Part shown: positions 1 to 36,974 of the stretch, piece after piece | Layout of the letters: each line of letters opens with the position of its first letter | Position numbering within the stretch: the first letter of the stretch is position 1 | Assembly: GCA_944380095.1 (NCBI GenBank) | Contig: CALWGP010000013.1 | Span: 1-36,974, forward strand | DNA length: 36,974 nt | Reading direction: 5' to 3' | From: an uncultured Lachnospiraceae bacterium | GTDB taxonomy: Bacteria > Bacillota > Clostridia > Lachnospirales > Lachnospiraceae | Translations under genes and position numbers: made by a program | Notes under the pieces: generated by a model | What the model was told of the DNA's origin: nothing | Database searches by the model: none | Seen by the model: only the letters and a program-made list of their open reading frames with translations

Positions 1-540
1 ATCCTGGTGAACAATGCGGGCATCTGCACGCTGGAAGAGTTTGACGCGCCGGACAATGTGATCCGGGACCGTCATATCGACATTAACATCAAAGGCGTCT
101 GGAATGTGACAAAGGCGGTCCTTCCTTGGATGAAGGAAAAAAGGGACGGCCGTATCGTGGTGATGAGTTCGGTGACCGGCTACATGGTGGCGGATCCCGG
201 GGAAGCGGCCTATGCCATGACCAAGGCCGCCCTTATCGGGTTTACCCGCGCCATGGCCCGGGAAGTGGCGGATTACAACATCCGCGTCAACGCGATTTGC
301 CCGGGGTATGTGCGCACTCCTCTGGTAGAAGGGATGGCAGCCCAGTCCGATCCGGAATGCCCTGAACGGGCGATTCAGGCCATCGCTGACGCGGTTCCCT
401 TAAAGCGCCTGGCCAGACCGGAAGAAGTGGGAGAACTGGCGGCGTTTCTGGCCAGCGATGAATCCAGCTATATTACGGGGACACAGGTCGTCATCGACGG
501 AGGCAGCACCCTCCCGGAGACATCTTCCATGGGGCAGTGA
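1..540 (+). CDS. ucpA: UcpA-like short-chain dehydrogenase/reductase, 5' end cut by window
   Basis: C-terminal two thirds of a Rossmann-fold SDR oxidoreductase; the reading frame is open from base 1, so the start and the glycine-rich cofactor loop lie outside. Visible: the NNAG motif at the left edge, the SSVTG segment holding the catalytic serine, the catalytic Tyr (codon 211-213) and Lys (codon 223-225) in a YAMTK motif, the CPGYVRTP loop, and a C-terminal IDGG segment. The phrases HIDINIKGVWNVTKAVLP, VADPGE and LAAFLASDESSY are, from memory, close to E. coli UcpA, so I prefer UcpA over generic FabG. UcpA's substrate is not well established. The stop is at 538-540, just before a long hairpin. 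Assignment to the SDR family is certain; the UcpA subfamily is likely. Confidence 0.85.
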   Translation: MLVNNAGICTLEEFDAPDNVIRDRHIDINIKGVWNVTKAVLPWMKEKRDGRIVVMSSVTGYMVADPGEAAYAMTKAALIGFTRAMAREVADYNIRVNAICPGYVRTPLVEGMAAQSDPECPERAIQAIADAVPLKRLARPEEVGELAAFLASDESSYITGTQVVIDGGSTLPETSSMGQ

Positions 541-546
541 CCCTGC

Positions 547-599
547 AACAACTCCGTCTTTTTTCATATTTTAAATATGAGAAAAAAGACGGAGTTGTT
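547..599 (+). terminator. Very long hairpin between ucpA and the ferritin-like gene
   Basis: Positions 547-564 are an exact reverse complement of 582-599 (18 bp). The inner bases 565-569 and 575-579 add 5 bp, leaving a 5-nt loop and a 2-nt AG bulge at 580-581. The left arm contains a T6 run and the right arm an A6 run. It can serve as an intrinsic terminator for ucpA, although no clean U-tract follows the right arm. The right arm also contains GGAG (591-594), the only Shine-Dalgarno candidate for the ATG at 601, so the same structure should hide that ribosome binding site. The hairpin is directly visible; its role is inferred. Confidence 0.7.
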
Positions 600-600
600 T

Positions 601-1929
601 ATGTCCTTTAATCCTTTTTTGGAAAAACCCGTTCCCATTGAGGAGACTTTCCTTAACTGGAACAAACTTTATCCTGCCCCGTACTGCAGGGAAACCGTGG
701 ATCCGTATACAAAATGCCGCGTTATCCTGATGAACGGGACGGAATTTGAAGCCCAGTGGTTTTCCCGGAATTTTTCCCGCCACTGCAGCGACAACGAGCT
801 GCGCAGGCAGCTGGCCATGGTCCGCCGCGTGGAACAGCAGCAGCAAAAGCGGATCAGCTGCTTAAAACCAAAGGAAGAAACCATTCTGGAGCATACCATC
901 AGCTATGAACAGCTGGCGGTGGATCTGACCTGCGTCCTGGCCAAACAGGAGACGGACTGCAATGTGATCAACGCCCTGAACCTGGCCCTCTTGGAAGATT
1001 TCGACCATCTGTACCGCTATTCCAACCTGCTGCATCTGGAATATGGAATTTATCCGGAAAAACTGGTGGGCAGATATACGGAGATCACCCCCGGACGGCC
1101 CACGATCAGTGAGCACAGATATCCCAAAGACAGTATTTTTCCCCCGATTCAAAATCAGGGTGCTTCCCTGCAGACGAAGCTGAACGTGAACATCATCACT
1201 GCGGCGGAGCAGCAGACCATGAACTACTATATGAACGTGGCGAACCTGTATCAGGTGTCGGATATCGGCCGAAGGATATATCAGGAAATCGGGATGATTG
1301 AAGAAGAACATGTAAGTCAGTACGAGAGCCTTATGGATCCTAGGGCAACGTGGCTGGAAAGCCTTCTTTTGCATGAATATACCGAATGTTATCTGTATTA
1401 TTCCTGTATGATGACCGAGTGCGACCCTTCGATCCGCAGGATCTGGGAAGATTGCCTGACGCAGGAGATTTCCCATCTGCATATGGCAAAAGAACTGTTG
1501 TGGAAATATGAACAGAAAGAATATCAGCAGGTGGTGGGAGAGGGGACTTTGCCGGAAATCCTGGCGCTTAGGCCCAACATCCAGTATGTGCGCAAGGTGC
1601 TGGAAACCACTGCCGGAAATACCCAGAAAAAAGAATGCGTCGTGCCGATTGGGACCCTGGGAAAGGACGATCCTTTTTACCTGTACCAAAGCAAGGTAAA
1701 TCTCCCGCAGGACAGCGTTCCCACCCACGAAATCATTGACAGGCATATCCGCTGCTGCGGCTGCGATTACCGGTATGAAACGGCGCCCAGCCCCATCCCG
1801 TCCCTGCGCAGCCGGACCTGCGACAACATCGCCCTGGGAAGGATTGCGGAACAGACGCCTGCCTTTACCAGCGCCTGCGGAACAACGGAAAACGCCTGCC
1901 GGTGTAACCTGACCGCCGTCCGCGACTGA
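601..1929 (+). CDS. Ferritin-like diiron four-helix protein with Cys-rich C-terminus
   Basis: A 442-residue protein with the ligand pattern of a ferritin-like diiron carboxylate bundle: E203, E234-x-x-H237, E259 or E262, and E289-x-x-H292, in four predicted helices. An earlier helical pair (about residues 95-145) carries acidic and His residues in a looser D-x-x-H arrangement and may be a degenerate second bundle. The last 60 residues are rich in cysteine (a CCGC cluster at about 389 and several single Cys), as in spore-coat or metal-binding tails. ATG 601 is preferred over the in-frame ATG 577 because GGAG at 591-594 sits 6 nt before it, whereas 577 lies inside the hairpin with no binding site. 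It converges on ytvI with 2 nt between the stop codons. I recognise the fold but not a characterised family. Confidence 0.7.
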   Translation: MSFNPFLEKPVPIEETFLNWNKLYPAPYCRETVDPYTKCRVILMNGTEFEAQWFSRNFSRHCSDNELRRQLAMVRRVEQQQQKRISCLKPKEETILEHTISYEQLAVDLTCVLAKQETDCNVINALNLALLEDFDHLYRYSNLLHLEYGIYPEKLVGRYTEITPGRPTISEHRYPKDSIFPPIQNQGASLQTKLNVNIITAAEQQTMNYYMNVANLYQVSDIGRRIYQEIGMIEEEHVSQYESLMDPRATWLESLLLHEYTECYLYYSCMMTECDPSIRRIWEDCLTQEISHLHMAKELLWKYEQKEYQQVVGEGTLPEILALRPNIQYVRKVLETTAGNTQKKECVVPIGTLGKDDPFYLYQSKVNLPQDSVPTHEIIDRHIRCCGCDYRYETAPSPIPSLRSRTCDNIALGRIAEQTPAFTSACGTTENACRCNLTAVRD

Positions 1930-1931
1930 GT

Positions 1932-3005
1932 TTATTTAAACAGATGGATGATTTCCCTGTCGTTGAGATATTTTAACAAAGAAAGAGTAATGGGAAATCC
2001 GAACAGGCCGATGACGCCGAACAGCTGCAGCCCGGTGAGCATGCTGGCCAGGGTGACCACAGGATGCAGCCCCACCTGGTGGCCTACGATTTTCGGCTCA
2101 ATAATATTGCGGACGACCGTGATAACCAGGTAAAGGACCAGCAGTCCGATGCCCAGCTTCCAGTTCCCCAGCAAAAAGCAGATAATCGCCCATGGAATCA
2201 TAATGCCGCCCGTACCGAGGACGGGAAGGATATCGAACACCGCGATACAGAAGGCGATGAGCACTGCATTGGGAATCTGCAGGATGGAAAGACCGATGGC
2301 AAGTTCGGAAAAAGTAATAAACAAGATCAATCCGTAAGAGGCGATGCATTTTAAAAGGGTGCCAAAGACGTAATTCCGGCTCTCCCCCAGGGAATGCTTC
2401 GCCTTTTCCGGCAGCTGGCGCAGCAGAAAGCCTGTTACCACCGGGTAATCGATGGTGAGGAAAAAGGTAACGATAATGGTAATCACCAGGTTTAAGAATG
2501 TGCCGGGGATGGAAGCCGCAAGAGAGGAAATGGTGCTGATGGCCTTTACGGACAGACCGGAAACAAAACTGCCCAGGGAACTTAACAGGGAGTTGGTGAT
2601 ATCTTCCAGCGTGGAAACGGCGGAGGGCTCCAGCCTGGAGAGATAGCATTCCAGATCGGAAAAAATGGACTGCAAAGTCGGCTCAAGAAGACTGGTATAC
2701 AGGCCGGGAAGAGCCAGGCAGCTTTCTTTGATGAATAAAAACAGACGGAAACCAAGAAAAGAGAAAATGGCGCCTGCCGCAAGAAAGAACAGGGTGGTCA
2801 GGAAAACGGACGGCAAAAGCCGTTTAAGACGCAGTTTTTTTTGCAGGAAACAAATAGGGCCGTCCAGAATGGCCGCGATCAGGATAGCCAGGATAAACGG
2901 CATCAGATAGTCCAGCGCGAATTTTAAAATGACGAAAGCCAAAAGAAGGACGATAGCCCAGAAACTGAAACGGATAAGAAATTTTTTCTGATGGTCAAGA
3001 TTCAT
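1932..3005 (-). CDS. ytvI: YtvI-like sporulation membrane protein (AI-2E transporter family)
   Basis: A 357-residue integral membrane protein of the AI-2E/YtvI family: paired hydrophobic helices at the N-terminus, an amphipathic soluble region (about 100-180), then several membrane helices. The C-terminal signature segment has FDILPVLGTGG, a PWAI stretch, RNIIEPKIVG and GLHPVVTL. YtvI is known from Bacillus as a sporulation-associated membrane protein; transport substrate is unknown. The start at 3005 is chosen over 3017 and further upstream ATGs because GGGA lies 6 nt before it and nothing similar precedes the others. Its promoter is at 3079-3107. Its tail faces the ferritin-like gene with a 2-nt gap and no obvious terminator. 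Confidence 0.8.
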   Translation of the reverse strand: MNLDHQKKFLIRFSFWAIVLLLAFVILKFALDYLMPFILAILIAAILDGPICFLQKKLRLKRLLPSVFLTTLFFLAAGAIFSFLGFRLFLFIKESCLALPGLYTSLLEPTLQSIFSDLECYLSRLEPSAVSTLEDITNSLLSSLGSFVSGLSVKAISTISSLAASIPGTFLNLVITIIVTFFLTIDYPVVTGFLLRQLPEKAKHSLGESRNYVFGTLLKCIASYGLILFITFSELAIGLSILQIPNAVLIAFCIAVFDILPVLGTGGIMIPWAIICFLLGNWKLGIGLLVLYLVITVVRNIIEPKIVGHQVGLHPVVTLASMLTGLQLFGVIGLFGFPITLSLLKYLNDREIIHLFK

Positions 3006-3078
3006 AGCAATTCCCATTTCTGTAAAGATAGAGTGGAAGGCAACGGCCGCGTCTGCCGGCTGATTTTCCTTCCCCTTT

Positions 3079-3107
3079 AGTATAGCCAATCCGGGAAGGG
3101 CAGTCAA
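3079..3107 (-). promoter_or_regulatory. Sigma-A-type promoter for ytvI
   Basis: On the minus strand, -35 TTGACT (3107-3102), a 17-bp spacer and -10 TATACT (3084-3079). Transcription would start near 3072, giving a leader of about 67 nt. It lies back to back with the promoter of the mannose enzyme. Confidence 0.75.
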
Positions 3108-3146
3108 GCGACCAAAGCCCCCTTTGTCCGGTTTTCAAACAGGAGC

Positions 3147-3175
3147 TTGTACAAAGTTTCTTTTTCCATTATAGT
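3147..3175 (+). promoter_or_regulatory. Sigma-A-type promoter for the mannose/nucleoside operon
   Basis: -35 TTGTAC (3147-3152), a 17-bp spacer and -10 TATAGT (3170-3175). A second TATAGT overlaps at 3175-3180. Predicted start near 3182, so the leader is only about 20 nt and consists mostly of the AGGAGG at 3183-3188. Confidence 0.7.
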
Positions 3176-3201
3176 ATAGTACAGGAGGAAGAAGTCCTGA
3201 T

Positions 3202-5547
3202 ATGAAATGTATGATATTGGCAGGCGGCAGGGGGGACAGGCTCTGGCCGCTGTCCAGGAAAAATTATCCGAAACAGTTTATTTCCGTTCATGGCAGTCAC
3301 TCCATTTTTCAGGAAACCATCGCGAGAAACATGGCTTTCTGCGATGAGTTTATTATTGTGACGAACAGGGAATATCAGTTTATTGTGGAAAATCAGCTGA
3401 AAGCTTTTCAGGGGATTACTTACCGGCTGGTGCTGGAAGAAGAGGCCAGGAAGACCACGGCGGCCATTTTGCTGGCCTGTCTGGAATTTCCCCTTTCGGA
3501 GCTTTTATTTATTGTCCCGTCGGACCAGGTGATCCGGGGAGAAAGTTATAAGGACGATATAAACAGGGCTATGGTCCTGGCGAGAAACGGCGGGCTTGTG
3601 GTTTTCGGGATGCCTGTTGAAAAACCGGACGTCCGGTACGGATATGTACAGTGCCGGGGAGAGGATGTGCGGCGGTTCGTGGAAAAACCGGACCTTTCCC
3701 AGGCAGAAGAATATCAGAAGGCCGGGGATTACCTGATCAACGGCGGGATGTTCCTGTTTACCAACGGGGACCTGCTTCAGGAGGTCAGGCAGCAGTCGCC
3801 GGAGGTGTTCATGGCCTGCGAACGGGCTTTTGAGGACCGGCTGGTGGAAAAGGGAAAGCATATTTTCTACCGAAGGGAGGCCATGGAACAGATCCCGGCG
3901 CAGTCCATTGAAAAGACGGTATTCGAAGGGACGAAAAAGGGAAAGGTGGTACAGGCATCTTTTTCCTGGAAGGATCTGGGGAGCTTGGAGGATCTGAGCG
4001 AAAGCGGGCTGATGACGCAGGAAGAACTGCGCCGCCAGGCCCAGCATTCCTGTGAGAATACCACCATTATCAACCGGGGGAGCCGGAGCATTGTAGTAGC
4101 CAACCACTTAAAGGACGTGACCATCGTCAATACGGACGACGCCGTTTATGTGGGAAAAACCGGCGCTTCCGAGGAACTTAAGGAGCTGCGGAGGGAAAAT
4201 CCCGGGCTTCAGAGTTATTTTGACATGGGGCAGGTGATTTATAAGCCCTGGGGCACTTATGAGATCCTGTCCGCAGACAGACGGTGTGTGGTCCGGAAGG
4301 TGATCCTCAACGAAGGACGCACCATTTATGCCCATAAGCACGCCAGACGGACGGAACACTGGATCATTGTCAGCGGGAAGGCACGGATTGCGCTGGCGGG
4401 ACAGGAAAAGGAATATTCCAGCAACGACAGCATTGAGATCGCGGAAAATACGGTGCACCAGATTTCCAATATCGGTGAAGAACCGCTGGTTTTTCTGGAA
4501 ATTTCCACGGGCGAAGAAGTGATGGAGCGCGACCTGATTTCCGTGGAGAGCCGGGATCTGACCGAGGCGGAGCTGGGTTATGAGACGGAGCCTTTTGTCC
4601 GGCTTTTGCCTGCCTTTAAGGATTATCTTTGGGGAGGACAGAAGCTGCGGGAACGGTACGGGAAGAAGTGCGATTATGATATCGTGGCGGAAAGCTGGGA
4701 AATGTCCGCCCACGAAGCGGGACAGAGCATTGTGGCTTCCGGCCGCTACAAGGGGATGCTGTTTGCGGATTATCTGACCCGGATCGGACGGGAAAACTGC
4801 GGCTGGAAGTGCCAGTCCGTGGAAAGGTTTCCCCTTTTGGTCAAGCTCATTGACGCCAGGGAAAACCTTTCCGTACAGGTCCATCCGGACGACGCCTATG
4901 CCCTGGCCCAGGAAAACGAATACGGGAAAAACGAGATGTGGTACGTCCTGGAGCATGAGGAAGGAGCCGGGATTTACTGCGGATTTTGCCGCGACGTTTC
5001 CCGGCAGGAAGTGGAAAGGGCCTTGCAGGACGGGACAATTCTTTCCCTGCTTAACTGGATCCCCGTAAAGGACGGGGACGCCTGCTTTATTCCGGCAGGA
5101 ACGGTGCATGCCATCGGAAAAGGCGTGGTGCTGTGCGAAGTCCAGCAAAGTTCCAACTGTACCTACCGCCTTTATGACTATGACCGGAAGGACCGTTACG
5201 GCAACAAAAGGCCGCTGCATATCAAACAGGCCCTGGAGGTGATGGATTACAGGCGTTATGAGATGCCGCGCTATCCGGATGAAAAGGTGGAGAGGAAGAA
5301 CTACACTTTCCGGATTTTAAGCCGGTGCAAATATTTTGAATGTGCCAGTATCCGGCTGCACGGGGAGATGGAACTGCCGGCCTGTCCGGATTCCTTTTCC
5401 TCTCTGCTGTGCGTCAGGGGAAAAGGGAGGCTTTCCAACAGCCGGGAACAATGTAAATTTTCCGTGGGGGACAGTTTTTTCCTGCCCTGTACGAAAGAGC
5501 GGCTGAAGCTGGAAGGGGACTGCGAAGTGATTGTGACCCATATCTGA
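3202..5547 (+). CDS. manC: Trifunctional mannose enzyme: GDP-mannose pyrophosphorylase + type II PMI + type I PMI fusion
   Basis: A 781-residue chain with three catalytic modules. (1) Residues 1-270: mannose-1-phosphate guanylyltransferase, with the nucleotide loop GGRGDRLWPLSR at 8-19 and FVEKP at 159-163. (2) About 345-450: a cupin-type (type II) phosphomannose isomerase with YKPWGTYE from 347 and HKHARRTEHW at 378-387. (3) About 465-781: a zinc (type I, ManA-like) phosphomannose isomerase whose ligands all look intact (Q559, H561, E578, H636), with R656 of the YRLYDYDR motif. Together they convert fructose-6-phosphate to mannose-6-phosphate and mannose-1-phosphate to GDP-mannose; the phosphomannomutase step is not encoded here. 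Bifunctional ManC of about 465 residues is standard; the added type I domain is unusual. AGGAGG sits 13 nt upstream, a long spacing. First gene of the operon. Confidence 0.9.
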   Translation: MKCMILAGGRGDRLWPLSRKNYPKQFISVHGSHSIFQETIARNMAFCDEFIIVTNREYQFIVENQLKAFQGITYRLVLEEEARKTTAAILLACLEFPLSELLFIVPSDQVIRGESYKDDINRAMVLARNGGLVVFGMPVEKPDVRYGYVQCRGEDVRRFVEKPDLSQAEEYQKAGDYLINGGMFLFTNGDLLQEVRQQSPEVFMACERAFEDRLVEKGKHIFYRREAMEQIPAQSIEKTVFEGTKKGKVVQASFSWKDLGSLEDLSESGLMTQEELRRQAQHSCENTTIINRGSRSIVVANHLKDVTIVNTDDAVYVGKTGASEELKELRRENPGLQSYFDMGQVIYKPWGTYEILSADRRCVVRKVILNEGRTIYAHKHARRTEHWIIVSGKARIALAGQEKEYSSNDSIEIAENTVHQISNIGEEPLVFLEISTGEEVMERDLISVESRDLTEAELGYETEPFVRLLPAFKDYLWGGQKLRERYGKKCDYDIVAESWEMSAHEAGQSIVASGRYKGMLFADYLTRIGRENCGWKCQSVERFPLLVKLIDARENLSVQVHPDDAYALAQENEYGKNEMWYVLEHEEGAGIYCGFCRDVSRQEVERALQDGTILSLLNWIPVKDGDACFIPAGTVHAIGKGVVLCEVQQSSNCTYRLYDYDRKDRYGNKRPLHIKQALEVMDYRRYEMPRYPDEKVERKNYTFRILSRCKYFECASIRLHGEMELPACPDSFSSLLCVRGKGRLSNSREQCKFSVGDSFFLPCTKERLKLEGDCEVIVTHI

Positions 5548-5595
5548 ACGCTGCCGTAAAACCGGTGCTCTTGATTTGAAAAGGAGGATAAAAAA

Positions 5596-6450
5596 ATGAG
5601 CAATCCTGTTTATGAAAAATTGATGAAATGTTATGAAAGTTTCCGGCAAAAGATCGATTTTAAGCCGGAAGTGGCCATTGTCCTGGGCTCCGGCCTGGGG
5701 GATTACGCCGATGATATCCGGGTGGAAGCAGAGCTGGATTATCACGAGATCGAGGGATTCCCGGTTTCCACGGTGCCGGGACACGCAGGAAAGTTTATTT
5801 TCGGGTATGTCAACGATGTGCCCGTGGTATGTATGAAGGGAAGGGTGCATTATTATGAAGGGTATCCCATCCAGGATGTGGTGCTGCCTGCCCGGCTGAT
5901 GAAGCTGATGGGCGCAAAGATCCTGTTTCTGACCAACGCTTCCGGCGGGATCAATCCTTCCTTTACCGCGGGGGACTTTATGATGCTGACGGATCATGTT
6001 TCCCTGTGGGCGCCCAATCCCCTCATCGGCGCCAATATCGATGAGCTGGGCGTGCGTTTCCCGGATATGACCCATGTGTACGACGCAGACCTGCAAAACT
6101 CTCTGCGGGAAACGGCGAAACGGTGTGGGATTTCCTTAAAAGAGGGAATTTATGCCCAGCTGACAGGCCCCTCCTTTGAATCCCCTGCGGAAATCAGACT
6201 TCTGCACGGGCTTGGGATCGATGCGGTGGGCATGTCCACTGTAGTGGAGGCCATTGCCGCCAACCATATGGGAATGAAAATCTGCTGCATTTCCTTTGTA
6301 AGCAATCTGGCTGCCGGAATGACGGACAACCCGCTGACCCATGAGGAGGTACAGGAGGCGGCCAGCGCAGCTGCGCCCCGTTTCCGGCGCCTGATCACGG
6401 AAGCGGTGACGGATTTCGGGAAGCTGTTGGAAAAAGAAACGGAAGGCTGA
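5596..6450 (+). CDS. punA: Purine nucleoside phosphorylase (trimeric PNP family)
   Basis: A 284-residue PNP of the inosine/guanosine-cleaving trimeric class. It catalyses phosphorolysis of purine (deoxy)nucleosides to free base plus (deoxy)ribose-1-phosphate in the cytosol. Motifs: phosphate loop GSGLG (31-35), GRVHYYEGY, TNASGG, QLTGPSFESPAEIR, VGMSTVVEAIAANHMG and SNLAAG; length is normal. AAGGAGG lies about 8 nt before the ATG. It follows the mannose enzyme by 48 nt without a visible terminator and is followed 2 nt later by cytidine deaminase, forming a nucleoside salvage block. Confidence 0.93.
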   Translation: MSNPVYEKLMKCYESFRQKIDFKPEVAIVLGSGLGDYADDIRVEAELDYHEIEGFPVSTVPGHAGKFIFGYVNDVPVVCMKGRVHYYEGYPIQDVVLPARLMKLMGAKILFLTNASGGINPSFTAGDFMMLTDHVSLWAPNPLIGANIDELGVRFPDMTHVYDADLQNSLRETAKRCGISLKEGIYAQLTGPSFESPAEIRLLHGLGIDAVGMSTVVEAIAANHMGMKICCISFVSNLAAGMTDNPLTHEEVQEAASAAAPRFRRLITEAVTDFGKLLEKETEG

Positions 6451-6452
6451 GC

Positions 6453-6893
6453 ATGGAAAAAGGGGATTGTCAGAAGCTGATCCGGGAAGCCTTAAAGGCC
6501 AGGGAGTTTTCCTACTCCCCTTATTCGGATTATCGGGTAGGCGCGGCCCTGATGACGAAGGAAGGGGAGATTTTTACCGGCTGCAATATTGAAAACGCGG
6601 CCTATACGCCTACGGTCTGCGCGGAACGAACGGCGTTTTTTAAGGCTGTGGGCGAAGGCCGGCGGGACTTTGCGGCCATCGCCATTACGGGAAGCCCTGC
6701 CGGCCGGATGTCCCAGTTGTCCTGGCCCTGCGGCGTTTGCAGGCAGGTGATGATGGAATTTTGCGACCCGGAAGAATTTTACGTGATCGTAGCTGTTTCG
6801 GAAGAAGTTTACCAGGTCAGACGGCTCAAAGAGCTGCTGCCGGAGGGGTTTGGCCCGGCGAATTTGCAGAAAGGACATTCCGGAAAGGAATGA
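6453..6893 (+). CDS. cdd: Cytidine deaminase
   Basis: A 146-residue zinc cytidine/deoxycytidine deaminase giving uridine/deoxyuridine and ammonia. The catalytic CAE is at C56-A57-E58 and the other two zinc cysteines are in PCGVCRQ (C93, C96). The substrate-binding SPYSDYRVGAAL and GCNIENAAY segments are intact. Length fits the small homotetrameric class. It starts 2 nt after the punA stop, with GGAAGG in the end of punA as ribosome binding site, so translational coupling is likely. Confidence 0.93.
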   Translation: MEKGDCQKLIREALKAREFSYSPYSDYRVGAALMTKEGEIFTGCNIENAAYTPTVCAERTAFFKAVGEGRRDFAAIAITGSPAGRMSQLSWPCGVCRQVMMEFCDPEEFYVIVAVSEEVYQVRRLKELLPEGFGPANLQKGHSGKE

Positions 6894-6909
6894 AGGAGGA
6901 GAAAGGAAA

Positions 6910-8187
6910 ATGAAAATCCGTTTTTACAACGCGAGAATATTGACGATGGACGGCAACTGTGACCTGACGGAAGGAGAGCTTTGGACCGATGGGGAAAAGA
7001 TTTCCTATGTGGGTCCGGCAAAGGACTGCAACGGGGAAAACTGGGACCGGGAAATCGATTGTCAGGGAAATGTACTGATGCCCGGGTTCAAAAATGCCCA
7101 CACCCATTCGGGAATGACGGCCATGCGGTCCTTTGCGGACGATATGCCCCTTCAGGAGTGGCTCAATACGAAGATTTTCCCGCTGGAAGCCAAAATGACG
7201 GAACAGGACAACTATGACCTGACCTGCCTGGCGATTCTGGAATATCTGACCGGCGGGGTTACCTCCATTTTTGATATGTACCTTTCGCCCAAAGATATCG
7301 CCAGGGCCTGCATCGACATGGGAATGCGCTGTGTCCTGGTCAGCGGGCTGAACAAGTTCGGGCCTTCCGTGGAGGAGATGGAGAGAAGATACCTGTCCTT
7401 AAACGGGATGCACCCCCTGATTTCTTATAAGATGGGCGTTCATGCGGAATATACCTGCGACAGGGCGCTTCTGGAAGAAGTGTCCGCCCTGCTGCACAAA
7501 TACCAGGTTCCTTTTTATACCCACATGTCCGAAACGAAGCTGGAAACGGATGAATGCGTAGAACGTTACGGCATGACCCCCCCGCAGTTTTTCAACTCCC
7601 TCGGACTGTTTGACTTCGGCGGCGGCGTTTATCACGGCGTCTACCTGACGGAAGAAGACATGGATCTGTTTGCAGATAAGAAAATCGGCGTGGTTACCAA
7701 CCCCGGCTCCAATACGAAGCTGGCCAGCGGGATCGCCCCCGTGGGGCGCTTCCTGGAAAAGGGACTGTGCGTGGGCATCGGGACCGACGGGCCTTCCAGC
7801 AACAACTGCCTGGATATGTTCCGGGAGATGTTCCTTGTGACGGGGCTGGCAAAGCTGCTGCAAAAGGACGCGTCCGCAGTGGATGCCCATGAAGTGCTCA
7901 AAATGGCCACCGTAAACGGCGCGCACATCATGGGGATTCCGGAAGCGGACGTATTGGCCGCAGGCAAGCTGGCGGATGTGATCATGATCGACCTGCACCA
8001 GCCCAATATGCAGCCTTTGAACAACATTACCAAAAATATTGTTTACAGCGGCAGCAAGCAGAACGTGAAGATGACCATGATCAATGGGAAGATCCTCTAT
8101 GAAGACGGGAAATTCTTAAACGGGGTGGACGCAGAGGCGATCTATGCGAAAGCCAACGAGATTATCGCGCGGCTTTCGGAAGGGTAA
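6910..8187 (+). CDS. mtaD: Amidohydrolase, MTA/SAH deaminase type
   Basis: A 425-residue metal-dependent amidohydrolase of the TRZ/ATZ subfamily, most like 5'-methylthioadenosine/S-adenosylhomocysteine deaminases. Metal ligands are visible: H64-x-H66 in NAHTHSGM, H178 in GVHAEYTC, H205 in THMSE with E208, and D293 in GTDGPSSNN. It would deaminate MTA, SAH and perhaps adenosine or 5'-deoxyadenosine to the inosine forms in the cytosol. The ATG at 6910 is chosen because GGAGG precedes it closely; an upstream in-frame extension would overlap cdd. The position after punA and cdd supports a nucleoside substrate, because PNP can cleave the inosine-type product. Chlorohydrolase or guanine-deaminase-like activity remains possible. 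Confidence 0.8.
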   Translation: MKIRFYNARILTMDGNCDLTEGELWTDGEKISYVGPAKDCNGENWDREIDCQGNVLMPGFKNAHTHSGMTAMRSFADDMPLQEWLNTKIFPLEAKMTEQDNYDLTCLAILEYLTGGVTSIFDMYLSPKDIARACIDMGMRCVLVSGLNKFGPSVEEMERRYLSLNGMHPLISYKMGVHAEYTCDRALLEEVSALLHKYQVPFYTHMSETKLETDECVERYGMTPPQFFNSLGLFDFGGGVYHGVYLTEEDMDLFADKKIGVVTNPGSNTKLASGIAPVGRFLEKGLCVGIGTDGPSSNNCLDMFREMFLVTGLAKLLQKDASAVDAHEVLKMATVNGAHIMGIPEADVLAAGKLADVIMIDLHQPNMQPLNNITKNIVYSGSKQNVKMTMINGKILYEDGKFLNGVDAEAIYAKANEIIARLSEG

Positions 8188-8193
8188 AGACCG

Positions 8194-8748
8194 ATGAAAC
8201 ACACACATTTCCTCCTGGCGGTACTGCTTACAGCCCTTCTTTTTGCGGCCGGATGCCGCTCCCGGAATGTCACACAGGGCATGGCGGAAGGAGAATCCTA
8301 TGACGCGGTGATTTCCGTGAACGCAGGAAAGGAAACAGCGCCGGCCGCTTCTGAGGGCGGCCTAAGCGGTCTGATTGCCCTGATGGGAAAGACGGACGAA
8401 GAAGCGTCGCAGATGCTGGGACAGGGAGAAGAAAACCGGACGCAGGACGGGAACTATCTGGTGGGACGGATCTATCAGACGACTCTTTTTGACAGGGCCT
8501 GCAGCGTCTATACCAGTTATGGAGAGGACGGGACGGTGGAACTGGCAGTGGCGCAGTTTTCCCCGGAGGATGCGTCTGCCTGCAGGCAGGGGATGGAACA
8601 GCTGCTGGGGAGCGGGAGTGCCTTTGCTGCGGAAGAATTGCCGGAAGAAGGAGAGGGCTTTTTCTGGATCGTGGAAAATTTGACCATTTCTCTTTTCATA
8701 TCCGCAGATTCGGTGAATCTGGATATTTCAACTGAAAAAAATCCTTAA
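8194..8748 (+). CDS. Small lipoprotein of unknown function
   Basis: A 184-residue protein with an N-terminal lipoprotein signal: KHTH, a hydrophobic stretch, and a LFAAGC lipobox that would place the lipidated cysteine at residue 21. It is therefore predicted to be anchored outside the membrane. The mature part is acidic, with a low-complexity start and a compact domain (about 55-180) containing a GKTDEEASQMLG segment that recalls small repeated extracytoplasmic folds; I do not recognise a family. GGAAGGG inside the end of mtaD serves as ribosome binding site. It starts 6 nt after mtaD and ends the operon, with a hairpin just downstream. Confidence 0.75.
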   Translation: MKHTHFLLAVLLTALLFAAGCRSRNVTQGMAEGESYDAVISVNAGKETAPAASEGGLSGLIALMGKTDEEASQMLGQGEENRTQDGNYLVGRIYQTTLFDRACSVYTSYGEDGTVELAVAQFSPEDASACRQGMEQLLGSGSAFAAEELPEEGEGFFWIVENLTISLFISADSVNLDISTEKNP

Positions 8749-8767
8749 AGGACGGAAGCAAAAGCGG

Positions 8768-8808
8768 GCCGTGGAATCATCGACAGGAGGTGGTTTCACG
8801 GCATTTTT
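8768..8808 (+). terminator. Intrinsic terminator of the mannose/nucleoside operon
   Basis: Stem GCCGTGGAA (8768-8776) with TTTCACGGC (8794-8802), one G-U pair, a 17-nt loop, then T5 at 8804-8808. It falls between the lipoprotein stop and the next promoter. Confidence 0.6.
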
Positions 8809-8861
8809 CGCGGCATATCCGGCGACAGGCTTTCACAGCTCTTTATTTCCCGGAAAAACCA

Positions 8862-8870
8862 TGCTATAAT
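8862..8870 (+). promoter_or_regulatory. Extended -10 promoter for the acetyltransferase gene train
   Basis: TGCTATAAT: an extended TG motif one base before a perfect TATAAT (8865-8870). The -35 region (TTTATT at 8842-8847) is weak, as is usual with extended -10 promoters. Predicted start near 8877, 30 nt before the ATG at 8907, which rules out the longer open frame that begins at 8790. Confidence 0.7.
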
Positions 8871-8906
8871 CAATGGACGAAAAAGCACAAAAAAAGGCAG
8901 AACGAG

Positions 8907-9710
8907 ATGAAAATAGCAGAGGTGAAAAGAGAAGGGGCACAGCAGCTTGTCCCTTTGTATGAAGGACAGGGGCATAGGATTGTTGATTCCTTTCTGCAGG
9001 GGATCATGGGCCGGGCCTGGGCCGTTTTCGAAGGGGACGGGCAGGAAAGCAAAGCGGTATCCGCGCTGATTTTGGCAGGAGATTTCCTTTTTCCGGCCGG
9101 GAGGCCTCAAAAAGAGCTGGCAGAACGGATGGAGGACTGTATGGGTTCGGGATTTGCGCTGGCGGTACCAAAAGGGGCAGGATGGAGGGAACTGATTGAA
9201 GGACAGTTTCCGGGGCGGTTCCGGCGGCAGACGCGCTATGCCATGCAAAAGAACCGGGACGGGTTTGATACGGACAGGCTGAAGCGTTTCGCAGGACAGC
9301 TGCCGGCAGGTTTTTCGCTGCAGCCGGTGGATAAAAACTGGTTTGAACGGCTGAAAGAAGAGGAGTGGTCGAAGGATTTTGTATCCCAGTTTTCGGACTA
9401 TGAGCAGTACAGCCGCTGTGGCGGCGGATTTCTGGCGGTGGAGGAAAAGACCGGGGAAGCGGTCAGCGGGGCCTCCTCTTACATCGTTTACCGGGACGGG
9501 CTGGAAATCGAGGTGGACACAAAAGAGGGATACCGCCGTCTGGGACTGGCCCGGGCCTGCAGCGCCAGGCTGATTTTGGACTGTCTGAAACGGGGCCTTG
9601 ATCCTTCCTGGGATGCGGCAAACACGGTCAGCCTGCACCTGGCGGAAACGCTGGGATACCGCTGTTTCCATCCTTATCCGGTTTTATATCTGACGAAAGA
9701 GGAGCGGTAA
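8907..9710 (+). CDS. GNAT-family N-acetyltransferase
   Basis: A 267-residue acetyltransferase whose C-terminal half fits the GNAT_acetyltran family (zwittermicin-A-resistance-like). The acetyl-CoA region reads LEIEVDTKEGYRRLGLARACSA and is followed by PSWDAANTVSLHLAETLGY, both hallmark segments. The N-terminal 130 residues are less conserved and probably form the acceptor site. The acceptor cannot be deduced. The start at 8907 is used because an extended -10 promoter sits 30 nt upstream; the ribosome binding site is weak. It begins a gene train whose members are separated by 25 nt or less or overlap, up to MetA. Confidence 0.75.
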   Translation: MKIAEVKREGAQQLVPLYEGQGHRIVDSFLQGIMGRAWAVFEGDGQESKAVSALILAGDFLFPAGRPQKELAERMEDCMGSGFALAVPKGAGWRELIEGQFPGRFRRQTRYAMQKNRDGFDTDRLKRFAGQLPAGFSLQPVDKNWFERLKEEEWSKDFVSQFSDYEQYSRCGGGFLAVEEKTGEAVSGASSYIVYRDGLEIEVDTKEGYRRLGLARACSARLILDCLKRGLDPSWDAANTVSLHLAETLGYRCFHPYPVLYLTKEER

Positions 9711-9718
9711 CACATAAG

Positions 9719-10732
9719 ATGAAAAAAGACGACATCATTATGAAGCTGGGAATCGTACATATTTTGGACTCTGCGGTGGGGATGCCGGTGCTGTCGGACG
9801 CCCTGCTGGATATGGGTTCGGGACTGAGCGATTTTTTCAAAGCCCATATTGAGAAGTTCACGGAAAGCGACGAGGTGAAACGGTGCCGGTTTTCGGAGGA
9901 TTCCCGGGTAATGGAGCTGATTAGAAACTGCAGCGGGGATAACTTTATCGAAACCAGCAGGCAGCTTTGCGAAAAACTTTACGCCATTATGAACGCTAAC
10001 ATCGACATCCCGGCTGCGGATGTGGCGGTGCTTGTTTTTTCGGCTGAGGGAACCGATTATTTCGGCTTTTTGAAGCTCAATTATAAAACTTCCTATACCC
10101 ATGCCACAAAAAGCGAAAAAGAAGGGTGCAACCGCAACGAGATCATCCTGCAAAAGGCGATCCTGCCTTCCGGGGGACAGAAGCTTTCGGAAGCTTTTGT
10201 GGTGAATCTTTCGGACGGATCCATCCTTCTGACGGAGAAAAAGTTTGAAGTCAACGGGGAAAAGAAAAACTATTTTTCCGAACTGTTTCTGGAGTGCAGC
10301 GCGCCCCTGTCCCAGAAGTCGAAGCTGGATCTGGTAACCCGCGCGGTGGAGCAGGTGAACCGGAAATATTACGGGGAAGAAGACGCCGGGCGCAGGATGG
10401 AGACGAAAAAGGCCATCTATGAAGAGCTGGGGGAAACGGGAAGCCTGAAAGTGGAAGAAGTGAAGGAAAAAATTTTTCCGGACAGTCCGCAGATGCAGGA
10501 AGAACTGACGGAAAAGCTGGAAAAGTACCATCTGGAAAAAGAGGTGATCCGGCCCAAAAGCGAAAATACCATTAAAAAGTTCCAAAAGCAGCATCTGACC
10601 ACGGATACCGGGATTGAGATTACCATTCCCATGGAAGAGTACAAAAACCCGGACCGGGTGGAATTTCTGACCAATCCGGACGGGACGGTTTCCGTGCTGA
10701 TCAAGAATATTGGAAGGCTGCGTACAAAATAA
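9719..10732 (+). CDS. Nucleoid-associated protein, NA37/YejK-like
   Basis: A 337-residue soluble protein matching the NA37 (YejK/NdpA) layout: an N-terminal MxxIIMKLGIVHILDS segment, a central mixed alpha/beta region and a helical C-terminal third (about 225-290) rich in Lys/Glu, ending in a VEFLTNPDGTVSVLIKNI strand segment. NA37 proteins bind nucleoid DNA in E. coli; in Clostridia the role is unproven and some relatives sit in phage-defence loci, although nothing here suggests that. The ATG at 9719 lies 8 nt after the acetyltransferase stop; ATG 9740 (MKLGIVHI) is an alternative. The next gene follows after 25 nt. Confidence 0.6.
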   Translation: MKKDDIIMKLGIVHILDSAVGMPVLSDALLDMGSGLSDFFKAHIEKFTESDEVKRCRFSEDSRVMELIRNCSGDNFIETSRQLCEKLYAIMNANIDIPAADVAVLVFSAEGTDYFGFLKLNYKTSYTHATKSEKEGCNRNEIILQKAILPSGGQKLSEAFVVNLSDGSILLTEKKFEVNGEKKNYFSELFLECSAPLSQKSKLDLVTRAVEQVNRKYYGEEDAGRRMETKKAIYEELGETGSLKVEEVKEKIFPDSPQMQEELTEKLEKYHLEKEVIRPKSENTIKKFQKQHLTTDTGIEITIPMEEYKNPDRVEFLTNPDGTVSVLIKNIGRLRTK

Positions 10733-10757
10733 AACCAACGCTAAGGAGGAGAAGCAT

Positions 10758-11222
10758 ATGCTGGAAGCAGGAACGATGGCGCCGGATTTTGCGCTGCAGG
10801 ACCAGGACGGAAACGTAGTCCGTTTGTCGGATTTTAGAGGAAAAAAAGTAGTACTGTATTTTTACAGCAAGGATAATACGGCGGGGTGCAACAAGCAGGC
10901 CTGCGCTTATGCCCAAAACTATCCGGCTTTTGTGGAAAAAGGGGCCGTGGTGATCGGGATCAGCAAGGATACCAGCGTTTCCCACCGGAAATTTGCGGAT
11001 AAGTTTGAACTTCCCTTCCTTTTGCTGGCGGATCCGGAAAAAGAGGTACTGCAAAAGTACGGCGTCTGGGTGAAGAAAAACATGTACGGCAAGCAGGTGA
11101 TGGGAGTGATCCGTTCTTCCTATCTCATCGATGAGGAAGGCCGGATCGTGAAAGTGCATGCAAAGGTTAAACCGGAGGAAAACGCGGGACAGATGCTTGC
11201 GGATCTGGAGGAGGAGCCGTGA
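10758..11222 (+). CDS. bcp: Bcp/PrxQ-type peroxiredoxin
   Basis: A 154-residue thioredoxin-dependent peroxidase that reduces H2O2 and organic hydroperoxides in the cytosol. The peroxidatic cysteine is C44 in SKDNTAGC and the resolving cysteine is C49, the i+5 spacing of PrxQ/Bcp. The usual PxxxTPGC is altered: Ser37 replaces the proline and Ala42 replaces the proline of TPGC. The Thr41 and Cys44 positions are kept. The start at 10758 is set by AAGGAGG ending 8 nt before it. The stop overlaps the GTG start of the MATE gene by 3 nt. Confidence 0.9.
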   Translation: MLEAGTMAPDFALQDQDGNVVRLSDFRGKKVVLYFYSKDNTAGCNKQACAYAQNYPAFVEKGAVVIGISKDTSVSHRKFADKFELPFLLLADPEKEVLQKYGVWVKKNMYGKQVMGVIRSSYLIDEEGRIVKVHAKVKPEENAGQMLADLEEEP

Positions 11223-12595
11223 CGGAAAAGGAGCAAAGACAGGCGCAGTATGAAAAAATGACGAAGACGCCGGTGCCCAGGCTGGTGGCTGTGCTGGCGG
11301 TGCCCACCATCGCCAGTATGCTGGTGTCGGCGCTGTACAATATGGCGGATACGTTTTTCGTTTCCCAGCTGGGCACCAGCGCGGCCGGGGCGGTGGGAAT
11401 CGTATTTTCCCTGATGGCGATTATTCAGGCAATCGGTTTTACCTTAGGTATGGGATCCGGAACCATCGTATCCTTGCATCTGGGCGCACGGGAGGAAGAC
11501 AAGGCGGTCTGCGTGGCCAGTACCGGTTTTTTCCTGGCGCTTGCGCTGGGGGCTTTGCTGACCGTAGCCGGTTCGGTGTTTATTGACCCGCTGATGCGTC
11601 TGATGGGCGCCACGGAAACCATCCTCCCCTATGCGAGGGATTACGGGAAGTATATCCTGCTGGCGGCCCCGGTGATGTGCGCCTCCTTTGTAATGAATAA
11701 CCTTTTTCGGTATGAAGGGAAGGCGATCCTGGGTACGATCGGCATCGGTACGGGAGGAATCCTGAATATCGTGCTGGATCCGATTTTTATTTTCGGCTTT
11801 GGGCTGGGGACGGCAGGGGCGGCCATTGCCACCGCAATCAGCCAGCTGGTGAGCTTTTGTATCCTCCTGACCCTGTTTTTGACGGGGAAAAGCGATGTGC
11901 GGCTGCGGATTTCCAAGGTGGCGCGAAACGGGGCGGTTTACTGGAATATCTTCCGGACCGGCCTGCCCACCCTGTTTCGGCAGGGCCTGTCCAGCGTCGC
12001 AACCATGGCGCTGAACATCAACGCTGCCCTGTACGGGGATGCGGCCGTGGCGGCCATGAGCATTGTGGGCCGGATTATGACCTTTATGTTTTCCGCTGTC
12101 CTGGGATTGGGACAGGGATTCCAGCCGGTGGCGGGATACAATTTCGGCGCGAAAAAATACGGGCGTGTCTATGAAGCCATCCGGTTTACGGCGACTGTCG
12201 GGACCGTGGTGATGACGGCCATCAGCCTTGCCATTTTCCTTTTCTCTGTGGAGATTCTTGGCGCCTTCCGGGGAGACGATGCGCAGGTTTTGGCGATCGG
12301 GACGTTCGCCCTGCGGGCCCAGTGTCTTGTGATGCCCTTCTGCGGAATCACCACCACGGCCAACATGGCCTTACAGTGCACGAGACAGTCGGGAAAAGCG
12401 GCGTTTTTGGCGATGTGCAGGCAGGGAATCTTTTTCCTGCCCCTGGTTTTGCTGCTGCCGCGCTTTGTGGGACTTACAGGCGTACAGCTGGCCCAGCCGC
12501 TGTCGGACGCCCTGACGCTGGCGGTTTCCCTGCCGTTTTTGCTGGCGTTTTGCAGGAAACTTAGGAAAATGGAAGCGGGGCAGGAAAAAGAATGA
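11219..12595 (+). CDS. MATE-family multidrug/metabolite exporter
   Basis: A 458-residue membrane protein with about twelve hydrophobic helices in two homologous halves, the MATE fold. Typical segments: PTIASMLVSALYNMADTFFV near the N-terminus, GMGSGTIVSLHLGA, and GLGQGFQPVAGYNFGAKKY at the start of the second half. MATE proteins expel cationic drugs or metabolites using Na+ or H+ gradients; the substrate cannot be predicted. The start is GTG at 11219, overlapping the stop of bcp (GTGA), with GGAGGAG just upstream, so the two are translationally coupled. Confidence 0.9.
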   Translation: MTEKEQRQAQYEKMTKTPVPRLVAVLAVPTIASMLVSALYNMADTFFVSQLGTSAAGAVGIVFSLMAIIQAIGFTLGMGSGTIVSLHLGAREEDKAVCVASTGFFLALALGALLTVAGSVFIDPLMRLMGATETILPYARDYGKYILLAAPVMCASFVMNNLFRYEGKAILGTIGIGTGGILNIVLDPIFIFGFGLGTAGAAIATAISQLVSFCILLTLFLTGKSDVRLRISKVARNGAVYWNIFRTGLPTLFRQGLSSVATMALNINAALYGDAAVAAMSIVGRIMTFMFSAVLGLGQGFQPVAGYNFGAKKYGRVYEAIRFTATVGTVVMTAISLAIFLFSVEILGAFRGDDAQVLAIGTFALRAQCLVMPFCGITTTANMALQCTRQSGKAAFLAMCRQGIFFLPLVLLLPRFVGLTGVQLAQPLSDALTLAVSLPFLLAFCRKLRKMEAGQEKE

Positions 12596-12608
12596 CAGGG
12601 AGGAACGA

Positions 12609-13358
12609 ATGGCAAATACTCAAAAGGTGAGACTGAATAAATATCTGGCGGAGAGCGGCCTGTGTTCCAGACGGGACGCGGACCGGCTGATTGAGGAAGG
12701 GCATATACAGGTCAACGGACAGACGCCCAGCCCCGGAATGAAAGTCAATGATCTGGATAAAATTACAGTGGATGGAAAGCCGGTGGCCCGCCGGGAGAAA
12801 AAAGTGGTGCTGGCTTACTATAAGCCGCAGGGAGTGACCTGTACACAGAGAGACAGACATGCGCAGGTAACCATAAAGGATGTCCTGGACTATCCCGTGC
12901 GCCTTACCTATGCGGGAAGGCTGGACCGGGATTCGGAAGGCCTGCTGCTTTTAACCAATGACGGGGATCTGATCAACAGCCTGATGCGGGCTTCGCACTA
13001 CCATGAAAAAGAATATCTGGTCCGGGTCAATAAGCCTGTGAACCGGGAGTTTTTAAAGAAAATGTCGGACGGCGTCCTGCTTAAGGAACTCAATGTCAAA
13101 ACCCGTCCCTGCCTGGTAAAGGAAGAAGGGAAATTTTTATTCCGCATTGTGCTTACCCAGGGACTGAACCGGCAGATCCGCAGGATGTGCAAAGAGCTGG
13201 GGTATGAGGCGGTCAATATCAAGAGGGTGCGGGTGGCCAATGTCCTTTTGGATAAGCTAAAACCCGGGGAATACCGCCCCGTAGCAGGGGAGGAAAGGAA
13301 AGAACTGTACCGCTGTGTGCAGTCCGGACAAAACGCGGGAAGGAAATCGCAAAGATGA
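12609..13358 (+). CDS. rluF: 23S rRNA pseudouridine synthase, RluF-like (RsuA family)
   Basis: A 249-residue RsuA-family enzyme: N-terminal S4 RNA-binding domain (residues 7-60, VRLNKYLAESGLCSRRDADR), then the catalytic domain with GRLDRDSEGL, catalytic Asp D106. The segments HEKEYLVRVNKP and QGLNRQIRRMCKELGYE fit E. coli RluF best (23S U2604), though RluB/E-type specificity cannot be excluded. AGGGAGG precedes the ATG by about 6 nt. Its stop overlaps the ligA start by 4 nt (ATGA). Confidence 0.85.
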   Translation: MANTQKVRLNKYLAESGLCSRRDADRLIEEGHIQVNGQTPSPGMKVNDLDKITVDGKPVARREKKVVLAYYKPQGVTCTQRDRHAQVTIKDVLDYPVRLTYAGRLDRDSEGLLLLTNDGDLINSLMRASHYHEKEYLVRVNKPVNREFLKKMSDGVLLKELNVKTRPCLVKEEGKFLFRIVLTQGLNRQIRRMCKELGYEAVNIKRVRVANVLLDKLKPGEYRPVAGEERKELYRCVQSGQNAGRKSQR

Positions 13359-15337
13359 ATGATGTGCAGAGAATGAAAGAGCTGGCCGGCCGGCTCAAGG
13401 AAGCGGCAAAAGCCTATTATGCCCAGGACCGGGAAATCATGAGCAATTATGAATATGACAGGCTCTATGATGAGCTGGAAGAACTGGAGCGAAAAACCGG
13501 GGTGGTTTTGGCGGGAAGCCCCACGGTTTCCGTGGGCTATGAGGCAGTGGATGAGCTTCCCAAAGAGCGCCATGAGTCCCCCATGCTGTCCCTGGGCAAG
13601 ACCAAAAACCGGGAGGAGCTGGCAGAGTGGCTCAAAGACCGGAGCGGGCTTTTGTCCTGGAAACTGGACGGGCTGACCATCGTTTTGACCTATCGGGACG
13701 GACAGCTGCTCAAGGCGGTTACCCGGGGCAACGGGGAAGTGGGGGAAGTGATTACCCCCAATGCCAGGACTTTTGTGAATCTGCCTTTGCAGATTCCTTT
13801 TGCAGGAGAGCTGGTCCTGCGGGGGGAAGCTGTGATTACCTATGCGGATTTTGCCAGGATTAACGGGGAGATTGAAGATGTGGACGCCCGTTACAAAAAT
13901 CCCAGGAATTTATGCTCCGGATCCGTGCGCCAGCTGGACAGCCGGATTACGGCGGAGCGAAGCGTCCGCTTTTTCGCTTTCTCCCTGGTGAGTGCAAAGG
14001 ATGTGGATTTTCATAATTCCAGAAAACGGCAGTTTCTGTTTTTAAGGGAACAGGGATTTGAGACGGTGGAATACCGGATGGTGACGGCACAAAACGTGGT
14101 GGAAACCGTGGACTGGTTCGAAAGCAGGATTGCCCAAAACCCGGTCCCTTCCGACGGGCTTGTACTGACTTATGAAGATATCGCTTATGGGGAATCCCTG
14201 GGGACTACGGCAAAATTTCCCCGCAGTTCCATCGCTTTTAAGTGGGCGGATGAGCTGGCAAAAACCACCCTGCGGGACGTAGAGTGGAGCGCCAGCCGCA
14301 CGGGACTGATCAATCCGGTGGCCATTTTCGACCCGGTGGAGCTGGAAGGAACCACAGTGAGCCGGGCCAGCGTCCATAACGTGAGCATCGTCCGGCAGCT
14401 GAAGCTGGGAATCGGGGATAAAATTACAGTCTATAAGGCGAATATGATCATCCCACAGATCGCGGAAAACCTGACCCAAAGCGGCAGCCTGCAAATTCCG
14501 GACGTCTGTCCGGTGTGCGGCGGGCCTGCCAGAATTACCAGGGAAAACGATACGGAAACGCTGGTCTGCGTCAATCCGGACTGCGACGCCAAAAAGCTCA
14601 AATCATTCTCCCTTTTTGTCAGCCGGGATGCTTTTGGCATTGACGGTCTGTCCGAAGCGACGCTGGAAAAGTTTTTGGCCAAGGGATTTTTGCATACTTA
14701 CGCCGATCTGTTCCATCTGGACCGACACCGGGAGGAAATCGTGGAAATGGACGGTTTCGGGGAAAAGTCCTATCAAAACCTGGTCAACAGCGTGGAAAAG
14801 GCCAGGACCATTCCCCTGGCCAAGCTGATTTACAGTCTGGGGATTCCCAATATCGGCCTGGCCAACGCCAAAATGATCTGCCGGGAATATCAAAACGACC
14901 TTAAGCGGATGCTGGAGGCCCCTGCGCAGGAGCTTGCCGCCATCGACGGGGTGGGGCCGGTGATCGCCGGCGCATTCCGGACGTTTTTCGATCAGGAGAA
15001 AAACAGGGAAGCACTGGAAGCGCTGCTCAAAGAAGTGATCCTTCAAAAGGAAAGCTTTTCCCAAAACGGGCTGCCCCTTTCGGGCAAATCCTTTGTGATT
15101 ACGGGAAGCTTAAACCACTTCGAAAACCGCAGCGCCATGAAGGAAGCCATTGAAAAACTGGGAGGAAAGGTAACGGGCAGCGTGACCGGGAAGACAGCCT
15201 GCCTGATCAACAACGACAGCCAGTCCACCTCGGCCAAGAACAAAAAGGCCAGGGAACTGGGGGTAGAAGTGGTAACGGAAGAGGAATTCATAGAACGATT
15301 TTTGAAACGGGAGGACGGGAAAGAAAATGCCGATTAA
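13355..15337 (+). CDS. ligA: NAD+-dependent DNA ligase LigA
   Basis: A 660-residue bacterial DNA ligase sealing nicks in replication and repair with NAD+. Order: NMN-binding Ia domain ([10 protein letters not shown] at about 32-41), adenylation domain with the nucleophilic Lys K103 in WKLDG, OB fold, a four-cysteine zinc finger (CPVC then CVNPDC, about 384-410), HhH repeats, and a C-terminal BRCT domain (about 575-655). Several normally strict motifs are altered: RGDGxxGEDVT reads [11 protein letters not shown], and SPTQ reads SPTV. I recall the RGNGE form from other Clostridia ligases, so it is probably active. Overlaps rluF by 4 nt and metA by 11 nt. Confidence 0.93.
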
Positions 15338-16268
15338 AGTACAGAGCGATCTGCCTGCGCGGGAAATTCTGGATAACGAAAATATTTTTGTAATGGACGA
15401 ATACCGGGCCATCCATCAGGACATGCGCCCGCTGCAGATCTGCATTTTGAACCTGATGCCCGTCAAACAGGATACGGAACTGCACCTTCTGCGTTCTTTG
15501 TCCAATACGCCGCTGCAGGTGGATGTCACTTTTATGAAGATGAACAGTCACGTTTCCCTCAACACTTCCGCCACCCATTTAAACCAGTTTTACCATACGT
15601 TTGATGAACTTAAGGAAAACAAGTATGACGGGCTGATTATTACGGGCGCGCCGGTGGAACAGATTCCCTTTGAAAAAGTGGATTATTGGCCCGAGCTGTG
15701 CGAAATCATGGACTGGTCCAAAACCCATGTGCACAGTACCTTCCATATTTGCTGGGGGGCTCAGGCAGGGTTATACTATCATTTCGGCCTGGATAAAGTC
15801 CTGCTGCCCGAAAAACTGTTCGGGGTTTATCCCCATCGGGTTTTGAACCGGAGGGTGCCGCTGGTGAGGGGGTTTGACGACGTATTCTATATTCCCCACA
15901 GCAGGCATACCGCCACGCCTGCGGAAGCGATTCATAACTGCTCCCGGCTGACGGTGATGGCGGAGTCCGAGCGGGCAGGGGTGCTTTTGTGCATGACAAA
16001 AGAGGGACGGCAGATCTTTGTTATGGGTCATCCGGAATACGACCGCTATACCCTGCATCAGGAATACATACGGGATGTGGAAAAAGGACTTCCCATCCAT
16101 GTGCCGGAGAACTATTATCCGGACGACAATCCGGCCAAAAGGCCGCTTCTTTCCTGGAGATCCCACTGTAACGGACTGTATACCAACTGGCTGAACTATT
16201 ATGTGTATCAGACGACCCCGTACGATATCCGGGAAATCAGTGACAGAAAGGCCGAGGGGGGACTATAA
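15327..16268 (+). CDS. metA: Homoserine O-acetyltransferase (MetA family, Glu111 type)
   Basis: A 313-residue MetA-type homoserine acyltransferase, first step of methionine synthesis from homoserine. Catalytic Cys142 (HICWGAQAG), His235 and Glu237 (GHPEYD) align exactly with the family numbering. Residue 111 is Glu (TGAPVEQ); in this family Glu111 gives acetyl-CoA and Gly111 succinyl-CoA specificity (Bacillus cereus versus E. coli enzymes), so an acetyltransferase is predicted despite the usual succinyltransferase label. The ATG lies inside the last codons of ligA. No SAM riboswitch or T-box is visible upstream, and the gene appears to be co-transcribed with ligA. Confidence 0.92.
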
Positions 16269-16326
16269 ACAACGATGGAATTAGGAAAAACGGAATACCT
16301 GACAGAAAAAGAAGAGGGGAACAAAA

Positions 16327-17739
16327 ATGGAGAAAATCGCACAGACAATCATAAACGGCATTAACGCAGTGGATGCGGCGATCTGGGGGTGGCCCATGAT
16401 CGTCCTGCTTTTGGGAACCCATCTTCTGATGACCGTCATCACGGGGGGCATCCAGAAAAAGATCGGCACCGCCATCCGGCTGTCCTTTACGCCGGATCCG
16501 GATTCGGAAGGGGAGGTCAGCCAGTTCGGCGCCCTGGTGACGGCCCTGGCCTCCACCATCGGCACGGGAAATATCATCGGCGTGGGAACGGCCATTGTCC
16601 TGGGCGGACCGGGCGCGGTACTCTGGTGCTGGCTGACGGGCGTGTTCGGGATTGCCACCAAATATGCGGAATCCCTCATTGCTGTGAAATACCGGGTCAA
16701 AACTTCGGACGGGCGTATGCAGGGCGGCGCCATGTATGCCCTGGAACGCGGCCTGCACATGAAATGGCTGGGCCTTATTTTTGCATTTCTGGCTGCCTTT
16801 GCTTCCTTTGGGATCGGCTGCGCCACCCAGGTGAACGCCATTGCGACCGTCTGCGAGGCAAACCTGGGGATCCCGGTCTGGCCCATCGGCCTGATTGTGG
16901 CCGCGCTGACCGCGGTGATTATTTTCGGTGGAATCAAATCCATTGCCGGTGTATGTGAAAAACTGGTTCCTTTTATGGCGCTGTTTTACTGTATCGGCTG
17001 TATCATTATCCTGGGAATCAACCGGGACTTTTTGCTGCCCGCCATCCGGACGATTTTCACCCTGGCTTTCCGGCCCGGCGCCGCGGCCGGGGGACTGGTG
17101 GGAGGAGGCATTATGGTGGCCCTGCATTACGGGGTGGCCAGAGGGCTGTTTTCCAACGAGTCCGGCATGGGCAGCGCGCCCATCGCTGCCGCTGCCGCGC
17201 AGACAAGAAACCCGGTGCGCCAGGCGCTGGTTTCCTCCACGGGAACGTTCTGGGATACGGTGGTGGTCTGCGCCATCACCGGGCTGGTGCTGGTAACCAG
17301 CATCATGAAAAATCCGGAAATCGATATGGCGGCGGCAGGCAACGGAGGGGTCCTGACCACGCTGGCCTTTGATCAGATCCCCTATCTGGGGCCTGTGATT
17401 TTGGTATTCGGCATTATCCTGTTTGCCTTTTCCACGGTACTGGGATGGGCCTATTACGGGGAGCGGTGCGTGGAATACTGCTTCGGCCCCAAGGCGCTGA
17501 TTCCTTACCGGCTTTTGTATGTGGCGGTGGCTGCCATTGCGCCCATCGTTGCGCTGGACCTGGTCTGGACGATTGCGGATATTTTAAACGCCCTTATGGC
17601 GGTCCCGAACCTGATTGCGGTCATCCTGCTTATTCCGGTGATCCGCAGGGAGACAAAGAAATATCTGCAGAATCTGGATGCGAAGTCAGAGGATGAAATC
17701 CCGACGGTTGACCGGCAGGGGCGTTCTTTAGGCGCTTAA
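16327..17739 (+). CDS. AGCS-family sodium:alanine/glycine symporter
   Basis: A 470-residue sodium-coupled amino-acid symporter of the AGCS family (AlsT/DagA-like), about ten membrane helices. Signatures: TALASTIGTGNIIGVGTAIVLGGPGA at about 77-102, the MQGGAMYALERGL segment, and FSNESGMGSAPIAAAAAQT at about 275-293. It would import alanine, glycine or a related amino acid. GAGGGGAAC provides a ribosome binding site. It follows metA by 58 nt with no terminator and ends by overlapping the convergent LiaF-like gene by 4 nt. Confidence 0.92.
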   Translation: MEKIAQTIINGINAVDAAIWGWPMIVLLLGTHLLMTVITGGIQKKIGTAIRLSFTPDPDSEGEVSQFGALVTALASTIGTGNIIGVGTAIVLGGPGAVLWCWLTGVFGIATKYAESLIAVKYRVKTSDGRMQGGAMYALERGLHMKWLGLIFAFLAAFASFGIGCATQVNAIATVCEANLGIPVWPIGLIVAALTAVIIFGGIKSIAGVCEKLVPFMALFYCIGCIIILGINRDFLLPAIRTIFTLAFRPGAAAGGLVGGGIMVALHYGVARGLFSNESGMGSAPIAAAAAQTRNPVRQALVSSTGTFWDTVVVCAITGLVLVTSIMKNPEIDMAAAGNGGVLTTLAFDQIPYLGPVILVFGIILFAFSTVLGWAYYGERCVEYCFGPKALIPYRLLYVAVAAIAPIVALDLVWTIADILNALMAVPNLIAVILLIPVIRRETKKYLQNLDAKSEDEIPTVDRQGRSLGA

Positions 17740-18473
17740 AGATAGTGGATTTCCAGGGTGCCAAAGGACACGTCCCCGGTGAGGGAGAGAACCGGTACGC
17801 CGTCGGTTCCCTCTTCTTTGCCTGGGCGGGGAATCCCATCCTGGCTGGCGTGGCTAAAGGAAGAAGAAACGTTGTCTACGACCAGCCAGTTTGCCGGGAC
17901 ATAAAGTTCCATGCTGCCGAAAGAGACATCCACCTTCACTTCAGCCCGGCCTTCGTATAACCGGGCATCCGTGAAATAGATGGTCAGAGAACCGAATGAA
18001 CTTTCGAAGCTGGCGCGGCGCAGCGCCTGACAATGGAGGTATTTGACGGAAGACTGGAAATTGACTTCACAGCGGACGATTTCGGATCCGTCTTCCTCCA
18101 GGAAAGTTTCCTCTTGGGAAGAAGAATTTTGAGAAAGGCCGATGACGCTGACTGCGCTTTTTTTCCCCTTCTTCAAAGGAAACAGGATGTTGAGGCCGAT
18201 GGCACCGAAAAGCGCCGCCCCAAGCACGGGCCAGGGCGTAAGGTTTTCTATGCCCAGCGGACGGGCGTTGATGATGCAGAGGAAAGCGAGGGAAAACAGG
18301 ATTGTCCCCCAACTCCTTTTGTGGATTCCGCTCAGCAAAATGCCCAGAACGCCCAGGGAAACCAGAATGGACCAAAAGCTGAAGCCGTCCAGATATCCGA
18401 GCTGCCCTGCGATGATCGCGACAGCTGTCAGCAAAAAAAGACTTCCCCAGAAGATTTTTTCCCCATTTCTCAT
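17736..18473 (-). CDS. LiaF-like membrane protein
   Basis: A 245-residue protein with four membrane helices in the first 105 residues (LiaI/LiaF-type transmembrane module), a linker rich in Ser/Glu, then a C-terminal beta-rich domain with repeated SFGSL/SFGSM/SFGTL phrases, typical of the LiaF C-terminal repeat domain. LiaF restrains the LiaRS cell-envelope stress system in Bacillus; related proteins are anti-activators. Here the partner is a LytTR regulator, whose stop overlaps this start by 4 nt (ATGA). The reading direction is minus and the 3' end overlaps the AGCS symporter gene. The domain call is firm; the regulatory role is inferred. Confidence 0.75.
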   Translation of the reverse strand: MRNGEKIFWGSLFLLTAVAIIAGQLGYLDGFSFWSILVSLGVLGILLSGIHKRSWGTILFSLAFLCIINARPLGIENLTPWPVLGAALFGAIGLNILFPLKKGKKSAVSVIGLSQNSSSQEETFLEEDGSEIVRCEVNFQSSVKYLHCQALRRASFESSFGSLTIYFTDARLYEGRAEVKVDVSFGSMELYVPANWLVVDNVSSSFSHASQDGIPRPGKEEGTDGVPVLSLTGDVSFGTLEIHYL

Positions 18474-18931
18474 AATCTTTTCCTTCTTTCTCCCAACTTT
18501 TCAATTAGGGCCTTGTAGTAATTGCGGGACACATAGGCTTTTTTTGCGGTCCCGTAAAATTCCACTCTGCTCGATGCGGAGAGGTTTTTGGTGATGGAAT
18601 AGATGTGATCCAGGTTGACGATAGTCGATTTGGAGATTCGCATGAAGTGGCCCGGAAGATTCTCTTCCAGTTCATACAGCCTTAACTCCGTTAGATACAG
18701 CTTCTGAGCTGTGTGCGCCTGAATTTTTTTTCCCTCGGTTTCGAAAAAGAGAATTTGGTCCAGGGGCACATAATACCCGGTGTCGCCATCCTGTAAGGAT
18801 ATGCAGTTCTTTTCGGGCCCGGCGTTATTCAATGCCTGCTGCAGTTTTAAGATACGTTCATCCACCTGGCTGCAGCGGATGAGGATTTCGTCCTGCGGCA
18901 GGAATGGATCGATTTCAATTTTTACTTTCAT
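18470..18931 (-). CDS. LytTR-domain transcriptional regulator
   Basis: A 153-residue stand-alone LytTR DNA-binding protein without a receiver domain. Residues 1-50 form a short N-terminal region; residues 55-150 match LytTR: YYVPLDQILFFETEGKKI, the HFMRISKSTIVNLDHI segment and VEFYGTAKKAYVSRNYYKAL. Such regulators activate their own operon and are often held by a co-encoded membrane protein. The start at 18931 is preferred to 18949 because AAAGG lies 10 nt upstream; the other start lacks any binding site. The gene is transcribed from 18973-19000 and 21-bp-spaced direct repeats lie just upstream (19011-19050). Confidence 0.85.
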   Translation of the reverse strand: MKVKIEIDPFLPQDEILIRCSQVDERILKLQQALNNAGPEKNCISLQDGDTGYYVPLDQILFFETEGKKIQAHTAQKLYLTELRLYELEENLPGHFMRISKSTIVNLDHIYSITKNLSASSRVEFYGTAKKAYVSRNYYKALIEKLGERRKRL

Positions 18932-18972
18932 CGCACGGATGCCTTTCATTGGTTCAGCCGACTGATAATTTG

Positions 18973-19000
18973 ATTATAACGGATGGAAAGAGCAGGTCAA
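18973..19000 (-). promoter_or_regulatory. Promoter of the LytTR/LiaF-like operon
   Basis: On the minus strand: -35 TTGACC (19000-18995), a 16-bp spacer, -10 TATAAT (18978-18973). Predicted start near 18966, about 35 nt before the start codon at 18931. Confidence 0.7.
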
Positions 19001-19010
19001 GCTGTTGGGA

Positions 19011-19050
19011 GTAAGAGGTGGGAAAAGGGACGTATGAGGCGGGAAAAAGG
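19011..19050. promoter_or_regulatory. Candidate LytTR operator: two direct repeats, 21-bp period
   Basis: GTAAGAGGTGGGAAAAGGG (19011-19029) and GTATGAGGCGGGAAAAAGG (19032-19050) match at 16 of 19 positions and start exactly 21 bp apart, two helical turns. LytTR regulators such as AgrA and ComE bind pairs of imperfect direct repeats with about this period. The block ends 11 bp upstream of the -35 of the LytTR operon, the usual place for an activator, and abuts the promoter region of the divergent gene at 19107. The repeat is visible; binding is inferred. Confidence 0.6.
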
Positions 19051-19070
19051 TGGTTTTTTGCCTGCCGGGA

Positions 19071-19079
19071 TGTTATGAT
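19071..19079 (+). promoter_or_regulatory. Extended -10 promoter candidate for the glutamate-synthase-like gene
   Basis: TGTTATGAT: TG one base before TATGAT (19074-19079). No good -35 is seen at the expected 19051-19056, directly next to the direct repeats, so activation from there is plausible. Start predicted near 19086. Confidence 0.45.
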
Positions 19080-19106
19080 GGAGAAAAAAGAGAAGGAGGG
19101 CGAGAA

Positions 19107-20504
19107 ATGGGAATTTATCGATGCTCGGTCTGCGGTTACATTTTTTCGGAAGAAAAGGAAAAAAAGCCCTTTTCAAAGTTGGACAAATGTCCTGTGTGCG
19201 GACAGCCGATAGACCGGTTCCATCCGGTGAAGGAGACGGTGACGGGAGAAGGCCTCTGGGGAAAGGGAAGCGATGCGGCTGCCCCAGCCTATGACGGCGC
19301 TTTCCTCCGGAGCGATCCGACGGAACGCTATATGGAAGAGATCCATCGGATGGCGGTGGAGGGAAGGACGATCCACGCTGCCATGAGCACGAAGCAAAAG
19401 ATGCCCGGCTGGGACGATATCCTGATTTTGGGCGCGCAGCTAAACCCCATGCCCCTGGAGGACGACGCGCCGGTCAATACGCTGACGGTGATCGGGAAAA
19501 ACGCCAAAAGGCCCATGCTGCTGTCCGGGCCGGTTTACATTTCCCACATGTCCTTCGGGGCACTTTCCCGGGAAATCAAAGTGGCGCTGGCGAAAGGAAG
19601 CGCCATGGCCAAAACCGCCATGTGCAGCGGGGAAGGCGGGATTTTGCCGGAGGAAAAGCAGGCGGCTTACCGCTACATTTTTGAATATGTGCCAAACCGC
19701 TACAGCGTTACAGCGGAAAATCTGAAGTCTTCGGACGCCGTTGAAATCAAGATCGGCCAGGGGACCAAACCCGGTATGGGCGGCCATCTGCCGGGGGAAA
19801 AGGTGACGGATGAGATCGCGGCGATCCGGGGAAAGGAAAAGGGGAAGGATATCCAGAGCCCTTCGAAATTTCCGGGGATCGAGTCAAAAGAAGACTTAAG
19901 GGGGCTGGTGGATGAGCTGAGAAGGGAATCGGACGGGAGGCCCATCGGGATCAAGATCGCCGCGGGACATATCGAGAGGGATCTGGAATTCTGCGTTTAT
20001 GCGGGGGCGGATTTTGTGACGATCGACGGCAGGGGAGGTGCGACCGGATCCAGTCCCTATTTCCTGCGGGAATCTTCCAGCGTGCCCACGATCTACGCCC
20101 TGCACCGCGCCAGGAAATATCTGGATTCGGTCCGGTCCGATATGGAACTGGTAATTACGGGAGGACTGCGGGTCTCTTCCGATTTCGCAAAGGCAATTGC
20201 CATGGGAGCGGACGCGGTGGCCATCGCTTCTTCGGCCCTGATTGCGGCGGCCTGTCAGCAGTATCGGATCTGCGGCAGCGGGATGTGCCCGGTAGGCGTG
20301 GCCACCCAGGATCCGGCGCTGCGGGAACGGCTGAAAGTGGACGCCGCGGCGGCAAGAGCGGCGAATTTCCTGAATTGCTCCCTGGAAGAACTCAAAACCT
20401 TCGCCCGGATTACGGGCCATGAAAATGTGCATGACCTGTCCCTTTTCGACCTGTGCACCATCAGCAGGGAGATTTCGGAGTTTACGGATATTGTGCACGC
20501 GTGA
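19107..20504 (+). CDS. Glutamate-synthase-like FMN/Fe-S protein with N-terminal zinc ribbon
   Basis: A 465-residue protein corresponding to the FMN synthase domain of GltB/GltS without the glutamine amidotransferase domain. N-terminus: rubredoxin-like ribbon with C6-x-x-C9 and C28-x-x-C31. Core (about 75-430): TIM barrel with SFGALSREIKVALAKGS, GEGGILPEE, KIGQGTKPGMGGHLPG and FVTIDGRGGATGSSP. A 3Fe-4S motif C383-x5-C389-x4-C394 is intact. Related archaeal-type subunits act with ferredoxin or separate partners; no gltD or glutaminase gene is next to it. AGGAGGG lies 7 nt before ATG 19107, which rules out the longer frame from 19050. It precedes Amt-PII, suggesting a role in ammonia assimilation. 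The exact electron donor and nitrogen donor are unknown. Confidence 0.8.
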   Translation: MGIYRCSVCGYIFSEEKEKKPFSKLDKCPVCGQPIDRFHPVKETVTGEGLWGKGSDAAAPAYDGAFLRSDPTERYMEEIHRMAVEGRTIHAAMSTKQKMPGWDDILILGAQLNPMPLEDDAPVNTLTVIGKNAKRPMLLSGPVYISHMSFGALSREIKVALAKGSAMAKTAMCSGEGGILPEEKQAAYRYIFEYVPNRYSVTAENLKSSDAVEIKIGQGTKPGMGGHLPGEKVTDEIAAIRGKEKGKDIQSPSKFPGIESKEDLRGLVDELRRESDGRPIGIKIAAGHIERDLEFCVYAGADFVTIDGRGGATGSSPYFLRESSSVPTIYALHRARKYLDSVRSDMELVITGGLRVSSDFAKAIAMGADAVAIASSALIAAACQQYRICGSGMCPVGVATQDPALRERLKVDAAAARAANFLNCSLEELKTFARITGHENVHDLSLFDLCTISREISEFTDIVHA

Positions 20505-20523
20505 AGAATTTAGAAACAAGGGG

Positions 20524-20551
20524 TTGACATTCTGAAAAAAGGGAGTATACT
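20524..20551 (+). promoter_or_regulatory. Strong promoter in the amt leader
   Basis: Perfect TTGACA (20524-20529), a 16-bp spacer and TATACT (20546-20551). Start near 20558. Only about 11 nt later an intrinsic terminator begins. Confidence 0.75.
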
Positions 20552-20568
20552 ACAACCATAAAGCGAGG

Positions 20569-20597
20569 GCGCTGTGAAGATTTCACAGCGCTTTTTT
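20569..20597 (+). terminator. Intrinsic terminator 1 in the amt leader
   Basis: Perfect 10-bp stem GCGCTGTGAA/TTCACAGCGC (20569-20578, 20582-20591), 3-nt loop, then T6 (20592-20597). It ends transcripts from the glutamate-synthase-like gene and would also limit transcripts from the promoter at 20524 to about 40 nt. Confidence 0.85.
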
Positions 20598-20691
20598 CAT
20601 TTGTCGGGGCAGCGCTTCCTGTCAGGCGCGGCCAACCTGTCATATAGAAATTTCCAATATGTCCCGTAAAAGGGCAAAACTGGTCGCAAAG
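20598..20691 (+). other. Structured segment of the amt leader, class unknown
   Basis: Between the two terminators. Visible elements are an imperfect dyad CATAT...ATATG (20641-20661), a CCC-GTAAAA-GGG hexaloop hairpin (20663-20674), and a small CGC-AAAG-GCG hairpin (20685-20694) that competes with the left arm of terminator 2. GGGCAAAA and CGCAAAGG recall parts of the c-di-GMP-I riboswitch but the full fold is absent. I cannot name a known class. Confidence 0.35.
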
Positions 20692-20725
20692 GCGCGCATC
20701 CGGCGGATGGATGGGCGCTTTTTTT
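20692..20725 (+). terminator. Intrinsic terminator 2 directly before amt
   Basis: Arms 20692-20701 and 20709-20718 pair at 9 of 10 positions around a 7-nt loop, followed by T7 (20719-20725). It ends 7 nt before the amt Shine-Dalgarno (20732-20738), a layout typical of attenuation control. Confidence 0.75.
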
Positions 20726-20746
20726 AATGTGAAGGAGGAAGAAGAT

Positions 20747-22486
20747 ATGAGTACAGCTATGATGATTGACACACTGTGGGTGCTGCTGGCTTCGATTCTC
20801 GTCTTTTTTATGAATCTGGGCTTTGCGGCGGTGGAAGCGGGTTTTGCGAGGGCCAAAAATACGGTGAACATCCTTTCCAAAAACTTCATCGTGTTCGCCG
20901 TTTCCTCCCTTGGCTTTCTGCTCCTGGGATGGGGGCTGATGTTTGGCGGGGATAATCCCTTTCTGGGAACGGAGCATCTGTTTGTGCTGGGAAATGCGGA
21001 CCTGTCCTTTTATGACGGGACGCTGACACAGAACGTCCCTTTCTGGGGAAAATTCTTTTTCCAGCTGGTATTCTGCGGAACGGCGGCGACCATCGTTTCC
21101 GGGGCAGTGGCGGAACGGATTAAATACGGGGCCTTTATCCTCTTTTCTTTTGTCCTGACCCTGGTGATTTACCCCATTGTAGGCCATTGGGTATGGGGAG
21201 GCGGCTGGCTTGCGGATTTGGGATTTATGGATTTTGCAGGCGATACGGTAGTCCATTCCCTGGGCGGCTGGGGAGCCCTTTCCGGCGCCGTTTTACTGGG
21301 GCCCCGCATCGGGAAATACGGAAAGGACGGGAAAGCAAAAGCGATCCCGGGTCACAGCATGTCCCTGGCGGTAATCGGCCTGTTCGTCCTGTGGCTGGGA
21401 TGGTTCGGCTTTAACCCGGGTTCCACGATGAGCTTTGCAAACCCGGCCGATGTGGTATACATCCTGATGACGACCAACACTTCGGCGATTGCGGCTGTTT
21501 TAACCTCAACCATTACTTCCTGGATTTTTTTGGGAAAACCGGACCTGGGGATGACGATCAACGGATGCCTGGCCGGCCTGGTGGGGATTACCGGAAGCTG
21601 TGCCTATGTGAGCGTGGGCAGTTCGCTTCTGATCGGCGCGCTGGCGGGGATCCTGGTGGTCTTTGCGGTAATATTTTTTGACAGGGTGAAAGTGGATGAT
21701 CCGGTGGGCGCTACCTCCGTGCATCTTTGCTGCGGCATTTTCGGAACCGTCTGCGTCGGATTGTTTGCACAGGAGGGCGTTACCAGCCTTTCCGTGCGAA
21801 ACGGGCTGTTTTTCGGGGGCGGTTTCGGACTGCTGGGAGCACAGCTGATCGGGATCGCAGCCGTGGGCGCTTTCGGGTTCGTTACCACTGCGTTAGTGTG
21901 GCTGGCGCTTAAAAAGACCATGGGCATCCGGGTATCGGTCAAAGAAGAGCTGGAAGGTCTGGATCTTGGAGAACACGGCAACATGGCATACCCGGATTTT
22001 GCGCCTGCCGCAGGCCTTCTGCCGCAGGACGATGTAGAAGCGGCGGGAGAGGCAGCGCCTGTTATGCCTGAATTGACGAAGTCCGTGCCGGTCAAAGAAG
22101 CCGTGCCCGTGATCCATAAGGAAAAAGAAGGGCTGAAAATGACGAAAGTCACCGTGGTTACCGGACAGGGCCGGTTTGCCGAGCTGGAACGGGCGCTGGC
22201 CGGTCTGGGAGTCACGGGGCTGACCATTACCAATGTGTTCGGATACGGGATGCAGAAAGGCCATGAAACCTATTTCAGAGGCGCCCCTGTGGAAACGCGG
22301 CTGCTGCCGAAGGTAAAAATCGAAGTGGTGGTATGCAAAATCCCGGTGGAAACCGTAGTGGATACGGTTCAGAAAACCCTTTATACGGGGAATGTGGGAG
22401 ACGGGAAAATTTTCGTCTACGACGTGGAAGATGTGGTCAAGGTACGCACCGGGGAACACGGATACGACGCGCTGCAGGACGAATAA
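20747..22486 (+). CDS. amt: Ammonium channel Amt fused to a P-II (GlnK-like) domain
   Basis: A 579-residue fusion. Residues 1-405: Amt channel with eleven membrane helices, MDFAGDTVVHSLGG carrying the Asp and first pore His equivalents of E. coli AmtB D160/H168, and GATSVHLCCG carrying the second pore His (H318). Residues 405-464: charged/proline-rich linker. Residues 465-579: a complete P-II domain with T-loop GYGMQKGHETYFRGAPVETR, B-loop TGNVGDGKIFV and C-loop VRTGE. The position of the uridylylated Tyr51 is Val, so UMP modification is not possible there. The domain should block the channel from the cytosol in response to ATP/ADP and 2-oxoglutarate. Start 20747 has AAGGAGG 8 nt upstream. 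Confidence 0.92.
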   Translation: MSTAMMIDTLWVLLASILVFFMNLGFAAVEAGFARAKNTVNILSKNFIVFAVSSLGFLLLGWGLMFGGDNPFLGTEHLFVLGNADLSFYDGTLTQNVPFWGKFFFQLVFCGTAATIVSGAVAERIKYGAFILFSFVLTLVIYPIVGHWVWGGGWLADLGFMDFAGDTVVHSLGGWGALSGAVLLGPRIGKYGKDGKAKAIPGHSMSLAVIGLFVLWLGWFGFNPGSTMSFANPADVVYILMTTNTSAIAAVLTSTITSWIFLGKPDLGMTINGCLAGLVGITGSCAYVSVGSSLLIGALAGILVVFAVIFFDRVKVDDPVGATSVHLCCGIFGTVCVGLFAQEGVTSLSVRNGLFFGGGFGLLGAQLIGIAAVGAFGFVTTALVWLALKKTMGIRVSVKEELEGLDLGEHGNMAYPDFAPAAGLLPQDDVEAAGEAAPVMPELTKSVPVKEAVPVIHKEKEGLKMTKVTVVTGQGRFAELERALAGLGVTGLTITNVFGYGMQKGHETYFRGAPVETRLLPKVKIEVVVCKIPVETVVDTVQKTLYTGNVGDGKIFVYDVEDVVKVRTGEHGYDALQDE

Positions 22487-22517
22487 AATTTTTTGCGGGA
22501 TTTCCATAAATGTCCGG

Positions 22518-22546
22518 TTGAACATATGTTCGGAATGAGATATAAT
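22518..22546 (+). promoter_or_regulatory. SOS-regulated promoter with LexA box
   Basis: -35 TTGAAC (22518-22523), 17-bp spacer, -10 TATAAT (22541-22546). The palindrome GAACATATGTTC (22520-22531) overlaps the -35 and matches the Gram-positive LexA/DinR consensus (CGAAC-N4-GTTCG). LexA binding would block RNA polymerase until DNA damage. Confidence 0.88.
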
Positions 22547-22567
22547 ACAAAAGAAGGAAGGAGCAGC

Positions 22568-24094
22568 ATGAAAGACCGGACCTATCTCGCCATTGATCTG
22601 AAATCTTTTTACGCTTCCGTGGAGTGTATTGAACGGGGGCTGGATCCGCTTACCACCAACCTGGTGGTGGCGGATCTTTCGCGCACGGAAAAGACCATTT
22701 GTCTTGCGGTATCCCCGTCGTTAAAGGCATACGGCATTCCGGGCAGGGCGCGGCTGTTTGAAGTGATACAAAAGGTCGGGGAGGAAAACGGACGGCGCAG
22801 GGCAAGATGCGGCGGGTTTTGCGGAGAATCGCAGGATGAAAAAGAGCTTAAGAAGGATCCGGCGCTGAAGATCGCCTGGCTGACCGCTGCGCCCAGGATG
22901 GCGTTGTATCTGCAATACAGCGCCCGCATCCACGGGATTTATCTGCAGTATGTGGCGCCCGAGGACATCCATGTCTATTCCATCGACGAAGCGTTTCTGG
23001 ATGTGACGGATTATCTGCAGACTTACCGCCTTACCGCAAAACAGCTGGCGGGCAGGATTATCCGGGAGGTACTGCGTCAGACAGGCATTGTAGCGGCGGC
23101 AGGGATCGGGCCCAACCTCTATCTTTGCAAGGCCGCGCTGGATATTGTGGCCAAACATGTGCCCGCCGACGAGGACGGGGTGCGGATCGCTGCGCTGGAT
23201 GAAAAGAGCTACCGGCGCCTGCTCTGGGGGCATCGTCCTCTGACGGATTTTTGGAGAGTGGGGGCGGGGACGGCGCGCAGGCTGGCAGAGACAGGCCTGT
23301 TTACCATGGGTGATGTGGCCAGGTGTTCCCTGGGCGGGCCGGATGATTTTTATAATGAAGACCTTTTATACCGCCTTTTGGGCGTCAATGCGGAGCTGCT
23401 CATCGACCACGCCTGGGGGGTGGAGCCCTGCACCATTGCGGACATCAAGGCCTACCGGCCCCGGTCCAACAGCCTGGGCGCGGGACAGGTGCTGCAGTCT
23501 CCCCACGATTTTGAAAAAGCCGGGATCGTGGTACGGGAGATGGCGGACAGCCTGGCCCTTGGGCTGGTGGAGAAGGGGCTGGTGACAGACCAGGTGGTGC
23601 TGACGGTGGGCTATGACCGGGAAAGCTTAAAGGACCCTGCGGTTCGAAAACTTCTGGACGGTTCGGTGACAAAGGACCGGTACGGCAGGGAAATCCCGGC
23701 CCATGCCCACGGGACGGTCAATCTGGGAAGCGCCACCTCCTCCGGCAGACAGATCGGGGAAGCGGTGATGCGCCTGTATGGGGAAATCGTCAATCCGGCC
23801 CTTCTGATCCGCCGACTGAACCTGACTGCCTGCCATGTGGTACCGGAAGAGGAGACGAAACAGGAAGAAGGCTTCCGGCAGCTGGAGCTGTTTTCGGACT
23901 GGGGAAAAGAAGAGGCCCAGGGAGATAAGCGGCAGCGGGAGGAAGCAGAGAAAGAGAGGGAAAAGAAGATGCAGAAGGCGGTGCTGGAAATTCAGAAAAA
24001 ATTCGGGAAAAATGCGGTGCTTAAGGGCATGAGCCTGCAGGAGGGCGCCACTGCCCGGGAAAGAAACGGCCAGATCGGCGGACACAGGGCGTAA
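22568..24094 (+). CDS. Y-family translesion DNA polymerase (UvrX/YqjW-like)
   Basis: A 508-residue error-prone Y-family polymerase of the UmuC/DinB group found in Firmicutes SOS cassettes. The palm metal ligands are D10 in AIDLKSFYASVE and the SIDEAFLDVTDY motif at about 138-149. A little-finger domain follows (about 290-430). The charged C-terminal tail (about 435-508) ends with KFGKNAVLKGMSLQEGAT and RNGQIGGH, typical of this subgroup. It bypasses lesions with low fidelity. ATG 22568 follows GGAAGGAG and lies 16 nt after the likely transcription start, so upstream in-frame starts within the promoter are rejected. Followed 24 nt later by a YolD-like gene. Confidence 0.9.
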   Translation: MKDRTYLAIDLKSFYASVECIERGLDPLTTNLVVADLSRTEKTICLAVSPSLKAYGIPGRARLFEVIQKVGEENGRRRARCGGFCGESQDEKELKKDPALKIAWLTAAPRMALYLQYSARIHGIYLQYVAPEDIHVYSIDEAFLDVTDYLQTYRLTAKQLAGRIIREVLRQTGIVAAAGIGPNLYLCKAALDIVAKHVPADEDGVRIAALDEKSYRRLLWGHRPLTDFWRVGAGTARRLAETGLFTMGDVARCSLGGPDDFYNEDLLYRLLGVNAELLIDHAWGVEPCTIADIKAYRPRSNSLGAGQVLQSPHDFEKAGIVVREMADSLALGLVEKGLVTDQVVLTVGYDRESLKDPAVRKLLDGSVTKDRYGREIPAHAHGTVNLGSATSSGRQIGEAVMRLYGEIVNPALLIRRLNLTACHVVPEEETKQEEGFRQLELFSDWGKEEAQGDKRQREEAEKEREKKMQKAVLEIQKKFGKNAVLKGMSLQEGATARERNGQIGGHRA

Positions 24095-24118
24095 CGGAGT
24101 ATATTGCAGGGAGGCAGG

Positions 24119-24559
24119 ATGAAAGATTTCTTTTCGGATTCCCATTTATATGACGATATCATAGACCGGTCCAGGCCGGTTTCGCGGCGGCATTTGCCTA
24201 TGTCAAACGCAGAACGGGCCGCCCAGTTTTTCCCCTTTGATGCACTGGGTTTTCAGTCTGTGATGAGGGAAGAAGAGCGGCAGACCCAGGAGAGGGTGCG
24301 GCTGGATGAGGATGCGAAGGCGGCGCTGGACCGCTGTCTGGCTTTGCTGCGAAAAGAGATCCGGCAGCATCCGGAAGTGACAGTGACCTGGTTTGTCCCG
24401 GACGAATACAAAGAAGGCGGCGCGTACACCACCGCAGCCGGCCGGGTCAAAAAGCTGGACGAACCGGGAGGGGCCCTCGTTTTGGAAGGGGGCGTCCGTA
24501 TCCCCCTGGAGGAAATCCTCTTTCTGTCCGGCCCCCTTTTGGAGGAAAGTATTCCTTAG
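24119..24559 (+). CDS. YolD-like SOS cassette protein
   Basis: A 146-residue soluble protein with the N-terminal YDDIID and PMSNAERAAQFFPFDAL segments seen in YolD-like proteins that follow Y-family polymerases in Clostridia and Bacilli. The C-terminal half is a small beta-rich region ending IPLEEILFLSG. A UmuD-like accessory role has been proposed for YolD; function here is inferred from position. AGGGAGG at 24108-24114 fixes ATG 24119. Co-transcribed with the polymerase from the LexA-controlled promoter. Confidence 0.75.
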   Translation: MKDFFSDSHLYDDIIDRSRPVSRRHLPMSNAERAAQFFPFDALGFQSVMREEERQTQERVRLDEDAKAALDRCLALLRKEIRQHPEVTVTWFVPDEYKEGGAYTTAAGRVKKLDEPGGALVLEGGVRIPLEEILFLSGPLLEESIP

Positions 24560-24587
24560 GGGCATGGACGCGGATAGAAAACGGGTA

Positions 24588-24640
24588 TTGGACAGAAGTG
24601 CGGAAATGGTGTATTCTTTTTTATAGAAGCGAAACGTTTC
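24588..24640 (+). promoter_or_regulatory. Promoter and palindromic operator candidate of the aldo/keto reductase
   Basis: -35 TTGGAC (24588-24593), 18-bp spacer, -10 TATTCT (24612-24617), start near 24624. The perfect 10-bp palindrome GAAACGTTTC (24631-24640) lies just after the start, as expected of a LacI-family type operator. A small ACGGC/GCCGT hairpin follows at 24644-24658. Confidence 0.4.
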
Positions 24641-24685
24641 CAAACGGCTTTGCGCCGTAAATTACAGGGAAGGGAGTATGATCGG

Positions 24686-25819
24686 ATGATTACAAAAGAG
24701 TTCCAGGATCTGAAGCTGTCCGCGCTGGGGATGGGGGCCATGCGCCTGCCCGTTGTCGGCGGGGACGACGCATGCATCGATGAAGCGGCGGTACAGCAGA
24801 TGGTGGATTATGCCATCGCCCACGGGGTCAATTATTTCGATACCGCCTGGGGATACCATAACGGACAGTCCGAACTGGCGATGGGGAGGGCGCTGAAAAA
24901 ATATCCCAGGGAATCTTTTTGCCTGGCGGATAAATTCCCCGGCTATGACTTGTCCAACATGGGGAAGGTACGCGAGATTTTTGAAGAGCAGTTAAGCAAA
25001 TGCCAGGTGGAATATTTTGACTTTTATCTTTTTCACAATGTGTGCGAGATGAACATAGACGCCTATCTGGATGAAAAATACGGGATTTTCCAGTATCTGG
25101 TTGAACAAAAAAGAAGGGGGAGAATCCGGCATCTGGGCTTTTCCGCCCACGGCAGCTACGATGTGATGAAGCGCTTCCTGGAAGCTTACGGACAGGAGAT
25201 GGAATTCTGCCAGATTCAGCTGAATTATCTGGACTGGGACTTCCAGGATGCGAAGTCGAAGGTGGAGCTGCTTCGGTCCTGGCATCTTCCGGTCTGGGTG
25301 ATGGAGCCTTTGCGCGGGGGCAGGCTGGCTGCCCTGGAACAGAAAGACGAAGAGACGCTGAAGGCGCTGCGGCCCGACGAGGAGATCCCGGCCTGGGCAT
25401 TTCGTTTCCTGCAGTCCGTTCCCGAAGTGGGTGTGGTCCTTTCCGGCATGTCCAATCTGGAGCAGATGCAGAAAAACATCCGTACCTTTGAAGAGAATAA
25501 GCCGCTGAATGAAGAGGAGAGGGATAGCCTCCTGCGGATTGCGGACGAGATGGTCAAAAAGATCGCCCTGCCCTGTACGGCCTGTCATTACTGTGTCAGC
25601 CACTGTCCGAAAGGCCTGGCCATTCCGGATCTTTTGGCCCTTTACAACGAACACTGCTTTACGGGCGGCGGTTTTATCGCGCCCATGGCCCTTTCCGCGA
25701 TTCCTAGGGAAAAGTGGCCCACCGCCTGCATCGGCTGCAGAAGCTGTGAAAAAGTCTGTCCCCAGCAGATCAAAGTTTCCGAAGCCATGGCGGATTTTTC
25801 CAGACGGCTGGAAGCATAA
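24686..25819 (+). CDS. Aldo/keto reductase with C-terminal ferredoxin domain
   Basis: A 377-residue oxidoreductase. N-terminal TIM barrel (1-280) with AKR active-site residues D52, Y57, K83 and H117. C-terminal domain has two 4Fe-4S motifs: C297, C300, C303, C307 (CTACHYCVSHCPKG) and C348, C351, C354, C358 (CIGCRSCEKVCPQ). Common in anaerobic Clostridia; the substrate is unknown, and electrons probably pass between ferredoxin-type clusters and a carbonyl/hydroxyl substrate. ATG 24686 has AGGGAG 9 nt upstream; ATG 24678 terminates at once. Single-gene unit between its own promoter and a two-way terminator. Confidence 0.88.
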   Translation: MITKEFQDLKLSALGMGAMRLPVVGGDDACIDEAAVQQMVDYAIAHGVNYFDTAWGYHNGQSELAMGRALKKYPRESFCLADKFPGYDLSNMGKVREIFEEQLSKCQVEYFDFYLFHNVCEMNIDAYLDEKYGIFQYLVEQKRRGRIRHLGFSAHGSYDVMKRFLEAYGQEMEFCQIQLNYLDWDFQDAKSKVELLRSWHLPVWVMEPLRGGRLAALEQKDEETLKALRPDEEIPAWAFRFLQSVPEVGVVLSGMSNLEQMQKNIRTFEENKPLNEEERDSLLRIADEMVKKIALPCTACHYCVSHCPKGLAIPDLLALYNEHCFTGGGFIAPMALSAIPREKWPTACIGCRSCEKVCPQQIKVSEAMADFSRRLEA

Positions 25820-25839
25820 TGCAGGGTATATATCGTATA

Positions 25840-25889
25840 ACAAAATCCCGGGACACAGGCTCTTGCCTGCGGTCCGGGATTTTGTTTTA
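25840..25889. terminator. Bidirectional terminator between aldo/keto reductase and aroA
   Basis: A 12-bp outer stem ACAAAATCCCGG/CCGGGATTTTGT (25840-25851, 25874-25885) with an inner CAGGC-TCTT-GCCTG hairpin. T-rich sequence follows in both directions. It serves the converging reductase and aroA transcripts; the aroA stop codon lies at its right edge. Confidence 0.85.
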
Positions 25890-27170
25890 ACGGTCAGAAG
25901 CCAGCAAAGCCAGATCATTATAAAAGCCCGGGTAACTGATCCGTACGCAGTCCCCGTTTTCGATGACCGTGGTTCCTTCGGCGGCCATGGCCGCCACGGC
26001 AAAGCTCATGGCGATGCGGTGATCCTCGAAAGAAGAAACAGAAGCGCCATGCAGCGTGTGCCCGCCGCAGATGATCATGCCGTCCGGGGTGGGCGTTACA
26101 TCAGCGCCCATGGCCTTAAGCCCGGCGGTTGTGGTTGCGATCCGGTCGGATTCCTTAACCTTTAGTTCGGCGGCATCCCGGATGACCGTGGTTCCTTGCG
26201 CAAAGGCGGCCATGACCGCAATCATGGGCAGTTCGTCGATCAGGGCAGGGATCAGTTCCCCTTCGATCACGGTGCCGTGCAGGGGACTAAAAGAGACAAA
26301 CAGGTCCGCCACGGGTTCTCCGGCGCAAAGCCGCTCGTTGAGAATTTCCAGGCGGCCTCCCATAGAGCGGATGACGGAAAGGATTCCGCTGCGGGTGGGG
26401 TTGATCCCCACGTTTTTCACCAGTATTTCCGAACCGGGGACTAAAAGGCCGGCCGCCAGGAAATAGGCTGCGGAGGAAATGTCCCCGGGCACTTCGATTT
26501 TCTGCCCAAAGAGGGGAAAACCCGGGCGCAGAAGGGCGGTTTTTCCTTCGGAAACCAGATTTGCGCCGAACCCTTTGAGCATCAGTTCCGTATGGTTGCG
26601 GCTCGGCAAAGGTTCTGTCACCTGCGTGGGAGAATCCGCATAGAGTCCTGCCAGAAGAATGGCGGATTTTACCTGTGCGGAAGCCACGGGGGTGGCGTAG
26701 GAGATGCCGTGTAAGGGCCTTCCTGTGATGGACAAAGGGGCGCATCCGTTATGGCGTACGCTCTCGATTTGGGCCCCCATCAGGGAAAGGGGCTCCATGA
26801 TCCGCTTCATGGGCCGCTTTTGAATGGAAGCGTCCCCGGTCAGGACGGAAGAAAACTCCTGACCCGACAAAATACCGGATAAAAGCCGGGTGGTGGTGCC
26901 GGAATTCCCGGCGTCCAGAATCTTTTCGGGAGCCGACAGGCCGTGCAGCCCCCTGCCGTGGACCAGGATTTTTTCCGGCGTATTTTCGATGGAAATGCCC
27001 AGCTGCCGGAAACAGGAAATGGTGGAAAGACAGTCCGCTCCCTGCAAAAAATTGGTTACTTCCGTCAGCCCTTTTGCGATTGCGCCGAACATGACGCTTC
27101 TGTGGGAAATGGATTTATCTCCGGGAACGGTCAGTTCCCCTTTTAAAGGGCCGCTTTGTCGTATTTCCAT
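25887..27170 (-). CDS. aroA: EPSP synthase, class II type
   Basis: A 427-residue 3-phosphoshikimate 1-carboxyvinyltransferase, sixth step of the shikimate pathway (shikimate-3-phosphate + PEP). Key motifs: GDKS (17-20), GNSGTTTRL from 88, RPMKR (119-123), SAQVK (164-168), RNHTE (191-195), NPTR (257-260), and the catalytic Asp D312 in IDELP. The combination GDKx, SAQxK, RxHxE and NxTR is the class II signature, a class generally less sensitive to glyphosate. It is the last gene of the DAHP synthase-tyrA-aroA operon, 46 nt after tyrA, and ends in a bidirectional terminator. Confidence 0.95.
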   Translation of the reverse strand: MEIRQSGPLKGELTVPGDKSISHRSVMFGAIAKGLTEVTNFLQGADCLSTISCFRQLGISIENTPEKILVHGRGLHGLSAPEKILDAGNSGTTTRLLSGILSGQEFSSVLTGDASIQKRPMKRIMEPLSLMGAQIESVRHNGCAPLSITGRPLHGISYATPVASAQVKSAILLAGLYADSPTQVTEPLPSRNHTELMLKGFGANLVSEGKTALLRPGFPLFGQKIEVPGDISSAAYFLAAGLLVPGSEILVKNVGINPTRSGILSVIRSMGGRLEILNERLCAGEPVADLFVSFSPLHGTVIEGELIPALIDELPMIAVMAAFAQGTTVIRDAAELKVKESDRIATTTAGLKAMGADVTPTPDGMIICGGHTLHGASVSSFEDHRIAMSFAVAAMAAEGTTVIENGDCVRISYPGFYNDLALLASDR

Positions 27171-27216
27171 GAGGTTTATTTTCCTTTCCTATTCGTTTGC
27201 CTAAAACCGTTCAGGG

Positions 27217-28311
27217 TTATTTGGCCAGATGAGTGGTATATCCCCTGCCTGTCAGCAGACGGATTGCTTTCTCAATGGAAGCTTCTTCATAAAATTCGAT
27301 CGCCAGCACACCTTCCTGTGCTTCGCGGTTATGGGCGATGCCGATATTTTTGATATTGATGCCGTTTAAAGCCAGCAGTGTGGCCACGGCAGCCAGGGAA
27401 CCGGCTTCATCCGGGATATCCACCCGGATGGAGTAGACTTTCTTGATGGGGCCGCTTCCGGCATCGATGAAAGAATCCCGGTAGAGACGGGCATTTTCAA
27501 AAAAAGAAAACAGGCTGTCCGGATCCTTTTTCTGAAGCTGTTGTTCGATCGTTTCCAGATCCCGGATATAGTCCTGCAGAAGGGCGAGGATATTTTCCGT
27601 GTTGGTCAGGCAGATCTGCTGCCACATGACGGCGGAGGAAGAAGCGATCCGGGTGATGTCCTTAAACCCCCCGGCGGCGATGGACTTCATCAGTCCGTCC
27701 CTGCCGTCGTGATCTTTTACCAGGTTCACCAAAGAGGCGGCGATAATGTGGGGAAGATGACTGACGGCGGCTGTAATATAGTCGTGTTTTTGAGGATCTA
27801 CCAAAAGGGGGATGGCCCCGGTGGCAGATACCAGCCTGCGGAAAATTTCCACTTTTCCGGCCGGGACGGCAGCGGCGGGGGCGATGATGTAATAGGCGTT
27901 TTCCAGCAGGGAAGCTTTTGCGTTGGCAAAGCCGATCCGTTCGCTTCCCGCCATGGGATGCCCGCCGATAAACCGGTCCTGGATGCCCAGGGATTCGATC
28001 AGGCGGCAGATGGGGGTTTTGACGCTGCCCACATCGGTGAGAATGCAGTCCGGACGGCAGAATTGCAGCGCCAGCCGCAGGTTTTCTTCGTTGCAGGCCA
28101 CGGGCGCGCATAAAAAGAGAAAATCGCAGCCGGCCAGTATTTCGGAAGGACGTTCGCAAACCGCGTCGGCCGTACCTTCCGACAATGCCAGCCGGCGGGT
28201 GGACGGATCCGGATCACAGGCGATAATCCGGATATCCTCCCTGTTTTGCTTGAAAGCCCGGGCAATGGAACCGCCGATAAGGCCCAGGCCGATAAAACCG
28301 CAGGTAATCAT
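27217..28311 (-). CDS. tyrA: Prephenate dehydrogenase with ACT domain
   Basis: A 364-residue enzyme making 4-hydroxyphenylpyruvate from prephenate with NAD(P)+, for tyrosine. N-terminal Rossmann fold starts GFIGLGLIGGSIARAF; the active-site HPMAGSERIGFANA follows, with the catalytic region helical to about 285. An ACT domain (about 293-364, YSIRVDIPDEAGSLAAVATLL) suggests feedback control by an aromatic amino acid. GGAGGG 5 nt upstream selects the start at 28311 over two upstream ATGs. Lies 19 nt after the DAHP synthase stop, so co-transcribed. Confidence 0.93.
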   Translation of the reverse strand: MITCGFIGLGLIGGSIARAFKQNREDIRIIACDPDPSTRRLALSEGTADAVCERPSEILAGCDFLFLCAPVACNEENLRLALQFCRPDCILTDVGSVKTPICRLIESLGIQDRFIGGHPMAGSERIGFANAKASLLENAYYIIAPAAAVPAGKVEIFRRLVSATGAIPLLVDPQKHDYITAAVSHLPHIIAASLVNLVKDHDGRDGLMKSIAAGGFKDITRIASSSAVMWQQICLTNTENILALLQDYIRDLETIEQQLQKKDPDSLFSFFENARLYRDSFIDAGSGPIKKVYSIRVDIPDEAGSLAAVATLLALNGINIKNIGIAHNREAQEGVLAIEFYEEASIEKAIRLLTGRGYTTHLAK

Positions 28312-28330
28312 ATTTCCCTCCATGCCTAGT

Positions 28331-29341
28331 TTAATTCCTGCCTGCAAGAGTCCAGTAAGGCTTTAGTTCTTCGGTCAGATGGGAGAACTTTTCAAAATTC
28401 AGGGACTGGGGACCGTCGGAAAGGGCGCAGGCCGGATTGTTATGTACTTCGATCATCAGCCCGTCCGCCCCGCAGGCAACGGCGGCTTTGGCCATGGGAG
28501 GGACGTAGCGGTAAGCGCCTGTGGCATGGGAAGGATCCACGATGACCGGAAGATGGGTCTTTTCCTTTAAAACAGGGACCGCGCTTAAGTCCAGGGTGTT
28601 GCGGGTGGAGGTTTCATAGGTACGGATGCCCCGTTCGCACAAAACCACGTTGGGATTTCCTTCGGCCATAATATATTCCGCGGCGTTGAGCCATTCTTCA
28701 ATGGTGGCGCAAAGCCCCCGCTTGAGCAGTACGGGAAGGCCGCTGCGCCCCGCCTCTTTGAGCAGGATAAAGTTCTGCATGTTGCGGGCCCCGATCTGCA
28801 GCATGTCCACATATTTTACCGCGGCTTCAATCGCCTCCAGGCTGACTACTTCGCAGATAGTGGCCAGCCCGTATTCTTTCCCCGCAGCCTGCATATAGCG
28901 AAGCCCTTCTTCTTCCAGGCCCTGGAAGGAATAGGGGGAAGTGCGGGGCTTATATGCGCCGCCGCGCAGCATGGTGGCGCCGGAACGCTTCACCGCTTTT
29001 GCAATGAGCATCAGCTGATCATTGGACTCCACGGCGCAGGGCCCGGCGATGATCGTCCGGGTATGGGGACCGATCTGCGTGCAGCCGACGGTTACCACCG
29101 TAGGATCCGGGTGGAATTTCAGATTTGCCAGCTTGTAGCTTTCGGTTACGGGAACAATCCGGTCCACATCGGAAAAAAGGGCGAGATGTTCGGTGGACAG
29201 GCGGCTTTTGTCGCCCACCACGCCAATGATGGTCACCTGGGTCCCTTCGGAGAGGTGGGCCGTCAGCCCGTTGGATTCGATATAGTTCTTCACCGCGGTG
29301 ATATGCTCGGCGGCAGCCTGCGGTTTCATGACAATAATCAT
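28331..29341 (-). CDS. aroF: DAHP synthase (3-deoxy-7-phosphoheptulonate synthase), type I beta
   Basis: A 336-residue enzyme condensing PEP and erythrose-4-phosphate, the entry to the shikimate pathway. An N-terminal ferredoxin-like domain (1-75) precedes the KDO8P-like catalytic barrel, with AGPCAVES, the RGGAYKPRTSPYSFQG loop, a GARNMQN segment, CERGIRTYE and VDPSHATG. The N-terminal domain in this class commonly confers feedback inhibition. AGGGAGG precedes the ATG at 29341. First gene of the aromatic operon, transcribed from 29380-29408. Note that 'aroF' is the Bacillus/Clostridia-style label; E. coli AroF is a different subtype. Confidence 0.94.
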   Translation of the reverse strand: MIIVMKPQAAAEHITAVKNYIESNGLTAHLSEGTQVTIIGVVGDKSRLSTEHLALFSDVDRIVPVTESYKLANLKFHPDPTVVTVGCTQIGPHTRTIIAGPCAVESNDQLMLIAKAVKRSGATMLRGGAYKPRTSPYSFQGLEEEGLRYMQAAGKEYGLATICEVVSLEAIEAAVKYVDMLQIGARNMQNFILLKEAGRSGLPVLLKRGLCATIEEWLNAAEYIMAEGNPNVVLCERGIRTYETSTRNTLDLSAVPVLKEKTHLPVIVDPSHATGAYRYVPPMAKAAVACGADGLMIEVHNNPACALSDGPQSLNFEKFSHLTEELKPYWTLAGRN

Positions 29342-29379
29342 AAGGAAGTCCTCCCTATCCATCAATAAATTCTTCCACC

Positions 29380-29408
29380 AATATAGCACGTTAAAGTGCG
29401 AAAATCAA
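29380..29408 (-). promoter_or_regulatory. Promoter of the aromatic operon with palindrome in its spacer
   Basis: On the minus strand: -35 TTGATT (29408-29403), 17-bp spacer, -10 TATATT (29385-29380). The spacer holds GCACGTTAAAGTGC (plus-strand reading, 29386-29399), symmetric at 6 of 7 base pairs. A repressor bound there would cover the promoter. Leader about 32 nt; no T-box or attenuator fits in it. Confidence 0.65.
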
Positions 29409-29481
29409 CTGCAAAAGGGAGGAAAGAGGGAAAAGGGGAGAGGGGCATTGTGAAAAAGCTGGCAAAGTTGCTGAAAAAGGC

Positions 29482-29510
29482 TTGCAGATCATAGGAAAGT
29501 TTAGTAGAAT
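29482..29510 (+). promoter_or_regulatory. Promoter candidate for the EF-G paralogue
   Basis: -35 TTGCAG (29482-29487), 17-bp spacer, -10 TAGAAT (29505-29510); leader about 80 nt. The rest of 29411-29481 is purine-rich (GGGAGGAAAGAGGG-like) and I see no gene in it. Confidence 0.5.
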
Positions 29511-29599
29511 ATCCACATGGGGAAATTGGGAATGATTTTGCTTACCTTGAAAATCTTTGACAGAATTACCCAGAAATTGCATAATACGGAGGAATGAAC

Positions 29600-31690
29600 A
29601 TGAACATTTACACAACTGACAAGATCCGTAACGTGGTTCTGTTGGGCCATGGCGGTTCGGGAAAGACCAGCCTGGTGGAAGCAATGGCATATCTGTCCGG
29701 CATCACATCCAGAATGGGTAAAGTATCCGATGGCAATACGGTCAGTGATTTCGGTAAGGAAGAACAAAAGAGACAGATTTCGATCAGCACATCCGTTGTA
29801 CCCATTGAGTGGAACGGCGTGAAGATCAATGTTTTAGATACACCCGGTTACTTTGATTTCGTAGGGGAAGTAGAGGAAGCGGTCAGCGCTGCGGGCGCTG
29901 CCATTATCGTCATCAACGGCAAGTCCGGTATCGAAGTGGGCACGGAGAAAGCCTGGGAGCTGTGTGAGAAGTACCATCTGCCCCGTTTTATCTTTGTGAC
30001 CAACATGGATATCGACAATGCTTCCTATCGTCAGATTGTGGAGGATCTGAGGGAGAAATACGGCAAGAAGATTGCGCCCTTTAACCTGCCGATCCGTGAA
30101 AACGAGCGTTTTGTGGGCTATGTCAACGTAGTGTCCGAAACGGCCAACCGCTGGCAGGGCAAAGAAGTGGTTCCCTGCGAGATCCCCGAGTACAATAAGC
30201 CGAATCTGGAGATCTGCCGGGAGACGCTGATGGAAGCGGTGGCAGAGACCAGCGAAGAGTTCATGGAACGGTATTTTGGCGGCGAGACTTTTTCGGAAGC
30301 GGAGATCCGTGCCGCGCTGCGGGCAAATGTCCTGGACGGATCCATTATTCCTGTGTCCATGGGTTCCAATCCCCTCTGTCAGGGCGTCTATACCCTGCTG
30401 GACGATATCGTGAAGTATATCCCCAGCCCCGAAGACCGGGAGTGCGCGGGCATTAACGTCAAGACCAACGAAATCTATCATGCGGATTACGATTTCTCCA
30501 AGGCAAAATCCGCATACATTTATAAGACCATGGTGGATCCCTTTATCGGGAAATATTCCCTGATCAAGGTCTGCTCCGGCGTCTTAAAGACCGACGATGT
30601 GATGTACAATAAGGACAGCGATGTGGAGGCAAAGATCGGCAAGCTGTACGTGATGGTAGGCAACAAGCCGCAGGAAGTCAGCGAGCTGCACGCAGGCGAC
30701 CTGGGCGCGCTTGCAAAATTAAACGGGGCAAAGACGGGCGACACCCTTTCCACCAAGGCTACCCCTCTGGCATTCTCCCGCACGGAGTATTCCAAGCCCT
30801 ATACGGCGAAGCGCTACAAAGCCGTGAACAAGGGGGACATTGACAAGATTTCCCAGTCCCTGCAAAAGATCACGGACGAAGATAAGACGCTGAAAGTGGT
30901 CAACGATTCCGAGAACCGCCAGACCCTGATTTACGGTATGGGCGATCAGCATCTGGATATTGTTGCCAGCCGTCTGGAAAACGAATACAAAGTTAAAATT
31001 GAACTGGATGAGCCCAAGGTGGCTTATCGCGAGACCATCAAGAAGAAATCCGACGTGGAATACAAATATAAAAAGCAGTCCGGCGGACACGGACAGTACG
31101 GCCATGTCAAGATGCGTTTCGAGCCTTCGGGAGATCTGGATACGCCTTATGTGTTTGAACAGGTCGTTGTGGGCGGCGCGGTGCCCAAGAACTATTTCCC
31201 GGCTGTGGAAAAGGGAATTGCGGAAGCCGTTCAGAAAGGCCCTATGGCCGCATATCCGGTTGTGGGCGTTAAAGCGGTCCTTTACGATGGTTCCTACCAT
31301 CCGGTTGACTCTTCCGAAATGGCGTTTAAGATGGCTGCTTCCCAGGCGTTTAAGAAGGGATTCATGGAAGCGGGCCCGGTTCTGTTAGAGCCCATTTCTT
31401 CCCTCAAAGTGACGGTGCCGGATCAGTATACCGGCGACGTAATGGGAGATCTGAACAAGAGACGGGGCAGAGTGCTGGGAATGACTCCTATCACTGGCGG
31501 CAAGCAGGTGATTGAGGCGGATGTCCCTACGGCGAGCCTGTATGGGTACTGCACGGATCTGCGTTCCATGACCGGCGGACGCGGCGTATATGAATACGAG
31601 TTTGCACGGTATGAGCAGGCGCCCAGCGATGTCCAGGAAAGGGAGATTGCCGCAAGGGCAGCCAAGGTTGCGGAAGGAAGCGACGAATAA
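29600..31690 (+). CDS. EF-G-like translation GTPase paralogue (EF-G2 type)
   Basis: A 696-residue protein with the full EF-G domain order: G domain (1-270), OB-like domain II, domain III, domain IV (EYKYKKQSGGHGQYGHVKMRFEP), and domain V. It belongs to the EF-G2-like paralogues rather than the housekeeping fusA. G motifs differ: P-loop GHGGSGKTS at 16-24 instead of GHIDAGKTT, switch II DTPGY at 80-84 with Tyr84 in place of the catalytic His, and TNMD at 134-137 where NKMD is expected. Function could be in ribosome rescue, recycling or a specialised translation state. GGAGG ends 7 nt before ATG 29600; the ATG at 29594 is too close to the binding site. Confidence 0.85.
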   Translation: MNIYTTDKIRNVVLLGHGGSGKTSLVEAMAYLSGITSRMGKVSDGNTVSDFGKEEQKRQISISTSVVPIEWNGVKINVLDTPGYFDFVGEVEEAVSAAGAAIIVINGKSGIEVGTEKAWELCEKYHLPRFIFVTNMDIDNASYRQIVEDLREKYGKKIAPFNLPIRENERFVGYVNVVSETANRWQGKEVVPCEIPEYNKPNLEICRETLMEAVAETSEEFMERYFGGETFSEAEIRAALRANVLDGSIIPVSMGSNPLCQGVYTLLDDIVKYIPSPEDRECAGINVKTNEIYHADYDFSKAKSAYIYKTMVDPFIGKYSLIKVCSGVLKTDDVMYNKDSDVEAKIGKLYVMVGNKPQEVSELHAGDLGALAKLNGAKTGDTLSTKATPLAFSRTEYSKPYTAKRYKAVNKGDIDKISQSLQKITDEDKTLKVVNDSENRQTLIYGMGDQHLDIVASRLENEYKVKIELDEPKVAYRETIKKKSDVEYKYKKQSGGHGQYGHVKMRFEPSGDLDTPYVFEQVVVGGAVPKNYFPAVEKGIAEAVQKGPMAAYPVVGVKAVLYDGSYHPVDSSEMAFKMAASQAFKKGFMEAGPVLLEPISSLKVTVPDQYTGDVMGDLNKRRGRVLGMTPITGGKQVIEADVPTASLYGYCTDLRSMTGGRGVYEYEFARYEQAPSDVQEREIAARAAKVAEGSDE

Positions 31691-31730
31691 GTGCCTTTTT
31701 TAGAGAAGGCAGGGGTTATCTGATCAGAAG

Positions 31731-31779
31731 ACAGGATGCCGCAGTGTTGGGGGACACGGGTGCGGCATCCTGTTTTTTT
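31731..31779 (+). terminator. Intrinsic terminator after the EF-G paralogue
   Basis: Perfect 13-bp stem ACAGGATGCCGCA/TGCGGCATCCTGT (31731-31743, 31761-31773), loop with a possible inner GTGT/ACAC pair, T7 run 31773-31779. A weaker TGCCTT/AAGGCA hairpin precedes it at 31692-31711. Confidence 0.9.
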
Positions 31780-31810
31780 AGGGAACGGAATGGATTTTGA
31801 AAGTGAAGTG

Positions 31811-31819
31811 TGCTATACT
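31811..31819 (+). promoter_or_regulatory. Extended -10 promoter for the membrane protein gene at 31910
   Basis: TGCTATACT with TG one base before TATACT (31814-31819). The -35 at the right distance is poor. Start near 31826, giving a leader of about 84 nt that folds into hairpins. Confidence 0.55.
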
Positions 31820-31828
31820 GGCGCATAA

Positions 31829-31896
31829 GCCGGGAGAAAACCGGCAACCCTGAAAAAGGGCGGCCTGCAAAAAGGCGTCCTTTGGGGAGAAAAGGA
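31829..31896 (+). promoter_or_regulatory. Four-hairpin leader RNA sequestering the ribosome binding site
   Basis: Four small stems in a row: GCCGG/CCGGC (31829-31845, 7-nt loop), CCCT/AGGG (31848-31860, loop GAAAA), GCCT/AGGC (31863-31876, loop GCAAAA), and TCCTTT/AAAGGA (31878-31896, loop GGGGAGA). The last right arm is the Shine-Dalgarno region (AAAGGAG, 31891-31897) of the gene at 31910. I do not recognise a known RNA class. Confidence 0.5.
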
Positions 31897-31909
31897 GAAT
31901 ACGATTACA

Positions 31910-33559
31910 ATGAAAAAAGGGAAAAAGGCCCTCTTTTACGGGATTTGCATTGCGGCAGCCCTGATTGCGGTGTTCGTGTATTATTACATTACGCTGCCGG
32001 CCATCAATATCCACTCCAGCGGATTTTGGTTTTTCCTGCTGGCGCTGATTGCGGCGGCAGCCGTCGTCTACGCGGTCAGAAAGGCCGGAAAAGAGTACCG
32101 TCAATACGGGAAGGCCGCAAAACTGGACTGGAAGTCTTGGAAGCTTCTGAAAGGATTCGCCGGGATTTTTATTGCGGTCCTGGCCGTCTATCTGATCGGG
32201 GATCTTCTGTCTTCCCCCATTATTAACGCAAAGAAGTACCAGCAGCTTCTCACTGTAGAAGAAAGGAACTTTACGGACGATATCAGGGAAGTGGATTACA
32301 GCACGATTCCCTTACTGGATAAGGATTCTGCCGCCCTGCTTGGGGACCGGAAGATGGGGAGCCTGGTGGAAATGGTTTCCCAGTTTGAAGCGGCGGACGA
32401 TTATACCCAGATCAATTATCAGGGGAAACCGGTCCGGGTGACGCCGCTGGTCTATGCCAGTCCCATTAAATGGCTGACCAACCAAAGCAAAGGGATTCCG
32501 GCCTATATTATGATTGATATGACCACCCAGGATACGGAAGTGGTCATGCTGGAAGAAGGGATCAAATATTCCAAGTCAGAGTATTTTAACCGGAACCTGT
32601 ACCGGCACCTGCGGTTCCGCTTCCCTACCTATATTTTTGACGACCAGCTGTTTTTCGAGATCGATGAATCCGGGACGCCCTACTGGGTATGCCCCGTAAA
32701 GAAATTTAATATCGGACTGTTCGGCGGACAGACCGTGGGAAGGGTTGTTTTGTGCAACGCCATCACCGGGGAATGCGTGGACTACGCGGTAGAGGATGTG
32801 CCCCAGTGGATCGACAAAGTATTTTCCGCGGAACTGCTGATGGATCTTTACGATTATCACGGCGTGCTGGTGCACGGCTATTTTAACAGCATCCTGGGGC
32901 AGAAGGACTGTATCCGCACTACGGAAGGATACAACTATATTGCCCTGGACGACGACGTTTGGGTGTATACCGGTCTGACTTCGGTCAACGGCGACCAGTC
33001 CAATGTGGGATTTGCCCTGATGAACCAGCGCACCATGGAAACCCGGTATTATAAGGTGGAGGGCGCTACGGAAACTTCCGCCATGGCCTCTGCGGAAGGA
33101 CAGGTGCAGAATTTAAAATACAAGGCATCTTTCCCGCTGCTTTTGAACATTTCCGGGGAGCCTACCTATTTCGTGGCGTTAAAGGACGGCGCCGGCCTGG
33201 TGAAAAAATACGCCATGATCAACGTGGAGAAATATCAGTGGGTGGCGATCGGGGATACGGTACAGGAATGTGAAAGAAACTACAGCGAACTGCTGACGAC
33301 CAACGGGATCGAGGATACCCGGACAGGGGAGCTTAAGAAGTTTTCCGGTGTGATCGAGGTGATTGCGCCGGTGGTGATTGACGGAAATACCCACTACTAT
33401 ATCTGTCTGGAAGGAAAGGAAGAAATTTTCGACGCAGACCTGGCCAACGAAGAGCTGCTTTCCGTCCTGCGTTACCGGGAAGGCGACCGCATCAGCCTGT
33501 CTTGCTATGAAGAAGGGGCAGGGATTTATCAGGTGACGGCAGTGGGGCCATCCGCCTGA
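31910..33559 (+). CDS. Unrecognised membrane-anchored protein, 549 residues
   Basis: Three hydrophobic helices at about 7-27, 38-57 and 83-103, followed by about 440 residues predicted mostly as beta-rich and probably extracytoplasmic. Recurrent features are many Tyr and Asp, and short blocks such as LVYASPIKWL, TTQDTEVVMLEEGIKY, YWVCPVKKFNIG and YVALDDDVWVYTG-like segments, suggesting a repeated beta fold. I do not recognise a characterised family. The ribosome binding site AAAGGAG is 12 nt from the ATG, a long distance, and is covered by a leader hairpin. It lies between an EF-G paralogue and T-box-leuS, each with its own signals, so it is a single-gene unit. Confidence 0.75.
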   Translation: MKKGKKALFYGICIAAALIAVFVYYYITLPAINIHSSGFWFFLLALIAAAAVVYAVRKAGKEYRQYGKAAKLDWKSWKLLKGFAGIFIAVLAVYLIGDLLSSPIINAKKYQQLLTVEERNFTDDIREVDYSTIPLLDKDSAALLGDRKMGSLVEMVSQFEAADDYTQINYQGKPVRVTPLVYASPIKWLTNQSKGIPAYIMIDMTTQDTEVVMLEEGIKYSKSEYFNRNLYRHLRFRFPTYIFDDQLFFEIDESGTPYWVCPVKKFNIGLFGGQTVGRVVLCNAITGECVDYAVEDVPQWIDKVFSAELLMDLYDYHGVLVHGYFNSILGQKDCIRTTEGYNYIALDDDVWVYTGLTSVNGDQSNVGFALMNQRTMETRYYKVEGATETSAMASAEGQVQNLKYKASFPLLLNISGEPTYFVALKDGAGLVKKYAMINVEKYQWVAIGDTVQECERNYSELLTTNGIEDTRTGELKKFSGVIEVIAPVVIDGNTHYYICLEGKEEIFDADLANEELLSVLRYREGDRISLSCYEEGAGIYQVTAVGPSA

Positions 33560-33584
33560 GGGGACAGAAATTCGCTGACAGCGC

Positions 33585-33613
33585 TTGACAAACGGGCGGG
33601 CCGCTACTACAAT
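33585..33613 (+). promoter_or_regulatory. Promoter of the T-box/leuS unit
   Basis: Perfect -35 TTGACA (33585-33590), 17-bp spacer, -10 TACAAT (33608-33613). Start near 33620, about 400 nt before leuS, matching a T-box leader. Confidence 0.85.
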
Positions 33614-33619
33614 AGTACC

Positions 33620-33925
33620 ATATTTGACCGTTTGCCCGAACGGGTTTTCGGTTTCAGGTGAAAAAGGCGAAGAAGAGGAGCGAGAAGGGAAACTTCTGAC
33701 AGAGAGCCGCCGGGTGGTGCGAGGCGGCAGAAGGGAACTTTTGACTGGCCTTGGAGCTTCCTTTGCAAAAGCGGATGCAAGTAGTGAAGGACGGTTGCCC
33801 CGTTACAGGCGGATGAGTGCACGTAAGATGCAGCGCATGGCGCAGCGTTTTCGTGAAATGGAGTGGTACCGCGGAGGTTTTGGCCCTTTCGTCTCTATAT
33901 TTGGAGAGGAAGGGCCTTTTTTCAT
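33620..33925 (+). promoter_or_regulatory. T-box leader (leucine-responsive) upstream of leuS
   Basis: Stem I contains the AGAGA motif (33701-33705) followed by a GCCGCC...GGCGGC arm. On the 3' side the GGGAA-CTT segment places a CTT codon at 33738-33740 as the specifier, matching tRNA-Leu (anticodon reading CUU). The T-box core TGGTACCGCGG lies at 33864-33874; its TGGT bulge would pair with the free NCCA end of uncharged tRNA. A terminator follows at 33882-33922. Uncharged tRNA-Leu would favour the antiterminator and leuS expression. A CCC/GGG and ACCG/CGGT nested hairpin precedes Stem I (33627-33652). Confidence 0.92.
33882..33922 (+). terminator. T-box-controlled intrinsic terminator
   Basis: GGCCCTT (33882-33888) pairs with AAGGGCC (33910-33916), extended by TCTC/GAGA inside, then T6 at 33917-33922. 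It lies directly after the T-box core, with which it competes. Confidence 0.88.
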
Positions 33926-34020
33926 CCGACAGGAGTTCATTTCCCGTTGAATGAAAAAAGACGCTGATGTTTCCGGAAAACGCAGGAGTGCCAGTAACTT
34001 TTATCAGCTGGAGGAAGAAA

Positions 34021-36438
34021 ATGGAAAGAGTTTACAATCCAAAAGAGATTGAAAAAAAGTGGCAGAAGATCTGGGAGGATGAAAAGGCTTTTGCCGCTAC
34101 AAATGATTTCACCAGGCCCAAGTATTACGCACTGGTGGAGTTCCCCTATCCGTCCGGACAGGGACTGCACGTAGGCCATCCCCGCCCCTATACGGCGCTG
34201 GATATCGTGGCCAGAAAAAGAAGGATGGAAGGATACAACGTTTTGTACCCCATGGGCTGGGACGCGTTTGGCCTTCCTACCGAAAACTATGCGATTAAAA
34301 ATCACATTCATCCCAAGATCGTGACGAAGAACAACGTGCACCGCTTCAAGGAACAGCTTCAGTCGCTGGGATATTCCTTTGACTGGGACAGGGAGATTAA
34401 CACCACGGACCCCAATTATTACAAATGGACCCAGTGGATCTTCTTAAAGCTCTTTAAGGCGGGCCTGGCGTACAAGGCGGAGATGCCCATTAACTGGTGT
34501 ACTTCCTGTAAGGTGGGCCTGGCCAATGAGGAAGTGGTCAACGGACACTGCGAACGCTGCGGCGCGGAAGTGGTGCGCCGGGTCAAGAGCCAGTGGATGC
34601 TCAAGATCACGGAATATGCGGATAAGCTGATCGACGGCCTTGACGGGGTGGATTATATCGAACGGGTCAAGGTTTCCCAGAAAAACTGGATCGGCCGTTC
34701 CCACGGCGCGGAAGTGGATTTCCCCATCAAAGGCGAGAAAGAGACGCTGCGCATTTATACCACCAGGCCGGACACCCTGTTCGGTGTGACCTACATGGTT
34801 ATTTCCCCGGAACATCCTTATATCGAGAAATTTGCGGACAAGATCCGCAATCTGGACGAGATTAAGGCCTATCAGGAGATGGCGGCCAGAAAGTCCGATT
34901 TCGAACGTTCCGAACTGGCAAAGGAAAAGACCGGCGTGAGGATCGACGGACTGACGGCAATCAACCCGGTCAACCAGACGGAAATTCCTATCTGGGTTTC
35001 CGATTATGTGCTTATGAGCTACGGCACCGGCGCCATTATGGCCGTTCCTGCCCATGACGAAAGGGACTGGGAGTTTGCCAAGAAGTTCGGCATGCCTATT
35101 ATCCAGGTAGTGGAGAGCTCAAAGGGAAGCGTTGATGTCAGTAAGGCGGCCTTTACCGACGTGGCCACCGGCAGGCTGGTAAATTCCGGATTCTTAAACG
35201 GTATGGAAGTGGAAGAGGCCAAGAAAGCCATTACCGAATACCTGGAGAAGGAAGGCATCGGCGTTCCCAAAACCAACTACAAGCTCAGGGACTGGGTATT
35301 TTCCAGACAGCGCTACTGGGGAGAACCGATCCCCATTGTACACTGTGAGAAGTGCGGTTATGTACCGGTTCCGGAAGACCAGCTTCCGCTGGAGTTGCCG
35401 GACGTGGAAAGCTATATGCCTACGGATAACGGGGAGTCCCCTCTGGCAGCCATGCGCAGCTGGGTGGAAACCACCTGCCCCTGCTGCGGCGGACCGGCAG
35501 AGCGGGAGACGGACACCATGCCCCAGTGGGCGGGATCTTCCTGGTATTTTATCCGTTATATCGATCCTCATAACAACGAGGCGCTGGCAAGCCCCGAAGC
35601 GATGAAATACTGGCTTCCCGTGGACTGGTACAACGGCGGGATGGAGCACACCACCCTGCATCTGCTGTATTCCCGGTTCTGGCACAGATTCCTCTATGAC
35701 CAGGGCATCGTACCCTGTCCGGAACCGTATCAAAAGAGGACGTCCCACGGCATGATCCTCGGGGAAAACGGCGAGAAGATGAGCAAGTCCAGAGGAAATG
35801 TGGTCAACCCGGACGACATTGTCAATGAGTTCGGCGCGGATACCTTAAGGACCTATGAGATGTTTATCGGGGCCTTTGACCTGAGCGCCTCCTGGAGCCA
35901 GGAAGGCGTGCGCGGATGCCGGAGATTTTTGGACCGTGTCTGGAAGCTGCAGGACCTGGTAACAGGGGAAGAGGGCTATTCCAAAGAACTGGAAACGAAG
36001 ATGCACCAGACCATCAAGAAAGTTTCCACGGACTATGAAAGCCTGAAATACAACACGGGCATCGCGGCCATGATGGCGTTAATCAACGATATGTACAAGG
36101 CCGGGAAAGTAACCAGGGACGAGTTTAAAACCCTCCTGATCCTGTTAAATCCCGTGGCGCCCCATATGACGGAAGAACTTTGGGAGATTATGGGTTACGG
36201 CGGACGCCTGTATCAGACCCAGTGGCCGAAGTGGGAAGAAGCAAAGACCGTGGAGGCACAGATTGAGATCGCTGTCCAGGTAAACGGGAAAGTACGGGCT
36301 ACGGTGAAACTTTCTGCGGACGTTTCCAAGGAAGACGCTATTGCAGCCGGGAAAGAAGCGGTTGCGGATAAGCTTTCCGGCAATATCGTAAAGGAGATTT
36401 ACGTGCCGGGCAGGCTGGTCAATCTTGTCTGCAAATAA
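34021..36438 (+). CDS. leuS: Leucyl-tRNA synthetase
   Basis: An 805-residue class I synthetase of usual bacterial length. HIGH-type motif HVGH at 50-53, zinc-type CTSC and CERC pair (about 160-185), CP1 editing domain with TTRPDTLFG from 247 and [19 protein letters not shown] at about 333-352 (the Asp that guards against norvaline/isoleucine mischarging is present), and KMSKS at 586-590. The anticodon-binding helical domain and C-terminal domain are complete. ATG 34021 has GGAGG 6 nt upstream; the longer frame from 33967 lacks one. Expression is governed by the leucine T-box. Confidence 0.97.
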
Positions 36439-36452
36439 AAAATAAAACGTTC

Positions 36453-36495
36453 AAAAGGCGGAAGAAAGGCGAAAAGCCGATCTTGCGCCTTTTTT
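36453..36495 (+). terminator. Intrinsic terminator after leuS
   Basis: AAAAGGCG (36453-36460) pairs with CGCCTTTT (36486-36493); an inner GGC-GAAAA-GCC hairpin lies between; T6 run at 36490-36495. Confidence 0.8.
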
Positions 36496-36541
36496 GACGG
36501 AACACAGTTTTTTCAGAGAATGGACACAATTTCCCCTCCTT

Positions 36542-36570
36542 TTGCACACATTTTTTGCATATAGTAGAAA
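36542..36570 (+). promoter_or_regulatory. Promoter candidate of the ABC ATPase gene
   Basis: -35 TTGCAC (36542-36547), 17-bp spacer, -10 TAGAAA (36565-36570). A better -10, TATAGT, at 36560-36565 has only 12 bp to this -35. The gene clearly has its own promoter after the leuS terminator, but the exact pair is uncertain. Confidence 0.45.
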
Positions 36571-36621
36571 GGTGCAATGACGGACCGCAGGATTTTGCGG
36601 GACGAAAAAGGGAGGATCGAT

Positions 36622-36974
36622 ATGATTGAGATTTCGCATCTGGTCAAAAAATACGGCGGCCATTATGCGGTGAAGGACCTGGATGTTACCATCCAGGACG
36701 GGAGGATCTACGGCTTTTTGGGGCCAAACGGCGCAGGCAAATCCACGACGATGAACATGATCACAGGCTATCTTGCGCCCACGTCGGGAGAAGTAAAGAT
36801 CGACGGCTATGACATTATGAAAGAGCCGGAAGCCGCCAAAAAAAGGATCGGTTACCTGCCGGAGGTCCCTCCGCTGTATCCGGATATGACGGTGGGGGAA
36901 TATCTGCGTTTCGCAGCGCAGCTAAAGAAAATCCCTTCCGGGCAGCGGGCAAAGGAAGTGCAGCGCTGTATGGA
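36622..36974 (+). CDS. ABC transporter ATP-binding protein, 3' end cut by window
   Basis: First 117 residues of an ABC ATPase. Walker A GPNGAGKST at 34-42; the region after the Q-loop position reads IGYLPEVPPLYPDMTVGEYL, a form common in ABC-2 type exporters (GldA/NatA-like). Signature motif and Walker B lie beyond the window. GGGAGG at 36611-36616 precedes the ATG. A partner permease is expected just downstream. Substrate unknown. Confidence 0.9.
   Translation, partial: MIEISHLVKKYGGHYAVKDLDVTIQDGRIYGFLGPNGAGKSTTMNMITGYLAPTSGEVKIDGYDIMKEPEAAKKRIGYLPEVPPLYPDMTVGEYLRFAAQLKKIPSGQRAKEVQRCM

Follow-up and report, generated by a model that had tools for sequence, protein, structure and literature searches.

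A ManC-like module fused to a type I phosphomannose isomerase in Lachnospiraceae, with a possible regulatory role for its pyrophosphorylase domain

Phosphomannose isomerase (PMI) converts fructose-6-phosphate to mannose-6-phosphate, the entry step of GDP-mannose synthesis. In a 36,974-nucleotide stretch of DNA from an uncultured Lachnospiraceae bacterium, hereafter the window, one gene appears to combine a type I PMI with both modules of a ManC protein, a GDP-mannose pyrophosphorylase (GMP) domain and a cupin of the type II PMI kind. Why should an isomerase carry in the same chain a second potential isomerase and a domain of the class that makes the pathway's end product? An earlier note, made from the letters of the window, suggested that one of the isomerases may have become regulatory or that the fusion channels mannose-6-phosphate. 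Its interpretation is partly supported by the survey described here, which turns attention to the pyrophosphorylase domain.

Architecture, occurrence and origin of the fusion

The fusion gene is a single uninterrupted open reading frame with an ATG start, encoding 781 amino acids (Table 1). Four Pfam domains are found in the product, all above the curated cut-offs: NTP_transferase (residues 3–268, E = 2.4e-39), MannoseP_isomer (342–449, E = 1.1e-24), PMI_typeI_cat (467–572, E = 6.7e-13) and MPI_cupin_dom (709–781, E = 1.8e-14). Using phmmer against the PDB, residues 2–269 match 2qh5 of H. pylori (1.8e-52) and residues 465–781 match B. subtilis ManA, 1qwr (4.7e-60). An AlphaFold2 model was built from 48 relatives (mean pLDDT 86, pTM 0.69). 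In the model, residues 1–338 resemble the T. maritima GMP 2x65 (Z = 34.5, rmsd 2.6 Å over 318 residues), the GMP domain also matches 2qh5 (Z = 36.3), and residues 463–781 match 1qwr (Z = 40.9, rmsd 1.8 Å over 313 residues). The type I half is a complete PMI with its own C-terminal cupin. Reading frame, Pfam, phmmer and structure matches all confirm the earlier note's view that three domains share one chain.

Table 1. Features of the fusion gene and of other parts of the window (positions in the window)
Feature	Start	End	Strand	Basis or remark
450-aa ORF, adjoining the convergently oriented sporulation gene ytvI	577	1929	+	no Pfam or NCBIfam match
Fusion gene: GMP-like domain, type II-like cupin, type I PMI	3202	5547	+	ORF, domain and structure matches
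N-terminal GMP domain, residues 1–335	3202	4206	+	PF00483; structures 2x65, 2qh5
Stretch with fusion-specific C3, N43, C47, F50, F69	3208	3408	+	rare or absent in ordinary GMPs
R13 of GGxGxR, kept in the window's protein	3238	3240	+	kept in 43/43 canonical GMPs and 53/101 fusions
K162 of the EKP motif, kept in the window's protein	3685	3687	+	changed in 28/101 fusions
D258 of WxDxG, kept in the window's protein	3973	3975	+	changed in 17/101 fusions
Middle cupin (MannoseP_isomer), residues 338–452	4213	4557	+	PF01050; model
Cupin metal-ligand positions H378, H380, E385, H419	4333	4458	+	residue comparison
Type I PMI domain, residues 463–781	4588	5544	+	TIGR00218; 1qwr
Fusion-specific F521, W535, K536 in the type I domain	4762	4809	+	residue comparison
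Type I zinc and catalytic residues Q559, H561, K576, E578, H636, R656	4876	5169	+	residue comparison
Purine nucleoside phosphorylase, cytidine deaminase and amidohydrolase genes	5596	8187	+	profile matches
591-aa ammonium transporter with C-terminal P-II regulatory domain (transporter–regulator fusion)	20711	22486	+	
549-aa ORF	31910	33559	+	no Pfam match

Residues 1–451 have the order GMP, then MannoseP_isomer cupin, in common with ManC/AlgA/WbpW (TIGR01479). Unlike these proteins, the fusion adds a complete type I PMI and misses the curated cut-off of the ManC model (333.7 bits against 372.95), whereas it passes that of TIGR00218 (manA) with 154.7 bits against 116.2. Automated naming fails on such a protein: with the ManC model just short and TIGR00218 alone passing, the whole chain would be labelled a class I PMI.

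The same domain order over residues 1–781 recurs at about 100 loci. In the window's family (Lachnospiraceae-like), 42 of 397 sampled genomes, about 11%, carry the fusion, a count that includes two copies truncated where their contigs end (G348, G351) and one copy in which the middle cupin is absent (G277); the genomes sampled are largely MAGs and related to one another. An assembly artefact, or a fusion that is a rare artefact, is ruled out by these numbers. The earlier note had called such a chain unusual and had proposed a survey of co-occurrence: the fusion proves fairly frequent rather than a one-off, and we found neither a description nor a characterization of it in the literature searched, which leaves out most subscription journals. 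A genome-wide scan kept 80 loci, nearly all of them in Lachnospiraceae, with Eisenbergiella, Kineothrix, Lachnospira, Frisingicoccus, Schaedlerella and others as hosts. Outside the family, class- and phylum-wide samples held few fusion genomes (G632, G604).

The 102 fusion proteins all group in a single clade of the type I domain tree (SH-aLRT 99), together with one contig-edge fragment, and stand-alone ManA proteins lie outside it. The simplest reading is a single fusion event, in which a ManC-like module of GMP and cupin would have been joined to a type I PMI, probably within Lachnospiraceae. A separate lineage of the family (L143–L148) encodes the GMP-cupin and ManA as adjacent genes, that is, the same modules in the same order as the fusion but as two proteins. 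In five of these pairs (L143–L147) the two genes lie in one frame, a convergent arrangement without fusion, and in two of them (L143, L144) the genes are separated by a single in-frame stop codon that is closely followed by a start (TAG-TTG-ATG and TAA-GCA-GTG). The type I PMIs of the split pairs fall outside the fusion clade, so that recent fusion by stop loss from such pairs is not supported. A similar pair is found in the plasmid collection, where the Lactococcus plasmid NZ_PP589662 covers more than 80% of the query as two annotated genes; in the phage collection, no phage reaches this coverage. Given the split-pair lineage and the Lactococcus pair, the linkage of ManC-type and ManA-type proteins has evidently arisen more than once.

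The two isomerase-like domains

By its zinc ligands, catalytic lysine and arginine, fold and match to TIGR00218, the fusion protein is predicted to be a type I PMI. It shares with ManA (TIGR00218; 1qwr) the full domain and all zinc and catalytic residues: Q559, H561, K576, E578, H636 and R656 are identical in 100 of 100 fusions and in 42 of 42 stand-alone type I PMIs, and the four zinc ligands among them (Q559, H561, E578, H636) had been correctly recognized in the earlier note. In contrast to stand-alone ManA, the fusion has about 460 additional residues at its N-terminus and the residues F521, W535 and K536, present in 96–100 of 100 fusions, at positions that are occupied differently in stand-alone ManA. 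No other type I PMI accompanies the fusion in 41 of 44 fusion genomes, the window's included, and the only MannoseP_isomer domain of the window's genome is the one in the fusion protein. The fusion would be the only recognized enzyme making mannose-6-phosphate in this gut bacterium.

The middle cupin is more ambiguous. Its metal ligands H378, H380, E385 and H419 are retained in 96–99% of fusions, and R383 and E433 are retained as well. Modelled alone, it adopts a cupin fold (pLDDT 88.7). Two single-domain PMIs of Thermococcus, 7zvm and 7zvy, match it best (Z = 17), but other cupins follow within one Z unit, so these matches do not decide its function. The residues that mark type II enzymes are a different matter. 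In place of the motifs SLQxHxHRxEHW and IEVQxGxYLGEDDI, the fusion cupin has IYAHKHARRTEHW and LEISTGEEVMERDL. It is without Q378, H382, Q435 and the GEDD loop (YLGEDDI), unlike the nine ManC-type proteins compared, nearly all of which share this signature. Across the family the Q378 position is histidine in 97 of 101 fusions, the H382 position is variable, Q435 is lost and the loop is replaced. The atypical motif YAHKHARR, noticed in the earlier note, follows the family rule.

Judged from these residues, PMI activity in the middle cupin is unlikely, and its loss likely. We grade the loss as likely only because mono- and bifunctional ManC proteins are not clearly separable by sequence (PMC3441752). 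In the literature, V. cholerae ManC is designated type II yet is without PMI activity, and the Coxiella type II enzyme CBU0671 is active in vitro and gave no complementation (PMC3204966). Two GMP–ManA fusions (L149, L106) depart from the common architecture: the middle cupin is missing in one (678 aa) and unrecognized in the other (751 aa).

In a profile–profile comparison, the middle cupin matches the cupin at the C-terminus of the type I domain (hhalign probability 91). Type I and type II PMIs are therefore probably distant cupin relatives, and to call them non-homologous, as had been done, was an overstatement.

Erosion of the pyrophosphorylase active site under constraint

The most degraded part of the family is neither isomerase domain; it is the GMP active site. 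Five of its residues, R13, K24, D108, K162 and D258, we take to be catalytic by correspondence with RmlA-type enzymes. They are invariant in 43 of 43 canonical GMPs, and all five are kept in the six split-pair proteins. In the fusion family, unlike ManC, they are often changed: all five are kept in 40 of 103 fusions (27 of 73 at 80% non-redundancy), and at least one is changed in the other 63. The window's protein has the GMP fold and keeps the complete set. Mapped on the type I PMI tree, the state of the site, intact or changed, switches at least 13 times. No paper on the catalytic motif was found in the literature searched.

The changes concentrate at R13, at E161/K162/P163 and at D258. Residue 13 is replaced by S, A, T, K, C or G, and residue 162 by R, Q, S, A, N or E. 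At the five positions, the eroded relatives L101 and L079 read AKDQR and SKDRD. Since R19 and K24 are retained, replacement of R13 by S, A or T may weaken GMP catalysis rather than abolish it. One could imagine that the domain has been turned into a nucleotidyltransferase for another sugar-phosphate or nucleotide, as the changes fall at these sites and nucleotide-loop residues remain. Such a shift is expected to leave a consistent set of replacements, yet the replacements at residues 13 and 162 are diverse, and the gene neighbours point to GDP-mannose; we regard a new substrate as very improbable.

Constraint on the rest of the domain was assessed in close pairs that share an eroded site. The dN/dS of the GMP domain is mostly 0.06–0.1, comparable to the values for the PMI domain and for close intact pairs, with the caveat that many dS values are near saturation, often near or above 1. 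The exception is the pair L100/L101, with 0.17 in the GMP domain against 0.045 in the PMI domain, indicating relaxed constraint. The eroded GMP domain is generally under strong purifying selection. Eroded members retain the nucleotide-loop glycines G8 and G9 as well as K24, Q25, D108, G182 and W256. They also retain five fusion-specific residues: C3 (99/101 fusions versus 0/43 ordinary GMPs), N43 (101/101 versus 0/43), C47 (100/101 versus 1/43), F50 (99/101 versus 0/43) and F69 (100/101 versus 0/43). By the secondary structure of the model, C3 and C47 would be located where strands 1 and 2 begin, at some distance from the R13-bearing loop that follows strand 1. A natural guess is that this patch forms a conserved interface with the patch of F521, W535 and K536 in the type I domain.

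These observations bear on whether the GMP-cupin half is a structural passenger, serving only the folding, oligomerization or solubility of the PMI while a redundant GMP activity decays. The recurrent loss of catalytic residues would fit this, as would the lost or strongly diverged middle cupins of L149 and L106 and the somewhat faster divergence of eroded GMP domains (GMP/PMI identity ratio 0.69 in eroded versus 0.82 in intact members). We nevertheless consider it improbable: dN/dS is low in most pairs sharing an eroded site, dozens of positions are invariant, nucleotide-site and fusion-specific residues included, and type I PMIs that stand alone do without such a partner.

Pathway context and a proposed regulatory role

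Of the 42 fusion genomes, 40 encode a separate canonical GMP, against 34 of the 355 genomes without the fusion (Fisher p = 7e-32, a value that ignores the relatedness of the genomes); the co-occurrence could reflect shared ancestry. As to the two exceptions, the genome of G348 is incomplete, and in G328 a GMP that is more divergent lies directly beside the fusion. The separate GMP is nearly universal also where the GMP site of the fusion is intact. By contrast, no separate GMP was found in the six split-pair genomes, where the GMP residues are intact, unlike those of many fusions. In raw counts, a second GMP adjoins the fusion in 26 of 63 eroded and 4 of 40 intact cases; an adjacent GMP as the driver of erosion was considered, and the association is not significant on independent pairs.

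The window's genome has its second GMP on another contig (C81), beside a GDP-L-fucose synthase-like (fcl-like) gene and a glycosyltransferase, names assigned by reading of the sequence, and it has two PGM/PMM genes. Around 101 fusion loci, the most frequent neighbours are a sugar-nucleotide dehydratase-like SDR (34), a stand-alone GMP (29) and a PMM/PGM family gene (22). Taken together, the separate GMP, the PGM/PMM genes and the neighbours suggest that the GDP-mannose pathway is complete without GMP activity of the fusion. Downstream of the fusion in the window, the next genes begin after 48 bp and their order is kept in the nearest relatives (L024, L025), so that mannose entry adjoins nucleoside salvage in all three (3202–8187, + strand, in the window).

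Could the fusion instead be an active multifunctional enzyme, in which GMP and type I PMI, with perhaps the cupin PMI too, are functional and the synthesis of GDP-mannose is co-regulated or partly channelled? All five GMP residues are present in the window's copy and in 39 further members, and the middle cupin, with its complete set of metal ligands, finds its top structural matches among cupin PMIs. The separate GMP would then supply another branch, such as GDP-fucose; two GMPs per genome could divide the work in this way, and the one on C81 adjoins the fcl-like gene. Against this, the GMP site is eroded in 63 of 103 fusions and the PMI site in none, the separate GMP is nearly universal even beside an intact fusion GMP, and the cupin is without the type II signature residues. 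Direct channelling would also be incomplete, as a PMM step lies between PMI and GMP. We consider a multifunctional enzyme unlikely, if less so than a structural passenger. The earlier idea of mannose-6-phosphate channelling is weakened for the same reasons: a separate canonical GMP occurs in nearly all fusion genomes, and the mutase step is outside the protein.

The reading we prefer, to which we give about an even chance, is that of a type I PMI whose GMP-cupin module is regulatory and probably acts as a GDP-mannose sensor, much as GMPPA does for GMPPB. After a single fusion of the ManC-like module onto the PMI, the C-terminal domain would carry out the isomerase chemistry. Bulk GDP-mannose would be supplied by the separate canonical GMP (on C81 in the window's genome), so that the fusion's GMP domain could give up catalysis, which it appears to have done in many members. 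The domain would be retained because it binds GTP, GDP-mannose or mannose-1-phosphate, and it would tune the PMI through the fusion-specific interface; the middle cupin would be a non-PMI linker or a second ligand site. Ligand sensing, the direction of the allosteric effect, contact between the two patches and the loss of PMI activity in the cupin are what we infer here. With its five GMP residues intact, the window's protein may sit at the enzyme end of the series and have GMP activity besides regulating the PMI. The earlier suggestion that an isomerase domain may have become regulatory comes close to this proposal, but it passed over the GMP active site.

GMPPA is a non-catalytic GMP paralogue that binds GDP-mannose and inhibits GMPPB (PMC11228364). 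The combination of erosion and conservation in the fusions is consistent with a regulatory pseudo-pyrophosphorylase of this kind, and the principle of the animal GMPPA–GMPPB complex (PDB 7d72–7d74), a silent GMP homologue that senses GDP-mannose, would be shared. There the controlled enzyme is a GMP and the sensor a separate subunit, whereas in the fusion the PMI would be controlled, and in cis. The likeness we propose is one of working, not of membership. A more far-reaching version, which we hold only tentatively, is that in this bacterial family the GMP domain, joined in cis to the enzyme that opens its own pathway, has turned time and again into a pseudoenzyme, which would sense the end product and exert feedback control over the PMI. 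It would be a single-chain counterpart of the animal GMPPA sensor, of independent origin and acting at a different step.

Members of the family range from those with an intact GMP domain to those in which it is heavily eroded, with the PMI unchanged throughout, and this natural series allows the passage from enzyme to regulator to be traced. Under the proposed role, one would expect the end product to control mannose entry in common gut bacteria whose glycans contain mannose or fucose.
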